Assembly: GCF_000382705.1 (NCBI RefSeq)
Contig: NZ_ARQE01000005.1
Coordinates: 186,001 to 250,000, forward strand
DNA: 64,000 bases
DNA from: Aureimonas ureilytica DSM 18598 = NBRC 106430
GTDB lineage: Bacteria; Pseudomonadota; Alphaproteobacteria; Rhizobiales; Rhizobiaceae
Direction of reading: 5' to 3'
Of this stretch, positions 1-64,000 are shown piece by piece; the stretch's first letter is position 1, and each line of letters starts with the position of its first letter. The notes below the pieces were generated by a model. The model searched no databases. It saw nothing but the letters and a program-made list of their open reading frames with translations, and was not told the DNA's origin. The position numbers were made by a program, and so were the translations under genes.

Positions 1-326
1 AAGACGGAGCGCAGGAGCGCCAGAGCATCGATCCCGCCATGCTCGCCGAAGCGCTTGTCCTCCCAGCCCTGGAGCATTCGCAGGAAGCGCGGATCGACAT
101 CGGAGACTTGAGCCGCCATGCGCCAGCGACCGTCGCGCACCGCAAAGGCCCGAAGCAAGGCTCCGTCCCGCGCTTCCACGAGAAAGCCGGTGTCGGGCGC
201 GCGAAGGGCAGCGGCGCGCGTCGCAACCTCGCGCTCCAGACCTGCCCAACCGGCAAGGCCAAGGCCGGCCACGAGCGCCGCCGCCAGGGCGGCGCCGAGC
301 CTTCGGCGCGGGCTGCGGCGTCCCAT
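1..326 (-). CDS. pbpC: Penicillin-binding protein 1C, N-terminal part (cut by window edge)
   Basis: Reading frame from an ATG at 326 running off the left edge; 108 residues are visible. A basic N-terminus is followed by one hydrophobic segment (about residues 11-30), as in a type II membrane anchor. Residues 89-96 are EDKRFGEH, matching the EDxxFxxH motif I of GT51 peptidoglycan glycosyltransferases, whose Glu is catalytic. It starts 8 bp after the stop of the upstream alpha-2-macroglobulin gene, the known pairing of pbpC with yfhM-type genes. In that family the protein polymerises and cross-links murein in the periplasm, and the neighbouring macroglobulin is thought to protect the cell when the wall is breached. 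The transpeptidase domain lies outside the window, so PBP1C rather than another class A PBP is inferred mainly from the pairing. Confidence 0.85.
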   Translation of the reverse strand, partial: MGRRSPRRRLGAALAAALVAGLGLAGWAGLEREVATRAAALRAPDTGFLVEARDGALLRAFAVRDGRWRMAAQVSDVDPRFLRMLQGWEDKRFGEHGGIDALALLRSV

Positions 327-334
327 CCCTTTCC

Positions 335-3300
335 TCAACGCAAGGGGCCGAGGATCGCGACACGTCCTTCGTCGGTGCGCCCGCGCCGCTCGGGTCGGTA
401 CATGTCTTCCACGATCGCCGCCGGATGCACGAACTCGCCCGGCGACAGGGCGCGCACGACATAGGCAAAGCGCAGGGCGCTCGTGGAACCCGCCGGTTTG
501 TCCACCGCCACGAGGAAGCGATCGGCGCGGAACTCGGTATGCGCCGCCTCGCCGGTCAGTTCCAGAAAGTCCAGCGCGGCGACGTCGCCGCCCTTCAGGA
601 TGGAAGGATTGTCGATCGCCATGCCGGCCGGCAGCGGATCGTCGATCATCAGGCGCGCGGCTTGCCTGTCCACGGGCAGAACGTCGAGAACCGCGACGAG
701 CCGGTCGCCCTGCTTGATCTGACCCGGATCGGCCTCTTCGCCCGACAGCGTGTAGTAGGAGCGCCTGATCTCGTAGCCGGAAGTCTCGGCGGGCGGCGCG
801 ACATCCGGCACGCCGGCCAGCGTCACGGCGGCGGAAACCGGCGCCTCGCCCTGGTTGTCGATGCGCAGGCCCTCCGCGAGCCGCGCGGCGTCGAGCCTGG
901 CCGAATAGCCCCCGCTCTGCGCCGCGCCGTTCACCGCGAGCTTGGGCGGCTGGCGGGCGAGCGCGGCATGGGCGGCGAGGAGCGACCAGACATCCTCCTG
1001 CGTCGACGTGTGGCGCTTGGCCTCGCGCTGCGCGCCGATCGAGGCGATCAGCGGCGTCAGGTCGACGCCCTCGACGCCGGTTTCGATCGCCAGCGTCGCC
1101 ACCGCCGCGCCGTCGCGCAGCGGCGTGCCGTAATCGTCGCGCTCGGCCACGTCGTGTCTGTCCGCCGCGCGCGCGGCGGCCTGGCGCATCAGCGCGCCCG
1201 CGCGGGTGGCGTCGCCATAGAAGGCGAGCGCCGCGCCGAGCTGGGCCTGCGCCAGCGGCGTCTTGAAGCCGGCGGCGGCATTGTCCGCCGTGTAGCGCAG
1301 ATCGCCGATCGCCGCGCGACCGTTGCGGGCGAGGACGTAATAGGCATAGGCCGCCTTGGACCAGTCGGGCTGGTCCGGCAGATAGGCGATCTGGTTGGCG
1401 AGATTGTCGAGCGCCAGCGTCAGCCCTTCGGCCGGCACGTCGTGGCCGGCCTCCTTGGCGCGGGTCAGGAAGTCCGTGACATAGGCGTCGAGCCAGAGAT
1501 CGCCGTTGCCCGGCGCCCAAAGGCCGAAACTGCCCGAAGCGCTCTGATTGGCGAGAACGCCGCGAATGGCGGTGGCCACCCGCTCGCGCACGTCCTCGGT
1601 TCCCGGCAGACCGGCGGCGAGCACCGTTTCGTCGAGATAAAGGAGCGGCAGGGCGCGGCTCGTCAGCTGTTCCGTGCAGCCATAGGGATAGCGATCCAGC
1701 GCGGCGACGACGCCGGCCACATCGAACCCGCCGAAGCGCGTCACCGAAAGCGTGGCGCTGCCGGTGCCCGGCTGGAAGCCGGCAAGGATGTCGGGTCCAA
1801 GCGAAAGCGACGCGCCGGAGGCGATCTCGAAGCGGCTCTTCTTCACGTCGCGCGGCTGGATGGAGCGAACGGGCAGCGCGAAGCTCTTGGTGAGCCGCTC
1901 GCCGCCGGGCGTCGTCAGCGCCAGTTCCAAGGCCCCCTCGCCGGTGCCGAGCGCTTCCACCGGCACGAGAAGACGGGCGCGCCCGTTCTCGGCGAGCACG
2001 AGGTCGGCTTCCGCGTTGTCTTCGATCCGCAACGCCTCGCCGCCGCCCGACAGCGACAGGTGAACCGTGCCGGCCGGGCCTTCCACATGGTTGAGATCGA
2101 TCTGGATGCGCGAGCGGTCGCCGGGGCTGAGGAAGGCCGGCCGGCTGACCTGTGCCACCACGGGATCGCGCACCAGAAGGTCGCGATCCGCCTCGCCGAC
2201 GCCCGAGCGCGACCAGGCGACGGCCATGAGCTTCAAGGTGCCGTTGAAGTCCGGCACGTCGAGCGGCACGCGGGCGCGCCCGTCCGGGCCGACCGCGACG
2301 ACGCCTGAGAACAGGGCGACGAGCTGGTCCATCGGCGGCGGGCGCGATCCGTCGGCGCCCGCGTCGCCGCCCGAGCGCACCGAGCCCGGCGCGCCCTGCA
2401 TCCGGTCGATCAGGCGGGAATAGAGATCGCGGATTTCGACGCCGAGCCGGCGCTGGCCGAAATACCAGCCCTGCGGCGATGGCGGCGTGAATTGGGTGAT
2501 GTTGAGAATGCCGACATCCACCGCCGCGAGCGTCACATAGGCCGTTTCGCCGGGCTGCACATTGCCGAGCTGCAGGCCGATATCGAGCGTTGTGCGCGGC
2601 GTGATGCGCTCGGGCGCGTCGATGGCGACGGTGAGCGCACGTGTCCCCGGCTCGACGCCGGCATGGGCGAGGCCGAGCGCGCGGCCGGGCATGCGTTTCT
2701 CGGCGATCTCCATCGGGCGATACAGGACCGCCACGACATAGGCGCTCGGCCCCCAGTCGCGCGTCACGTCCAGCGCGACGTCGCCGCCGCCGGCGGGAAT
2801 GTCGGCCGCGACACGCGCGACGACGCGCTCGTCCATGACGAGCACTTCCGCCTTGCCGGCAAAGCGCGGCTCGATATGGACGATGGCCTTATCGCCCACC
2901 ACATAGCGCGGCTTGTCGAGCGAGACTTTCAGGATGTCGGGCGTTTCCATGGAGCGCGCGGCGACATACCAGCCCGCCTCGAACCCGACGCTCGCGGGCA
3001 GCGCCTCGCCGCTCGGGTCGGTGAGGATCAGCTCGTAGCTGCCCCAGGCGACGGGCACCGAAAGCCGCGCCGTATCGGCGGCGCCGAGATCGGCCCGGCC
3101 GCTCGCGACGCGCTCGCGCCGCTCGATCGGCTCGTAGTTCCACCGCCCATTGGCGGAATACCATTGGAAGTCGGTGGAGACCTTGTTCAGCACCCATTCG
3201 ACGCCCGCCCGCGCCATGCGCGCGCCGTCCGCGCCGACGGCGATCAGCTCGAACCCGCCTTGCGAATTCTCACTGAGCGCGCCATCGAAGAGCGGGCGCA

Positions 3301-5812
3301 CGCCAAGGCGAGCCTTCTCGCCGCGAACGGGCCGCGACACGCTGCGCTCCACCGGCCGGCCGCCCGCATCCGTCACGCGAAGCTGGATCGACGCCTTGAT
3401 CGGCTTGGTGGTCGCTGGCATCTCCAAGGGCGCGAGCGCGACGGAGACCGCGCCGTCCTCGCCGGTCGGATCGGCCTCGAAGGGCTGGCGCACCAGCGTC
3501 GGCTGGTCGTCCTTCAGGCCGAAGCGATAGGTCGGATAGGCTTCGAGCGTGTCCGTCGCGGTCAGCACCGTTTCGCCGGAGACGCCGAGCCCCACTGCGG
3601 GCGCGCCGAAGAGGTAGCGCACCGAAACGTCGAGCGCGGGAGGCGCGGCCGGGTCGATCGGCGCATCCGCCAGCGTCAGGTCGAAATCGATCTTTTCGGG
3701 CTCGAAATCCTCGACGCGCAGGCTCGTCGTGGCGAGCGCCGCCGCCTTCGGGTCGGTGTGAAGGGCGAGCTTCCAGAGGCCGCGCATGGCGCCGCCCCCG
3801 AGCGGCACGTCGAAGGCGAGGCCCCCGGCGTCCTTGGCCTGGAGAACCATGCGGCGATCCTCCATCCCGTCCGGGCGCGTCAGGATCGCGGTGACGGTGA
3901 GGTTCTCGGCGGCGCGGCCGAGCGCATCGCGGAGGAGCGCGGTGACATGGGCGGTGTCGCCGGCGCGATAGATGCCGCGTTCCGTGGTCAGGAACACGTC
4001 CAGCGCGCCGGCCGGCTCGCGCCCCTCGACGCCCCGGTCGGTCAGATCGAAGGGCGCGGCGGTGAGGTCGAGGAAGGAGAAGTCGCCTTCCGCCCCGTTC
4101 GCCATGAGAAGCGCCGGCCGGTCGCCGCCGGTGCCCTTCAGAAGGCCCGGCGCGAGGCGCGCATGGCCCGCCGCGTCGGTCTCGACGCTGCCGAGAATCT
4201 CGTTGTTGGCGGCGACGAGATCGAGCTTCAGGCCCGGCATCGGCTCGGCCGAGCCGAGCGAGCGGGCGATGACGTGGAACCCGTCCTGCCCCGAAAAGCT
4301 CGTGAGGCCGATATCGGTGAGCACGAACCATTGCGTCGCCGGCGTGTCGTCGGTGCCGCGCGCGTTCTTGGGCTTGGCGGAGAGGATGTAAACGCCCGGC
4401 TGGCGCTCCTTGAGGATCGCGGCGACGGGAATGGCCGTCGTCACCTCCTCGTTGGCGACGCGCTTGACGTCCACGAAGCCGGTCCAGACCTCCTCGCCGT
4501 CATTGCCCTTCACCTCGTCGATCTCGTAGGTGGCGAGCTGGCCGAGAAAGCGGCTTGCGCCGATCGTTCGCGCCAGGGCCCGGTCGCCGATGCGCAGCAG
4601 CCGCGCCTCGATCGTGTCGGTGTTGACGCTGGTGATCGGCATGGAGGCCTCGCCCCCCGCCGGCAGGACATAGGCATTGCCCGACAGGCGCACGGAGGGA
4701 TCGCGGTCGCGCACATAGACCGAGATTTCGGCGCTCCGGGCGAGGACCTCGCCGCTTGCCGCCGCAATGCCCTTGCGCGCCACGATCCGGTAGCGCGCGC
4801 CATGCGTGACGCCATCGACGCAGATCTGCGAGCCCGTCGCCGAGACGGGCAGCGTGTCGCCGCCCTCGACCTTGACGAAGTCGCCCGCCCCCTCGCCCGC
4901 CGTGAGCGAGGGGCTCAGGGGCTCGGAGAAGTTCAGGCAGATGCGCGGCTGCGCGGCGTTGTTGTCCACCGTGTTGTCGACGATGCGGAACCCGTGTTCG
5001 GCGACGGCGGCGTCGAGGCGCTTGCGCGCGTCGGGTCGCTCGGTGATGGCGAGCGCCGCGCGCCACGTGCGGATGGCCTCTTTCCAGTTCTCGTCGGCCG
5101 CGAATCCTTGCGCGACGAAATCCAGCGCGGCGGCCTTCTGGCGGTCCTCGGCGGCCGTCAGATAGGCGTTGATCGCGGCGGGCTGGCGCGCGTCCCGCGC
5201 GGCCTGCATCGCGTCGGACTCGCCGGAGTCGAATTCGAGGCTCGACAGGGCGAGGCCGAGCCAGGCTCGGGCCGATTGCGGATCGCGCCGCAGGGCCTCG
5301 CGATAGCTCGCCATGGCCGCGCCGAAGTCGCGCCGCTCCAGCGCGGCGTCGGCATGGGGCCAGAGCGCCTCGCCCGAGGGGATGGCGGCGTCGCGCTCCT
5401 CCTCGGCGAGCCCCAGGCGAAACTGGCGCGCGGCGTCGAGGCTCTCGCGAGACAGGAAGGCGAGGTCCGCTTCCCGCTCGCGCGGGTCACGGGCGGCGGC
5501 CGTGGAGGCGAGCGTGATGCGGCCCGACACGACGCCAGAGGCGGCGCGCAGCTCACCCACATCGCTTTTCAGGAAGCACCAGCCCTTGGCGGTGTTGAAG
5601 GTGAAGGCGCGGCACTGGTTGTCGGCAAGGCAGGCCGTTTCGCAGAGATTCTGATCGGCATCCTTCAGGATGTCGTAGTCGTGCCCGTAATAATCGGCGT
5701 TGCGCGCCGGCACGATCTGGCGCTCGCTCTCCTGCGCAAGACCGAGGCCGGGGAGCGCTGCGACCGCGACCCACCCGAGAACAAGCCCCTGCCAAAGCCG
5801 TGCGATGCGCAT
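335..5812 (-). CDS. Bacterial alpha-2-macroglobulin family protein (thioester type)
   Basis: An 1825-residue exported protein. Residues 1-26 form a signal peptide ending GLGLA before QE, with no lipobox cysteine, so it is probably soluble or loosely bound in the periplasm. A Cys-rich PAN/apple-like module follows (about 34-85), then TPR-like helices (about 150-255), then a long run of macroglobulin beta domains. The segment TTERGIYRAGDTAHV near residue 605 is typical of the A2M N-terminal family. The thioester motif is Cys1379-Thr-Glu-Gln1382 (CTEQ), so the bait-and-trap chemistry should be intact. An AGGAGGGG ribosome site precedes the ATG. pbpC follows after 8 bp. The family traps attacking proteases in the periplasm; that role is inferred from family membership. 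The size fits the large yfhM class. Confidence 0.93.
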   Translation of the reverse strand: MRIARLWQGLVLGWVAVAALPGLGLAQESERQIVPARNADYYGHDYDILKDADQNLCETACLADNQCRAFTFNTAKGWCFLKSDVGELRAASGVVSGRITLASTAAARDPREREADLAFLSRESLDAARQFRLGLAEEERDAAIPSGEALWPHADAALERRDFGAAMASYREALRRDPQSARAWLGLALSSLEFDSGESDAMQAARDARQPAAINAYLTAAEDRQKAAALDFVAQGFAADENWKEAIRTWRAALAITERPDARKRLDAAVAEHGFRIVDNTVDNNAAQPRICLNFSEPLSPSLTAGEGAGDFVKVEGGDTLPVSATGSQICVDGVTHGARYRIVARKGIAAASGEVLARSAEISVYVRDRDPSVRLSGNAYVLPAGGEASMPITSVNTDTIEARLLRIGDRALARTIGASRFLGQLATYEIDEVKGNDGEEVWTGFVDVKRVANEEVTTAIPVAAILKERQPGVYILSAKPKNARGTDDTPATQWFVLTDIGLTSFSGQDGFHVIARSLGSAEPMPGLKLDLVAANNEILGSVETDAAGHARLAPGLLKGTGGDRPALLMANGAEGDFSFLDLTAAPFDLTDRGVEGREPAGALDVFLTTERGIYRAGDTAHVTALLRDALGRAAENLTVTAILTRPDGMEDRRMVLQAKDAGGLAFDVPLGGGAMRGLWKLALHTDPKAAALATTSLRVEDFEPEKIDFDLTLADAPIDPAAPPALDVSVRYLFGAPAVGLGVSGETVLTATDTLEAYPTYRFGLKDDQPTLVRQPFEADPTGEDGAVSVALAPLEMPATTKPIKASIQLRVTDAGGRPVERSVSRPVRGEKARLGVRPLFDGALSENSQGGFELIAVGADGARMARAGVEWVLNKVSTDFQWYSANGRWNYEPIERRERVASGRADLGAADTARLSVPVAWGSYELILTDPSGEALPASVGFEAGWYVAARSMETPDILKVSLDKPRYVVGDKAIVHIEPRFAGKAEVLVMDERVVARVAADIPAGGGDVALDVTRDWGPSAYVVAVLYRPMEIAEKRMPGRALGLAHAGVEPGTRALTVAIDAPERITPRTTLDIGLQLGNVQPGETAYVTLAAVDVGILNITQFTPPSPQGWYFGQRRLGVEIRDLYSRLIDRMQGAPGSVRSGGDAGADGSRPPPMDQLVALFSGVVAVGPDGRARVPLDVPDFNGTLKLMAVAWSRSGVGEADRDLLVRDPVVAQVSRPAFLSPGDRSRIQIDLNHVEGPAGTVHLSLSGGGEALRIEDNAEADLVLAENGRARLLVPVEALGTGEGALELALTTPGGERLTKSFALPVRSIQPRDVKKSRFEIASGASLSLGPDILAGFQPGTGSATLSVTRFGGFDVAGVVAALDRYPYGCTEQLTSRALPLLYLDETVLAAGLPGTEDVRERVATAIRGVLANQSASGSFGLWAPGNGDLWLDAYVTDFLTRAKEAGHDVPAEGLTLALDNLANQIAYLPDQPDWSKAAYAYYVLARNGRAAIGDLRYTADNAAAGFKTPLAQAQLGAALAFYGDATRAGALMRQAAARAADRHDVAERDDYGTPLRDGAAVATLAIETGVEGVDLTPLIASIGAQREAKRHTSTQEDVWSLLAAHAALARQPPKLAVNGAAQSGGYSARLDAARLAEGLRIDNQGEAPVSAAVTLAGVPDVAPPAETSGYEIRRSYYTLSGEEADPGQIKQGDRLVAVLDVLPVDRQAARLMIDDPLPAGMAIDNPSILKGGDVAALDFLELTGEAAHTEFRADRFLVAVDKPAGSTSALRFAYVVRALSPGEFVHPAAIVEDMYRPERRGRTDEGRVAILGPLR

Positions 5813-5908
5813 TGCCGCCCCTCCTGCGATCCCCGGCGGGAGCCTAGAAGCTGGCGCGTGGTTTGAACAGGCCTTGAGCCTTACGATCGGGGCGGACCGG
5901 GCGGCGTT

Positions 5909-6703
5909 TCACGCTTCGGCAATGTCGAGCCGATGACCGTCCGGGTCGCGCAACGCGCGCGGAGCGTCGCCGTCTCGCGCCGGCACGCCTTCGAGGCGGA
6001 GCACCGTCGCCAGCACCGAACCGTCCGGCGCGGGCGCGGAAAGGCCGGGCGGGTCGCGGTAGCACAGAAGCTCCAGATGCGGCGGCGCGCCGCCGGCCGG
6101 GCGCAGCGTCGTCACCTCGACCAGCGCCTCTTCGAGCGCGAGCCCGTCGAGCCGCGCCTGTTCCACGCCCCGGTTGAGATGGCGCTCCGAGGGGTCGAAG
6201 CCGAGGCCGCGATAGAAGGCGATGGCTTCGTCGGTCTGCGAAACGGTGATCGCCGAATGGTCGACCCCTCGAAACACCGCTCCACCCTGCGCCTGCCAGA
6301 TCTCCGGCACTTGGCCCGGCGCGAACTGGAGAAGCTCCAGCGGGTGGCCGTCCGGGTCGCGAAACTTGAAGGCCGTCGCCCCGCCGGAGGCTTGCGGCAG
6401 CTGTTCCGGCCCATTCCGCGAGATGGGCGACCAGACGTGTGATTGCCGAAGCCGCGCCATGGCGGCGTCCATGTCGGCGACGATGATCGCGCAATGCTGG
6501 AAGCCGGTGGCGTTGGAGGGCGCGGGCGCCGCCGGCGCGCCTGACGCGAGCACGAGTTCGATCCGCTGATTGCCGAGGCGGATCACGCGCCGCGCAGTCT
6601 CGCGCGTCTCTCGCACGCAACCGAAGGCTTCGACATAGAACGCTTCCGTCGCGTCGAGATCGACGCACGGGAGCCGGATCGCGGCGATGCGAGTCCCGCT
6701 CAT
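5909..6703 (-). CDS. VOC (glyoxalase/bleomycin-resistance) family protein, two modules
   Basis: The 264-residue protein holds two vicinal-oxygen-chelate modules. The first begins near residue 4 (RIAAIRLPCVDLDATEAFY), the second near residue 128 (GVDHSAITVSQTDEAIAFY). The ATG at 6703 is chosen because it overlaps the SMP-30 gene's stop as ATGA; the open frame continues upstream but only inside that gene. VOC proteins bind a metal between paired modules and act as lyases, dioxygenases, isomerases or drug-binding proteins; the substrate cannot be read from the sequence. It is the last gene of a four-gene operon with DoxX, cupin and SMP-30 proteins, suggesting a role in small-molecule oxidation or detoxification. 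Confidence 0.85.
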   Translation of the reverse strand: MSGTRIAAIRLPCVDLDATEAFYVEAFGCVRETRETARRVIRLGNQRIELVLASGAPAAPAPSNATGFQHCAIIVADMDAAMARLRQSHVWSPISRNGPEQLPQASGGATAFKFRDPDGHPLELLQFAPGQVPEIWQAQGGAVFRGVDHSAITVSQTDEAIAFYRGLGFDPSERHLNRGVEQARLDGLALEEALVEVTTLRPAGGAPPHLELLCYRDPPGLSAPAPDGSVLATVLRLEGVPARDGDAPRALRDPDGHRLDIAEA

Positions 6704-7617
6704 GGCCAGCGCGCCCCGCGCCGGTTCAGGAATACGGCATAGAGCGAATGGCTGACGCCGATGAAGAGCCGGTTGAGATGCGGCGAGCCGCCGAAGCAGA
6801 GGTTCGACACCGTGCCGGGAAGGTGGATGCGGCCGAGGAGTTCGCCCTCCGGCGACAGGCAATGCACGCCGTCGCCCGCGCTCGCCCAGACATTGCCGTC
6901 CTCGTCGATCGCCATCCCGTCCGTGTAGCCGGGCGAGACCTTGGCGAAGTCCCTGACGGACGTGAGCGAGCGCCCGTCCGCCCCGACATCGAAGACCCGG
7001 AGCACCTGGACCGGATCGCCCTTCGTCTGGTCGCCGGTTTCGGCGACATAGAGTCGCCGCTCGTCCGGCGAGAAGGCGATGCCGTTCGGTCCGTCGAACG
7101 CGTCGGACAGAAGCGTCAGCTCGCTCGAATCCGGGTCCAGCCGATAGACGCCCGGCGCGGTTTCGGACGCCTGCCGCGTGCCCTCGAAATCGTTGGAAAT
7201 GCCGTAGACGGGATCGGTGAACCAGATCGTGCCGTCGCTCTTCACCACGACGTCGTTGGGCGAGTTCAGCCGCCGGCCCTCGAAACGGTCGGCGAGCACG
7301 CGCACGCTCCCGTCATGCTCGACGCGGCACAGGGCGCGTTCGCGGTTGGAGCAGAAGACGACGCGGCCCTGCCGGTCGCGCGCCTGCCCGTTGGCCTGGC
7401 CGGAGGGAAAGCGCCAGACCGACAGGCCGCCCGTTTCGCTCCACATCAGCGTCCGGTCGCGCGGCAGGTCCTGGAACAGGAGCGTGTTCCAGTCGCCCAT
7501 CCAGACGAGCCCTTCGATCCAGCGGATGCCGTCCGCCAGTTTCTCGATCGGCGCGTTGCCGAGAACATATTGCGCAAAGCGCTTGTCGATGATGTCGAAG
7601 CCGGTGTCCTCGCTCAT
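6700..7617 (-). CDS. SMP-30/gluconolactonase/LRE family hydrolase
   Basis: A 305-residue beta-propeller protein. RWIEGLVWMGDWNTLLFQDL near the N-terminus carries the metal-binding Glu of the family. NSPNDVVVKSDGTIWFTDPVYG and DGPNGIAFSPDERRLYVAET are the characteristic propeller repeats with the Asn/Asp metal ligands. Members are divalent-metal lactonases such as gluconolactonase; the sugar or lactone used here is unknown. It is third in the operon: a 10-bp gap separates it from the cupin gene and an ATGA overlap joins it to the VOC gene. No signal peptide is seen, so it is probably cytoplasmic. Confidence 0.9.
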   Translation of the reverse strand: MSEDTGFDIIDKRFAQYVLGNAPIEKLADGIRWIEGLVWMGDWNTLLFQDLPRDRTLMWSETGGLSVWRFPSGQANGQARDRQGRVVFCSNRERALCRVEHDGSVRVLADRFEGRRLNSPNDVVVKSDGTIWFTDPVYGISNDFEGTRQASETAPGVYRLDPDSSELTLLSDAFDGPNGIAFSPDERRLYVAETGDQTKGDPVQVLRVFDVGADGRSLTSVRDFAKVSPGYTDGMAIDEDGNVWASAGDGVHCLSPEGELLGRIHLPGTVSNLCFGGSPHLNRLFIGVSHSLYAVFLNRRGARWP

Positions 7618-7627
7618 GCCGGCGCCC

Positions 7628-8074
7628 TCAGCGGAAGCGGCAGGGCGTCGTCTCGTCCCGCGCCGTGTCGAACTGCACCACCATCAGAACCGCCGGCTCG
7701 TCGCCCACCGTGCCGGACTTGTGCCCTTTGCGCCCGTCCTTTTCGCGCGTGCCCTGGTCCTCGCCGAAGGAAATCTCGCCCGGTCCCATCTCGACCCGCG
7801 TGCCGTCCATGCTTTCCACATACCAGCGGCCCGACAGGGGGATGATCCATTGCGGCGCGGGGTTCTCGTGCCACGCCCCTTCCCAGCCGACCGGCTGTAC
7901 CGTGACCATCACGGTCATCCCGTCGTGATGCTTCTGGCCCTGCCATTGCGGGCTCGCGGGCGGCTGCATGGATTTCAGCTCGAACTCGGTCATCTCGCAG
8001 CGCGTCTGGCGGCTGACGCCGTCGGCGTCGGTGTGGAGATGCCAATAGGGAACGCGGGGGCTCTGGTCGCTCAA
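7628..8074 (-). CDS. Cupin domain protein
   Basis: A 148-residue single-cupin protein. The stretch WHENPAPQWIIPLSGRWYVE followed by GPGEISFGED has the two-part cupin beta-barrel pattern, although the usual His-rich first motif is incomplete. The start is a TTG at 8074 that overlaps the DoxX stop codon as TTGA, with AAGGAG placed about 8 bases upstream. A longer ATG frame at 8093 is out of phase and encodes an unrelated Arg-rich shadow. Its function is unknown. In this operon it may be a metal-dependent isomerase, dioxygenase or sensor acting on the same small molecule as its SMP-30 and VOC neighbours. Confidence 0.8.
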   Translation of the reverse strand: MSDQSPRVPYWHLHTDADGVSRQTRCEMTEFELKSMQPPASPQWQGQKHHDGMTVMVTVQPVGWEGAWHENPAPQWIIPLSGRWYVESMDGTRVEMGPGEISFGEDQGTREKDGRKGHKSGTVGDEPAVLMVVQFDTARDETTPCRFR

Positions 8075-8541
8075 AACGCGGCTCCTTGTTCATAGGGATG
8101 GGTGGACGACAGGGGATCGGCGAAGAAATGCCCGGCCTCGCCGGCCTGCGTGCCGAAGGTGATCAGGAGGAAGCCACCGGCCACGGCGAAGTTCTTCAGG
8201 AAGTCCCACATGGTCTCGCGCCCCTTGGAGGGGCCGCGCAGGCGAAAGTCGGGCGCGCGCCAGAACTGCTTGAAGAGAACCGCCGTCGCCGCGCAGTAGC
8301 CGGCGAGGATGAAGGCGGCGAGCCGGTCGGCGACGCCGGTGAGAACGCCGAGCGACATCACGACCTCCACGAAGAGGCCGGTGAGGATCAGGGCTCGGGC
8401 GAGCGTGGCGTTGCTCGTCGCCTGACCCGCCTGACCGACGGCGGCGCCGAAGTTCAGCACCTTGTCGAGCGCGCTGAAGGGCAGGAACAGAAGCACGAGC
8501 GACAAGCGGCTCGCAAAGATCAGGAACATCTCGAAGGTCAT
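8071..8541 (-). CDS. DoxX family membrane protein
   Basis: A 156-residue protein with about four hydrophobic segments: FASRLSLVLLFLPFSALDKV, LARALILTGLFVEVVMSLGV, AAFILAGYCAATAVLFKQFW and a C-terminal FAVAGGFLLITFGTQAG. This matches the small DoxX-like family, named for a thiosulfate:quinone oxidoreductase subunit but mostly of unknown function. AGGGGGCCTC precedes the ATG. It is the first gene of the minus-strand operon, and the promoter should lie in the 188-bp divergent gap before the RsmC-like gene. Its place in the membrane could couple oxidation by the downstream enzymes to the quinone pool, but that is speculation. Confidence 0.85.
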   Translation of the reverse strand: MTFEMFLIFASRLSLVLLFLPFSALDKVLNFGAAVGQAGQATSNATLARALILTGLFVEVVMSLGVLTGVADRLAAFILAGYCAATAVLFKQFWRAPDFRLRGPSKGRETMWDFLKNFAVAGGFLLITFGTQAGEAGHFFADPLSSTHPYEQGAAF

Positions 8542-8729
8542 GAGGCCCCCTCAGGTTTCGCCGGCGCGCCCGCCCCTCCCCGGATCGTGCGCCGGCTCTG
8601 GAACGCGACACGCGGCCCCTGGCTCCCGACCTGTCGTCGATTTAACCTCCGCACACCGCTCGCGGTGAGCCCATGCGCCGCTGGGCCTCGGTCCAACCGG
8701 GGGCTTTTGGCACGCGCCGCAAAGCTGCT

Positions 8730-9671
8730 ATGGCTCCGCGCGTGATAGAGATCGATCCCCCCGCCCCCTCGCCCCGCAGCGCCGTTTACGGAATGCCGCC
8801 GCTCGACCTCGTGGACGTGCCGGACGGCGCGCGGCAGGTCTCGCCCCTTCATCCCGGCGCGGACGCGCTGGAAGCGCTGCCCGACGCCACGTTGGCTGAG
8901 ATCGTGATCGCCGCGCCGCCCGGCTCGATCGAGCGGCGCTTCGTGCTCGCCCAGGCGCTGCGCGCGCTCGAGCCCGGCGGCGCGCTGACGGCGCTCGGCG
9001 CCAAGGACAAGGGCGGCCAGCGCCTGCGCGCCGAGCTCGAAGCCTTCGGCTGCGACGTGGCGGAGCGCTCCAAGGCGCGCCAGCGCATCTGCGTGGCGAC
9101 GCGCCCGGCCGCGCCGACAGGCCTTGCCGAGGCGATCCGCGAGGGCGCGCCGGCAATGGTCGAGGAGATCGGCCTTCGATCGCAGCCGGGCGTCTTCTCC
9201 TGGAACCGCGTGGACCCCGGCTCGGCGCTTCTTCTGGCGCATCTGCCGGCCTTCGCGGGACGCGGCGCCGATCTCGGCGCGGGGCTCGGCATTCTCTCGC
9301 GCGCCGTTCTCGCCTCCTCGAAGGTCGAGGAACTGACCCTCGTGGAACTCGACCGGCGCGCCGTGGAAGCCTCGCGGCAGAACGTCGATGATCCGCGCGC
9401 CCGCTTCCTATGGGCCGACGCGCGAGAGGCGGCGCTTGCCGCTCTCGACTTCGTCGTGTCGAACCCGCCCTTCCATGCGGAGGGGATCGAGGATCGCGGC
9501 CTCGGCCAGAGCTTCATCACGGCGGCGGCGCGGATGCTGCGCCGCTCCGGCACGCTCCTTCTCGTCGCCAACCGGCACATGCCCTACGAGGCGGTGCTGC
9601 GCTCGGCCTTCCGCAGCGTGGACGTGACGGCCGAGGCGGCCGGCTACAAGATTTTCGAAGCGCGCAAATGA
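8730..9671 (+). CDS. RsmC-like class I SAM methyltransferase (rRNA guanine-N2)
   Basis: A 313-residue two-domain methyltransferase. A degenerate N-terminal half (to about residue 145) precedes a catalytic half with the SAM-binding ADLGAGLGILSRAVL and the SNPPFH motif, the NPPF/Y signature of methylases acting on base amino groups. This layout is that of RsmC/RsmD-type 16S rRNA m2G methyltransferases. The start is the ATG at 8730; the in-frame ATG at 8673 adds 19 residues unlike the family. The stop overlaps the next gene as ATGA, so the two rRNA-modifying enzymes are translationally coupled. The exact target base is not proven. Confidence 0.85.
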   Translation: MAPRVIEIDPPAPSPRSAVYGMPPLDLVDVPDGARQVSPLHPGADALEALPDATLAEIVIAAPPGSIERRFVLAQALRALEPGGALTALGAKDKGGQRLRAELEAFGCDVAERSKARQRICVATRPAAPTGLAEAIREGAPAMVEEIGLRSQPGVFSWNRVDPGSALLLAHLPAFAGRGADLGAGLGILSRAVLASSKVEELTLVELDRRAVEASRQNVDDPRARFLWADAREAALAALDFVVSNPPFHAEGIEDRGLGQSFITAAARMLRRSGTLLLVANRHMPYEAVLRSAFRSVDVTAEAAGYKIFEARK

Positions 9672-10405
9672 CCAAGACACCCACTTCCCGCCTCGACAAG
9701 CTGCTGGCCAATATGGGCTATGCCTCGCGCCGCGAGATCCAGCTTCTGGCCAAGAACGGCCGCATCCGGCTCGACGGAGCGCCGGTTCCGCGCGCCGACG
9801 AGCGCATCGCGCTGACGCCCGATCTCGAAACGCGGCTGGTGGTGGACGGCGAGGCGCTCGACCCGCTGCCGGGCTTCGCGCTCATGGTCAACAAGCCGCT
9901 CGGCGTCACCTGCTCGCACAAGGAAGCCGGTCCGCTCGTCTACGATCTCCTGCCGACGCGCTGGCGGCGGCGCGACCCGGCCATCTCGACGGTCGGCCGT
10001 CTCGACAAGGAAACCTCGGGCCTTCTCCTGATGACCGACGACGGCGCGCTGCTCCATCGCATCATCTCGCCGAGCCGCCACGTTCCCAAGCGCTACCGCG
10101 CCCATCTCGCGCGCCCGCTCACCGGCGCGGAAGGCGCGCTCTTCGCCTCCGGCACGCTCCTGCTGGAGGGCGAGGACAAGCCGCTCGCGCCGGCCGAGCT
10201 GGAGGTCGTCGGCCCGCAGGAAGCCATCCTGCAGGTTCACGAAGGGCGCTATCATCAGGTGCGCCGCATGTTCGCGGCGGCCGGCAATCACGTGGAAGCG
10301 CTGCACCGCGAATCCGTCGGCGGGCTGACGCTGCCGGCCGATCTCGAACCCGGCGCGATCCGCCGGCTCACGCAAGCCGATCTCGCCGCGATCTTCGCGG
10401 GCTGA
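9668..10405 (+). CDS. rsuA: rRNA pseudouridine synthase, RsuA family
   Basis: A 245-residue enzyme. An S4 RNA-binding domain lies at residues 6-55 (RLDKLLANMGYASRREIQ), followed by the catalytic domain with VGRLDKETSGLLLMTDDG, in which the Asp is the family nucleophile, and YHQVRRMFAAAGNHVEALHR near the C-terminus. This is the RsuA/RluB/E/F branch; RsuA makes pseudouridine in 16S rRNA. The start is the ATG at 9668, which overlaps the methyltransferase stop by 4 bp. A longer open frame upstream lies inside that gene. RsuA rather than RluB/E/F is likely but not certain. Confidence 0.88.
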   Translation: MTKTPTSRLDKLLANMGYASRREIQLLAKNGRIRLDGAPVPRADERIALTPDLETRLVVDGEALDPLPGFALMVNKPLGVTCSHKEAGPLVYDLLPTRWRRRDPAISTVGRLDKETSGLLLMTDDGALLHRIISPSRHVPKRYRAHLARPLTGAEGALFASGTLLLEGEDKPLAPAELEVVGPQEAILQVHEGRYHQVRRMFAAAGNHVEALHRESVGGLTLPADLEPGAIRRLTQADLAAIFAG

Positions 10406-10425
10406 CGAGAGACCCGCGCCCGACC

Positions 10426-10941
10426 CTATCGGTTGGGGAGCCCCGCCGCCTCACGCCCGGCGCGGATCTTGTCCGCCTCGCGCCCGATCTGGTCGCGCAG
10501 CTTGACGAGCCCCGCGCGGGTGGACGCGACGCTTGCCGCCGGCAGGGACGGGCCGGGATAGCGCGCGTCCCAGGCGAGCACCGCGTCGATCGTCTTCTGG
10601 AGCGCGGGGATATCGCCGAAGGCCCAGCCGTTCACCTCCGGCCCGATCGTCTCGAAGAGCGAGGCGAAGAGCGCCGGCTCCCCGCTCGGGTCCTGCGCGG
10701 GGTTCGCCGCCAGGCGCGCGTGCCAGCGGAGCTGCCCGGCATAGAACCAGAAGGTCGCCTCCTCCGGCCGGCCCGCCGCCATCAGGGCCGGCGCCTTCGC
10801 GACGAGTTCGCTCGGATGGGCCTTCGCAAGGGTCTCGGCGCCCTCCGGCCAGGGCTCCGCCTGGGCCGGCCAAGCGGCGAGACAAAGCGCCATGAGAAGG
10901 CTCACGATCAAGCGACGAACCATCGGCAAGGCCTTCTTCAC
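10426..10941 (-). CDS. Exported protein of unknown function
   Basis: A 171-residue protein with a clear Sec signal peptide (MKKALPMVRRLIVSLLMALCLAAWPAQA, cleavage near residue 28). The mature part is alpha-helical and Trp/Ala-rich, with ATFWFYAGQLRWHARLAANP as the most distinctive segment. I do not recognise the family. It is convergent with rsuA across a 20-bp gap. A second ATG at residue 7 (MVRRLIV) is equally possible as start. It is probably periplasmic. Confidence 0.7.
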   Translation of the reverse strand: MKKALPMVRRLIVSLLMALCLAAWPAQAEPWPEGAETLAKAHPSELVAKAPALMAAGRPEEATFWFYAGQLRWHARLAANPAQDPSGEPALFASLFETIGPEVNGWAFGDIPALQKTIDAVLAWDARYPGPSLPAASVASTRAGLVKLRDQIGREADKIRAGREAAGLPNR

Positions 10942-10996
10942 CGCGCGATCGACGCGCGTTCACGCCGCAAAGACGATAGGCGCCTCGCCTGCCGCT

Positions 10997-11296
10997 TCAA
11001 CTCAGACCCGCCGCGCGGGCGAGCGCCACCAGCACCGTGCCGAGGATCACCGTCGTCAGGAGCGACAGGCGCAGCGCGAGCACGGCGCAAAGGAGGATCA
11101 CGACCTTCTCCGCCCTGTCGCCCTCGACGAAGACCGGCATGACGATGGCGGTGAGGACGGCGGCCGGCACGGCGTCGAGCGCCGCCTCGACGCGCGGATG
11201 CACGCGCTCGAAGCGGGCGAGAACGAGATAGCCGCCGATGCGCGTCAGATAGGTCAGAACCGCCGAGCCGAGGATCAGGAACCAGGTCTCGCTCAT
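10997..11296 (-). CDS. azlD: AzlD-type branched-chain amino acid export subunit
   Basis: A 99-residue protein with about three membrane segments (WFLILGSAVLTYLTRIGGYL; VPAAVLTAIVMPVFV; KVVILLCAVLALRLSLLTTV). It is the small partner of the AzlC/AzlD (YgaZ/YgaH) exporter of branched-chain and related amino acids. The ATG overlaps the azlC stop by 4 bp (ATGA), giving the azlC-azlD order usual for the family. Substrate specificity cannot be read from the sequence. Confidence 0.85.
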   Translation of the reverse strand: MSETWFLILGSAVLTYLTRIGGYLVLARFERVHPRVEAALDAVPAAVLTAIVMPVFVEGDRAEKVVILLCAVLALRLSLLTTVILGTVLVALARAAGLS

Positions 11297-12000
11297 GCCG
11301 CTTCGCCCTCCGCCTTTGCCGGCGTTTCGGGCGTGCGCAGGGACGCGACGAGAATGCCGGCGAGACCGCCCAGCGTGACATGCCAGGGCGTGCCGAGCGT
11401 CGCATAGGCCAGGAGCGCGACGATCGCGCTGGTGCCGGCCACCGGCCAGAACTGCCGACGGTGGCGGAAGGCCATGGTCTGCGCGAGGAAATAGATCGGC
11501 AGCGCGAAGTCCAGCGCATAGCGCTCGGGATTCTCGATCAGGCGGCCGAACAGGGCGCCGAGCAACGATGCCAGCGCCCAGCCGACATAGAGCATGAGCG
11601 CGAAGGCGAAATAATAGGTCTTGCGGACGACGCCGTCGCCGGCCCGCGCTTCCGCCGCCGCGAAGGACGGGTCCACCAGAAGAAAGAAGGCCAGCGCCTT
11701 TTCGACGCCGTCGAAGCGCGAGAGATGCCGCCCGACCGACGCGGAATACAGGACATGGCGGAAGTTGATGGCGAAGACGCCGATCAGGATCGCCCAGACC
11801 GGGGCGCCCGTGCCGATCATCTGCAGCGCCAGGAACTGGCTGGACCCGGCATAGACGCTGAGCGAGAAGCCGAGCGTCTCGGAGAGCGTGAAGCCGGTGC
11901 GCGTCGCCAGCGCGCCATAGACCGCCCCGAAGGGCACGAGAGCCAGAAGCAGCGGCGCCGAATGGGCGACGCCCGCGCGAAATTCGGAAGAGCGGGACAC
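11293..12000 (-). CDS. azlC: AzlC-type branched-chain amino acid export protein
   Basis: A 235-residue membrane protein. LVPFGAVYGALATRTGFTLS and the YAGSSQFLALQM segment are the AzlC signature, followed by several hydrophobic helices. I chose the GTG at 12000 (MSRSSEFRAGV), which gives normal family length; a TTG at 12006 is an alternative. The open frame extends to 12522, but only through a shadow of the exonuclease gene. azlD follows with a 4-bp overlap. The pair probably forms an inner-membrane amino-acid exporter. Confidence 0.85.
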   Translation of the reverse strand: MSRSSEFRAGVAHSAPLLLALVPFGAVYGALATRTGFTLSETLGFSLSVYAGSSQFLALQMIGTGAPVWAILIGVFAINFRHVLYSASVGRHLSRFDGVEKALAFFLLVDPSFAAAEARAGDGVVRKTYYFAFALMLYVGWALASLLGALFGRLIENPERYALDFALPIYFLAQTMAFRHRRQFWPVAGTSAIVALLAYATLGTPWHVTLGGLAGILVASLRTPETPAKAEGEAA

Positions 12001-12091
12001 GAGCAAACCCGATGGAAACAGCGGATGCGCCCTTCTAGAACCTCCCGCCCGGAGGGAACAGCCGCCCGGGCGTTTTTCCCACGCCGGACTT

Positions 12092-12955
12092 TCAGAGCTT
12101 GGCGCGGTCCAGAACGAAGCGCTCCAGATGCGCCAGGGCGGGTGCCTCGGTGGGGGCGAGATCGGTGAAGTCGCCCTCGTGCAGCGCGCGCACATGACGG
12201 CATTCGGCCCGGAAGCGCGCGCCGGGGCAGGAACAGGCCAGCCGCCACGCCCCGGCCTGCCCGAACTGCGCCAGAAGCACGTCATAGGGCGTGCCGCGCG
12301 AACCGCGCACCGTGTAGCGGAACGGCCCGCGCCCCGCGCTTGGGGGCCGGAGCTGCGAGGCGAGCGCGCGGTCGGCGATGCCGCCCAAGGCCCGCTCGCG
12401 CCGCGCGGCGACCTCGCGGCGCAGCCCGAGCCGGTCGGCGAGATCCCGCACGTCCCGCGCGCCCGCCGCCTGAACCCCCTCCAGCGCGATCGTCGCGCAG
12501 GCGAAAGCGTCGTCGCCGGCATGGTGATGGCGAAAGCCGACGCCGAAGCGCGCGGCCATGGTGGACAGCTTGTGGTTGGGCGAATCCGGCCAGAGGCGGC
12601 GGGACACGGCCACGGTGCAGAGCGCCGAAAAGCGCGGCTGGGCGAGGCCGTAGAGCGACAGGCAGGCGCCGAGCACCTTCAGATCGAAGCTCGCATTGTG
12701 CGCGACCACGAGCGCGCCCTCCAGCCGATCCGCAAAGCCGGCGAAGACCTCCGGGAAGCTCGGTGCGTCGAGAACGTCATGCGGGCGGATGCCATGGACG
12801 CGGATATTGCCGGGGTCGAAGCGTAGATCGGCCGGGCGGATCAGCGTGTAATGCCGCTGCGTGACCTCGCAGCCTTCCACGAAGGCGAGGCCGACCGCGC
12901 AAGCGCTCGCCGCCTCGCTCGTGGCGGTCTCGAAGTCGATGGCGAGGATGGTCAT
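12092..12955 (-). CDS. DEDDh 3'-5' exonuclease with C-terminal SWIM-like zinc motif
   Basis: A 287-residue protein. Residues 1-175 are a DnaQ-like exonuclease: DFET (Asp7, Glu9), AHNASFDLKVL with the second Asp, and HHHAGDDAF with the His and last Asp, i.e. the full DEDDh set with an intact active site. Residues 220-265 hold a second module, WRLACSCPGARFRAECRH, in which Cys241-x-Cys243-x8-Cys252-x-His254 fits the CxCx(n)CxH SWIM zinc-binding pattern. SWIM domains usually bind DNA or protein. The first half resembles proofreading epsilon subunits and exonuclease X-type repair nucleases. It is a single gene between azlC and ligA. The fusion suggests a targeted repair nuclease, which is inference. 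Confidence 0.85.
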   Translation of the reverse strand: MTILAIDFETATSEAASACAVGLAFVEGCEVTQRHYTLIRPADLRFDPGNIRVHGIRPHDVLDAPSFPEVFAGFADRLEGALVVAHNASFDLKVLGACLSLYGLAQPRFSALCTVAVSRRLWPDSPNHKLSTMAARFGVGFRHHHAGDDAFACATIALEGVQAAGARDVRDLADRLGLRREVAARRERALGGIADRALASQLRPPSAGRGPFRYTVRGSRGTPYDVLLAQFGQAGAWRLACSCPGARFRAECRHVRALHEGDFTDLAPTEAPALAHLERFVLDRAKL

Positions 12956-13020
12956 GCCGTTCTTTCAATGCGTTAACGGCCGGACCCTACGCCTTCGCCG
13001 GCCCCGCGATCAAGCCGGGA

Positions 13021-15513
<2,493 letters not shown>

Positions 15514-15571
15514 TCAAGCAAACGGAATCGGGCAAGCGATACACCGATTCTGGGGCGGCCCGACAGATAAG

Positions 15572-17245
15572 TCAGCCCGCGACGCCGATCAGTCGCGCCG
15601 CCGCCGCGCGCGCCTCGTCGGTCACGATGTCGCCCGCGAGCATCCGCGCGATCTCCTCGCGTCGCGCCGGCACGTCGATCGTCATGACGCGGGTCGACAG
15701 GCGCTCGTCGCCCGGCGTCGCTTCCGCCTTGGAAATCAGGAGATGCGTCGTCGCGCGGGCCGCCACCTGCGGGGCGTGGGTGACCGAGAGAACCTGCACC
15801 GTGCCGGCGAGGCGCGCCAGACGGCGGCCGATCGCATCGGCCACCGCGCCGCCGACGCCCGTGTCGATTTCGTCGAACACGAGGGTCGGGGCCGAGCCCT
15901 TGTCGGCGAGCGCGACTTTCAGCGCCAGGAGAAAGCGCGACAGCTCGCCGCCCGAGGCGACCTTCATCATCGGCCCGGCACGGGTGCCCGGATTGGTGCG
16001 CACCCAGAACTCGGCCGTGTCGATGCCGCTCGCGGCGCGGGCCTCCGGGTCGCTCGTCAGTTCCACAATGAAGGCGGCGCGCTCGAGCTTCATGTCCGGC
16101 AGCTCCGCCATGACGGCCGCTTCCAAGAGCCCTGCCGTTTCGCGGCGCTTGGCCGAGAGGTCGACGGCGAGACGATCGAACACCTCGCGCCGCTCGGCCA
16201 CTTCCGCGCCGAGCTTCACCAGCCGCTCTTCGCCCGCATCGAGATCGGCGAGGTCGGCCACCATCTTGGCGGTGAGATCGGCGAGATCGTCCACCGGCAC
16301 ATTGTATTTGCGCCCCGCCGCGCGCAGTGCGAACAAGCGCTCCTCGCATTGCTCCAGCGCACGCGGGTCGAACTCCAGGGTGCGCAGCGCGCCCTGCAAG
16401 CTCATCTGCGCGTCGGACAGGGCATCGACGGCGGTCTCCACCCGTGCCAGCGCCTCGTCCAGAAGACCGGGCAGCTCGTCCTTCTTGCGGTCGAGACGAC
16501 GCAAAAGGCTCGCGAGGCCGGGAATGGGCGATTGCGGCCCGGCCAGTTCCTCATGCGCGTCGTTGACGTCGGTCGCGATCTTTTCCGAGCGCATCATGGT
16601 CTGGCGCTTTTCGGCGAGTTCCTCTTCCTCGCCGGCGAGCGGGGCGAGCGTCGTCAGCTCCTCGACGCTGGCGCGCAGATAGTCGGCCTCGCGCGCCGCC
16701 GCTTCCACACGGGCGCGGTGGCGCGACAATTCGGTCTCGGCCTTGCGCCACGCGCCGAAGGCTTCGGCGACGGCTCCAGCCTCGGTGGCGAGCCCGCCAT
16801 ATTCGTCGAGAAGCCGGCGATGGGCCTCGGGATCGACCAGCGCGCGGTCGTCATGCTGGCCGTGGATTTCCACCAGCGTCGCGCCGATCTCGCGCATCAG
16901 GCCGACGCTGGAGGGGCGGTCGTTGATGAAGACGCGGGTGCGCCCGTCGGCGCTCTGCACGCGGCGCAAGATCACGTCGCCGTCGTCGTCGAACCCGTTG
17001 TCGAGGAGCAGGCGGCGCGCGGGATGGGCGGCCGGCAGATCGAAGACGGCCGACACCTCGCCCTGTTTGGAGCCATGGCGCACGAGGTCGCCATCGCCCC
17101 GCCCGCCGAGCGCCAGCGAGAGCGCGTCGAGCAGGATCGACTTGCCGGCGCCGGTCTCGCCGGTCAGCACGGAAAGCCCCTGGGCGAGCCCGAGATCGAG
17201 CCGGTCGATGAGAACGATGTCGCGGATCGAAAGGTGAACAAGCAT
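15572..17245 (-). CDS. recN: DNA repair ATPase RecN
   Basis: A 557-residue SMC-like ATPase acting in double-strand-break repair. Walker A is GETGAGKS at residues 29-36. EIHGQHDDRALVDPE follows the first lobe, then a central coiled coil rich in Glu/Arg/Ala (about 170-390), the SGGELSRFLLALKVAL signature and the DEIDTGVGG Walker B. Length and order are those of full RecN. Upstream, bamD ends with an intrinsic terminator, so recN and ligA must have a promoter in the 144-bp gap. I saw no GTTC-N7-GTTC box there. Confidence 0.97.
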   Translation of the reverse strand: MLVHLSIRDIVLIDRLDLGLAQGLSVLTGETGAGKSILLDALSLALGGRGDGDLVRHGSKQGEVSAVFDLPAAHPARRLLLDNGFDDDGDVILRRVQSADGRTRVFINDRPSSVGLMREIGATLVEIHGQHDDRALVDPEAHRRLLDEYGGLATEAGAVAEAFGAWRKAETELSRHRARVEAAAREADYLRASVEELTTLAPLAGEEEELAEKRQTMMRSEKIATDVNDAHEELAGPQSPIPGLASLLRRLDRKKDELPGLLDEALARVETAVDALSDAQMSLQGALRTLEFDPRALEQCEERLFALRAAGRKYNVPVDDLADLTAKMVADLADLDAGEERLVKLGAEVAERREVFDRLAVDLSAKRRETAGLLEAAVMAELPDMKLERAAFIVELTSDPEARAASGIDTAEFWVRTNPGTRAGPMMKVASGGELSRFLLALKVALADKGSAPTLVFDEIDTGVGGAVADAIGRRLARLAGTVQVLSVTHAPQVAARATTHLLISKAEATPGDERLSTRVMTIDVPARREEIARMLAGDIVTDEARAAAARLIGVAG

Positions 17246-17339
17246 GCGCGCGAAGGGCTAGTCCGTGTTGGGACGCAAGGCAAGCGCGAAGATATGGTCG
17301 ATGAGGGAGGGGCGGAAGGGGCGCCTGGCTTCGCGCATG

Positions 17340-17364
17340 AAAAAGGCCGGCGAAACGCCGGCCT
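17340..17364 (-). terminator. Intrinsic terminator after bamD
   Basis: A 9-bp GC stem (AGGCCGGCG/CGCCGGCCT at 17344-17352 and 17356-17364) with an AAA/TTT loop. On the minus strand it is followed by TTTTT. It lies 26 bp past the bamD stop and separates bamD from recN. Confidence 0.85.
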
Positions 17365-17389
17365 CGATCTCGTTTCGGGCTGACCGCGC

Positions 17390-18319
17390 TCAGACGCGCG
17401 GGGCGCCGACCTCGGTCTTGGCGGCCTGTGCGTCCGGCGCCGGATCGCGATCCGCGCCGGTGATGAGGCGCGTCGCGTTGCCGAACCAGGACGAGCCGGT
17501 GCCGGCGCGCGGCTGGAGGCCGTTGGACTGGAGAAGGCTGTAGGAGTCCTTGTACCACTGCGATTCCGGGAAGTTCTGACCGAGCACCGAGGCGGAGGCC
17601 TGGGCTTCGTTGGTCAGGCCCATCGCGTAATAGGCTTCCGTCAGGCGCGCCAGCGCTTCTTCGACATGGCGGGTCTGGGGATAGGTGTCGACGACGTTCT
17701 TGAAGCGGTTGATGGCCGCGATGTACTCGCGCCGCTCCAGATAATAGCGACCGACCTGCATCTCCTTGCCGGCGAGCTGGTCGCGGCCGATGCGGATCTT
17801 GGACTTGGCGTCCTCGACATATTCGGAATTGGGATAGCGATCGACCACTTCCTGCATGGCGGCGACGGCGCGGGCCGTGTCGGTCTGGTCGCGCGTCACG
17901 TCGGGGATGCGGCGGAAGTAGGACAGGCCGATGATGTACTGCGCATAGGCCGCCTCGCTCGACCCCGGATAGGTCGACAGATAGCGCCGGGACGAGGACA
18001 CGGCGTCGTCGTAGTCGCCCTTGCGATAGGCGGCGAAGGCGCGCATCACCAGCGCCTTGCGGGCGTATTCCGAATAGGGATGCTGCTTGTCGACCGCGTC
18101 GAACTTCTTGGCGGCTTCGCCCAGGCGCCCCGCCTCGAGATTGGCCAGCCCCTGATTATAGAGCACGTCGGCCGGTTCGGTCTGCGAGGCGAGAGCCAGC
18201 GCGTCGATGTCATTGTCCTTGGACGTCATGCAGCCCGAGAGCAGCACGGTGGACGCAGCCAGAGCCAGCGCCATCGGGGCCGCGCGACCGCGGCCGAACA
18301 GCGGCATCTTGATACCCAT
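17390..18319 (-). CDS. bamD: Outer-membrane assembly lipoprotein BamD
   Basis: A 309-residue lipoprotein of the BAM complex that inserts beta-barrel proteins into the outer membrane. From the ATG at 18319 the N-terminus is a signal peptide with lipobox LLSGC, then five TPR-type helical pairs: [73 protein letters not shown] and [20 protein letters not shown]. The C-terminal tail is proline/alanine-rich. An AGGGGGAC ribosome site lies about 9 bases before this ATG; the longer frame to 18415 lacks a signal-like start. It lies between lpxC and recN. Confidence 0.95.
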
Positions 18320-18479
18320 CGAACTCAAGTCCCCCTGGCTTTTCCAAACGCCGGTCTCACGGCGTTCCGCCTCGCTCCTACTACCGCGAGGGCGCGAGCG
18401 CATACAACGGTTCAAGGCGAGTTAACACGCCTTTTTTGTGGCGTTTCCCCGGCTCGGCGGCTTGCCCACCGAAACGAGA

Positions 18480-18517
18480 AGGGCGGCGGGCCGCGCATCA
18501 CCGCGTCCCGCCGCCCT
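18480..18517 (-). terminator. Probable terminator or hairpin after lpxC
   Basis: An 11-bp inverted repeat AGGGCGGCGGG/CCCGCCGCCCT (18480-18490 and 18507-18517) with a 16-base loop, 30 bp past the lpxC stop. Only a loose T-rich run (CTCGTTTCG) follows on the minus strand, so it may be a weak or factor-assisted terminator. Confidence 0.5.
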
Positions 18518-18546
18518 CCTGAAAGATCACGAAACGAAAAAACCCG

Positions 18547-19488
18547 TCACAGAATCTGCGGGCCGAAGGTCGGCGCCGCGGCGGCGACCAGCGGCGACTG
18601 GCGCAGCGGCGAGGCGCGCGTGCCGCCATCCACGATCTCGTAGGCCGAGCGATCGGCCATCAGCGCTTCCAGCGCCATGGCGTTCAAACGGTGGCCGCCC
18701 CGGAACGAGCGGTAGCAGCCGAGGATGCGCGCGCCGACCAAGGCCTGATCGCCCACCGCGTCCAGCGTCTTGTGACGCACGAACTCGTCCGTGTAGCGCA
18801 GGCCGCCCGGATTGATGACCTTGTCGTCATCGCCGATCACGACGGAGTTCTCGAGCGAGGAGCCGAGCGCGTGGCCCGAGGCCCAGAGGCGCTCGACATC
18901 CTTCATGAAGCCGAAGGTGCGGGCATTGGCCAGCTCGTCGCGGAACAGGGTCGGCGTCAGATCGGCGGCGAAGCTCTGGCGGCCGATCGCGGCGGTCGCG
19001 AACTCGATATCGACCTCGAAGCGCGTGCCGTCATAGGGACGGTACTCGGCAAAGCCGCCATTGCGCTCGACGCGCACGGTCTTCAGGACGCGGATGAAGC
19101 GGCGCGGCGCGCGCTGCGCGACGAGACCGGCCTGCTCGATGGCGCGCACGAAGGCCCCTGCCCCGCCATCCATGATCGGAACCTCGCGGCCCTCGATCTG
19201 GACCACGACATTGTCGACTTCCATGGCGTAGAGCGCGGCCATGAGATGCTCGATCGTGGCGACATGCGCGCCCTTCAGATCGCCGACGATGGTCGACAGG
19301 TCCGTGGACGAGACATTGGCCGAAACGGCGCGGATTTCCTGGATGAGGCCCGAGGGCTCGAAGACATGGAACACGACGCCCGTATCGGGCTCGGCGGGGT
19401 GCAGCGACAGCTCGACCATGGCACCGCTATGGACGCCCACGCCCTCGAAGCCGATCCGCGCGCCAATCGTGTGCTGCTTCGTGATCAC
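18547..19488 (-). CDS. lpxC: UDP-3-O-acyl-N-acetylglucosamine deacetylase LpxC
   Basis: A 313-residue zinc enzyme performing the committed step of lipid A synthesis. The zinc ligands are visible: His81 in VATIEHLMAALYA, and His/Asp in RHKTLDAVGDQAL. GGHRLNAMALEAL contains the catalytic His. The start is GTG (19488, MITKQHTIGAR), matching the usual LpxC N-terminus. It lies downstream of ftsZ, whose terminator implies a separate promoter. Position between ftsZ and bamD is normal for the order. Confidence 0.97.
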   Translation of the reverse strand: MITKQHTIGARIGFEGVGVHSGAMVELSLHPAEPDTGVVFHVFEPSGLIQEIRAVSANVSSTDLSTIVGDLKGAHVATIEHLMAALYAMEVDNVVVQIEGREVPIMDGGAGAFVRAIEQAGLVAQRAPRRFIRVLKTVRVERNGGFAEYRPYDGTRFEVDIEFATAAIGRQSFAADLTPTLFRDELANARTFGFMKDVERLWASGHALGSSLENSVVIGDDDKVINPGGLRYTDEFVRHKTLDAVGDQALVGARILGCYRSFRGGHRLNAMALEALMADRSAYEIVDGGTRASPLRQSPLVAAAAPTFGPQIL

Positions 19489-19789
19489 GTTACTCTATCC
19501 TACTCACTGCCGGTGCCCGATGCCGCCCTCGCCGGAGGCGTCGGGCGGGCGGGCTCGGCTACTCGTCACTCGATGGCGCGCGGGATGCTGCATTGCGGCA
19601 AACGGCGATCGATCCTTGGAGAGCAAACTAGGTCCGGGGTCGATTGTGGCCAAATCACGCTTGGTTACCCGTTGTTACCGGACGCTTGGTTAAGTCCCTC
19701 CTACCCCCCGGATTCCATGGCGCACGAACGAAAGAGCCCGCCCCTTGCGGGGCGGGCTCGTTAAGGCTTTTGCGACGGGTTTGTGAAGA
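19489..19789. other. Intergenic region ftsZ-lpxC
   Basis: 301 bp without a gene. It holds the ftsZ terminator hairpin (19734-19759) and the likely lpxC promoter. A tandem GGTTACCC/TGTTACCG (around 19663-19680) and a TGGTTAAG (around 19687) are seen upstream of lpxC. I cannot assign -35/-10 elements with confidence. Confidence 0.6.
19734..19759 (-). terminator. Intrinsic terminator after ftsZ
   Basis: An 11-bp perfect stem GAGCCCGCCCC/GGGGCGGGCTC with a TTGC loop. On the minus strand it is followed by TTTCGTT. It lies 30 bp past the ftsZ stop, so transcription of lpxC should mostly start anew. Confidence 0.75.
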
Positions 19790-21385
19790 TCAGTTCGACT
19801 GGCGGCGCAGGAAGGCCGGGATTTCGAGCTGGTCCTCTTCGCCGACCGGGCGCGTGGCCGTCTGCGGACGGGCCGCGGAATCGGCGGCCGCGCGGCGCGG
19901 CGCATAGGGGCTGGCCTCGGCCGGGCGACGCTCGGCCTGCTGGCGCGGCTGGCGGACCTGATCGCTGAGCACGACCTCGTCCTCTTCGCGGCGCGACAGG
20001 CCGGTGGTCAGGCGGCGCAGGAGACCCATCGGGCCGCGATCCTCGGCCACCGGCTCCATCGAGGCGCTGCGGCGCTCGATCTCGGCCTGCACCACGGGCG
20101 GGAAGTCTTCCACGCGCGGCATCCGGGTCTGGGCGGCCTGGGTGATCGGGGCACGGGGCGCGGGCTGGCGCGGCTGAACCTGGGCGATCTCGGCCTGGAG
20201 AGCGGCGGTGAAGTCGTCCTCCATGTCGTGCGTCGTGGCGGCGGGGGCCGGGGCGGGGCGCGGCTGCTGGACCGGCTGCGGCGCGGCGACGGTCGCGGCC
20301 GGCTGGAGCACGGGAGCGGCGGCCACGGGGGCCGGCTGCGGCGCGGGCTGGGCGGCCGGCGCGCTGGCGCGGGCGGCGGCGGCCCGCGTTTCGGCGGCGC
20401 GCTCGTAGACTTCCATGGCGGCCTTGTCGATGCCGGTGGCGACGACCGACACGCGGATCACGCCTTCCAGGTTCTCGTCGAAGGTCGCGCCGAGGATGAT
20501 GTTGGCGTCCTGGTCGACTTCCTCGCGGATGCGGGTCGCCGCTTCGTCCACCTCGAAGAGCGTGAGGTCACGCCCGCCGGTGATGGAGATGAGGAGGCCC
20601 TTGGCGCCCTTCATCGAGGTCTCGTCGAGCAGCGGGTTGGCGATCGCGGCCTCGGCGGCGGCCATGGCGCGGCCCTCGCCGGACGCTTCGCCCGTGCCCA
20701 TCATGGCCTTGCCCATCTCGCGCATCACGGAGCGAACGTCCGCGAAGTCGAGGTTGATGAGGCCTTCCTTGACCATCAGGTCGGTGATGCAGGCGACGCC
20801 CGAATAGAGGACCTGATCGGCCATGCCGAAGGCGTCGGCGAAGGTCGTCTTGTCGTTGGCGATGCGGAAGAGGTTCTGGTTCGGAATGACGATGAGCGTA
20901 TCGACATTCTTCTGCAGCTCTTCGATGCCCTGCTCGGCGATGCGCAGGCGGCGCTGGCCCTCGAAGTGGAAGGGCTTGGTGACGACGCCGACCGTCAGGA
21001 TGCCCTTTTCGCGCGCGGCGCGGGCGACGACGGGAGCCGCGCCCGTGCCCGTGCCGCCGCCCATGCCGGCGGTGACGAAGCACATGTGCGAGCCGAGGAG
21101 GTGATCGCAGATCTCGTCGAGCGACTCTTCGGCGGCCGCGCGGCCGACCTCGGGCTGCGAGCCGGCGCCGAGACCCTCGGTGACGGCGACGCCCATCTGG
21201 ATGACGCGTTCGGCGCGCGAGGAGCGCAGAGCCTGCGCGTCCGTGTTGGCGATCACGAACTCGACGCCTTCGAGGCCGGCATTGATCATGTTGTTGACGG
21301 CGTTGCAGCCGCCACCGCCGACGCCGAAGACCGTGATCCGGGGCTTGAGCTCGGTGATGTCGGGCTTCTGCAGGGTGATGCTCAT
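19790..21385 (-). CDS. ftsZ: Cell division GTPase FtsZ
   Basis: A 531-residue tubulin homologue that forms the Z-ring. The nucleotide-binding loop [13 protein letters not shown] is at 21-33 and the tubulin signature GGGTGTG at 109-115. The GTPase core ends near residue 325. A roughly 190-residue Ala/Pro/Gln/Arg-rich linker follows, typical of alphaproteobacteria, then the conserved C-terminal peptide [12 protein letters not shown] that binds FtsA and other partners. 140 bp separate it from ftsA, enough for an additional promoter; a hairpin with CCCGACGC/GCGTCGGG arms sits in that gap. Confidence 0.98.
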
Positions 21386-21525
21386 CTCGTTGCCTTTCGG
21401 AGGGGCCGGACCGCCGCGCCGGCCTGAAGGTTTAAACCCGCCCGACGCGCTGGGAGGCGTCGGGGTTGAAATGGTCGTCGTTTAGTTTCCCACGCGAACC
21501 TTGTCAGAAACTCGGTCGAAGCTGG

Positions 21526-22854
21526 TCAGAAGCTCTGCCGGAGCCACGAGCCGAAGCGCCCGACCCGCGTGCGCCGGTCGAAGGCGAAGTCGAGGACCGA
21601 ATGCTCGGGAACGTGTTCGAGCATCGAGACCTGGGGATAGATCAGAAGGCCCACCGAGGTCGCGAAGGCGGGGCTTTTGTTGGCTGCCGCAAGGCCCGCC
21701 ACGCCGACCGGGCGGCCGAGGCGGACATTGCGGTTGAGGATGGAACGGGCCGCGTCGCCAAGGCCCGCGAGCTGGCTCGCGCCGCCCGTCAGCACCACGC
21801 GCTTGCCGATCACATGTCCGAGATTGGAGGCGTGAAGCCGGTCGCGGATCAGCTCCAGCGTTTCTTCGACGCGGGGGCGGATGATGCGCGCGATCAGCGA
21901 GCGAGACACCTGGATCGTCGCCTCGTTGCCCTCGTCGCCGAGCGGCTCGACCGACACCGTGTCGCCATCGGCCATCATGCTCGGCAGCGCGTTGCCATGC
22001 ATGACCTTGAGGCGTTCGGCCTGTTCTGGCCGAATCGACAGGCCGCGCGCCAGATCCATCGTGATGTGATGGCCGCCGAGCGCCACGGCGTCGGCATAGG
22101 CGAAATGGCCGTTCTGGAAGATCGAGATCGTGGTGGAGCCGGCGCCCATGTCGATGCAGGCCGAGCCCATCACGGCTTCGTCGTCGACCAGCGTCGAGAG
22201 GCCGCTCGCATAGGGCGTGGCCACGAAGGCCTCGACCACGAGATGCGCCCGGTTGATCGCCGCTTCCAGATTGCGCAGCGGCGTTTCCTCGGCCGACAGG
22301 ATGTGCAGCTCGGCGCCGAGTTCCGTGCCGGTCATGCCGACGGGATTTTCGAGACCCGTCTCGTTGTCCAGCATCAGGTCGAACGGCACGCGGTGCAGCG
22401 CGACGCGCCCCTCGCGCAGCGGCGTGCGGGCCGCCTGGTTGAGGACGCGCTTGAGATCGAGATCGGAGACCTCGGTGCCCTCGACCTGCGCGCGCGCCGA
22501 GCCGCGAAGGCTCTTCAGGCGCCCGGCGCAGACCGAGACGATCAGCGATTCGATGGTGAGGCCGGCCATGCGCTCGGCCGCGTCCACGCAGTAGCGGATC
22601 GACTTCTCGGCGGCTTCGAGGTCCACCACGACGCCCGACTTCACGCCGCGCGAGCGCTGGTGGCCGATGCCGATGACCTCGACCACATGGGTTCGGCCGG
22701 GCAGAACTTCGCTTTCGGGGCGCGGCTTCAGCTTGGCGATGAGGCAAGTGACCTTGGACGAGCCGATGTCGAGCACCGAAATGGTGCGCGGACGGCGGTC
22801 CGAGGGCTTCTTCATGCGCGGAAGTTGGTCCACGGGTTTGGAGAACAGCGTCAT
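21526..22854 (-). CDS. ftsA: Cell division protein FtsA
   Basis: A 442-residue actin-like protein that tethers FtsZ to the membrane. SVLDIGSSKVTCLIAKL is the phosphate-1 segment; SACIDMGAGSTTISIFQNG and VVLTGGASQLAGLGDAA are the phosphate-2 and adenosine motifs. The C-terminus ends FGSWLRQSF, an amphipathic membrane-targeting helix. The start overlaps the ftsQ stop by 4 bp, so the two are coupled. Confidence 0.97.
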   Translation of the reverse strand: MTLFSKPVDQLPRMKKPSDRRPRTISVLDIGSSKVTCLIAKLKPRPESEVLPGRTHVVEVIGIGHQRSRGVKSGVVVDLEAAEKSIRYCVDAAERMAGLTIESLIVSVCAGRLKSLRGSARAQVEGTEVSDLDLKRVLNQAARTPLREGRVALHRVPFDLMLDNETGLENPVGMTGTELGAELHILSAEETPLRNLEAAINRAHLVVEAFVATPYASGLSTLVDDEAVMGSACIDMGAGSTTISIFQNGHFAYADAVALGGHHITMDLARGLSIRPEQAERLKVMHGNALPSMMADGDTVSVEPLGDEGNEATIQVSRSLIARIIRPRVEETLELIRDRLHASNLGHVIGKRVVLTGGASQLAGLGDAARSILNRNVRLGRPVGVAGLAAANKSPAFATSVGLLIYPQVSMLEHVPEHSVLDFAFDRRTRVGRFGSWLRQSF

Positions 22855-23759
22855 ACCGGCTTCTCCTTGCGGGCCTGCTTCACGATCTTGTCCCGTTCCT
22901 TCAGCGCCTTGAGGCGTCGCTCCTGCGCCGCCGGCGTCAGTTTGATGACGATGCGATCCTCGAGCCGCATGTCGACGGCTTCGATGTCGCGGGAAAGCAG
23001 ACCCTCGTCGCGGTCGAGCCGCATCACGGCGGCGGCGGCCTCGATCGGGTCGAGTTCGGGCAGGCGGATCACCACGCCATTGTCGAGGCGCAGGTCCCAG
23101 CGCCGGTCGCCGACGCGCACATAGGCCTTGATGCGCTGGTCGAGCTCGGGCACCAGCGCCATCTTGTCGAGAATGTCGGTCGCCTCGCGCGCCGCGCCCG
23201 GGCCCACCACGAAGGGCAGATCGGTGAAGCGCGTCGTGGCGTAGGGCACGATCTCCTTGCCGTCGCGATCGACGATCCAGAGATCCTTGTCGCGCTGCCA
23301 GAGGGCGAAGGGCTTCTTCTCCACCAGCGCGATCTTCACGCGGTTGGGGTATTCCTTCTCGATCTTGGCGCTCTCGATCCAGGGCATGGCCTCGATCGCC
23401 TTTCGCGCGGCATCGACATCGAGCGCCGGCAGGGTCGTGGCGCCCGTCGCCCAGAGTTCCTGCAGAACGTCGATCTCGCTGGTTTCCGAATAGCCGGACA
23501 CGTCCACGCGCTCGATCGACAGGCCGAGCGGCTCGGACACCGTGTTGACCACGGCGACCGTGTGATGGCCGAGCACCATGCCGTAGAGCGCGGTGGAGCC
23601 GAGAAGCCCGATCGTCATGGTGCGGAAGCGCGGCAGCGACATCTCCCGCAGATTCTTGATCCAGACGATGATCTTGCGGCCCAGGCGCTGGGCGCGCAGC
23701 GCCAGCGGATGCATCCGCTCGAAATCGGTCAGAGAAAGGCGGCGGTTCAGCGCTTGCAT
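22851..23759 (-). CDS. ftsQ: Cell division protein FtsQ
   Basis: A 302-residue bitopic divisome protein. A cytoplasmic N-terminus rich in Arg (1-47) precedes one transmembrane helix (about 48-66, [16 protein letters not shown]), then the POTRA domain ([20 protein letters not shown] onward) and the FtsQ C-terminal region. It recruits later divisome proteins through the periplasmic part. The ATG lies inside the end of ddl (13-bp overlap) and the stop overlaps ftsA by 4 bp. Confidence 0.95.
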
Positions 23760-24670
23760 GAGGCGTCCCTCACCATCCAGCTCAGGAGTTCGCCGAAGGA
23801 ATGGCCGGCCGCGCGCGCGATGTCGGGCACGAGCGAGGTGGCGGTCATGCCGGGCTGGGTGTTGACCTCCAGCCAGACCAGCTCGCCCCCCTCGCCGAAG
23901 CGGTCGTCGTAGCGAAAGTCCGAGCGCGACACGCCCCGGCAGCCGATGGCGCGGTGCGCGGCGAGCGCGGCTTCCTGCACGCGCTTCGTCACCGCCGGCG
24001 AAATCTCGGCCGGGATGACGTGCTTCGAGCCGCCCGGCAGATATTTGGACTCGTAGTCGTAGAAGGCATGGCCTTCCGTCGTGATCTCGCAGACCGGCAG
24101 CGCCACGTCGCCCATGACGGCGCAGGTCAGCTCGCGTCCGGCCACGAAGCGCTCGATCATCACCTCTTCGCCGAAGCCCCAGTCCGCGCCATGAAGCTCC
24201 TGCGGCGGATGGGCCTGATCCTCGCGCACGATGAGGACGCCGAAGGACGACCCTTCCGCGATCGGCTTCACCACGTAGGGCGCGGGGATCACATGGGCTT
24301 CGGCCGCCTTGCGACGGTTCACCACGAGCGTGTCGAGAACCGGCACGCCGGCGGCGCGCGCGATGGCCTTGGCCTTCACCTTGTTCATGGCGAGCGCGGA
24401 GGCGAGGACGCCCGAATGGGTGTAGGGAATCTGCAGGAATTCGAGGAGGCCCTGAATGGCGCCGTCCTCGCCGAACGGCCCGTGCAGCGCGTTGAAGGCC
24501 ACGTCCGGCTTCAGCTCGCTCAGAACCTGCGCGATGTCATGGCCGACATCGATGCGGCTGACGCGGAAGCCTTCGGCCTCCAGCGCGTCGGCGCACGCCT
24601 TGCCGGAATTCAGGCTCACAGGCCGTTCCGACGAGAAGCCTCCCAACAGCACCGCCACATGCAAGGTCAT
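23747..24670 (-). CDS. ddl: D-alanine--D-alanine ligase
   Basis: A 307-residue ATP-grasp ligase making the D-Ala-D-Ala dipeptide of murein. [19 protein letters not shown] is the N-terminal binding segment; the ATP-grasp core includes [13 protein letters not shown] and the metal-binding end [13 protein letters not shown]. It is first gene of the ddl-ftsQ-ftsA-ftsZ unit: murB upstream ends in an intrinsic terminator and a CtrA-type TTAA-N7-TTAA site lies 55 bp before the ATG. The length is that of the DdlB class. Confidence 0.97.
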
Positions 24671-24724
24671 CGACCCACGATCCCATCAACGATATTTCAG
24701 GGATCATTCTTGGGGCCGGTTTGG

Positions 24725-24739
24725 TTAAACGAAGGTTAA
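24725..24739 (-). promoter_or_regulatory. Candidate CtrA-binding site upstream of ddl-ftsQAZ
   Basis: TTAA at 24725-24728 and TTAA at 24736-24739 are separated by exactly 7 bases, the full consensus of the alphaproteobacterial cell-cycle regulator CtrA (TTAA-N7-TTAA). It lies 55-69 bp before the ddl start codon, in the only region that can hold the promoter of the division unit. Binding is inferred from the motif and position. Confidence 0.6.
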
Positions 24740-24864
24740 TCAAACCGCTCCAGTGAAACAAAATCGTAAGGCCGTTTCGGAACCGGCCGTTAACCCTTTG
24801 GCGCTGTGGCGTTTCGGCCATGCCGGAAGGGGCCCCGGGCCATCCGCTCCCCTCTCTCGCAACG

Positions 24865-24890
24865 AAAAAGGGCGCCCTCGCGGCGCCCTT
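24865..24890 (-). terminator. Intrinsic terminator after murB
   Basis: A 9-bp stem AAGGGCGCC/GGCGCCCTT (24868-24876 and 24882-24890) with loop CTCGC, followed on the minus strand by TTTTTCGTT. It lies 24 bp past the murB stop and separates the mur genes from ddl-ftsQAZ. Confidence 0.88.
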
Positions 24891-24913
24891 CGTTAACGAT
24901 TTGCCGGCAGCCC

Positions 24914-25861
24914 TCACGGGTGGAACGGTTCCACCTCGCCACCGGCGCCGAACCGGCCGAGCCGGCGGATCTCCCATTCGAGAAGAAGGCCGGAGGTCTC
25001 GAAGACGCGCCGGCGCACCGTCTCGCCCAGAAGCTCCAGATCGTGCCCGGTGGCGTCCTCGGCATTGATCATGAAATTGCAGTGGAGCGCCGACATCTCG
25101 GCGCCGCCGATCCGCAAGCCTCGGCAGCCGGCGCGATCGATCTCCTTCCAGGCCGAGGTTCCGGGCGGGTTCTTGAAGGTCGAGCCCCCCGTCTTCTCGC
25201 GCACCGGCTGCACCGTCTCGCGGTGATGCTGCACCTCGTCCATCGCCGCCCGGATCGCCTCGCGCTCCGTTTCCGGCCCTTCGAACAGGGCGGAGACGAA
25301 GATCAGGTCTTCCGGCGCGTCGGCATGGCGATAGCTGTAGCCCATGTCGGCGCGGGACAGGACGTGGCGATGGCCCGAGCGGTCATAGGCCGCCGCCTCG
25401 ACCAGCCGGTCGGCGGTCTCGACGCCATTGGCCCCGCCATTCATGCGGATCGCCCCGCCGACCGAGCCGGGAATGCCGTGGAAGAAGTGAAACCCGCCGA
25501 TGCCGGCCTCCAGCGCCACGGCCGCGAGACGCTTGTCGCTCGCCGCAGCGCCCGCGCGAATGCGGCCCGCACCGAGCGCCTCGACTTCGCCGAAGCCCTT
25601 GGCGGGAAGACGCAGCGTGACGCCGCCGACGCCGCCGTCCCGCACCAGAAGATTGGAGCCGATGCCGACCAGCGTCAAAGCCACATCCGTCGGCAGCGCC
25701 TTGAGGAAGGCTTCGAGATCGGCCTCGTCCGCAGGCTGATAGAAGAGATCGGCCGGCCCGCCGGTGCGGAACCATGTGATCTTCGACAGGTCCGCCTGCG
25801 CGGCGAGCTTGCCGCGAAGGCCGAGCGCGGGATCGCTCAGGTGATCGCGCAGCGGGCTCAC
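24914..25861 (-). CDS. murB: UDP-N-acetylenolpyruvoylglucosamine reductase MurB
   Basis: A 315-residue FAD enzyme reducing UDP-GlcNAc-enolpyruvate to UDP-MurNAc. [20 protein letters not shown] is the FAD-binding N-terminal segment. [16 protein letters not shown]-type and [20 protein letters not shown] segments follow, then [12 protein letters not shown] with the catalytic Ser. The GTG start at 25861 overlaps the murC stop as GTGA; the open frame upstream of it lies only inside murC. Confidence 0.96.
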
Positions 25862-27270
25862 GCCCGCGCGCCCAGGGCGTCCAGCTCCTTCGGCAGGGCA
25901 TAGGCCCATTGCGTGATCGAGCCTGCCCCAAGGCAGACGACCATGTCGCCCGGCTGCGCCACGCGGTGGACGAGCGGAGCGAGGTCCTGCGGCCCGTCGA
26001 TGAGCTGTGCGTCGCGATGGCCGCCGAGGCGCAGGCGCTCGGCCAGCATCTCGGAATTGACGAACTCGATCGGCTCCTCGCCCGCCGCATAGACGGGCGC
26101 GAGGATCACCGTGTCGGCGTCGTTGAAGCAGGCCGCGAAATCGGCGAACAGACTCTGGAGGCGCGAATAGCGATGCGGCTGGACGACGGCGATGACACGG
26201 CCCGAAGCCGCCGAGCGCGCGGCCGAAAGGACGGCGCGGATTTCCACGGGATGGTGGCCGTAGTCGTCATAGACGTCGATGCCGTTGGACTGGCCCGTAT
26301 GGGTGAAGCGCCGCTTCACGCCGCCGAAAGCCCCAAGCCCCTTGCGGATCGCCTCGTCGGTGATGCCGATGCGATGGGCCACGGCCAGCGCGGCGGTGGC
26401 ATTGGAGACATTGTGCCGGCCGGGCATGGGCAGGACGAGGTCGGTCAGCTCGTGCGAGCGCCCGGTGACGCGGTCGCGGATCGTCACGTCGAAGATCGAA
26501 CGCGCGCCTTCCATGCGGATGTTCTGGAAGCGCACGTCGGCCTGAAGGTTCTCGCCATAGGTGATGATGCGGCGGTCCTCGATCTCGGCCACCAGCGTCT
26601 GCACCTCCGGGTGGTCGAGGCACATGACCGCGAAACCGTAGAAGGGCACGTTCTCGACAAAGGCGCGGAACGCCGCGCGCACCTTGTCGAAGGTGCCGTA
26701 ATGGTCGAGATGCTCGGGGTCGATATTGGTGACGACCGCCACGTCGGCCGGCAGCTTCAGGAAGGTGCCGTCGCTTTCGTCGGCTTCCACCACCATCCAG
26801 TCGCCCGCGCCCATGCGGGCATTGGTGCCATAGGCGTTGATGATGCCGCCGTTCACCACGGTCGGGTCCATGCCGCCGGCGTCGAGCAGCGTCGCGACCA
26901 TCGAGGTGGTCGTGGTCTTGCCATGCGTGCCACCGATGGCGATGGCCTGCTGGAAGCGCATCAGCTCGGCCAGCATCTCGGCGCGGCGCACGATCGGCAG
27001 AAGCCGCGCGCGGGCGGCCGAGAGTTCGGGGTTGGTGCGCTTGATCGCGGTGGACACGACCACGACCTCGGCGAGCCCCAGATTCTCGGCGGCATGGCCG
27101 ATATGGACGGTGACGCCCTTGTCGCGCAGGCGCTGGACGTTGGCGTTCTCGGACGCATCCGAGCCCTGCACCGTGTAGCCGAGATTGACCAGCACCTCGG
27201 CGATGCCGCTCATGCCGATGCCCCCGATCCCGATGAAATGCACAGGGCCGATATTGGGCGGCATCTTCAT
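25858..27270 (-). CDS. murC: UDP-N-acetylmuramate--L-alanine ligase MurC
   Basis: A 470-residue ATP-dependent ligase adding L-Ala to UDP-MurNAc. The N-terminal Rossmann segment [17 protein letters not shown] is followed by the ATP loop [20 protein letters not shown], and [10 protein letters not shown]. The ATG at 27270 (MKMPPNIGP) has AAGGAG six bases upstream. An in-frame ATG at 27303 overlaps the murG stop as ATGA and would add 11 residues; the ribosome site favours the shorter form. The stop overlaps murB. Confidence 0.96.
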
Positions 27271-27299
27271 GACGCGCTCCTTCTTGGAAACGAGTTGAA

Positions 27300-28409
27300 T
27301 CATCGGGCCGAAGCGGCCCCGGTCAGCGCCACGACGCGGTCGGCGAGCTGGCGCGCGGCGTCGGGAATGCCGACCGAACGGGCGACCGTCGCCATGGCTT
27401 CGGCGAAGGTCGGGTCTTCCGCGACCTCGCGGATATGGGCGGCCAAGCGCTCGGTGCTCAGCTCGGACTGCTGCGCCAGCACCGCGCCGCCGCCTTCCGT
27501 CAGGCGCGCGGCATTGGCCGCCTGATCGTGGTCGAGCGCGTAAGGATAGGGCACGAGGATCGAGGGGCGGCCGATCACGCAGATTTCCGAGACGGTGGAC
27601 GCGCCCGAGCGGCTGACCACGAGATGGGCGTGGCCGATGCGCTCGGCCATGTCGCCGAAGAAGGGCGAGACCTCGGCGGGAATGCCCATGCGCTCGAAGA
27701 AGGCGCGCACCTCGGCCTCGTCCTCGCGCCGGGCCTGCTGCGTCACACGCAGGCGCGCCTGGAGCGGCGCGGGCAGAGCCTCGATCGCGGCCGGCACGGC
27801 CTTGGAGAAGAACTGAGCACCCTGGCTTCCACCGAACACGACGAGATGGAAAGGCGCGTCGCCCCGGCTCGCCTCGTAAGGGGTTTCCGCCGCCTTCAGG
27901 ACGGCGGGGCGTACCGGATTGCCCGTCACCACCAGTTTGGCGGCGATCGCGGCATCGGCCTCGCTCTGCGGAATACCGGCGGCGATGGCGCGCACGCGCC
28001 CGGCGAGGAAGCGGTTGGCCCGCCCCATCACCGCGTTCTGCTCGTGGATCATCGTCGGCAGGCCGGCCTTGGCGGCGGCGAGCATGGGCGGCACGGTCGG
28101 ATAGCCGCCGAATCCGACGACGGCGGCGGGGCGCAGCCGGCGCATCAGCGCCCGCGCCTCGCGGTAGCCGTTGAGGAGCTTCAGCCCCGAGCGCAGGAGC
28201 GCCAGAGGGTTCTTCGAGCCGAAGGTGGCGGACGGCACGACATGCGTCGCATCGGCCGGAAAGCTCCCGGCATAGCGCCCCGCCCGCTCGTCCGTCGCCA
28301 GATGAACGGCGAGGCCGCGCGCCCGCAGCTCGTGCGCCAGGGCCTCGGCCGGGAAGAGATGACCGCCCGTGCCGCCGGCGCAGAGGAGAATGGGTCCTTG
28401 CACCGCCAT
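27300..28409 (-). CDS. murG: Lipid II synthase MurG (GlcNAc transferase)
   Basis: A 369-residue GT-B glycosyltransferase adding GlcNAc to lipid I at the inner face of the membrane. Loop 1 [16 protein letters not shown], the [14 protein letters not shown] segment, [21 protein letters not shown] and [11 protein letters not shown] are all present. The ATG at 28409 shares one base with the ftsW TAA stop (TAATG). The open frame upstream to 29537 is a shadow of ftsW. Confidence 0.97.
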
Positions 28410-29575
28410 TACCGCAGGCCCAGCGAATTCTGGAAGATGAGCGTGCGATCCACCAGCCGGTCGGTCTGCGAGACGTTCTCGGCGCGCTTGCGGGTCAGCG
28501 CCAAGACGAAGCCGGCCGTGATGGCGACCGCCATCATGGAGGAGCCGCCATAGGAGATGAAGGGCAGCGTCATGCCCTTGGCGGGCATGAGATGAAGGTT
28601 CACGGCCATGTTGATGATCGACTGGAGGCCGAACAGCATGACGAGGCCCGAGATCGCGAGACGGCAGAACGTGTCGCGCTGGCGGAAGGCGATCGACAGG
28701 CCGCGGATCACGATGAAGGCGAAGATCGCGGTCAGCGCCATGCAGGAGATGATGCCGAATTCCTCGGCGATCACCGAATAGGCGAAGTCGGTGTGGCTGT
28801 CGGGCAGGATGCGCTTCACGGTCCCCTCGCCCGGCCCCTGGCCGAACCAGCCGCCGCGCATGATGGCCTCGCGCGCCGTGTCGGTCTGGAACGTGTCGCC
28901 TTCGCCCGTCATGAAGCGGTCGATACGCGAGGCGACGTGCGGGAAGACGAAATAGGCCGAGCAGAAGCCGACGACGCCGATGCTGCCGAGCATGACGATC
29001 CACATCCAGGGCAGGCCGGCCATGAAGAACAGGCCGCCCCAGACCGAGGTGGACAGGATGGTCTGGCCGAGATCGGGCTGCGCCACGAGAAGCGCGCAGA
29101 CGACCATGAGGATCAGGATCGAGAAGAGATTGCCCGGAATGTCCTTGCGGCGCGAATGCTCGGCGAAGAGCCAGGCGCAGACCACGACGAAGGCGGGCTT
29201 CATGAACTCGGAAGGCTGGACGCTGAGCGGGCCGATCTCGACCCAGCGCCGCGCGCCCTTCACTTCCGTTCCGAAGAACAGCGCGATCACCATGAGGCCG
29301 AGCGCGCCGCAGAGCATGGCGACCGACATGCAGCGGATGCCGCGTGGGCTCAGAAGTGAGGTCGCCAGCATAACGCCGATCGAGGGAAACAGGAACAGGG
29401 CGTGGCGCTTCACGAAGTGGAAGGGCTCGAGGCCGATGCGCTCGGCCACCGGCGGGCTCGCCGCGAAGGACAGGACCATGCCCCCGATCATCAGGATCAG
29501 GAAGGCGGCCAGGAACCAGCGGTCGATCGACCGCCACCAGTCCGTGATGACACCCTTCTTGGCGCGACTGACCAT
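28409..29575 (-). CDS. ftsW: SEDS-family peptidoglycan glycosyltransferase FtsW
   Basis: A 388-residue polytopic membrane protein with about ten hydrophobic segments. [20 protein letters not shown] is the SEDS signature and [20 protein letters not shown] another conserved stretch; [19 protein letters not shown] near the end is diagnostic. It polymerises septal murein together with FtsI. It sits between murD and murG, 3 bp after murD, and ends one base into murG. Confidence 0.97.
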
Positions 29576-29578
29576 GAC

Positions 29579-30973
29579 CTACCCTTTGCGGAAGACATCG
29601 ACGCCCGGCAAGGCTTCCACCAATTGCCGGAAGCGCTCGCCTCGAACTTCGAAATTGCGGAACTGGTCGAAGCTGGCACAGGCCGGCGAAAGGAGAACGA
29701 CCTCCGCCTCGCCGGACCGCGCGGCGTCGCGCGCCGCGTTTTCGACCGCGACGTCCAGCGTACCCGAAATTTCGTAAGGAATTCGTTCACCAAGAGTCGC
29801 CGCGAAGGCGGGCGCCGCCTCGCCGATCAGATAGGCCTTGGCGATGCGCGAGAAGAGCGGCTCCAGCGGCGCGATGCCGCCCTCTTTCGGAAGGCCGCCC
29901 GCGATCCAGTGGATGCGCTCGAAGCTCGCGAGCGCCGGGGCCGCCGCGTCCGCGTTGGTGGCCTTGGAATCGTTGACGAAGAGAACCGGGCCGGCCTGCG
30001 CCACCTGTTCCATGCGATGAACGAGGCCCGGAAAGCTTTCGAGCCCGGCCTGGATCTCGCCGTGCGACAGGCCGAGGACACCGAGCGCCGCGACGGCGGC
30101 GGCCGCGTTCTGGCCGTTGTGCCGGCCGCGCAGCGAGCCGATGCCGGTCAGGCGATAGTCCTTGACGGTCGCGCCATCGCGCGCCACGACGAGCGTGCCG
30201 TCGCGGTAGAAGACGCCGTCCTCGAGTTCCTTTTCCTTGGAGATGCGCAGGACGATATTGCCCTCGCTCTCGTGCCAGTCGGCGATGCCGGCGCCATACT
30301 CGTCGTCGACGCCGATCACGGCGGTTCCCGCGTCCTTCAGAAGCCGGGCCTTGATCGCGGCATAGTTCTCCATCGTCCCATGCCGGTCGAGATGATCGGG
30401 CGACAGGTTGAGGAGAATGCCGACGGTCGGCGCGATCGAGGGCGCGAGATCGATCTGGTAGGAGGAGCACTCCACCACGTAATGGCGCTCGGGCGCGGGC
30501 GGCTCCAGCGTCAGGACGGCGACGCCGATATTGCCGCCGAGCTGCGTGTCGCGGCCCGCATGCGCCAGGCAATGGGCGATCAGCGCCGTGGTGGTGGACT
30601 TGCCGTTGGTGCCGGTGATCGCGACGAAGGGCGCGCGCGGGCTCGTCGCGGCGCGCTCGCGCACGAAGATCTCGATGTCCCCGATGATCGGCACGCCGGC
30701 TTCGCGCGCCAGCTCCGCCGCCCAATGGGGTTTGGGATGCGTCAGCGGCACGCCGGGCGAGAGAACGAGCGCGTCGACGCCGCGCCAGTCGAGCGCATGG
30801 AGATCGCCGGCCGGCAGGCCTTCGCTCGCGGCGGCCTCGACGCTTTTCGGGTTGTCGTCGAACACGGTGAGGTCGGCGCCGCCCGCCTTCAGCGCGCGCG
30901 CCGTGGCGAGCCCGGACCCGCCGAGGCCGAACAGGGCGACCCGCTTGCCCGAAAAACTCGTCGCCGGGATCAT
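29579..30973 (-). CDS. murD: UDP-MurNAc-L-alanine--D-glutamate ligase MurD
   Basis: A 464-residue Mur ligase. [16 protein letters not shown] is the N-terminal nucleotide fold; [16 protein letters not shown] is the ATP loop. [17 protein letters not shown] and [16 protein letters not shown] follow, the latter in the C-terminal domain that positions D-Glu. It lies 10 bp after mraY and 3 bp before ftsW. Confidence 0.97.
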
Positions 30974-30983
30974 CGTCCCCTCC

Positions 30984-32066
30984 TCAACGCAGCTTGAGCG
31001 TGGACAGGCCCACGAAGGCGAGCATCAGCGCGATGATCCAGAAGCGGACCACGACCTGGCTCTCGGTCCAGCCGAGCTTCTCGAAATGGTGGTGGATCGG
31101 CGCCATCAGGAAGACGCGCTTGCCGGTGAGCTTGAAGGAGGCGACCTGAATGATGACCGACAGCGCTTCCATGACGAAGAGGCCGCCGATCACCACCAGC
31201 ACCAGCTCGTGCTTGGTGGCGACGGCCACCGTGCCCACCAGTCCGCCGAGCGCCAGAGAGCCGGTGTCGCCCATGAAGATCGCGGCGGGCGGCGCGTTGA
31301 ACCAGAGGAAGCCAAGCCCCGCGCCGATCACCGCGCCGCAGACCACGGCGAGCTCGCCGGTGCCGACGACATAGTGGATCTGCAGGTAGTTGGCGAAATT
31401 GGTGTTGCCCGCGAGATAGGCGATCAGCGCGAAGGCGGCGGAGGCGATCATGATCGGCATGATGGCGAGCCCGTCGAGCCCGTCCGTGAGATTCACGGCA
31501 TTGGCCGCGCCCACCACCACGACGGCGGCGAAGGCGGCGTAGAACCAGCCGAGATCGATCAGGAGCGACTTGATGAAGGGCACCGACAAGGACGTCGCGA
31601 AGCTGCCGGACTGCGCCATGATGATGAGGACGCCGGCGACGAGCGCGATGGCGAACTCGATGCCGAGCCGCGCCTTGCCGGAAAAGCCCTTGTGGCTCTG
31701 CTTCGTGACCTTCAGGTAATCGTCGTAGAAGCCGATGGCGCCGAAGCCCATCGTGACGAGCAGCACCGTCCAGACATAGAGATTGCTGAGATCGGCCCAG
31801 AGAAGCGTCGCGACCAGGAAGCCGGCGAGGATCATGAGGCCGCCCATCGTGGGCGTGCCGGCCTTCTTGAAATGGGTCTGCGGCCCGTCGGCGCGGATCG
31901 GCTGCCCCCGCCCCTGCCGGATGCGCAGATTGGCGATGATGGCCGGGCCGAACAGGAACACCACGATGAACGAGGTGATCATCGCGCCGCCGGTTCGGAA
32001 GGTGATGTAGCGGAAGACGTTGAAGACCTGAGCGTCGTCGGTCAGCGCGGCGAGATAGGTGAACAT
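30984..32066 (-). CDS. mraY: Phospho-MurNAc-pentapeptide transferase MraY
   Basis: A 360-residue polytopic enzyme forming lipid I from undecaprenyl phosphate. [50 protein letters not shown] and the HHHFEKLGW motif (Mg2+ and substrate residues) are present, with about ten membrane helices. It starts 4 bp after murF. Confidence 0.98.
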
Positions 32067-32070
32067 GCGG

Positions 32071-33543
32071 TCAGGCTCCCTGCCGAGGTGGGTTGGAGGC
32101 AGGTTCGCCCGATCGAGGGGCGGCTTGCGGCGCGAACTGGCCGATCAGATCGTCCACGACCTTCGAGAAACCGATGCTCTTCGACGCCTTGATCATCACG
32201 ACGTCACCCGGTCGAAGGTGGCGCAGGAGGCTTGCGCGAAGCTCGTCGGTCGAGGAATGCCATTCATGGCGCACGAGACGCTCCAGCGCCGCGTCGAGCG
32301 CCGTCATCTCGGTTCCCGCCAGGAGCACGAGATCGGGATGGGCGTCGAGAACCGCCGAGGCAAGCTCGACATGGAGGTTGCGCGAATGGGCGCCGAGCTC
32401 CAGCATGTCGCCGAGAACCGCGATCCGCCGGGCGTCCGTGCCGGCGGCCGACTGCGCCAGAAGCGAAAGAGCGGCGCGCATTGAGGCCGGGTTGGCGTTG
32501 TAGCTCTCGTCGATCAGCGTCCACTCGCCGCCGCCGTCCGGCAGCGGCAAAGTGACGCGCGCACCGCGCCCCTTGCCGGCGCGCCAGGAGGCGAGATCCG
32601 CCGCTGCCGTTTCGACATCGGCGCCGGTGAGGTCGGCGGCGCCGAGCACAGCCAGGACGTTCTGGGCGATGTGACGACCGCCCGAGCCGATCTCGACCGT
32701 GACGTCGGTTCCGTCGATCCGCGCGGCGAGGCGCTGGCCGGAGCCGGTGGAGCGAAGCGCGGTCAGGCGGTAATCCGCGTCCGCCGCCTCGCCGAAGGTC
32801 GTGATGCGCGTGACGCCGGCCGCGCGGGCGCGCCGCGAGAGATGCTCGAGCTGCGGATCGTCGGCGTTGAGAACGGCGGTTCCGCCCGGCACCAAGCCTT
32901 CGAAGATTTCCGCCTTGGCCTCGGCGATCTCGTCGATGTCGCGGAAGAAGCCGAGATGGGCGGGCGCGATCAGCGTGATGATGGCGACATGCGGGCGCAC
33001 CATCTTCACCAGCGGCCGGATCTCGTTCGGATGGTTCATGCCGATCTCGAACACGGCAAAGGCCGCCTCGCGCGGCAGGCGCGCCAGCGTCAGCGGCACG
33101 CCCCAATGATTGTTGAAGGAGGCGAGCGAGGCATGGACCTCGCCCTGGCGCTCCAGAACATGGGTGAGCGCGTCCTTGGTGGTGGTCTTGCCGACGCTGC
33201 CCGTCACGGCGACGATGCGCGCCTGCGACCGCGCGCGGGCCGCGACCGCCAGACGCTCCAGCGCCTTCAGGACATCGTCCACGACGAGAAGCGGCACGGT
33301 GACGCTGCCGAGCGCCGGCAGCTTCTTTTCGGCCACCACCAGAAGCCCGGCGCCGGCGGCGATCGCCTGCCGCAGGAAGGCGTGTCCGTCGAAGCTCTCG
33401 CCCTTGATGGCGAAGAAGGCCTCGCCCGGCTGGAGCGTGCGCGTGTCGATCGAGATGCCGGAAATCACGGAGGGCAGCGCGCCGACGGGGCGCCCGCCGG
33501 TGGCTTCCGCCATCTCCGACCCGGTCCAGAGCGCGAGGGTCAT
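32071..33543 (-). CDS. murF: UDP-MurNAc-tripeptide--D-alanyl-D-alanine ligase MurF
   Basis: A 490-residue ligase attaching the Ddl dipeptide. [20 protein letters not shown] is the N-terminal domain, [13 protein letters not shown] the ATP loop, [11 protein letters not shown] and [16 protein letters not shown] the conserved core and C-terminal motifs. The ATG at 33543 overlaps the murE stop as ATGA; the longer frame upstream is a shadow of murE. Confidence 0.97.
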
Positions 33544-34991
33544 GCGGTCTCCTTTCCGCCGACGGCGGCGCGCACTTCCTCGTGGTCGCTGAAGGGCAAG
33601 GTGCTGCCTCCCACGGTCTGTCCGTTCTCGTGGCCCTTGCCGGCGACGATCACCGTGTCGCCCGGCCCGGCGAGGGCGACGGCGGCGCGGATCGCCTCGC
33701 GGCGATCGCCGATCTCGCGCGCGCCGGGCGCGGCGGCGAGAATGGCGGCGCGGATCGCGGCCGGCTCTTCGGAGCGCGGATTGTCGTCGGTGACGATGGC
33801 GATATCGGCAAGGCGCGCGGCGATCGCGCCCATGATCGGGCGCTTGCCGGTGTCGCGATCTCCGCCGCAGCCGAAGACGAGGATCACGCGGCCGCTGGTG
33901 AAGGGGCGCACGGACTGAAGCACGTTTTCGAGCGCCTCGGGCTTGTGGGCGTAATCCACGAAGACCGGCGCGCCGCCCTGCGTCGTGCCGGCGAGGTCGA
34001 GCCGCCCCGGCGCGCCGCGCAGGCCTTCGAGCGCCTTGATCGCCGTCGCCGGCGCGACGCCGGTGGAGATGGCAAGACCCGCCGCGACGAGCGCATTGGC
34101 CATCTGGAACTCGCCCGCGAGCGGCAGGACGATGCGGTGGATGTGACCGCCCGCCTCGATCTCGGCGACCTGACGATGGCGCTCGTGCTCCAGGCGCTTC
34201 AGCACCAGGAAGTCGCCCGCGCGCCCGACGAGGCGCACATCGGCGCCGGCCGCCCTGGCGGCGTCCACCGCCCGCGCGGTCCACGCGTCGTCGGCATAGA
34301 TGACGGCGGGCGCGCCCTTGGGCAGCAGCGCCTCGAACAAGCGCATCTTGGCCTGGAAATAGTCCTCGACCGTCGGGTGATAGTCCATGTGGTCGCGGCC
34401 GAGATTGATGAAGGCTGCCGCCGAGAGACGCACACCGTCGAGGCGGCGCTGTTCGAGGCCATGGCTCGAGGCTTCCATCGCGGCGTGGGTGACGCCCTCG
34501 TCGGCGAGTTCGGCCATGAGCCGGGCGAGGGCCACGGGCTCGGGCGTCGTCAGCGTGCCGTAGTCGTCGCGCTTGGGCGACACGACGCCGGTCGTGCCGA
34601 TCGAGGCGCTCGCATGGCCGGCGGCGGCCCAGATCTGGCGCGTGAAGGCCGCGATCGAGGTCTTGCCGCTCGTGCCTGTGACGGCGACGACGCAGTCCGG
34701 CTGCCGGCCGTAGAAGCGCGCCGCCATGAGCGAGAGCGCGCGCCGCGTGTCGGACACGCGCAGGATCGGCAAGGCGCTCTCCACCTCTGCCGTCTCGGAC
34801 AGGAGGAGCGCCGCCGCGCCGCGCCGCTCGGCGTCCGCCACGAAGCTTTCGCCATGGCCCTTCGTGCCCGCATGGGCGGCGAACAGGAAGCCGGGTTCCA
34901 CCGTTCGGGAGTCCGAGGTCAGCCCCGTGATCTCGACATTGGCTCCGTCGAAGCCGGTTCCGAATTCACCGGCGAGGTCGCAAAGCTTCAT
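33540..34991 (-). CDS. murE: UDP-MurNAc-L-Ala-D-Glu--meso-diaminopimelate ligase MurE
   Basis: A 483-residue ligase. [17 protein letters not shown], the ATP loop [28 protein letters not shown] and [13 protein letters not shown] are present. [13 protein letters not shown] carries the DNPR motif typical of enzymes using meso-diaminopimelate, as expected of a Gram-negative. A strong terminator lies between ftsI and this gene, so murE may need its own promoter in the 112-bp gap. Confidence 0.97.
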
Positions 34992-35012
34992 TCACCATCT
35001 TCCAGGTCGCAG

Positions 35013-35040
35013 AAAAAAGCCGGCGGCGAGCCGCCGGCTT
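35013..35040 (-). terminator. Intrinsic terminator after ftsI
   Basis: A 10-bp perfect stem AAGCCGGCGG/CCGCCGGCTT (35017-35026 and 35031-35040) with loop CGAG, followed on the minus strand by TTTTTT. It lies 63 bp past the ftsI stop, within the division cluster. Confidence 0.88.
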
Positions 35041-35103
35041 TCCAAGGTTTTCGTCCCGCCGGGTTCTTAGAACACACAGCCGGGCGATTGAAGCGTTTTG
35101 GCG

Positions 35104-36825
35104 TCAGTAGGACACCAGGAGCTGCTTTCCGCCATCGCCGAAGTCGGGCTTCACGTTCAGGAAGGTCGCGGCGCGGCGCACGATGTTGCCCACGATCGGC
35201 GCGGCGTTCCAGCCGGCCTGTGCGTTCGGCTTGCCCTGCTCGACCTGCGGATCGTCGACGATCGACATCACGATGTAGCGCGGCTTCTCGATCGGGAAGG
35301 CGCCGACATAGGCGTTGAAGCGGTGGTCCTTGGAATAGCGGCCGTTCATGACCTTCTCGGCCGTGCCCGTCTTGCCGCCCACATGGTAGCCCGCCACGTT
35401 CGCCGCGCGGCCCGAGCCCTCCTCGCCGTTGATGCGGAAGATCGTGCGCATGTCGAGCGCGGTCTGCTCGCGCACGACGCGATGCTTGACCTGATCGGCT
35501 TCCTCCTGCGTGCGCGGCAGGAAGGTCGGGGGAACGTAATAGCCGCCATTGATGATCGAAGCCGCCGCCACCGCCGTGTTGAGGGGGGTCGTGGAGACGC
35601 CGTGACCGAAGGCGATGGTCATGGAGTTGATCTTCTTCCAGGTGCGCGGCTGGGTCGGCACGGCCACTTCCGGCAGCTCGGTCTTGAGGCGCGTCAGCAG
35701 CCCGAGGCGCGTCAGGAATTCCTGGTGGTTTTCCAGGCCCACCATGTCGGCTTCGCGGGCCGAGCCGACATTGGACGAGTATTTGAAGATGTCGGTGACC
35801 GACAGCGCCGCGCCCTTGTTGTGGAACTCCTTGATCGTGTGACCGGCCACGAAGAAGGGGCGCGTGTCGACCATGGAGTTGATCGACACCTTGCCGAAGT
35901 CGAGCGCCATGGCGGTGGTGAAGATCTTGAAGGTCGACCCCATCTCGAACGTGCCGGCCGAGAAGCGGTTGAGGTTTTCCTTCTTGAGCGCGTCGCCCGG
36001 ACTGTTGGGGTCGTAGTCGGGCAGCGAGGCCATCGCGATGACCTCGCCCGTGTTGACGTCGAGAACGAGGCCGCCGGCGGCGACGGCACGATATTTCTGC
36101 ATCGCGGAGACGAGTTCGTCGCGCACGATGTGCTGGACGCGAAGGTCGATCGAGAGCTTCACCGGCTTCAGGTCGTCGCCCGCGGCGAGCCCGTTGGCCT
36201 GCAGGGCGCGGAAGCCGCTGTCGTCGACATATTTCTCCATGCCGGCGATGCCCTGATTGTCGATATTCGTGAGACCCACGATATGCGACGCGGTCGAGCC
36301 GCCCGGATAGAAGCGGCGCTTCTCGGTGCGAAAGCCGATGCCGGGAATGCCGAGCGCCAGGATTTCCTGCTGCTGGCGCGGCGTCAGCTCGCGCTTTAGC
36401 CAGGCGAAGCCCGCCTTGGACGACAGGCGGTCGTGCAGAACCTTGGGGTTGAGATCGGGCAGGACGGTCAGCAGCGCCTCGGTCGCCTCGTCCGCATCCA
36501 CGATGCGGCGCGGCTCGGCGAAGAGCGAGGCGGTCTTGATGTCGGTCGCCAGAACCTCGCCGTTGCGATCCACGAGGTCGGGGCGCGTCACCGGCCCGTT
36601 ATTGGCCATGGCGCGATAGATGTCGCCGGTGTCGGCGACCGCGCCCCACATCAGAAGGCGCATGCCGATGACGCCGTAGATGGAGCAGAACAGGCCGGTC
36701 GCGATCAGGAAGCGCGCCTTGTTGCGCGGCGCTTCCGCCCGGCGCGGACGCAGCCCGGTGCCCACGCCCGGCTGCGCGGCGTGCTTGCCGCCGAGAAAGG
36801 CCAGCTTGCGACGGAAATCGATCAT
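35104..36825 (-). CDS. ftsI: Septal penicillin-binding protein 3 FtsI
   Basis: A 573-residue class B PBP, the septal transpeptidase. One N-terminal transmembrane helix (around 40-60, ATGLFCSIYGVIGMRLLMWG) precedes the dimerisation domain. The transpeptidase domain has FEMGSTFKIFTTAMAL (the STFK nucleophile), the YSSN motif in FKYSSNVGSAREAD, and VGGKTGTAEKV (KTG). The start overlaps the ftsL stop by 4 bp. It pairs with FtsW. Confidence 0.97.
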   Translation of the reverse strand: MIDFRRKLAFLGGKHAAQPGVGTGLRPRRAEAPRNKARFLIATGLFCSIYGVIGMRLLMWGAVADTGDIYRAMANNGPVTRPDLVDRNGEVLATDIKTASLFAEPRRIVDADEATEALLTVLPDLNPKVLHDRLSSKAGFAWLKRELTPRQQQEILALGIPGIGFRTEKRRFYPGGSTASHIVGLTNIDNQGIAGMEKYVDDSGFRALQANGLAAGDDLKPVKLSIDLRVQHIVRDELVSAMQKYRAVAAGGLVLDVNTGEVIAMASLPDYDPNSPGDALKKENLNRFSAGTFEMGSTFKIFTTAMALDFGKVSINSMVDTRPFFVAGHTIKEFHNKGAALSVTDIFKYSSNVGSAREADMVGLENHQEFLTRLGLLTRLKTELPEVAVPTQPRTWKKINSMTIAFGHGVSTTPLNTAVAAASIINGGYYVPPTFLPRTQEEADQVKHRVVREQTALDMRTIFRINGEEGSGRAANVAGYHVGGKTGTAEKVMNGRYSKDHRFNAYVGAFPIEKPRYIVMSIVDDPQVEQGKPNAQAGWNAAPIVGNIVRRAATFLNVKPDFGDGGKQLLVSY

Positions 36826-37178
36826 CGGGACTTGCTCCGGTCCATGGCGGCGAAGCGATCATGGGGCTTCTGGTCGGCCGGCGCTTCGGGCACCGGCGGC
36901 GAAGGAAGCTGGTTGGGCTCGACGATCTGCTCGGGATCGGTCGGGTCGAGCTTCAACGTGTCCTGAAACGCCTTGGCGAGCTGCTCCAGGCGGTTGGGCT
37001 GGTTGAGAAGGCTCCAGTCGGCGTCCAGAAGCTGGAGCGTCTCCTTTTCGAGCGCGATCTTGCGGTCGAGCAGCGAGATCTGATGCTCCACCGCCTCGGC
37101 CTGATACTTCTGGCCGAAGGTCCAGGCGGCCGCGCCCAGCATGAGAACGACGAGAAGGACGTCGAGCGTCTTCGACAT
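36822..37178 (-). CDS. ftsL: Cell division protein FtsL
   Basis: A 118-residue bitopic protein: one N-terminal helix (TLDVLLVVLMLGAAAWTFG) then a periplasmic coiled coil (VEHQISLLDRKIALEKETLQ) and a Pro-rich tail. This is the rhizobial FtsL pattern. The ATG at 37178 gives the usual N-terminus; a TTG at 37190 overlaps the rsmH stop as TTGA and would add four residues. It bridges FtsQ/FtsB with FtsW-FtsI. Identification rests on position, topology and resemblance, since FtsL is poorly conserved. Confidence 0.85.
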   Translation of the reverse strand: MSKTLDVLLVVLMLGAAAWTFGQKYQAEAVEHQISLLDRKIALEKETLQLLDADWSLLNQPNRLEQLAKAFQDTLKLDPTDPEQIVEPNQLPSPPVPEAPADQKPHDRFAAMDRSKSR

Positions 37179-37186
37179 GGGACGAT

Positions 37187-38218
37187 TCAAGCTCCGGACG
37201 GCAGGTCGGCGAGCGACGGCAGATCGATGAAGTCCGTCGCCTCCCCTTCGGCGCGCGCGGGCGCCTCGGTGCGGACGGCGGATCGCAGCTTGGCCGAGCG
37301 GGCCCGAGGATTGGAGGCGATCTCGTCCTCCTCACCCGCCACCGGCCGATTACGAGATTCGAATGTGCGGTCCTTATGCTGAACATCCGGTAAATGCCGC
37401 GACGTGGACGCCGCTTCGGATCGATCGCGCAGGAAGCGTTTCACGATCCGGTCTTCCAGGGAATGGAAGGTGACGACCGCCAGCCGGCCGCCGGGCTTCA
37501 GCACGCGCTCGGCCGCGACCAGCGCGCGGGCGAGCTCTCCGAGTTCGTCGTTCACATAGATGCGCAGGGCCTGGAAGGTGCGCGTCGCCGGATCGATCCG
37601 ATCCTTGGGCGAGCGCCCGAGAACCCGGCCGACGACCTGCGCGAGATCGAGCGTGCGCTCGAAGGGGCGCTCGGCGCGGCGCGCCTCGATGGCGCGCGCG
37701 ATGCGCCCGGCCTGCCGCTCTTCGCCGAGGAAATTCAGGACGCGCGCGAGATCGCCGACCTTCAGGCGGTTCACCACATCGGCCGCGCTCGGGCCCGAGC
37801 GGCTCATGCGCATGTCGAGCGGCCCGTCCTTCTGGAAGGAGAAGCCGCGCTCGGCCTCGTCGATCTGCATGGAGGAGACGCCGATATCGAGAACGACGCC
37901 ATCCACCGCGCCGTCGGCCTCGGTCTCGACGATCGACTGGAGATCGCCGAAGCGGCCGTGAACGAGACGCAAGCCAGGATGGGCCGCCAGCATGGGCGCG
38001 GCGGCGGCGATGGCCGTCGGGTCGCGATCGATGCCGAGAACGCTGGCGCCGGACGCGAGAAGGGCGGCCGAATAGCCGCCCGCCCCGAAGGTCCCATCGA
38101 CGATCACCTCGCCGGGTCGGGGGTCCAAGGCTTCCAAAACAGGCCGGAGGAGCACCGGAATGTGACGAACCGGTCCGCCATCGGCAGGTTCCTCGACCGT
38201 GCCGTGATCCGTCATCAT
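37187..38218 (-). CDS. rsmH: 16S rRNA C1402 N4-methyltransferase RsmH (MraW)
   Basis: A 343-residue SAM methyltransferase. [20 protein letters not shown] begins the domain; [14 protein letters not shown] is the SAM loop; [20 protein letters not shown] and [18 protein letters not shown] are family signatures. The ATG at 38218 overlaps the mraZ stop by 4 bp. The open frame running to 38752 is a shadow of mraZ. Confidence 0.97.
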
Positions 38219-38676
38219 TCCGGCGCACCCTCGGACATGCCTCGGCCGGTGCGACGCGCCGTCAGACGTGCGCGCGCTTCCGCTCGATAGGCCTCGAACC
38301 GGGACGGCTCCCAGAGTTGGAAGAAATGGTTGCGACCCACGAAGGCCACGCGATCGGTGATGCCCGTGTGGGTGCGAATGAAGTCCGACACCATGATGCG
38401 CCCCTCGGCATCGAATTTCAGAAAGGCGCCATCGCCATAGGCAAAGAGCGACATGTCCGAATAGTCCTCGCTGAAGGGGTCCTCCTGCGCCATGCGCGTT
38501 TCGTAGCGCTCCAGAAGGTCCATGCCGCCGACGTCGATCGCCGGCTGCCCGATCGCCTGCAAGGCGTAGAGCTCGCGAAACCCGCGCGCGGCCAGCACCT
38601 GCCGAAACGGCGCCGGCACGGACACCCGCCCCTTGGCGTCGATATTGTTGACCGAGTTGGAAAGGAACCGGTCCAT
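38215..38676 (-). CDS. mraZ: Transcriptional regulator MraZ
   Basis: A 153-residue protein with two tandem MraZ/SpoVT-AbrB-like halves: [20 protein letters not shown] at 8-27 and [18 protein letters not shown] around 95-112. In E. coli MraZ forms rings, binds TGGGN direct repeats and represses its own operon. GAAGGGGCG precedes the ATG. A matching array of TGGGN repeats lies about 190 bp upstream. It heads the division and cell-wall cluster. Confidence 0.96.
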
Positions 38677-39344
38677 CGTCGCCGTCGACCGCCCCTTCTT
38701 TCCCTCGTCCCCTCACGACACCTCCGCCCGCCTTCATGGCCGAAATCAGCACACAAACTCACCCGCGAGACGGCCAAAACCGTCCGCGCAGCCCAGCCGA
38801 AACACGCTGGAACCGATGCTCGCCAATGTTTGAATTCGGCCCGGGAAGCGGGCCTTCAGGATGGGTTTGGGATATCATGGGCCCCCATGGGGGTCAATGG
38901 GAACGCCCCGCCCGCACGGTCGCGCCGCACCTGTTGCAGGCCTGCCGCAGGCGCTTTCGTTAACCAATCTTTCCAGAGACTTAACGCGCCTTGCGGAAGC
39001 AATGCTGGAACGTCAAAACCGAGCGGTCGCCGCAGTCGGAGGGCGCCGCCGGCGCCGGGTGAAGCCAGTGTTTACAAGGGGTAACGGAGGGCCAGCATTT
39101 TGACGGGCTGGTCTGCATTTTTTTCATGGCGCGTCAAAGCGTTCGCGCAAAATGCGGCGAGACGGGCTTGAAGTTTTCGGCAAAGGGAAATGTAGCCGTC
39201 CGTTGCGCCATGCGCCCTCGATAGGCCGGATGCGCGAAGGGTCGCGGCAAGCGCGCCCTCCCCCCGTGGGGGATCGTCCCATGATGTGTGGGACGCCGTC
39301 CCATCCCGATCCTAAAGCGGAGGCGACGGGTGCGGCGATGGTCG
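38677..39344. other. mraZ-rnpB intergenic region
   Basis: 668 bp without a convincing gene. From mraZ outward: a long leader (to about 38862), the TGGGN array with embedded promoter (38868-38902), a CGTTAACCAAT and a CTTAACG (38959-38986) that resemble CtrA half-sites but are not at N7 spacing, and a TGCATTTTTTT run (39113-39124). Nearer rnpB are three GTCCCA/TGGGAC arms in alternating orientation (39276-39303). No clear rnpB terminator was identified. Confidence 0.6.
38868..38902 (-). promoter_or_regulatory. MraZ operator array overlapping the mraZ promoter
   Basis: On the plus strand, TGGGA, TGGGC, TGGGG and TGGGA start at 38868, 38878, 38888 and 38898, each pair separated by exactly 5 bases; a fifth TGGG at 38862 is out of phase. 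TGGGN direct repeats with 5-base spacers are the known MraZ binding pattern. On the minus strand the same bases contain TTGACC (38892-38897), a 17-bp spacer and TATCCC (38869-38874), a plausible sigma70-type promoter reading toward mraZ. The leader would be about 185 nt. Confidence 0.7.
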
Positions 39345-39740
39345 AAGGCCAGCCGGCCTATAAGCCGGGTTCTGTGCGACGGCTTGCGCCGCCCGGCGAC
39401 CATTCCTCTGGGACGCCGCTCGCGCGGCGCCTCAAGCAACCCACCCGAACGACCGACCCGGAGAAGGGCTGGCGGTTTCCCGCCGCGTCGTTCCTATTCG
39501 GTTTTGCTCCCGGTGGGGTTTGCCCTGCCGCCGCCATTGCTGGAAGCGCGGTGGGCTCTTACCCCACCGTTTCACCCTTACCCCCGAGCCGAAGCCGAGG
39601 GCGGTTTGTTTTCTGTGGCACTTTCCCTGGGGTCACCCCCGCCGGGCGTTACCCGGCACCGTTTCTCCGTGGAGCCCGGACTTTCCTCCCCCGCCGTCTT
39701 TCGACATATGACGGGAGCGGCCGCCCGGCCGGCTGGCGGG
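39345..39740 (-). ncRNA. rnpB: RNase P RNA (bacterial type A)
   Basis: The catalytic RNA that matures tRNA 5' ends. Recognisable conserved parts on the minus strand: GAGGAAAGTCCGGGCTCC near the 5' end (P4 strand), the CAGGGAAAGTGCCACAGAAA segment in the middle, and ACAGAACCCGGCTTATAG near the 3' end. The outer ends GCCAGCCGGCC (minus 39737-39727) and GGCCGGCTGGC (minus 39358-39348) pair perfectly as helix P1, which fixes the boundaries to within a few bases. Length is about 395 nt. Confidence 0.95.
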
Positions 39741-39743
39741 CGT

Positions 39744-39772
39744 GATGTCGCCCGCGCGGCCCTAGCTGTCAA
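39744..39772 (-). promoter_or_regulatory. Predicted rnpB promoter
   Basis: On the minus strand a consensus -35 TTGACA (39772-39767) is followed after 17 bp by GACATC (39749-39744), a poor -10. The predicted start falls at about the first base of helix P1. The -35 and the spacing support it; the -10 does not. Confidence 0.55.
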
Positions 39773-39787
39773 GCGAGGATCGGCTTA

Positions 39788-39948
39788 GAGCCCGTCCGAA
39801 AAGTCCGCCGGGTCGGCTCGCCGGGTCTTTTCGCCGCCCTCCTCGTTGCCGATCCTCGCCGATGCCACCCGCATCGACTGCGTTCGGCGCCTCGATCGCG
39901 ACGAAAATTCCTCGGCGATCCTCCGCCGGTGACGTTCCGGACGGACTC
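39788..39948. mobile_element. MITE-like element, copy A
   Basis: 161 bp with terminal inverted repeats GAGCCCGTCCGAAA (left) and GAGTCCGTCCGGAA (right, complemented), flanked by TTA duplications at 39785-39787 and 39949-39951. The right duplication is the TAA stop codon of the SLT transglycosylase gene. The interior matches copy B (49737-49898) along its length with about one indel. The best-conserved blocks are CTTTTCGCCG, CTCGCCGATGCC, GCATCGACTGCG, GACGAAAAT and ATCCTCCGCC. No transposase is encoded. The GAG...CTC ends and TNA target resemble IS5-family (IS1031-like) elements, from memory of that family. Confidence 0.75.
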
Positions 39949-40527
39949 TTAGAGCGAGGCCAGAACCAGCTTCACCTTCTCGCAGTAGCGCGCCGAGGTG
40001 GGGTTCATGCGCTTGGAATAATGGCCGGCATTGTATTTCAGGATCGTGCCGCACAGCGTTCCGCCACCGCGACGCTCGGCGCCCGCCAGATATTTCATGC
40101 CGTATTTGATGTTGACCTCGGGATTGTAGAGGTCGGTCTTGTCGCCGACGAAGCCCATGTCGCGGGCGGTGGCAGGCTTGATCTGCATCAGGCCGATCTC
40201 GCCGGCCCGGCCGGTGACCTCGATGCGGTAATTGCTTTCCACCGAGACGATGGCGTGGGCAAGCTCCACGGGTACGCCGTTGGCCTTGGCTTCGCGCTCG
40301 ATAATGTCGGCAAAGGGCCGATCCGAAAGACGCTCGGCCTCGTCGCCCTCCGCCCCGTCGGCATCGGCCGGCGCGACGAGCTTGGCAGCGGGATCGGTCA
40401 GGGTGGTGTCGAGGCTGGTCTTTTCGATCGGAGCGGTGGAAGTGGAAGAGGCGGTATCGGCGTTGGCGGCGGAAATCGGCGCAAGCGCGAGTGTCACGGC
40501 GGTGGCCATGGCAGGCAGTCGTCTCAT
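39949..40527 (-). CDS. Lytic transglycosylase, SLT domain (exported)
   Basis: A 192-residue exported murein lytic enzyme. Signal peptide about 1-23 (cleavage after ANA), a low-complexity Thr/Asp/Ala linker to about residue 70, then the SLT domain: VSVESNYRIEVTGRAGEIGL with catalytic Glu97, MQIKPATARDMGF, and YNAGHYSKRMNP. It cleaves the MurNAc-GlcNAc bond with 1,6-anhydro product. Its TAA stop codon is the target duplication of element copy A. The 202-bp gap before the amidase gene should hold its promoter. Confidence 0.93.
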   Translation of the reverse strand: MRRLPAMATAVTLALAPISAANADTASSTSTAPIEKTSLDTTLTDPAAKLVAPADADGAEGDEAERLSDRPFADIIEREAKANGVPVELAHAIVSVESNYRIEVTGRAGEIGLMQIKPATARDMGFVGDKTDLYNPEVNIKYGMKYLAGAERRGGGTLCGTILKYNAGHYSKRMNPTSARYCEKVKLVLASL

Positions 40528-40729
40528 TTCAGTCCTGTGGTCTTCGGTGCGGCCGGCTCAACACGCCGGCTGCATCGTCCCCTCTCGGCCGCAAATCCTC
40601 AGCGGCGGTGCGGGCTCCTTCTGCCGGCCAAATTCGACCGGGAATGGGACGCGGCGGTAACGGAATGTTAACGGTTGAAACAAAACGCGCTTGAACGGAA
40701 CGCTCGCCAGCGCGTTTCAGCGCCCCAAA

Positions 40730-41473
40730 TCAGATCGATTGAAGGAGGCGCAGGAGCCTGTCCTGCGTCTGCGCATCGACCGCTCCGGTAAGGCGCGCGG
40801 GTCGGAAATGGCGCTGGAAGGCGAGCGTCACGAGACGGGTCTCCTCCCCGAAGATCCCGTCCTTTCGCAGGCCATATCCGAAGGTTGCGAGCTGCCGCTG
40901 ATAGGCCTCGACGAGGGACCCCCGATCGCCCATCCAGAGCAAAACTTCGCCCGGCTTATGATCGATCGCGCACCAGAGACCGATGCCGGCCGAAAAAAGT
41001 TGATCCCAAGGGAACAACTCGCCGGGGTCTTCCTTGCGATCGGGCGCGATATCGGAATGCGCCAGCACCAAATGCGGCGCGATTTGCCATCTTTCGCCAC
41101 AATCCCTGCACAATTCGATCACCGAAGCGATCTGCGGATCGGGAAACGGGCGATAGCCGTGCTCATGGCCGGGATTGACGATCTCGATGCCGATGGCGCG
41201 CGAGTTGATGTCGCTGTGTCCCTGCCAGCTTCCCCGCCCCGCGTGCCAGGCGCGCCGCGCCTCGGGCACAAGTTGAAAAATTTCGCCATCCTCCTCCACG
41301 AGATAATGGGCCGACACTTCGCTGGCGGCATCGGTCAGCCGTTCCAGCGCCGCCGCGCCGCTGCGCATGCCCGTGTAGTGGAGAAGCAGGATGTCGGGGC
41401 CCGCTACGCCGCGTCGCTCGTTGTGGCTTGGCGAAGGAACGAGGCGCGAGACGAGCGGCGTGTCGGCTTTCAC
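40730..41473 (-). CDS. N-acetylmuramoyl-L-alanine amidase, AmpD-like, with peptidoglycan-binding domain
   Basis: A 247-residue amidase_2 enzyme. LLLHYTG holds the first zinc His (His32), HAGRGSWQGHSDINSRAIGI the substrate segment, and LAHSDIAPDRKEDPG the second His and third (Asp) ligand. The C-terminal part (about 180-245) is a PG_binding_1 domain. No signal peptide is seen, so it may act on recycled muropeptides in the cytoplasm like AmpD, although the binding domain is more usual in envelope enzymes such as AmiD. The start overlaps the DjlA-like stop by 4 bp. Confidence 0.9.
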   Translation of the reverse strand: MKADTPLVSRLVPSPSHNERRGVAGPDILLLHYTGMRSGAAALERLTDAASEVSAHYLVEEDGEIFQLVPEARRAWHAGRGSWQGHSDINSRAIGIEIVNPGHEHGYRPFPDPQIASVIELCRDCGERWQIAPHLVLAHSDIAPDRKEDPGELFPWDQLFSAGIGLWCAIDHKPGEVLLWMGDRGSLVEAYQRQLATFGYGLRKDGIFGEETRLVTLAFQRHFRPARLTGAVDAQTQDRLLRLLQSI

Positions 41474-42189
41474 TGCGCCGGCGCCAGCTTGCCGACCGTC
41501 GCCCAGGCCGCGTTGATCGCCTTCATGCGCTCGGTCGCGATCGCCATGAACTCCTGCGGAACCCCGCGCGCCACGAGCCTATCCGGATGGTTCTCCTTGA
41601 CCAGTTCCAGATAGCGGCGGCGGATCACCTCGGGACTGTCGGTCGGCTCGACGCCGAGCACGGCATAGGCCCCCGCCTCCCCGCCGACGATATGGCGGGC
41701 CTTCAGACGCGAGAACTCGCGCTCGCTGATCTCGAAAAGCTCGGCGACACGGTGGAGGAACTGAAGCTCGCGCTCGTGGACGAACCCGTCCGCGCCCGCG
41801 ATGTGGAACAGCCCGTCGAGAACGTCGATCAGAAGCGCGCAGTCGCCATGGCCGCTGCCGCAGAGCGAGCGCATCCGCAGCGCATAGGCCTCGAAGCCGG
41901 CCGTGTCCTGCCGGGCGAGATCGTAGAGCCGGAAGACGTTGCGCACTTCCTCGGGCGGAATCGCGAAGATGCGGCGGAAGGCGTTGATCTCGTTCTGGCT
42001 GACGACGCCGTCGGCTTTGGCCATCTTGGCCGAAAGCGCGATCATCGCGACGGAAAAGGCGACCCGCTTGCGCGTCTCGCGGTCGGCCGCGAACCCGGCG
42101 CGGATGCGCTCGACCAGGGCTTCAACGGTGGCCGCCCCACTGGCGGCGAGATCCCGCACCAATTGCGCGAGGCTCGAATAGATCGACAT
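41470..42189 (-). CDS. TerB/DnaJ domain co-chaperone (DjlA-like)
   Basis: A 239-residue protein with a TerB-like helical domain (about 35-160, with KADGVVSQNEINAFRRIFAI and ADGFVHERELQFLHRVAELF, both with acidic metal-type loops) followed by a J domain (about 172-235) carrying the HPD motif in VKENHPDRLV. It lacks the N-terminal membrane anchor of E. coli DjlA. J domains stimulate DnaK; TerB domains occur in stress-linked proteins. I chose the ATG at 42189 (MSIYSSLAQLV); an in-frame GTG at 42210 is possible. It overlaps the amidase gene by 4 bp. Confidence 0.88.
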   Translation of the reverse strand: MSIYSSLAQLVRDLAASGAATVEALVERIRAGFAADRETRKRVAFSVAMIALSAKMAKADGVVSQNEINAFRRIFAIPPEEVRNVFRLYDLARQDTAGFEAYALRMRSLCGSGHGDCALLIDVLDGLFHIAGADGFVHERELQFLHRVAELFEISEREFSRLKARHIVGGEAGAYAVLGVEPTDSPEVIRRRYLELVKENHPDRLVARGVPQEFMAIATERMKAINAAWATVGKLAPAQ

Positions 42190-42363
42190 GGGCTCTTCGT
42201 GTTCCGCCACGCCGCGAAGGGCGCCTTTCGACTCGGCACCTTATCGCAGCCCGCGCCTTCGCAACAGCGAAAGCGTGGTCTTCCCCCAGCGGGGCCGGCA
42301 AAAGAAACGGGCTCGCGCTGGCTGGCGCGAGCCCGTCTCGACGTTCCGTGCGCTCGGTGCGGC

Positions 42364-42600
42364 TTACTGCGTCGTCGTGGTGCCCGTGGTGCCGGTCGTT
42401 CCCGTGGTGCCGGTGGCCGGCGGCGTCGCGGTCATGCCCGTGGTGCCGGTCGTGCCCGTCGCGGGCGTCGTCGTGGTCGTGTCCGTCGCGGCCGGAGGCG
42501 TGGTGGTGGCCGGCGTGGTGGACGAGGTGCTGTTGTTGTCGGAGCAGGCCGACAGGGCCAGAAGGGCGGCAGCGCCGAGAGCCAGAGAAATCGTCTTCAT
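42364..42600 (-). CDS. Small Thr/Gly-rich lipoprotein
   Basis: 78 residues. The signal peptide MKTISLALGAAALLALSAC ends in lipobox LSAC at residue 19. The mature part is almost wholly Thr/Pro/Gly/Ala, with tandem GTTGTTG-type repeats. AGGAG precedes the ATG at 42600; the open frame upstream to 42675 has no support. The nucleotide repeats (GGTGCCGGT... units) make slippage and length variation likely. Function unknown. Confidence 0.75.
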   Translation of the reverse strand: MKTISLALGAAALLALSACSDNNSTSSTTPATTTPPAATDTTTTTPATGTTGTTGMTATPPATGTTGTTGTTGTTTTQ

Positions 42601-42796
42601 CGCAAGTCTCCTGTTTGCGGTCCGTTGCTGCCACAACGAGCGACGTTCGGTTCGGTTCGCCTCTCGCATCATCACGCTGCATTACATCTGTTACATTCGC
42701 GCCAGCTCACCCTTCGGTGAGCCCGGCCGCGAGGCCAGCCCGAGGTAAGGTCCCGCCCGCAGTTTGCCGCCGGACTCGGCATGTGGAGAGAACAGG

Positions 42797-43594
42797 ATGC
42801 GGCAGGGCCAGAGAACCGACCGCGCCGAACGGCGATCGGGCGCGCGGATCGCGGCGCTCCTCGCGCTCGCCTGCCTTGCGCTGTCGAGCTGCCGTTCCGT
42901 GTCGCTCGACGCGGGCGAACTGGGGCTGACCGGCATTTCGGGCTCCAAACCCGAGCACTATCCCGTTCACGGCATCGACGTGTCGAAGTACCAGGGCGAT
43001 GTCGATTGGAACGCGGCGCGCGCCGGAGGGGTCGCCTTCGCCTATATCAAGTCCACCGAGGGCGGGGACCGGGTCGACGACGCCTTCGCGCGCAACTGGA
43101 AATATGCCAAGGCCGCCGGCGTGCCGCGCGGCGCCTATCATTTCTTCTACTGGTGCCGGCCGGGCATCGAGCAGGCGCGCTGGTTCATCGAGAACGTGCC
43201 GCGCGACCCGGAAGCCCTCCCCCCGGTGCTGGACGTGGAGTGGACGCCCGATTCGCCGACCTGCACCCGCCGCCCGCCACGCGAGGAGATGGTGCGCGAG
43301 ATGAGCGCCTTCCTGAACGCGCTGGAGCGTTATTACGGCGTGCGGCCCATCATCTACGCTCCGATCGACATTCACCGCGACCGGCTCGTCGGCACCTTTC
43401 CCAAGCACCAGTTCTGGCTGCGCGGCGTGAAGGACCATCCGAGCGAGAACTATCCGGGCCGCGACTGGCGCTTCTGGCAGTGGACGGCCACGGGCACCGT
43501 GCCGGGCGTCAAGGGCGGCGTCGACCGCAACGCCTTTTCCGGCACGCGGGCCGATTGGGACCTCTGGCTGAAGGCGCATCGGCCCGCCTCCTGA
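42797..43594 (+). CDS. GH25-family lysozyme, lipoprotein
   Basis: A 265-residue muramidase. From the ATG at 42797 the N-terminus is a signal peptide with lipobox LSSC (Cys32), so it should be lipid-anchored. The GH25 domain starts at HGIDVSKYQGDVDW (Asp61 and Asp70 region), continues with FAYIKSTEGGDRVDDAFARN and GAYHFFYWCRPGIEQA, and the DVEW motif in PVLDVEWTPDS holds the catalytic acid pair. It hydrolyses MurNAc-GlcNAc. The longer ATG at 42764 puts charged residues before the signal and is less likely. GGAG lies 8 bases upstream. Confidence 0.9.
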   Translation: MRQGQRTDRAERRSGARIAALLALACLALSSCRSVSLDAGELGLTGISGSKPEHYPVHGIDVSKYQGDVDWNAARAGGVAFAYIKSTEGGDRVDDAFARNWKYAKAAGVPRGAYHFFYWCRPGIEQARWFIENVPRDPEALPPVLDVEWTPDSPTCTRRPPREEMVREMSAFLNALERYYGVRPIIYAPIDIHRDRLVGTFPKHQFWLRGVKDHPSENYPGRDWRFWQWTATGTVPGVKGGVDRNAFSGTRADWDLWLKAHRPAS

Positions 43595-43665
43595 ACCCGC
43601 TTCTTCAAAGCGCCGCAGTTTATCTGTTAGGCCGGGCGATCCCATTGTCTCGAAACGGACCTCTC

Positions 43666-44865
43666 ATGACCTTCTCGCTCAAACCCCTGGCTCTCGCCTC
43701 GATCCTCGCGCTGGCCGGCGTCGGCACGGCCGCCGCGCAGGGCGCGCAATGCGGCGGGGACTGGAACGCCTTTCTCCAGGGCGTGCGGGCCGAGGCGCTG
43801 GCCAAGGGTCTGTCGCAGGCCGGCGTCGACCGGGCGCTCGCCCATGTCCGCCAGGACGAGAAGGTTCTGGCGCGCGACCGGGGTCAGGCCGTGTTCCAGC
43901 AGGAATGGCTGCGCTTCCAGGGCCGCATGGTCAACAAGGATCGGCTGGCGCGCGGCAAGGCCAACATCCAGAAATACGCCTCGACCTTCCGCGACGTGGA
44001 GGCCAAGACCGGCGTGCCCGGCCCGGTGATCGCGAGCTTCTGGGGCCTCGAGACCGATTACGGCGCGGTGCTCGGCGATTTCGACACGCTGTCGGCGCTG
44101 GCGACGCTCGCCCATGACTGCCGCCGCCCGGAAATCTTCCGCCCCCATCTCATCGGCGCGATCGAGCTGGTGGATCGCGGCTACCTGACGCCCGACCAGA
44201 TGAAGGGCGCCTGGGCCGGCGAGCTCGGCCAGACCCAGATCCTGCCGGAAGACTACATCGCCTTCGGCACGGACCAGGACGGCAACGGCCAGATCAACCT
44301 TCTGACCGACGTGCCCGACGTCCTGATGACCACCGGCAAGTTCATCCAGTCCATGGGCTGGCGCAAGGGCGAGCCCTGGCTCGAAGCCATCCGCATGCCC
44401 GCCGACTTCCCCTACGACCGCGCCGCGCTGGTGAACAAGGAGCCGCGCTCCGAATTCGCCAAGCTCGGCGTCACCAAGTCGGACGGCTCGCCGCTCGAGC
44501 GCGACGGCATGATGGCCTCGATCATCCTGCCGCAGGGCAAGGGCGGCCCGGCCTTCCTCGCCTTTCCGAATTTCGACATCTATCTCCAGTGGAACAACTC
44601 GCTGACCTATTCGCTGACAGCCGCCTATTTCGGCACGCGGCTCGCGGGCGACCCGGAGGTCGCGGTCGGCAATCCGCAGCCCGGCCTCGACGGCGAGAAG
44701 ATGAAGCAGCTGCAGCAGCGCCTCGTCTCGCTCGGCTACGATGTCGGCAAGGTGGACGGGATTCTGGGCGCCAACACCCGCGCCGCGGTGGCGAGCGAGC
44801 AACGCAAGCACGGCATGGCGCCGGACGGCTGGCCGACGGACGAGCTTCTCGCCAAGCTCGGCTAG
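43666..44865 (+). CDS. Lytic murein transglycosylase, MltB type, with peptidoglycan-binding domain
   Basis: A 399-residue exported enzyme. Signal peptide 1-24 (TAAAQ cleavage, no lipobox), then the SLT_2 domain with FWGLETDYGAVLGDFDTLSALAT (catalytic Glu129) and GAWAGELGQTQILPEDYIAF, ending with a PG_binding_1 domain (about 340-398, MKQLQQRLVSLGYDVGKVDG). The ATG at 43666 is 71 bp after the GH25 stop. A GC hairpin (CGGGCGGGCG/CGCCCGCCCG) follows the stop. Confidence 0.94.
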   Translation: MTFSLKPLALASILALAGVGTAAAQGAQCGGDWNAFLQGVRAEALAKGLSQAGVDRALAHVRQDEKVLARDRGQAVFQQEWLRFQGRMVNKDRLARGKANIQKYASTFRDVEAKTGVPGPVIASFWGLETDYGAVLGDFDTLSALATLAHDCRRPEIFRPHLIGAIELVDRGYLTPDQMKGAWAGELGQTQILPEDYIAFGTDQDGNGQINLLTDVPDVLMTTGKFIQSMGWRKGEPWLEAIRMPADFPYDRAALVNKEPRSEFAKLGVTKSDGSPLERDGMMASIILPQGKGGPAFLAFPNFDIYLQWNNSLTYSLTAAYFGTRLAGDPEVAVGNPQPGLDGEKMKQLQQRLVSLGYDVGKVDGILGANTRAAVASEQRKHGMAPDGWPTDELLAKLG

Positions 44866-44926
44866 GCCGAACGGGCGGGCGCCGCGCCCGCCCGACCTTC
44901 GCGACGCGAAGCTCGGACGCCATTTG

Positions 44927-44955
44927 AAAAAGGGCGGGTCCTCGTGGCCCGCCCT
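44927..44955 (-). terminator. Intrinsic terminator after the MDR oxidoreductase
   Basis: An 8-bp stem AGGGCGGG/CCCGCCCT with a 9-base loop. On the minus strand it is followed by TTTTTC. It lies just past the stop of the oxidoreductase (44963). Confidence 0.75.
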
Positions 44956-44962
44956 TTCGGCA

Positions 44963-45940
44963 TCAGGGCTTCAGGAGAACCTTGCCCACCTTGCCGGGCG
45001 CGAGCGAGGCCTTCACGGCGCGGGCGATGTCGGCCAGCGGCACGATCTCGTCGGCCTGAAGCTTTAGCTCGCCCTTGAGAACGCGCGAGACGAGTTCGCC
45101 CATCAGGCGCTTGCGGTCCTCCGGCGAGGTCGCGGGCATGACCTTCGCGCCCCAGAAGCCCTTCACCACCAGCTGTTTGAAGATCACCGCGCCGGACGGA
45201 ATGATCATCGGCTCGCCGGTCATCGAACCGAAGCAGACGAAGAGCCCGTTCTCGGCAAGGAGATCGGCGAGGTCGGCGCTCGACTGGCCGCCGACGGAAT
45301 CGACGCCCGCCTTGATCGGCGCGCCGCCCGTCAGCGCGCGCACCTTGTCCTTCCAGCCGTCGCCGGCCGTGGAGATGGTGTGGGCGATGCCCGCCGCCTC
45401 CATTTCGGCGACGCCCTCCTCGCGGCGCACGAGATTGACGACATGGACGCCGCGCGCCTGCGCAAGGGCCGCGAGCGTGCGCCCGACCGCGCCGTTGGCG
45501 GCGTTCTGGACGACCCAGTCGCCCGCCTTCACGTCCAGCATTTCCAGAAGCGTGATGGCGCTGAAGGGCATGGCGATGAGCTGCGCGGCGGCCTCGTCGG
45601 CCATCTCGTCCGGCACGGGCATGACGCCGCCGGCTTTCGCGAGGAACGCCTCGGCCCAGGTGCCGTGGACGCCGGCGACCGCCACGCGCCGGCCGACCAT
45701 CGCGCCGTCGACCCCCTCGCCCACCGCCTCGATCGTGCCGACGGCTTCCGAGCCGCCGATCGCGGGAAGCTCGGGCTTGTAGCCATAGGAACCGCGCACG
45801 GTCCAAAGGTCGTGATTGTGGATCGGCGACAGGATCGTGCGCACGCGCACCTCGCCCGGCCCGGGCTCCGGCAGCGGGCTGTCCGCAAGGTGCAGAACCT
45901 CGGCGGGATCGCCGAACGTCTCGTGGGCTGCGCTTTTCAT
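44963..45940 (-). CDS. Zinc-less MDR-family NADPH:quinone/enoyl reductase
   Basis: A 325-residue medium-chain dehydrogenase/reductase. The N-terminal GroES-like half has SPIHNHDLWTVRGSYGYKPE and PAIGGSEAVGTIEAVGEGVD; the Rossmann half has WVVQNAANGAVGRTLAALAQ. The Cys/His zinc ligands of alcohol dehydrogenases are not seen, so a quinone reductase or trans-2-enoyl reductase role is likelier. The start is the ATG at 45940 with AAGGAC upstream; the open frame beyond it (to 46189) is not protein-like. 232 bp separate it from ridA, and I saw only one inverted repeat CAGTCCGG/CCGGACTG (46115-46122, 46155-46162) there. Confidence 0.88.
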   Translation of the reverse strand: MKSAAHETFGDPAEVLHLADSPLPEPGPGEVRVRTILSPIHNHDLWTVRGSYGYKPELPAIGGSEAVGTIEAVGEGVDGAMVGRRVAVAGVHGTWAEAFLAKAGGVMPVPDEMADEAAAQLIAMPFSAITLLEMLDVKAGDWVVQNAANGAVGRTLAALAQARGVHVVNLVRREEGVAEMEAAGIAHTISTAGDGWKDKVRALTGGAPIKAGVDSVGGQSSADLADLLAENGLFVCFGSMTGEPMIIPSGAVIFKQLVVKGFWGAKVMPATSPEDRKRLMGELVSRVLKGELKLQADEIVPLADIARAVKASLAPGKVGKVLLKP

Positions 45941-46172
45941 GTCCGTCCTTTCGGTCTTGGGCAACGAAGCCGGGACATGGGGGCTGGGCGGGTGAGTGCC
46001 AAGGGCCCGGACGGCGACACGCGCAAAGCGCTCGCACCACCGATCGCGGCCGGGATGATGGGCCGGAGGGCGAGGAAACTTGGGGAGTAAGGGCGGAGTT
46101 GGGTGGTTTACCGACAGTCCGGTTTCAGCCGTGTTAGTCGAAAAGCCGCCGTTTCCGGACTGAGTTGGCTTT

Positions 46173-46586
46173 TCAGTTCGAAGGCACACTCGTGCCGGTC
46201 GGGATGCGGGCGATGACCTTGATCTCGAAGTCGAACCCGGCGAGCCAGTTGACGCCGATCGCGGTCCAGTTCGGGTAGGGTGTCTGCGGGAACGCTTTGC
46301 TTTTCACCTCCATAATCGTCGGGAACTGCTTTTCTGGATCGGTATGGAATGTCGTCACGTCGACGATATCGTCGAAGGTGCATCCCGCAGCTTCCAGCGT
46401 CCGCTCGAGATTTGAAAAGGCAAGGCGAACCTGCTCGCCGAAGTCGGGTTCGGGCGTCCCATCCGAACGGCTTCCCACCTGACCGGACACAAACAGAAGA
46501 TCGCTGGAGCGGATCGCAGCAGAGTAGCCATGCGCCTCGTAGAGGGCGTGACGGTCGGCGGGAAACACAGCGTCACGTTTGGTCAT
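46173..46586 (-). CDS. RidA/YjgF family protein
   Basis: A 137-residue RidA-fold protein: GYSAAIRSSDLLFVSGQVGS, FGEQVRLAFSNLERTLEAAG, FDDIVDVTTFHTDPEKQFPT and YPNWTAIGVNWLAGFDFEIK. The family hydrolyses reactive enamine/imine intermediates, but the Arg of true RidA (usually ...R in the TAIGV/TRxxV segment) is not clear here, so it is probably a paralogue of a subfamily with another role. It is divergent from a TetR gene across a 190-bp region with three palindromic operators, so the regulator very likely controls it. The base composition is less GC-rich than its neighbours. Confidence 0.85.
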   Translation of the reverse strand: MTKRDAVFPADRHALYEAHGYSAAIRSSDLLFVSGQVGSRSDGTPEPDFGEQVRLAFSNLERTLEAAGCTFDDIVDVTTFHTDPEKQFPTIMEVKSKAFPQTPYPNWTAIGVNWLAGFDFEIKVIARIPTGTSVPSN

Positions 46587-46670
46587 AGCGAGAGCCTTAT
46601 TGGAAATGTCGCGTCGATCCCGATCGTTCGGTGAGACACGAAGAAGCTTCAGGAATGCCGAACAAAATGA

Positions 46671-46733
46671 TATACGGCGCGTATGCGAAGGTAATTCATA
46701 CGCTCCGTATGTCAATGGCATACGCAGCGTATG
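46671..46733. promoter_or_regulatory. Three palindromic operators between ridA-like gene and tetR
   Basis: Sites at 46671-46685 (TATACG-GCG-CGTATG, one mismatch), 46697-46711 (CATACG-CTC-CGTATG, perfect) and 46719-46733 (CATACG-CAG-CGTATG, perfect). Centres are 26 and 22 bp apart. A TTGACA on the minus strand (46715-46710) lies between sites 2 and 3 and is a candidate -35 for the ridA-like gene. TetR proteins bind such 15-bp palindromes; assignment to the adjacent regulator is by position. Confidence 0.75.
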
Positions 46734-46776
46734 GGAAAGAGGGGGCGTTTTGGCACCGAAGAGAAGGGCGGACGCT

Positions 46777-47355
46777 ATGGAGGAAAACCGCGCCAAACTT
46801 ATCAGCGCAGCCCGCCGGGCCTTTGCCAAGAAAGGGTTCGCGGACGCGTCGATGGACGACCTGACGGCCGATGTCGGGCTGACGCGAGGAGCCCTCTATC
46901 ACAGCTTCGGCGACAAGAAGGGACTGCTTGCCGCCGTGGTTGCGCAAGTGGACGGCGAGATGGCGGAACGGGCTCGAGAGGCGGCGGCCGGCGCGTCAAA
47001 CGACTGGGATGCCCTGATTGCCGAGGGCGCAGCCTATATCGGCATGGCTCTCGATCCAGAGGTTCGTCGGATCGTTCTGCTGGACGGTCCCGCCTTCCTT
47101 GGTGACCCGTCTCGCTGGCCGAGCCAGAACGCCTGTCTGGATATGACCAAGCGGACGGTCGCCGGACTGGTCTCGAGCAAGGTGCTGAAACCTGTCGATA
47201 TCGAGGCTGCTGCACGTCTTCTAAGCGGAGCAGCCTTGACCGCTGCCCTATGGGTTGCTGCCAGCGACGAGCCGCAGTCCGCCCTGCCAAAGGCCGTAGG
47301 GGCTTTCAGCCTTATGGCGGCGGGCCTGCTGAGGGAAAAGCCGTCCAAGGTTTGA
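46777..47355 (+). CDS. TetR-family transcriptional regulator
   Basis: A 192-residue regulator. The N-terminal HTH is RAFAKKGFADASMDDLTADVGLTRGALYHSFGDKKGLLAAVV, quoted here as the region at about residues 13-54, with the usual LYHSF recognition helix end; the rest is a ligand-binding helical domain with no family-specific motif. The ATG at 46777 has GAAGGG eight bases upstream. A TTG at 46750 would add MAPKRRADA-like residues and is also possible. It is divergent from the ridA-like gene and convergent with glyQ. Confidence 0.88.
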   Translation: MEENRAKLISAARRAFAKKGFADASMDDLTADVGLTRGALYHSFGDKKGLLAAVVAQVDGEMAERAREAAAGASNDWDALIAEGAAYIGMALDPEVRRIVLLDGPAFLGDPSRWPSQNACLDMTKRTVAGLVSSKVLKPVDIEAAARLLSGAALTAALWVAASDEPQSALPKAVGAFSLMAAGLLREKPSKV

Positions 47356-47393
47356 TCGAAGGAATGGCAACTTCCGGAGCGAAAGGACCATCA

Positions 47394-47437
47394 CGAGTAC
47401 GTCGTACTCGGGTCGCGAGCCGCCTCGGCGGCTCGCG
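47394..47437. terminator. Tandem hairpins between tetR and glyQ
   Basis: Two adjacent perfect stems: CGAGTAC/GTACTCG with loop GTC (47394-47410) and an 11-bp CGCGAGCCGCC/GGCGGCTCGCG with a 2-base centre (47414-47437). They lie in the 94-bp convergent gap. Neither has a T-run, so termination is only probable. Confidence 0.5.
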
Positions 47438-47449
47438 CCGGGACCGCGA

Positions 47450-48397
47450 TCAGGCGACGGCCTTCCACCCCGCGCCGCCCGCTTCGGTGAGCAGGAAGGC
47501 TTCGCCGCAGGCCTTGGCGAGGGTGCGAACGCGCAGGATGTAGCTCTGGCGCTCGGTGACGGAGATGACGCCGCGCGCATCCAGAAGGTTGAAGGCGTGG
47601 CTGGCCTTGATGGCCTGATCGTAGGCCGGCAGGACGCAGCGGTGGAAGGCGCCGGCCGCGTCCGGCGCGCCGGCGGCCAGGATCGCGGCGCATTCGCGCT
47701 CGGCGTCGTCGAAATGCTGCAAGAGCATCTTCGTGTCGGCGATCTCGAAGTTGAAGCGGGAATATTCCTGCTCGGCCTGCAGGAAGACGTCGCCGTAGGT
47801 GACCTTCTCGGCGCCCTCGCGGCCGTTGAAGTTCAGGTCGTAGACGTTGTCGACGTTCTGCACATACATAGCGAGGCGCTCGAGACCATAGGTCAATTCA
47901 CCCGCGACCGGCGCGCACTCGATGCCGCAGACCTGCTGGAAATAGGTGAACTGCGAGACTTCCATCCCGTCGCACCAGCATTCCCAGCCAAGTCCCCAGG
48001 CGCCGAGCGTCGGGCTTTCCCAGTCGTCCTCGACGAAGCGGATGTCGTGCAGCGCCATGTCGACGCCGATCGCCTTCAGGGAGCCGAGATAAAGCTCCTG
48101 GAGGTTCGACGGGTTGGGCTTCAGGATGACCTGATACTGGTAGTAGTGCTGGAGGCGGTTGGGGTTCTCGCCGTAGCGCCCGTCCTTCGGCCGGCGCGAG
48201 GGCTGGACATAGGCGGCGTTCCACGGGCGGGGCCCTAGGGCGCGAAGCGTCGTCGCAGGGTGGAACGTGCCGGCGCCCACTTCCATGTCGTAGGGCTGAA
48301 GCACGACGCAGCCGTAATCGGCCCAATAGCGATGAAGCGCGAGGATCAGCCCCTGAAAGGAGCGTTCGGGCCGCATGTGGGGGGCGAGTTCGGACAT
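47450..48397 (-). CDS. glyQ: Glycyl-tRNA synthetase alpha subunit
   Basis: A 315-residue class II synthetase subunit of the alpha2beta2 bacterial type. [60 protein letters not shown] and [12 protein letters not shown]-like segments (here [18 protein letters not shown]) are characteristic. The ATG at 48397 has AGAGGTG upstream; the frame upstream of it is unsupported. The beta subunit glyS is not in the window, although in rhizobia it is often near glyQ. Confidence 0.96.
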
Positions 48398-48515
48398 GGG
48401 GCACCTCTTGACTGGCAGCGGCGTCAGCGCGCGGACGGGCGGCACTCGGCCTTTTGCGCGCGAGTTGCCACGGAGCCGGCGGAAGGGTCAAGCCTCTCCC
48501 GCCGCGATGGCGCGA

Positions 48516-48707
48516 TCAGTCCCGCTCGAGGCGGAACACGCCGTCCTCGCCGCGCACCAGCGTTCCTTGCGCGCCGGTGCGCATCTCGGCTTCGGAGCGG
48601 CGGTTGCGCTCCGATACGCGCGCGGCGTCGCGCTGCATCTGCTGGTATCCGAAATAGGCCGCCGCGCCGACGAGGCCGAAAAGCAGGATGGGCATCAGAT
48701 CCGCCAT
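48516..48707 (-). CDS. Small single-pass membrane protein
   Basis: 63 residues: an N-terminal hydrophobic segment (MPILLFGLVGAAAYFGYQQM) followed by a charged cytoplasmic-type tail (RDAARVSERNRRSEAEMRTG) and GTLVRGEDGVFRLERD. I do not recognise the family. It lies between the S49 peptidase and glyQ on the same strand, 74 bp past the peptidase, and this placement is the only hint of a role. Confidence 0.65.
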   Translation of the reverse strand: MADLMPILLFGLVGAAAYFGYQQMQRDAARVSERNRRSEAEMRTGAQGTLVRGEDGVFRLERD

Positions 48708-48781
48708 GGTTCACTCCCGCCGATCGTCGCCGCGAAAGCCGGCAAAGGCAAGGCGCGGCGCTTGCGCGAGGCGCGGGCGGC

Positions 48782-49660
48782 TCAGAGCCCGTAGCGCGCC
48801 CAGAGAGCGCGCTCCTCGGCGGCGTCGGCAAGACCCGAGGCGAGCGTCGCGCCGACATCCTGCAGGGTCGCTCCGCCCGTGAGCCGGCTCGCCCCGGCCC
48901 CGCCGCGCAGGCCGAACAGGCCGCGCTTCTGGCCGATGAGCTGGAGCTTGACCGTCTCGCCGTAATGGTCGCGCAGAACCGTGCGCAGATCGCCCAGGCG
49001 ATCCACGAGGCCGAGATCGAGGCCGCGCAGGCCCGACCAGAACAGACCGGTGAAGAGGTCGGGATGATCGGCGAGCTTGGCGCCGCGCCGGCTCTTCACG
49101 AGGTCGATGAAGGTCTGGTGGACGTCGAGCTGGAGCGACTTCAGGTGCTCCACGTCCTCCGGCCGCTCGGGCCGGAACGGGTCCAGCGTCGCCTTGTTCT
49201 GCCCCGCCGTGTGGACGCGGCGCTCGACGCCGATCTTGCGGATCAGCTCCACGAAGCCGAAGCCGCCGGACACGACGCCGATCGAGCCGACCACGGTGGA
49301 CGGGTCGGCCACGATCTCGTCGCCCGCGCAGGCGATCATGTAGCCGCCGGATGCCGCGACATCCTCGCAGGCGATGATGACATGCTTCTTCTTTTCCTCG
49401 GCGAGATCGCGGATGCGCTGGAACACGAGGCGCGACTGCACCGGCGAGCCGCCCGGCGAATTGATGGAGATGGCGACGGCCGGCGCGTCCTTCATCGAAA
49501 AGGCCCGCTCCAGAAGCGGGGCGACGGAGGCGAGCGAGATCGACTGGCGGAACGGCCCGGACGCGCCGGCCATGATAACGCCCTGAAGGCGCACCACGGG
49601 GATCACCGTCCCTTCGGAGCGGAAGCGTTTGGGGAGAAGCTTCGTCAGGCGGCTGGGCAC
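48782..49660 (-). CDS. S49-family peptidase (SppA/SohB-like)
   Basis: A 292-residue serine protease of the signal-peptide-peptidase class. VIPVVRLQGVIMAG is the first strand, SINSPGGSPVQSRLVFQRI the crotonase-like oxyanion loop, and EDVAASGGYMIACAGDEIVA carries the catalytic Ser. No membrane segment is evident, so it is a short SppA/SohB-type form, possibly peripheral. The GTG at 49660 has GAGG seven bases upstream; a TTG at 49666 is possible. Element copy B lies upstream. Confidence 0.9.
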   Translation of the reverse strand: MPSRLTKLLPKRFRSEGTVIPVVRLQGVIMAGASGPFRQSISLASVAPLLERAFSMKDAPAVAISINSPGGSPVQSRLVFQRIRDLAEEKKKHVIIACEDVAASGGYMIACAGDEIVADPSTVVGSIGVVSGGFGFVELIRKIGVERRVHTAGQNKATLDPFRPERPEDVEHLKSLQLDVHQTFIDLVKSRRGAKLADHPDLFTGLFWSGLRGLDLGLVDRLGDLRTVLRDHYGETVKLQLIGQKRGLFGLRGGAGASRLTGGATLQDVGATLASGLADAAEERALWARYGL

Positions 49661-49736
49661 GGGCAAACCTCGGATCGCGAATCGTGAGGCTCCATGTAGG
49701 AAGCGCCACGCGCCGCCGCCAAGCGCCGGGCCTTAA

Positions 49737-49898
49737 GAGTACCTAACAAAACCTCGCGGGGTCGGCTGATCGGTTCTTTTCGCCGGCCGCTTTGTCGCAA
49801 ATGCTCGCCGATGCCGCCGGCATCGACTGCGCCTTGCTCCGCGCCGTCTGACGAAAATCCCTCGACCATCCTCCGCCCGGAGGTATTGTTAGGTACTC
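49737..49898. mobile_element. MITE-like element, copy B
   Basis: 162 bp with perfect 13-bp terminal inverted repeats GAGTACCTAACAA, extending imperfectly to about 20 bp, flanked by TAA duplications (49734-49736 and 49899-49901). The interior matches copy A (39788-39948), but the ends differ almost completely after GAG. The stop codon of the methyltransferase gene is formed as TA from the duplication plus the first G of the element. No transposase is encoded. Confidence 0.75.
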
Positions 49899-50695
49899 TA
49901 AGAAAGGGAGAGATCGGCCTCGCCCCGCGACACCGCCGCCCGCAGGTCCGCGTCGAGGATCACCGGCGGCAGGATGCGCAGCGGCGCGCGCGAGCCGCGC
50001 ATTCCCGACACGAGAAGCCGCAGCGCCGGGGCGTCCGGCGCGGAATGCACCGCGCGCAGCGTCAAGGCGCCGAAGCGCCCCTCCGCGCCCTCCAGAACCG
50101 AGCCGAGCGTGTCGGGCCGCACGATCAGGACAAGCGACGCGCCATGGCGCGCGAGCGCGCCGGCTACCGCCAGCCAGCGCGTGAGCATCTCGGGCGAGGC
50201 CAGGGATTTCGCCGCGCCGCGCAGCGCGTCGGGCGACACGCGCCCGCCCGGCGGATGAAAGGGCGGATTGGACAGAACCCAGTCGAAGCCGTTGTCTGGC
50301 AGGCCCGCCGCCTCGCGCGCCGCACGGGGCGCCAAAAGATCGAGCTCGGTCACGCGCAGCCGGCCCGCCAGCGCCGCGTTTTCGCCGAGCGCCACGCTGT
50401 CTCGCGCCAGCTGCGCCATGACCGGGCTGCGCTCGGCGAGCGTGAGGCGCAAGCCGCTCGCGCGGCTCGCCGCCGCGAAGGCCACGGCCCCCGCCCCGCT
50501 CCCCATGTCGAGCGCCTCACCCCTTGCCTCGCGGGGCACGCAGGCCGCCAGAAGCAGCGCGTCGTGACCGGCGCGAAAGCCGCCGCGCGCCGGCTGGAGA
50601 AGATGAAAGCCGCCACCGAGAAATGCGTCCTTCGACACCTCGCCCGTGGGCGACGCGCCGGGCGCGGCCTCGTCAGCTTCGGTCGGAGAATTCAT
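49898..50695 (-). CDS. TrmN6-like tRNA/rRNA adenine-N6 methyltransferase
   Basis: A 265-residue class I SAM methyltransferase. FLGGGFHLLQPARGGFRAGHDALLL is the family N-terminal segment (about 25-50), LDMGSGAGAVAFAAA the SAM loop, and VLSNPPFHPPGGR the NPPF motif of N6-adenine methylases. TrmN6 of E. coli modifies A37 of tRNA-Val. The ATG at 50695 falls inside the end of the DUF2007 gene, so the two overlap by 23 bp. Its TAG stop is shared with element copy B. Confidence 0.86.
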   Translation of the reverse strand: MNSPTEADEAAPGASPTGEVSKDAFLGGGFHLLQPARGGFRAGHDALLLAACVPREARGEALDMGSGAGAVAFAAASRASGLRLTLAERSPVMAQLARDSVALGENAALAGRLRVTELDLLAPRAAREAAGLPDNGFDWVLSNPPFHPPGGRVSPDALRGAAKSLASPEMLTRWLAVAGALARHGASLVLIVRPDTLGSVLEGAEGRFGALTLRAVHSAPDAPALRLLVSGMRGSRAPLRILPPVILDADLRAAVSRGEADLSLS

Positions 50696-50900
50696 GGCCG
50701 AGTTCCGCGTCGCGCAGGAGGCTGCGGGCTTCCTCCAGCCCATCCTCGTCCACGAGGAGCCGGCGCGGGATGGCGCCGATCGAGCCGTCGAGAATGCTCA
50801 TATGGCCGTCCGCCACGAAATGGGCGATGCCCGCGTCCTTCAGGAGCGCCGACAGGAAGGACAGAAGCACCGGGTCGTTGGAGCGCAGGAGTTCGATCAT
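50673..50900 (-). CDS. DUF2007 family protein
   Basis: A 75-residue protein starting MIELLRSNDPVLLSFLSALL, with FVADGHMSILDGSIGAIPRR and LLVDEDGLEEARSLLRDAEL, the pattern of the small DUF2007 domain (called putative signal-transducing, unproven). The ATG at 50900 is preferred; the longer frame to 50936 is unlike the family. It overlaps the methyltransferase gene by 23 bp and is divergent from the polyprenyl synthase. Confidence 0.8.
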   Translation of the reverse strand: MIELLRSNDPVLLSFLSALLKDAGIAHFVADGHMSILDGSIGAIPRRLLVDEDGLEEARSLLRDAELGHEFSDRS

Positions 50901-51042
50901 GGGTCCGACTTGCCGCGAAAGCCCCTCGCGCCGCAAGCCCGCACGGACGCGGTTTCGCCCGCATGGGCAGTTTGTCCCGGCATTCGCTCTTGCCGCTGGC
51001 TCCCGGCCCCGCTATTGCCCCGACAACCGAATGGAGGATGTC

Positions 51043-52056
51043 GTGAGCCTAGCCAGCCCCGTGGGACCGAAGCGGCCAGTCGCCTCGATCGACCCGATCC
51101 TCGATCTCACGCGCGCCGACATGGGCCGCGTGAACGACATGATCTTCGCCATGGCGGGGTCGAATGTCGAGTTGATCCCCGAGATCGCCGAGCATCTGAT
51201 CTCGTCCGGCGGCAAGCGCCTGCGCCCGATGCTGACCATCGCCTCAGCGCTTCTCTTCGGCTATCGGGGCGAGGGTCACGTGAAGCTCGCCGCCAGCGTC
51301 GAGTTCCTGCACACGGCCACGCTCCTGCACGACGACGTGGTGGACGAGAGCGACCTTCGCCGGGGCCGCAAGACGGCGCGCACCATCTGGGGCAACCAGG
51401 CGAGCGTTCTCGTCGGCGACTTCCTGCTCGGTCAGGCCTTCAAGACGATGGTCGAGGTCGGCTCCATGCGGGCGCTCGCCATCCTTTCCAACGCCTCGGC
51501 CGTGATCGCCGAAGGCGAGGTTTGGCAGCTGTCGGCCGCCAAGAAGATGACGACGACCGAAGCCGACTATCGCGCCGTGATCGGCGCCAAGACGGCCGAG
51601 CTCTTCGCCGCCGCCGCCGAAGTGGGGCCGGTGATTGCCGAGGCCGGCGACGAGGCCGTCCGCGCCATGCGCGCCTATGGCATGCATCTCGGCATGGCCT
51701 TCCAGCTCGTGGACGACGTTCTCGACTATGGCGGCTCGGCCAGCGATCTCGGCAAGAATGTCGGCGACGACTTCCGCGAGGGCAAGATCACGCTTCCCGT
51801 CATCCTCGCCTACGCGGCGGGCGACGAGACCGAGCGCGGCTTCTGGCGCGAGGCCATGGAAGAGGGTCGCAACGACGATGCGGCGCTCAGCCGCGCGCGC
51901 GAGATCATGGAGCGCCACGGCGCGCTGGAAGCGACCAAGCAGCGCGCCCGCGACGAAGGGCGCCTCGCCGCGCAGGCGCTGGACGCCATGCCCGCCGGCC
52001 CGGTGCGCGACGCGCTGGAGGCGGTGGTCGAGTTCTCGATCGACCGCATTTCTTGA
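51043..52056 (+). CDS. Polyprenyl (octa/decaprenyl) diphosphate synthase
   Basis: A 337-residue trans-prenyltransferase making the ubiquinone side chain. GGKRLRPMLTIASALLFGYR, the first Asp-rich motif in LLHDDVVDESDLRRG and the second in FQLVDDVLDYGG are intact. GGAGG lies five bases before the GTG at 51043; an ATG at 51031 overlaps that ribosome site and would add four residues. Chain length is not readable. It is divergent from DUF2007 and 161 bp from the TPR gene. Confidence 0.92.
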   Translation: MSLASPVGPKRPVASIDPILDLTRADMGRVNDMIFAMAGSNVELIPEIAEHLISSGGKRLRPMLTIASALLFGYRGEGHVKLAASVEFLHTATLLHDDVVDESDLRRGRKTARTIWGNQASVLVGDFLLGQAFKTMVEVGSMRALAILSNASAVIAEGEVWQLSAAKKMTTTEADYRAVIGAKTAELFAAAAEVGPVIAEAGDEAVRAMRAYGMHLGMAFQLVDDVLDYGGSASDLGKNVGDDFREGKITLPVILAYAAGDETERGFWREAMEEGRNDDAALSRAREIMERHGALEATKQRARDEGRLAAQALDAMPAGPVRDALEAVVEFSIDRIS

Positions 52057-52107
52057 GCCGCGTTTCGCAGGTGCTCTTGCGCCCGGCCCCAAAATGAACA
52101 AGCTGGC

Positions 52108-52136
52108 TTGACAAGGGAACCGGGCGGCGTTTGGCG
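52108..52136 (+). promoter_or_regulatory. Weak candidate promoter before the TPR gene
   Basis: TTGACA at 52108-52113 followed at 17 bp by TTGGCG, a poor -10. It lies about 82 bp before the GTG start of the TPR gene. Confidence 0.3.
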
Positions 52137-52217
52137 ATCCGTCTGAGGCGGCGGCCTCATGAGCCGCGCCCGCGCCGCCGGTCCGGGCCGCTCTTGCCCC
52201 TCGCAAAGGAATTCGAC

Positions 52218-54059
52218 GTGGATACATCGCGCATTTCGCGGATCGCTCTCCGGGCGGCGCTCGCGGCCTCGATGATGGCGATCGGCGCGGCCGGCGCGCA
52301 GGCGAAGACGGGCGAGACTGTCCCCGCCGCCAGCGCCAAGCCGCCGATCGAGGTGAACACGCTGTCGGGCGCCTATCTCGCGGCGAAGCAGGCGCGCGAG
52401 GATCGCAAGCCCGACGTCGCCGCCCAATATTACGAAAAGGCCCTCGCGCTCGACCCGACTTCGGAGACGCTGCAGCAGGAAGCCATGTTCGCCTATCTCG
52501 CGGACGGGCGCTTCGCGGAAGGCGTGAAGCTCGCCGCCAAGCTCGCCAACAACGAGGATGTCGGCAAGGTCGCCCATATCGCGCTCGGCCTCGATGCCCT
52601 GCGCGCCAGCCGCTTCGACGCGGCGATCAACCAGTTCAAGCTGGACGACACGAGCGATCTCGACACGCTGCTCGTCGGCCATCTCTCCTCCTGGGCCGAG
52701 ATCGGCGCGGGCCGCCCGAAGGATGCCCTGGCGCGCGTCCAGTCGCTGGCCGGCGCGTCCTGGTTCGCTGTGTTCAACCAGTATCAGACCGGGCTCCTCG
52801 CCGGGCTCGCCGGCAATCTGCCCGCCGCGCGCACGGCGCTGAACAGCGTCATCTCCGATCAGCCCTCGGCCCAGACCTCGGTGGACGCCTTCCTCGGCGC
52901 CGCCGAGGCGCTCGGCCGGCTCGAAGCGCGCGCCGGTCGCAAGGCCGATGCGCTCGCCGCGATCGACAAGGGCCTCGACCTCGCCCCCAGTTACGACCCG
53001 CTGGTGCAGCTGCGCGCCGAGGTGGACGGCGGCAAGAAGGTCGCCCCGCCGATCGAGAACGCGCAGGACGGCGCGGCCGAGACGCTCTACATCCTCGGAC
53101 AGGCGATCAACCGGGGCGACGGGCAGGACGTGGCCCTTCTCTACTTCCAGTTCGCCAAGGCGGTTTCGCCGACGCTCGATCCCAAGCTCCTCACCGCCAT
53201 GGCGGGGATCGCCGATCGCACGCAGCAGATCGATCTCGCCCTCTCCTATTACGCGCAGATCCCGAAGAACTCCGCCTATCGCCGCACGGCCGAGCTCCAG
53301 ATGGGCCTCGACCTCTGGCAGGCCGACCGCAAGGAAGAGGCCAAGGAGCATCTGCGCAAGGCCGTGAAGGATTATCCGAACGACCTTCAGGCCCATCTCG
53401 CGTTTGCCGATGTCCTGTCGGCGGACAAATCCTATGGCGAAGCCGTGGCGCTGCTCGACCGGGCACTGGAACTCGCCCCGAAGGACTCGCCGACGCTCTG
53501 GAACATCTATTTCCAGCGCGGCATCGCCTTCGAGCGGCTGAAGGAATGGGACAAGGCCGAGCCGGACTTCAAGAAGGCGCTGGAGCTTTCGCCCGACCAG
53601 CCGCAGGTCCTGAACTATCTCGGCTACAGCTGGGTCGACATGAACCGCAATCTCGACGAGGGTCTGAAGATGATCCGCAGGGCCGTCGATCTGCGGCCGA
53701 ACGACGGCTACATCATCGACTCGCTGGGCTGGGCCTATTACCGCCTCGGGCGCTACCCGGACGCGGTGGAGCAGCTCGAGCGCGCCATTCTCCTGACCCC
53801 GGCCGATCCGACGATCAACGACCATCTGGGCGACGCCTATTGGCGCGTCGGCCGCACGCGCGAGGCCCGCTTCCAGTGGAACCGCGCGCTGGTGGGCGAG
53901 CCCAAGCCGACCGAGGACGTCGTGGAATCGATCAAGCGCAAGCTTGCCGACGGGCTGACCGCCGACGCTTCGAAGCCCGCCACGGGCGCCGCGCCGAACG
54001 CCGACGCGCAGCGCGCCGCCAACGAGGCCCCGGCCGCCACGACGACGCGCCCGAACTGA
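52218..54059 (+). CDS. Exported tetratricopeptide-repeat protein
   Basis: 613 residues. The signal peptide (about 1-30) ends MMAIGAAGAQA before KTG. The rest is a TPR array: DVAAQYYEKALALDPTS, FAEGVKLAAKL, AVALLDRALELAPKD, LKEWDKAEPDFKKALELSPD, DEGLKMIRRAVDLRPND and DAVEQLERAILLTPAD are clear repeat units. A Thr/Ala/Pro tail follows. GTG at 52218 with AAGGA seven bases upstream is chosen; the frame upstream has no signal. Probable outer-membrane or periplasmic scaffold. Its place before ispE is common in Hyphomicrobiales; no function is assigned. Confidence 0.88.
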   Translation: MDTSRISRIALRAALAASMMAIGAAGAQAKTGETVPAASAKPPIEVNTLSGAYLAAKQAREDRKPDVAAQYYEKALALDPTSETLQQEAMFAYLADGRFAEGVKLAAKLANNEDVGKVAHIALGLDALRASRFDAAINQFKLDDTSDLDTLLVGHLSSWAEIGAGRPKDALARVQSLAGASWFAVFNQYQTGLLAGLAGNLPAARTALNSVISDQPSAQTSVDAFLGAAEALGRLEARAGRKADALAAIDKGLDLAPSYDPLVQLRAEVDGGKKVAPPIENAQDGAAETLYILGQAINRGDGQDVALLYFQFAKAVSPTLDPKLLTAMAGIADRTQQIDLALSYYAQIPKNSAYRRTAELQMGLDLWQADRKEEAKEHLRKAVKDYPNDLQAHLAFADVLSADKSYGEAVALLDRALELAPKDSPTLWNIYFQRGIAFERLKEWDKAEPDFKKALELSPDQPQVLNYLGYSWVDMNRNLDEGLKMIRRAVDLRPNDGYIIDSLGWAYYRLGRYPDAVEQLERAILLTPADPTINDHLGDAYWRVGRTREARFQWNRALVGEPKPTEDVVESIKRKLADGLTADASKPATGAAPNADAQRAANEAPAATTTRPN

Positions 54060-54074
54060 TCCGGGCGCCAAAAG

Positions 54075-54992
54075 GTGGACCTGTCCGAGCGCCCGGCGCA
54101 GACGCTTCGAAGCGTCGCGCTGGCTCCCGCCAAGATCAATCTCGCGCTGCACGTCACCGGGCGGCGCGAGAATGGCTATCATGATCTCGACAGCCTCGTG
54201 GTCTTCGCCGAGCATGGCGACCGGCTTTGGATCGAAGCCGCCGACGCCGACCGGCTGACGATCGACGGGCCATTCGCCGCCGGCCTGCCGCTCGACCGGG
54301 GCAATCTCGTCCTGCGCGCGCTGGACCTTGCCCGCAGCGTCGCGGCGCGTTCCGGTCTCGCCCTTCCGCCGCTCCGCATTCATCTGGAAAAGAACCTGCC
54401 CCTGGCTTCTGGCATCGGCGGTGGATCGGCCGATGCGGCCGCGCTCCTGCGCCTCGTCACCGAGCGCTGGCCCGCGCTCGGCGCCGCGCTGGCGGACGAA
54501 GCCCTGGCGCTCGGCGCGGACGTGCCGATGTGCCTGTCGGGACAGGCCGCGCGTGTGCGGGGCGTCGGGGAAATCGCCGCGCCGGTCCCGCGCCTGCCGC
54601 GCTTCGCCCTTGTTCTCGTCAATTGCGGTGCGCCCGTCTCGACCCCCGCCGCCTTCGCGGCGCTGGAGCGGCGTGACAATCCGGCCCTGCCGCCCTTGCC
54701 CGAGGCCGGGTTCGGTGATCTCGGCGCCCTTATCGCCTATCTGCGCCAGACGCGAAACGATCTCGAAGCGCCCGCTCTCGGCCTCGTTCCCGAAATCGCG
54801 GATGTGTCGGCCGCTTTGGCGGGCGAAGGCGCCCTGTTCCAGCGCATGTCCGGCTCGGGGGCAACGGTCTTCGCCCTCTTCGAAACCGACGGGGCGGCGC
54901 GAGCCGCCGTCTCGCGCCTCCAGTCGCGCCATCCCCGCTGGTGGGCGATGGCCTCCAGCGTTGCAGAACGGGAAGTCCGGCCATGTCCGTAA
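54075..54992 (+). CDS. ispE: 4-diphosphocytidyl-2-C-methyl-D-erythritol kinase IspE
   Basis: A 305-residue GHMP kinase of the MEP isoprenoid pathway. ALAPAKINLALHVTGRRENG (PAKINL substrate motif), YHDLDSLVVFAEHGD, the ATP loop LPLASGIGGGSADAAALLR and LFQRMSGSGATVFALF are present. The GTG start at 54075 is 15 bp after the TPR stop, and the last ten bases overlap moaB. Confidence 0.95.
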   Translation: MDLSERPAQTLRSVALAPAKINLALHVTGRRENGYHDLDSLVVFAEHGDRLWIEAADADRLTIDGPFAAGLPLDRGNLVLRALDLARSVAARSGLALPPLRIHLEKNLPLASGIGGGSADAAALLRLVTERWPALGAALADEALALGADVPMCLSGQAARVRGVGEIAAPVPRLPRFALVLVNCGAPVSTPAAFAALERRDNPALPPLPEAGFGDLGALIAYLRQTRNDLEAPALGLVPEIADVSAALAGEGALFQRMSGSGATVFALFETDGAARAAVSRLQSRHPRWWAMASSVAEREVRPCP

Positions 54993-55534
54993 CCGAACGC
55001 GCCTTCGTGCCCCTCGGCATCGCCGTTCTTACCGTATCCGACACGCGCACGGCGACGGACGATCGCTCCGGCGACACGCTCGTCGCGCGGCTGACGGAGG
55101 CGGGGCACCATCTCGCCGCGCGCGCGATCGTGCCCGATGATCGCGACGCCATCCGCGACACCGTCCTCGGTTGGTCGCGCGATGCGACGGTCGATGTCGT
55201 GATCACGACGGGCGGCACCGGCTTCACCGGCCGCGACGTGACGCCCGACGCGCTGGAGCCGATCTTCGACAAGCGCATGGACGGATTCTCGGCCGTCTTC
55301 CACCGCGTGTCCTTCGAGACGATCGGCGTGTCCACGATCCAGTCCCGCGCGACGGGCGGCGTCGTGAACGCGACCTTCGTCTTCGTGCTGCCCGGCTCGC
55401 CCGGCGCCTGCCGCGACGCCTGGGATCACATCCTGAAGGCGCAGTTGGACTACCGGCACAAGCCCTGCAACTTCGTCGAGATCATGCCGCGATTGGACGA
55501 GCATCTCCGGCGCAAGGGCGGCTCCGCCGCCTGA
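54983..55534 (+). CDS. moaB: Molybdenum cofactor biosynthesis protein MoaB
   Basis: A 183-residue MoaB/MogA-fold protein: GIAVLTVSDTRTATDDRSGD, the VVITTGGTGFTGRDVTPDAL loop, EVFHRVS-type segment (here AVFHRVSFETIGVSTIQSRA) and FVLPGSPGACRDAWDHIL. It binds molybdopterin and takes part in adenylation. The ATG at 54983 overlaps the end of ispE by 10 bp. An earlier ATG at 54941 lies inside ispE and is not supported. Confidence 0.92.
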   Translation: MSVTERAFVPLGIAVLTVSDTRTATDDRSGDTLVARLTEAGHHLAARAIVPDDRDAIRDTVLGWSRDATVDVVITTGGTGFTGRDVTPDALEPIFDKRMDGFSAVFHRVSFETIGVSTIQSRATGGVVNATFVFVLPGSPGACRDAWDHILKAQLDYRHKPCNFVEIMPRLDEHLRRKGGSAA

Positions 55535-55558
55535 CGATCCGCCCCTAAAGCCCGTCCC

Positions 55559-56050
55559 TCAGTCCTCGCGCCGCGCCAGGCGCAGGCTGGCGATGCCGCG
55601 CGCCACGACATCGAGCGGTGCCCCTTCCGCCAGCCGCTTGGCGAGATGCGACCGGGGCACGAGTGGCGCGCTCGTCTTGCGACGCACCCAGCGACGCCAG
55701 CCGGAGGCGGGCCGCGACGAAAGCGGGAACTGCCCGGCCCGCAGCTTGGAGCCGCGCGCCTCGCCCTCGATGTGAAGCGCCGCGCGCTCCGGCCAATCGG
55801 CCGGCAGCCTGTCGCCCGCCCGCAGCACCAGCACCCAATCGCCTTTCAGGGTCGAAGCGCTCTGCCGCAGATCCTCCAGCGTCTGCATCGCGCAGCCGGC
55901 ATGGTCGGCGACCTTCGAGACGCCCTCGCCGCCCGGCGCGACCACCACGACCTCGCGCAGGACGCCCTCCACCACGCCACCTACGAGGGAGGACAGGGTG
56001 ACGCTCAGGGCGAAGGGCTCCTCCGCATCGAAAACGAGAACGCTCAGCAT
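55559..56050 (-). CDS. Glycosyltransferase-like protein of unknown function
   Basis: 163 residues beginning MLSVLVFDAEEPFALSVTLS, with VVVVAPGGEGVSKVADHAGC and GDWVLVLRAGDRLPADWPER, which recall the N-terminal strands and a degenerate DxD region of family-2 glycosyltransferases. No complete catalytic set is seen and the protein is half the usual length, so activity is doubtful. It is divergent from the radical SAM gene across 132 bp that includes the SOS box. Confidence 0.6.
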   Translation of the reverse strand: MLSVLVFDAEEPFALSVTLSSLVGGVVEGVLREVVVVAPGGEGVSKVADHAGCAMQTLEDLRQSASTLKGDWVLVLRAGDRLPADWPERAALHIEGEARGSKLRAGQFPLSSRPASGWRRWVRRKTSAPLVPRSHLAKRLAEGAPLDVVARGIASLRLARRED

Positions 56051-56111
56051 GATCTGCGCTTAGCCGAGCGGCACGGCGCTGACCAGAAGGCGACGAGGAT
56101 TCTTCACTTTG

Positions 56112-56126
56112 TTCTTGAAATGTTCT
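56112..56126 (+). promoter_or_regulatory. Candidate LexA (SOS) box over a promoter
   Basis: GTTC at 56112-56115 and GTTC at 56123-56126 with exactly 7 bases between, the alphaproteobacterial LexA consensus (GTTC-N7-GTTC). A plausible promoter overlaps it: TTGAAA (56116-56121), 17-bp spacer, TAGGAC (56139-56144). The ATG of the radical SAM gene lies 56 bp beyond the box. Confidence 0.65.
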
Positions 56127-56182
56127 CATTCGATGAATAGGACTATGGTCACAACGCGCGCAACCGAACGGAAGGTTGTCCC

Positions 56183-57340
56183 ATGCAAGAGATCCGCACT
56201 GCCGATCGCCTCGCCATGTCCGGCCGGGACGGTCTCGATATGGCCCAGCATGTCGTCGCCCAATCCGGCCTTCGCGTCGGTTTCGAGCGCCGGCGCGGCC
56301 GGGGCGCCGGCCTCAACCCGAGCGGCCGGTTCGAGCCCTTCGCGCGCTCCGTCTTCGACGATGGCTGGGCGACGATGGACGAGCTGCCGAGCTTTCGGAC
56401 CGAGGTGCAGACCGAGATGGCCCGCACCGTCATCACGCGGAACAATTCGCCGGACATCTCCTTCGACCGCTCGGTGAACCCCTATCGCGGCTGCGAGCAC
56501 GGCTGCATCTATTGTTTCGCGCGGCCGACCCATAGTTTCGTCGGGCTCTCGCCCGGGCTCGATTTCGAGACCAAGCTCTTTGCCAAGCCCAACGCGGCGG
56601 AGCTTCTGGAGGAGGAGATCGCGCGGCCCGGCTACGAGCCGAAGGCCATCGCCATCGGCACCAACACCGATCCCTACCAGCCGATCGAGCGCGAGCGGCG
56701 CATCATGCGCCAGATGCTGGAAGTGCTGGAGGCCGCCAACCATCCGGTCGGCATCGTCACGAAATCGGCGCTGGTGCTGCGCGATCTCGACATTCTCTCG
56801 CGCATGGCCGCCAAGGGTCTCGCCAAGGTCGCGCTGTCGGTCACGACGCTCGACCGCCGGCTCGCTCGCACGATGGAGCCGCGCGCCGCGACGCCCGCCA
56901 AGCGTCTGGAAGCGGTGCGCGAGCTGACCAAGGCCGGCGTGCCGACCATGGTGATGACCGCGCCGATCATTCCGGGCCTGACGGACCAGGAGATTGAGCG
57001 GCTTCTGGAAGCGGCGGCCGAGGCCGGCGCGCGCGAGGTCGGCTACGTGCTGCTGCGTCTGCCGCTGGAGGTCGCGCCGCTCTTCAAGGACTGGCTGCTG
57101 CAGCACTATCCCGATCGTTATCGGCATGTCCTGTCGCTTCTGCGCTCCATGCGGGGCGGCAAGGATTACGACGCCGAATGGGGCAAGCGCATGTCCGGCC
57201 GTGGCCCCTATGCGATGCAGATCAAGCACCGCTTCGAGATGGCGGCCCGCCGCTTCGACCTCAATCTGGAGCGCACCAAGCTTCGCACCGACCTGTTCCG
57301 TGCGCCCAAGGGCGCTGGCGTCCAGCTCTCGCTGCTTTGA
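56183..57340 (+). CDS. PA0069-type radical SAM protein (SplB-related)
   Basis: A 385-residue radical SAM protein. The cluster-binding motif is Cys104-x3-Cys108-x2-Cys111 (YRGCEHGCIYC), and RGCEHGCIYCFARPTH continues the family signature. AIAIGTNTDPYQPIERERRI and TAPIIPGLTDQEIERLLEAA are conserved downstream parts of the PA0069/Rv2578c group, which is related in its cluster domain to spore photoproduct lyase. The reaction is unknown. GGAAGG lies eight bases before the ATG. A GTTC-N7-GTTC box upstream suggests DNA-damage induction. Confidence 0.9.
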   Translation: MQEIRTADRLAMSGRDGLDMAQHVVAQSGLRVGFERRRGRGAGLNPSGRFEPFARSVFDDGWATMDELPSFRTEVQTEMARTVITRNNSPDISFDRSVNPYRGCEHGCIYCFARPTHSFVGLSPGLDFETKLFAKPNAAELLEEEIARPGYEPKAIAIGTNTDPYQPIERERRIMRQMLEVLEAANHPVGIVTKSALVLRDLDILSRMAAKGLAKVALSVTTLDRRLARTMEPRAATPAKRLEAVRELTKAGVPTMVMTAPIIPGLTDQEIERLLEAAAEAGAREVGYVLLRLPLEVAPLFKDWLLQHYPDRYRHVLSLLRSMRGGKDYDAEWGKRMSGRGPYAMQIKHRFEMAARRFDLNLERTKLRTDLFRAPKGAGVQLSLL

Positions 57341-57345
57341 CCTTT

Positions 57346-57372
57346 CGGCCGACCGGCTCGCCCGGTCGGCCG
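57346..57372 (+). terminator. Hairpin after the radical SAM gene
   Basis: An 11-bp perfect stem CGGCCGACCGG/CCGGTCGGCCG with loop CTCGC, starting 5 bp past the stop codon. There is no T-run after it, so rho-independent termination is uncertain. Confidence 0.5.
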
Positions 57373-57456
57373 CCCGCTTCCGGCGTTCGACCCCACGCGC
57401 CGGATCTCTCGCGCGCTGCCCGCATCCGGCGCGCGAGCCTTGAGGAGAATCGGAGA

Positions 57457-58158
57457 ATGCGCGAGTCTCGCCGCACCATGGCTCGCCGTTCCTCCGATTC
57501 TCCCACCCTTTCCCGCCCCCGTTCCGCGCGCTCCGGCCCGGACTTCTCCCGCGAATTGCTCCTCGCTCCCGATGGGCGGCTTCGTATCGCCGGCATCGAC
57601 GAGGCCGGGCGTGGGCCTCTCGCCGGCCCGGTCGTCGCCGCGGCCGTGATCCTTCGGCCGGATCGCATTCCGGATGGGCTCGATGATTCCAAGAAGCTGA
57701 CCGCTGCCGACCGCGAGCGTCTGTTCGAGGACCTCCTGACCGATGCCGAGATCGGCATCGGCTGCGCCAGCGCGGCGGAGATCGATCGCTTCAACATCCG
57801 CCAGGCGACGTTTCTGGCCATGCGCCGGGCCCTTGCCGCGCTACCGCGCGCGGCGGACCACGCCCTCATCGACGGACGGGACGTGCCCCCCGGCCTTGCC
57901 TGCTCGGCTTCGGCGGTGATCGGCGGCGACGCCCTGTCGCTTTCGATCGCGGCGGCCTCCGTGATCGCCAAGGTGACGCGCGACCGGATCATGACCGCTC
58001 TCTGCCGGGACGATCCGTGCTACGGCTTCGGCCGACACATGGGCTATCCGACCGAAGCCCATCGCGCGGCCCTGGCGCTGCACGGCATCGGCCCGCATCA
58101 CCGCCGCAGCTTCGGCCCGGTCAAGGCGCTCGCGCAGGCGCTGAACGGCGAAGGTTAG
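57457..58158 (+). CDS. rnhB: Ribonuclease HII
   Basis: A 233-residue RNase HII removing ribonucleotides from DNA. The catalytic acids are visible: Asp and Glu in IAGIDEAGRGPLAGPV, Asp in ALIDGRDVP, and the last acidic residue in AKVTRDRIM. The basic N-terminus (MRESRRTMARRSSDS) extends beyond the usual core; an ATG at 57478 gives a shorter form. GGAG lies just upstream of the ATG at 57457. The radical SAM gene is 116 bp before. Confidence 0.94.
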   Translation: MRESRRTMARRSSDSPTLSRPRSARSGPDFSRELLLAPDGRLRIAGIDEAGRGPLAGPVVAAAVILRPDRIPDGLDDSKKLTAADRERLFEDLLTDAEIGIGCASAAEIDRFNIRQATFLAMRRALAALPRAADHALIDGRDVPPGLACSASAVIGGDALSLSIAAASVIAKVTRDRIMTALCRDDPCYGFGRHMGYPTEAHRAALALHGIGPHHRRSFGPVKALAQALNGEG

Positions 58159-58207
58159 TGCCGCACAGGTGCGCGACGCCTTCGCGCCCTTCCAGACACC
58201 GCAAACG

Positions 58208-58236
58208 AAAAAGGCCGGCTTCGCAGCCGGCCTTTT
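58208..58236. terminator. Bidirectional terminator between rnhB and atpF
   Basis: A stem AAAAGGCCGGC/GCCGGCCTTTT with loop TTCGCA, giving a T-run on both strands. It lies between the convergent ends of rnhB (58158) and atpF (58259). Confidence 0.88.
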
Positions 58237-58258
58237 GATCAGATCGTATCGACTTCGG

Positions 58259-58741
58259 TCAGTTGAGACGGCGGCGGACTTCCGCGATCGACTGGTCGGT
58301 CATGCGCGGATCGGCGCCGACATTGCGCTCGGCCATGACGCGGGTCGCGGCGTCGATCGCGATGTCCACGGCGCGGGCGCGCACTTCGGACACGGCCTCG
58401 ATCTCGGCCTGCTTGATCTTCTGCTCGGCGACCTCGGTGCGGCGAGCGACATATTCCTCGCTCTTGACGCGGGCGTCGGTCACGATTCCATCGGCCTCGC
58501 GCTGGGCGATGGCGAGGATTTCCTGCGCCTCGGCCTCGGCCTCGCGGCGGCGGCGCTGATATTCGGCCAGCTGCTGCTTGGCCTCTTCCTTCAGCTCGCG
58601 CGCTTCGTCCAGCTCGTTGCGGATCTGCGTGGCGCGCTTGTCGAGCGCCTTCGCCATCATGGCCGGTGCCCTGAGATAGGCGATCAGCGCGAGGAACAGG
58701 ACGAGGCCGACGAGAGCCCAGAACGAATTGTCGAAAGCCAT
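58259..58741 (-). CDS. atpF: F0 ATP synthase subunit b
   Basis: A 160-residue stator subunit: N-terminal membrane helix (FWALVGLVLFLALIAYLRAP) then a long charged coiled coil rich in Glu/Arg/Ala that links F0 to F1. It is the last of the F0 genes, 12 bp after b'. Two related b-type genes in tandem are characteristic of photosynthetic and alphaproteobacterial ATP synthases. Confidence 0.93.
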   Translation of the reverse strand: MAFDNSFWALVGLVLFLALIAYLRAPAMMAKALDKRATQIRNELDEARELKEEAKQQLAEYQRRRREAEAEAQEILAIAQREADGIVTDARVKSEEYVARRTEVAEQKIKQAEIEAVSEVRARAVDIAIDAATRVMAERNVGADPRMTDQSIAEVRRRLN

Positions 58742-58753
58742 GACGACGCCCTC

Positions 58754-59365
58754 TTACGAACGAACGGATTGGACGGCGCGCGACACGTCCTCGCGCGACA
58801 CGCCGAGACCGGCGATGTCGTTGAGGATCGCTTCGGCGGCGTCTTCGGCGATCGTGCCGACATCGGCGAGAGCCCGAGCCTTCACGTCGGCGATGCGGGC
58901 CTGCGCGCTTTCGAGGCGGGCGTCGAGATCGGCTTCGATCGACTTGCGCTGCGCATCGGCGTCGGCGCGAGCCTTGTCGCGGGCCTCGCCGGCGATGCGG
59001 GCGGAATTCTTGCGAGCGGAGGCGAGTTCCTGCTCATAGGCGGCCTGCGCCTCGTCGGCGTCCTGGCGCATGCGCTCGGCGGCCTGGAGGTCGAGGGCGA
59101 TGCGCTCGCGGCGGTTCTCCAACACGGTGGAGATGCGGGGCACGATCGTCTTGGAGAGGACGTAGTAGAAGACGCCGAACGTGATCGCGAGCCAGAGGAT
59201 CTGGGACGCAAAGAACTCGGGATTCATCGGCGGGAAGCCGGCTTCCTCGTGATGATCGCCCGGCTGGAGAGCGATCGCTTCGCCGGTCGGAGGAACGGGT
59301 GTTTCCATCAGGGTCGGACCTGCATCTGGCGATTGAACCTGGGCGCTAGCCTGGGTGACGAACAT
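58754..59365 (-). CDS. F0 ATP synthase subunit b'
   Basis: A 203-residue second b-type subunit: a roughly 45-residue N-terminal extension (MFVTQASAQVQSPDAGPTLM) before the membrane helix FFASQILWLAITFGVFYYVL, then coiled coil. The F0 b/b' heterodimer replaces the b homodimer. The extension is longer than in many relatives and may be cleaved. It follows atpE by 74 bp. Confidence 0.92.
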   Translation of the reverse strand: MFVTQASAQVQSPDAGPTLMETPVPPTGEAIALQPGDHHEEAGFPPMNPEFFASQILWLAITFGVFYYVLSKTIVPRISTVLENRRERIALDLQAAERMRQDADEAQAAYEQELASARKNSARIAGEARDKARADADAQRKSIEADLDARLESAQARIADVKARALADVGTIAEDAAEAILNDIAGLGVSREDVSRAVQSVRS

Positions 59366-59439
59366 GTCGGACTCCGATGATACGGGTCCGGCCGCCCCTC
59401 ACAAGGGCGGCCGGCTGCACAATCCCTAAAACGACCTGC

Positions 59440-59664
59440 TTAGACGAAGAGCAGCAGGAGCGCGATCAGGAGCGAGAAGATGCCGAGAGCTTCCGTGACG
59501 GCGAAGCCGAACACGAGACGGCCGAACTGGCCGTCGGCCGCCGACGGGTTGCGCAGCGCGCCCGTGAGGAAGCTCGAGAAGATGTTGCCGAGCGCGAGAG
59601 CGGTGCCGGCCATGCCGAAGCAAGCGAGACCAGCGCCGATGTAACGTGCAGCTTCCGCGTCCAT
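59440..59664 (-). CDS. atpE: F0 ATP synthase subunit c
   Basis: A 74-residue hairpin protolipid with two membrane helices: YIGAGLACFGMAGTALALGNIF and VFGFAVTEALGIFSLLIALLLLF. The proton-binding carboxylate is Glu58 in AVTEALG, and the polar loop is RNPSAADGQ. The ATG at 59664 is chosen; the frame to 59712 is longer than any family member. Confidence 0.96.
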   Translation of the reverse strand: MDAEAARYIGAGLACFGMAGTALALGNIFSSFLTGALRNPSAADGQFGRLVFGFAVTEALGIFSLLIALLLLFV

Positions 59665-59737
59665 GGGGAACTCCTTTGGTTGGATCGTGCGGGGTAGGAT
59701 CCGCGGCGCCAAGCGACCGCGAAAGGGAAAACGACGG

Positions 59738-60487
59738 TCAGTGGTGAACGTGAACCGCGTCGTTGAGGTACATGCAGGTCAGGACCGCGAAGACGTAGGC
59801 CTGCAGGAAGGCGACCAGGAACTCGAGCGCCGTGATGCCCACGGTCATCAGGAGCGGGAGAATGGCGCCAAGGAAACCGAGCGCGCCCATGCTGCCCATC
59901 GACACCACGAAGCCCGCGAAGACCTTGAGGGTGATGTGACCGGCCAGCATGTTGGCGAAGAGACGAACCGAGAGCGAAACGGGGCGCGACAGGAACGAGA
60001 TGACCTCGATCAGCACCACGAAGGGCAGAACGGCGCCCGGAACGCCCGAGGGAACGAAGACCTTGAACCACCCAAGGCCGTTGTGACGGATGCCGTAGAC
60101 GACGACCGTGCCGATCACCAGCATCGCCAGCGCGAAGGTGACGATCAGATGGCTGGTGAGGGTGAAGAAGTAGGGGAACATCCCGATGAGGTTGGCCACC
60201 AGGATGAACATGAAGAGCGAGAACACGAGCGGGAAGAACTGCATCCCGTGCGAGCCCGTCGCGTCGCGCAGCATCTTGGCGATGAACTCGTAGGAGAGTT
60301 CGGTCACCGACTGCGCGCGGTTCGGAACCAGACCGCGTCCCCGCGTCGACCAGAACAGGAAGCCCGTGGCGACTGCCACTGTGGCGACCATGAACAGGGC
60401 CGAGTTGGTGAACGACAGATCAAGGCCGCCGATCTCGATCGGAACGAGCCGAGAAATCTGGAACTGGTGAAGCGGATCGTTCGCCAA
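59738..60487 (-). CDS. atpB: F0 ATP synthase subunit a
   Basis: A 249-residue membrane subunit forming the proton half-channels. [20 protein letters not shown] holds the essential Arg; the C-terminal [20 protein letters not shown] follows. The start is TTG at 60487 ([13 protein letters not shown]), which matches the conserved rhizobial N-terminus and length, with AGAGGA 8-9 bases upstream. The open frame to an ATG at 60535 or beyond does not fit the family. Confidence 0.95.
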
Positions 60488-60605
60488 AACGTCTGGTCCT
60501 CTTGATGCGGAGCCCTTCGAGAGCGCCACTGCCATAGCGTCCCGAACCGCGCTTCGCAACTCCCTGACCGCGAAATGCACCTGTGCTTTCCGAACGATCG
60601 CTCCG

Positions 60606-60944
60606 CTAGCGTCGTTCGGTCGGCTCCTTCTCGCCGCTGGCCGAGCGCACGACGTTGAGAACGCCCGCCGCAAAGCCCAGCATGAGGAAAACGATGAGCC
60701 CGAAGGGTGAGACACCGAACAGGCGATCGATCCCGTAGCCGATGGCCCCGCCCACCATGATGCCCGCGATGAATTCGCTTGCGATCTTGAGGCCCTGGGC
60801 CATTCCTTGGTAGCCGCCCTGCCCTTGCGCCGGGAGTTCGGGCTCGGCCGTGGCGGCTTTCAGCCGGTCGATCCGCTCCTGCAGTTTCCGGCTGTCGGCG
60901 TCGAGTTCGGCATCGCTCCGGGGGTCGGGTTCGCTCATCGTCAT
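60606..60944 (-). CDS. atpI: ATP synthase accessory protein AtpI
   Basis: A 112-residue protein with a charged N-terminus ([22 protein letters not shown]) and two membrane helices: [19 protein letters not shown] and [21 protein letters not shown]. AtpI helps assemble the c-ring. It is the first gene of the F0 operon, 118 bp before atpB. A second ATG two codons in (60938) is equally possible. Confidence 0.9.
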
Positions 60945-61061
60945 CCGTCCATGCGGCCGATGTGTCCGCTCAAGGCATGGCGAAACAAAGGCGGTTCAAG
61001 TTTGCGTGTTCGCGAGGGGCCATCGCCCTCTCTTCAAGATAGGAGCGTCGTCCCCGAAACG

Positions 61062-61085
61062 AAAAGGGCCGGCTAACGCCAGCCC
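61062..61085 (-). terminator. Terminator overlapping the sleB-like stop codon
   Basis: On the minus strand an 8-bp stem GGGCTGGC/GCCGGCCC with loop GTTA (one G-U pair) is followed by TTTTCGTTT. The stem includes the last codons and the TAG of the hydrolase gene. Confidence 0.65.
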
Positions 61086-62194
61086 CCGCCGAAGGTGCGG
61101 TAGAAGATGTGAAGGCCGATCTTGTCGACCTTTTCCATCGTTTTGGCCCATCGCGGATGGACATAGGTGGCGTGGTAATGGGTCGCCGAGCCGACTTCGG
61201 GCAGCCAGACCTCGCCATTCGTCGCCTCGCGGGCGATTCGTTCGGCCTTCACGTAAGACGGGCGATTCCAGATGATGTCCTTGATGCCGTCGCAGGCGAA
61301 CGAGAACTGGCAGCGGCCGAACCAGTCGGCGTTCTGATAGACGACGCCGCAGATCGTCTTGGGATAGCTCGGATTGCGCACGCGGTTGAGAACGACCTGC
61401 GCGACCGCGGCTTGGCCCTGGTCGGTTTCGCCCCGCGCCTCGAAATACACGGCCTTGGCCAGACAGGTCTGTTCCTCCGGCGTATAGGCGGAGGCGGGAA
61501 GCGGCGTTGCGACCCAGTCGTGATCGTTCTCGCCCTTGGGCGGCACGAAGCCGCGCGTCGGGCCGAGCACCGCGTCGAACAGCGTCGAAAGGCCCGGCCG
61601 CGCTTCGCCCGCATAGGCGGCGGCGACCGGCGAGCCGGCGGTCTCTCTTTCGAGGCCCTTGCCCGACAGCGCGGCGACGGCCATCAACGCCCCACCGCCC
61701 TTCGACCGATCCTTGCCCGGCTTCGATTCGCCGGGTTTGGGCGCGAAGCTCGCGGCGACCTGATAGTCGCCCGAGGCGGCTTCCGGGGCGAAGGCGGTGC
61801 GCAGGTTCTCGTCGCCGAGCGCGATGCCGGCCCGCAACAGGTTCGCCGGATCGACGAGGCGGCCGGCGGCGAATTTCGGCTGGACGGTCGCGAGCGGCGT
61901 CGGGCCGACGCGCCCTCCCCTCACGGCCGGAACGCGCGCATTGGGGTCGCGCACGTAAAGAGCGGGCTCCTCGCCTGTCCCTGCCAGCGCGAGGCCGGCG
62001 CGATCCAGCGGCGCTTCCGCGAGCTCGGCTTCGAAGCCGAGCGGCGACGGCGCGGGCGTCAGAACGGCGATGGAGGGAAACATGGGAAGCGCGAGCAGAG
62101 CCAGCGGCAGCGATCGCACGAGACGCGCGGGCGCACGGCTCGGTCGCGAACCGCGCGAGCGCCTCGTCTTCGTGGATCGAGCGTGAACGGCCAT
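61073..62194 (-). CDS. Cell wall hydrolase, SleB-type (Hydrolase_2)
   Basis: A 373-residue protein. An Arg-rich start and a hydrophobic stretch (LVRSLPLALLALPMFPSIAV, about 25-45) form an N-terminal anchor or signal. A long disordered Ala/Pro/Gly region to about 240 precedes the SleB domain: CLAKAVYFEARGETDQGQAA (catalytic Glu), VAQVVLNRVRNPSYPKTICG, and CQFSFACDGIKD. In alphaproteobacteria such enzymes are lytic transglycosylase-like murein hydrolases. A 21-bp perfect palindrome lies 42 bp before the ATG. Confidence 0.9.
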   Translation of the reverse strand: MAVHARSTKTRRSRGSRPSRAPARLVRSLPLALLALPMFPSIAVLTPAPSPLGFEAELAEAPLDRAGLALAGTGEEPALYVRDPNARVPAVRGGRVGPTPLATVQPKFAAGRLVDPANLLRAGIALGDENLRTAFAPEAASGDYQVAASFAPKPGESKPGKDRSKGGGALMAVAALSGKGLERETAGSPVAAAYAGEARPGLSTLFDAVLGPTRGFVPPKGENDHDWVATPLPASAYTPEEQTCLAKAVYFEARGETDQGQAAVAQVVLNRVRNPSYPKTICGVVYQNADWFGRCQFSFACDGIKDIIWNRPSYVKAERIAREATNGEVWLPEVGSATHYHATYVHPRWAKTMEKVDKIGLHIFYRTFGGGWR

Positions 62195-62235
62195 CGTCGG
62201 CTCCCAAGGTTCCCTGAGAAGCCGACCATCTCTTA

Positions 62236-62256
62236 TTAACCTTAGTGGAAGGTTAA
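62236..62256. promoter_or_regulatory. Perfect palindrome upstream of the SleB-type hydrolase
   Basis: TTAACCTT-AGTGG-AAGGTTAA, 8-bp arms and 5-bp spacer, 42-62 bp before the hydrolase start and 37 bp before the der stop. It could be an operator of the hydrolase gene or part of the end of der's transcript. TTAACC arms resemble CtrA half-sites but in inverted order. Confidence 0.5.
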
Positions 62257-62293
62257 CGGGGGCTGGCGCGCGCCTTGCGCCGCCAGCCTCGCC

Positions 62294-63703
62294 TCAGAAC
62301 TTCTTCGCCTTGTGCGCGTAGGGATTGTCCGACTTGCGCATGGTGATGCGGATCGGAATGCCGGTCATGCCGAACTGCTCGCGCAGCCCGTTGATGAGGT
62401 AGCGCATATAGGCCGTGCCGACCGCCTCGGGCCGCGAGGTGGAAAGGATGAAGGTCGGCGGGCGCGTCTTCACCTGCGTGATGTACTTGATGTTCACGCG
62501 GCGCCCGGCGACGGCCGGAGGCGGATGGTGCGCGACCATGCGCTCGAGCCACTGGTTGAGCTTGGCGGTGGACACGCGCTTGTTCCAGATCTCGTGCGTC
62601 TCGGTCACCGCCTTCATCAGCCGGTCGAGCCCCTCGCCCGTTTCGCCCGAAACGGTGACGGCCTTCACGCCGCGCATCTGCGGCAGGAGCCGGTCGGTCT
62701 TCTCGCGAAGCTCGGCGAGAAGCGCCTGGCGGTCCTCGATGAGATCCCATTTGTTGAAGGCCAGAACCGGCGCGCGGCCCTCGCGCGAGATCAGGTCGGC
62801 GATCGACAGGTCCTGCTTTTCGAACGGAACCGTGGCGTCGAGAACGATGATCACGACTTCGGCAAAGCGCATGGCGCGCAGCGCGTCGGCGACGGAGAGC
62901 TTTTCCAGCTTCTCCTCGACGCGCGCGCGGCGGCGCATGCCAGCCGTGTCGAACATCTTCACCTTGCGGCCGCGCCATTCCCATTCGACCGAGATCGAAT
63001 CACGGGTGATGCCCGCTTCCGGCCCGGTCAGAAGCCGATCCTCGCCGAGGAAGCGGTTCACCAGGGTCGACTTGCCGGCGTTCGGCCGTCCGACGATGGC
63101 GATGTTCAGCGGCTTGGTGGCGTCGTAGCGCTGGATGGGCTCGCCATCCTCGTCGAACTCGATCGTCTCCTCGCCATCGGCCTCGTCCTCGCCCTCCTCG
63201 CGGAAGGCGGAGAGGCCGAGCTTCTCGACGATCGCGTCGCGCAGATCGGCCATGCCCTCGCCATGCTCGGCCGAGATCGCGCAGGGGTCGCCGAGGCCGA
63301 GGGCGAAGGCGTCGTAGAAGCCGCCTTCGGAGCCGCGCGCCTCGGACTTGTTGGCGACCAGAACGACCGGCTTGTTGCGGCGGCGCAGCAGTTCGCCGAA
63401 CACTTCGTCCTGCGGGGTCATGCCGCTCTTGGCGTCCACCACGAAGAGCGAAAGGTCGGCGTCGTCGATGGCGCGCTCGGTCTGCGCGCGCATCCGCCCT
63501 TCCAGGGAATCGGCGGTGGCTTCCTCGAGGCCGGCCGTGTCGATGACGCGAAACTCCAGATCCTGAAGCGTCGCCTCGCCCTCGCGCCGGTCGCGCGTGA
63601 CGCCGGGCCGGTCGTCCACCAGCGCGAGCTTGCGGCCGACGAGGCGGTTGAAGAGCGTGGACTTGCCGACATTCGGCCGTCCGATGATGGCGATCGTCAC
63701 CAT
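62294..63703 (-). CDS. der: Ribosome-assembly GTPase Der (EngA)
   Basis: A 469-residue double GTPase for 50S subunit assembly. The first G domain has GRPNVGKS (8-15), DTAGLEE and NKSE; the second has [18 protein letters not shown] and NKWD. A KH-like C-terminal domain ends [12 protein letters not shown]. An acidic linker ([20 protein letters not shown]) joins the two G domains. It follows an Ala/Pro-rich gene by 24 bp. Confidence 0.97.
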
Positions 63704-63727
63704 GGCTGGGTCTCGCTCCTCTAAAGG

Positions 63728-64000
63728 TCAGGCCGGGGGCTGGTTGGCGGCCGGCGCGGCGGGCGCGGGCTCGGCGGCGGGCGGGCTCGGGCTCGTCGCC
63801 GCCGGTGCGGCGGGGGCCGGGCTCGCGGGCGTGGCCGGCGCGGTGGCGGAGGGCGCGGTCTCGCCGGGCGTCGAAGGGCTCGGTGCGGCGGCCTCGGGCG
63901 CGGCGCCTGCAGGAGCCGGCGCCGGAGCGGCCGGCGCGGTCGGCTCGGGCGCGGATGCGGCTTCGCTCGTCTCGGCTTCGTCGCTCTGCGGCGTGGCCGG
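63728..64000 (-). CDS. Ala/Pro-rich C-terminal tail of an unidentified protein (cut by window edge)
   Basis: An open frame from the right edge to a TGA at 63728; 90 residues, almost all Ala, Pro, Glu, Ser and Thr, with segments such as APAAPAPAPAGAAPEAAAPS and EPAPAAPAANQPPA. No domain is visible. In Hyphomicrobiales a membrane TPR protein (YfgM-like) often precedes der; the tail would suit that but gives no proof. The third-position GC bias is consistent with coding. Confidence 0.55.
   Translation of the reverse strand, partial: PATPQSDEAETSEAASAPEPTAPAAPAPAPAGAAPEAAAPSPSTPGETAPSATAPATPASPAPAAPAATSPSPPAAEPAPAAPAANQPPA

Follow-up and report, generated by a model that had tools for sequence, protein, structure and literature searches.

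The window, a stretch of 64,000 nucleotides (positions 186001–250000 of contig C5 in the 5.09-Mb draft genome G000 of Aureimonas ureilytica), contains two short repeat elements, referred to here as copy A and copy B. Copy B is flanked by a methyltransferase-type gene and a peptidase S49 gene. Copy A begins 51 bases upstream of the 5′ end of the RNase P RNA gene (39345–39736, minus strand). By position in the window, the features are as follows:

49737..49898, minus strand (the strand with the conserved, more stably folding motif): copy B, a 162-bp element, from its inverted ends, blastn and fold energy
49737..49749, plus strand: left terminal inverted repeat of copy B, GAGTACCTAACAA, end type A, with near-identical ends on the full-length IS L220
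49886..49898, minus strand: right terminal inverted repeat of copy B, GAGTACCTAACAA
49734..49736: left target duplication of copy B, TAA
49899..49901: right target duplication of copy B, TAA
49776..49862, minus strand: inner conserved core of copy B, from model R2 (G000:C5:235776-235862:-), common to elements with unrelated ends
49898..50743, minus strand: methyltransferase-type gene (PF05175); the last base of its TAG stop is the terminal base of copy B
48782..49666, minus strand: peptidase S49 gene (PF01343), on the other flank of copy B
39788..39948, minus strand: copy A, 161 bp, with ends GAGCCCGTCCG / GAGTCCGTCCG, end type P
39785..39787: left target duplication of copy A, TTA
39949..39951: right target duplication of copy A, TTA, which is the TAA stop of the adjoining gene on the minus strand
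39827..39912, minus strand: inner core of copy A, from model R2 (G000:C5:225827-225912:-)

The terminal inverted repeats of copy B are perfect over 13 bp, and in 100 shuffles this 13-mer, allowing one mismatch, arose 0 times. As the initial annotation had stated, these ends are unlike those of copy A (GAGTACCTAACAA against GAGCCCGTCCG / GAGTCCGTCCG) and the two elements share one core: they are identical in 118 of 165 aligned columns. The family membership of both copies rests on long blastn matches and a covariance model. A shared 12-mer, GCATCGACTGCG, was discarded as family evidence, having been found 22 times at two mismatches against 22.05 expected.

The methyltransferase reading frame ends TCT TAG on the minus strand, and its last G is base 49898, the first base of the element on that strand. 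With copy B and one TAA removed by eye, the end would read TCT TAA, which agrees with the earlier proposal that the element's first G turned a TAA stop into TAG. The relative G013 lacks the element; its version of this gene ends TCG TGA, and the orthologous site is a single TCA. Interrupted matches at the copy B locus also occur in other relatives, and the empty junction was established from G013 alone.

A blastn search of the same genome returned 30 match rows (E-values from 3.5e-117 to 5.3e-4); in some cases several rows represent the two strands, or fragments, of a single copy. The covariance model, built from 23 copies of this genome, gave 43 matches in the genome itself and 279 matches in 14 of the 21 genomes of the genus, where both strands of a palindromic copy may count twice. 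Matches were present in 9 of 121 genomes at the family level and in 8 of 297 at the order level, the A. ureilytica genome being counted both times. In a separate search of plasmid records at an E-value of 1e-5, three records of Aureimonas sp. AU20 were the sole matches. From the 279 matches, 131 loci were extracted, mostly the best-scoring ones, and decayed copies are therefore under-represented. Clean elements of 156–166 bp, too short for a transposase gene, were obtained from 124 of these loci, a length window having been applied when rows were kept. The loci left out (L012, L061, L062, L063, L068, L156 and L158) had an insert, the wrong length or unclear ends; L155, trimmed by one base at each end, was kept among the 124 and omitted from the border count (123 copies). 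Rfam 15 gave no match to copy B at an E-value of 1, none to copy A at the gathering score, and none in nine carrier loci at an E-value of 0.01.

Several individual copies are unusual in form or placement. L012 (G000:C1:214484-217576) has an extra GC-rich hairpin inside the middle stem, with a 196-base model match at G000:C1:215970-216165. L030 (G000:C4, match 407231-407252) is a 51-bp copy in which the interior is deleted and only the end arms are present, with borders TGA and TAA. On contig C1 of G013, the region from ∼1.95 to 3.1 Mb (1.15 Mb) holds 0 of the 38 hand-listed copies, among the matches listed; one further match lies inside it, at 2157612.

Identical 3-mers border 52 of the 123 copies, all of them TNA, and 12 shifted offsets gave 0–5; placement of the borders was not blind, since identical flanks earned a bonus in the 23 copies from A. 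ureilytica and a bonus for T and A only was used for the others. By subset, identical borders were seen in 14 of those 23 copies and in 38 of the other 100, leaving 71 of the 123 without them. The edge of the element coincides with the exact end of a long coding-like frame in 66 of the 124 copies, the frame being on one strand in 34 of them, on the opposite strand in 30 and on both in 2. Among TNA sites in the flanks, 191 of 3945 are such frame ends; many of the 3945, however, are within genes, and selection would act against insertions there. About half of the studied copies lie exactly in stop codons; the likely reason is that both TAA and TGA conform to the TNA target and that an insertion there leaves the gene unharmed. 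Orientation with respect to replication in G013 was 24 against 14 by hand count, with the origin assumed at coordinate 0, and was not significant.

Where the initial annotation had envisaged two end types, we found nine among the 124 copies: A (33), T (33), C (22), F (14), P (12), U (4), S (3), G (2) and one single. The types were assigned by hand-made rules, after which 19 rows were reassigned by hand. Across copies the two arms change together, and the ends are indeed kept as matching pairs. Full-length IS of the genus carry three of these end types. Type A ends are found on L220 (845 bp, borders TTA/TTA), type C ends on L205 (842 bp, TAA/TAA) and L188 (857 bp), and type P ends on L207 (911 bp, TTA/TTA) and on L193, L206 and L221 (907 bp). 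The borders are identical TNA triplets in three of the seven loci (L220, L205 and L207); L188 and the L193/L206/L221 group have a TNA on each side, but the two sides differ. The ends of these IS and of the short elements are near-identical, and by eye the shared stretch covers only the ∼16 terminal bp.

The proteins of L207, L193 and L205 match NF033580, PF13340 and PF01609, with NF033580 above its cut-off, including both frames of L205; L220 was assigned by its PF13340 match and a reading of its frame. By these matches the partner IS are IS5-family elements, and they may belong to its IS1031 subgroup. The genus search gave 101 PF13340 matches, and 81 loci, some overlapping and some cut by contig ends, were inspected. 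No partner IS was seen among them for types T, F, S, U, G or the single type. In the A. ureilytica genome no IS with the ends of copy B was found: six near-matches of the end all lie inside short copies, and no GAG-ended IS was recognised among 13 PF13340 matches, some of which are at contig ends. The near-identical ends on full-length IS for types A, P and C support the idea, raised for copies A and B, of one core mobilised by several transposases.

The copy B family is a non-autonomous transposon (MITE). Its members are short, multi-copy and without a transposase gene, and have paired terminal inverted repeats; a target-site duplication and one empty orthologous site (in G013) were observed; and ends are shared with an autonomous element for three of the nine end types, at the seven full-length IS loci.

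The initial annotation had suggested comparing end types with a phylogeny of the core. On a core tree of 117 columns, with the ends excluded, end type changes 14 times; the least possible number is 8, the mean for shuffled end types was 75.1, and 0 of 200 shuffles were as low as 14. One lineage of 26 rows contains 17 C and 9 A, and another of 32 rows contains 23 A, 5 C and 4 U. The tree is based on few columns, with 40 of its 120 inner branches open; its starred branches force at least two changes for type A and at least three for type C. Types A and C each lie on separate core lineages, and therefore ends have been exchanged. End type mostly tracks core lineage, yet has been swapped several times. 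The two outcomes that had been named as contrary to this picture, unrelated cores or a single end type, were not what we found: the cores are related and the end types many.

The other explanation offered at the outset was an RNA hairpin maintained by compensation. Compensation was supported, since among the 52 consensus pairs in the 23 A. ureilytica copies 32 have changed on both sides, but the favoured fold proved to be on the complement of the strand originally described. Predicted RNA folding energies for copy B were −89.1 kcal/mol on the minus strand and −72.8 kcal/mol on the plus strand, and for copy A −99.3 and −76.4 kcal/mol. The minus strand had the lower predicted RNA energy in 120 of the 124 copies (mean −95.9 against −78.1 kcal/mol), and was again lower with DNA parameters (mean −49.8 against −41.9). 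The transposase and hairpin explanations are both partly supported and are not mutually exclusive.

There was also an asymmetry in the mismatches. On the plus strand of the window, 59 pairs showed 394 A.C and 150 G.T mismatches; in 54 disjoint sister pairs (identity of at least 0.75) the counts were 149 and 74. Of these sister pairs 37 leaned towards A.C, 8 towards G.T and 9 were even, and of the column pairs 33, 15 and 11, respectively (p=0.013; bootstrap A.C share 0.59–0.74). As an A.C on one strand is a G.T on the other, wobble pairs are favoured on the minus strand. By region, the signal (A.C:G.T) comes from the terminal repeats, at 58:17, and from the middle stem, at 35:7; it was absent from the outer core, at 30:28, and from the inner core, at 26:22. 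The lean had the same direction in each of the five large end types. Changed C-G pairs (101 against 57) contributed as well as changed A-T pairs (48 against 17), making cytosine deamination alone a poor explanation. The asymmetry could be the mutational footprint of a single-stranded stage rather than of selection.

An inner-core model (built from 54 sequences, with rough E-values, the weakest near 1e-5) was used beyond the genus. The A2 set omits the outside loci L185, L186 and L268 (3 of 24) and the genus representatives L078, L134, L149 and L159 (4 of 37). At class level the model matched in 37 of 385 genomes, representing 32 of 277 genera; at phylum level it matched in 23 of 398, and 14 of these 23 lie outside the class. 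On the motif strand the sequence reads AGGCGC-stem-CGnAG-hairpin-GCGAGGA-stem-GCAACG. This inner motif is present in Alphaproteobacteria and outside the class; the elements that carry it have one core (∼160 bp) or two (∼240–305 bp) and lie at TNA, YTAR or CTAG targets. Outside carriers include L310 and L313, single-core elements with GAG ends, and two-core elements of ∼240–305 bp, often with CTAG borders. In L311, L314, L318, L328 and others, two opposite cores lie ∼20 bp apart in one element, so that each strand bears one motif-strand copy. The elements of genome G148 measure 102–308 bp, have CAGGCTGTTGAARAACTC ends and lie mostly between CTAG. There, one end type is found on elements of 102, 164, 173, 264, 272 and 308 bp (L279–L308), and a longer one, L288, has two core matches.

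Seven plasmids (Cupriavidus, Comamonas, Diaphorobacter and Mitsuaria), five of whose records were inspected closely, match the outside element L339 only over 51–67 bp within the core, at 84–87% identity. The exact motif pattern, taken from such outside elements, was present in at least 120 stretches of named genomes. We take the 80 matches listed to comprise, by name, 71 Burkholderiales, 2 Betaproteobacteria, 6 labelled only Proteobacteria or bacterium, and 1 Desulfovibrionaceae. They yielded 62 distinct elements with both ends, which fall into 22 rough end-type clusters, a few of which may be one type cut at a different base. Between clusters, identity was 0.27 over the terminal 20 bp, near chance, and 0.90 in the core, a value inflated because the motif pattern fixes most positions. 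Borders of the pattern-found elements include YTAR, CTAG and TAA, and the outside end types presumably belong to IS5 and IS481. Twelve patterns for the outside ends gave 0 candidate partner IS in the loci examined. Of four 40-bp end queries against plasmids, two were matchless, one gave a weak Rhizobium match and one matched a Comamonas plasmid at 7 places.

With the motif strand set by sequence alone, that strand folded better in 62 of the 62 elements; once the core was removed, this still held for 61 of them. In the terminal 20 positions the motif strand had 82 G.T and 17 A.C mismatches. Counted by end-type cluster the result was 12 against 4 with 6 ties (p=0.077), and this weaker test indicates that part of the strength in the 62 elements comes from related copies. 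We tentatively suggest, at somewhat less than even probability, that the inner ∼50–90 nt live as a transposase-independent parasite. In this view a motif with a strand-specific fold would bind a conserved host factor, in the form of RNA or of single-stranded DNA, and would time and again adopt the ends of whichever IS is active.

Might the hairpin instead be selected for a function in host mRNA, as a 3′ UTR stabiliser, terminator or attenuator, with mobility secondary? Compensatory change, the preference for G.U on one strand and the 66 of 124 copies at stop codons would all suit such a role. However, copies follow stop codons in both orientations (34 against 30), and the A.C:G.T counts are alike for the two orientations at gene ends (117:45 and 103:40), which indicates that the host transcript does not choose the strand. 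An RNA acting in the host mRNA was rejected on this orientation evidence, and we regard a host-mRNA function as an unlikely primary explanation. Since gene orientation is unbiased, the constraint seems to lie with how the element itself propagates, whether in the form of RNA or of single-stranded DNA. G.U stabilises RNA more than G.T stabilises DNA, which leans us slightly towards RNA. Recombination of the attC type was also considered. The fold of the bottom strand matters more than sequence in integron attC sites, and we take GCCTAAC/GTTAGGC to resemble attC boxes; such box-like sequences occur only in end type A, and this candidate was rejected. The attC sites have no TNA duplication, and the Aureimonas ends resemble those of DDE elements.

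Quasi-palindromes are corrected through template switching in replication, and this process alone might match the arms while the folding itself is unselected. It would account for arms that change together and for the 59 double changes between Watson–Crick pairs in the 54 sister pairs. Acting alone, however, it predicts equal numbers of G.T and A.C, against the 74 and 149 seen; the 62-element set is biased in the same direction, and parts of the core are unpaired yet conserved. We therefore think it improbable as the sole cause. Apical hairpins are common in GC-rich repeats and some matches outside the genus are weak (E-value about 1e-6), as they would be if several independent MITE families had converged on a similar hairpin without a shared core. 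Such convergence is very improbable given the full-length homology inside the genus and the exact ∼50-nt motif beside many end types outside the class.

We think it quite probable that copy B belongs to a ∼160-bp MITE that is moved in trans and has replaceable ends and a heritable, strand-folded middle. From the ends, the duplications, the empty site and the full-length IS, IS5-family transposases would move it through its terminal repeats, duplicating a 3-bp TNA. The ends would form a replaceable module: once one arm takes the end of another IS, the second arm changes with it, the likely cause being that the two arms pair and that one serves as template for its partner. The middle would be the heritable unit. 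The wobble asymmetry and fold energies suggest that its one-strand fold is either maintained by selection or the source of a strand-specific mutational mark as the element propagates, and that the motif strand folds at some stage when it is single, as RNA or as DNA.

The element resembles IS5-family/IS1031 MITEs in being short, with IS-like terminal repeats and a 3-bp TNA duplication; it differs in having one core with many end types, only ∼16 bp shared with the IS, and a strand-specific fold. In the available excerpts, IS1031 members prefer TNA with a 3-bp repeat, and ISLrh is 857 bp with inverted repeats beginning GAACCTGTC (PMC12016507); IS1237, of the IS5 family, has ends GAGGTGG/GAGATGG and the repeat TTA (PMC2516522). 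MITEs may have only the terminal ∼20 bp in common with their IS (excerpt of PMC3852290). The RIME, Sm repeats and A/B/C palindromes of rhizobia are dispersed intergenic sequences with conserved sequence and secondary structure (excerpt of PMC2573895); they were set beside the Aureimonas element by description only, and so may be identical to it. Transcripts of the Coxiella QMITEs form stable stem-loops (excerpt of PMC10969869), and the partial descriptions found of these and other bacterial MITEs mention neither exchangeable ends on one core nor a strand bias. No description of one core with many ends was found in the mostly freely accessible literature, including an excerpt of PMC7371123, and none joining Aureimonas and MITEs.

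The usual description of MITEs makes them relics of a single IS that rely on its transposase (same excerpt of PMC3852290), and our reading is that a core that changes transposase is new among them. Such a core, staying the same while the ends around it are exchanged, would be parasitic on other parasites and able to outlive each transposase. The strand bias points to a single-strand step in the life of the element. To our knowledge, such a step is outside the usual picture of MITEs. With about half of the studied copies in stop codons, the family also touches the ends of genes.
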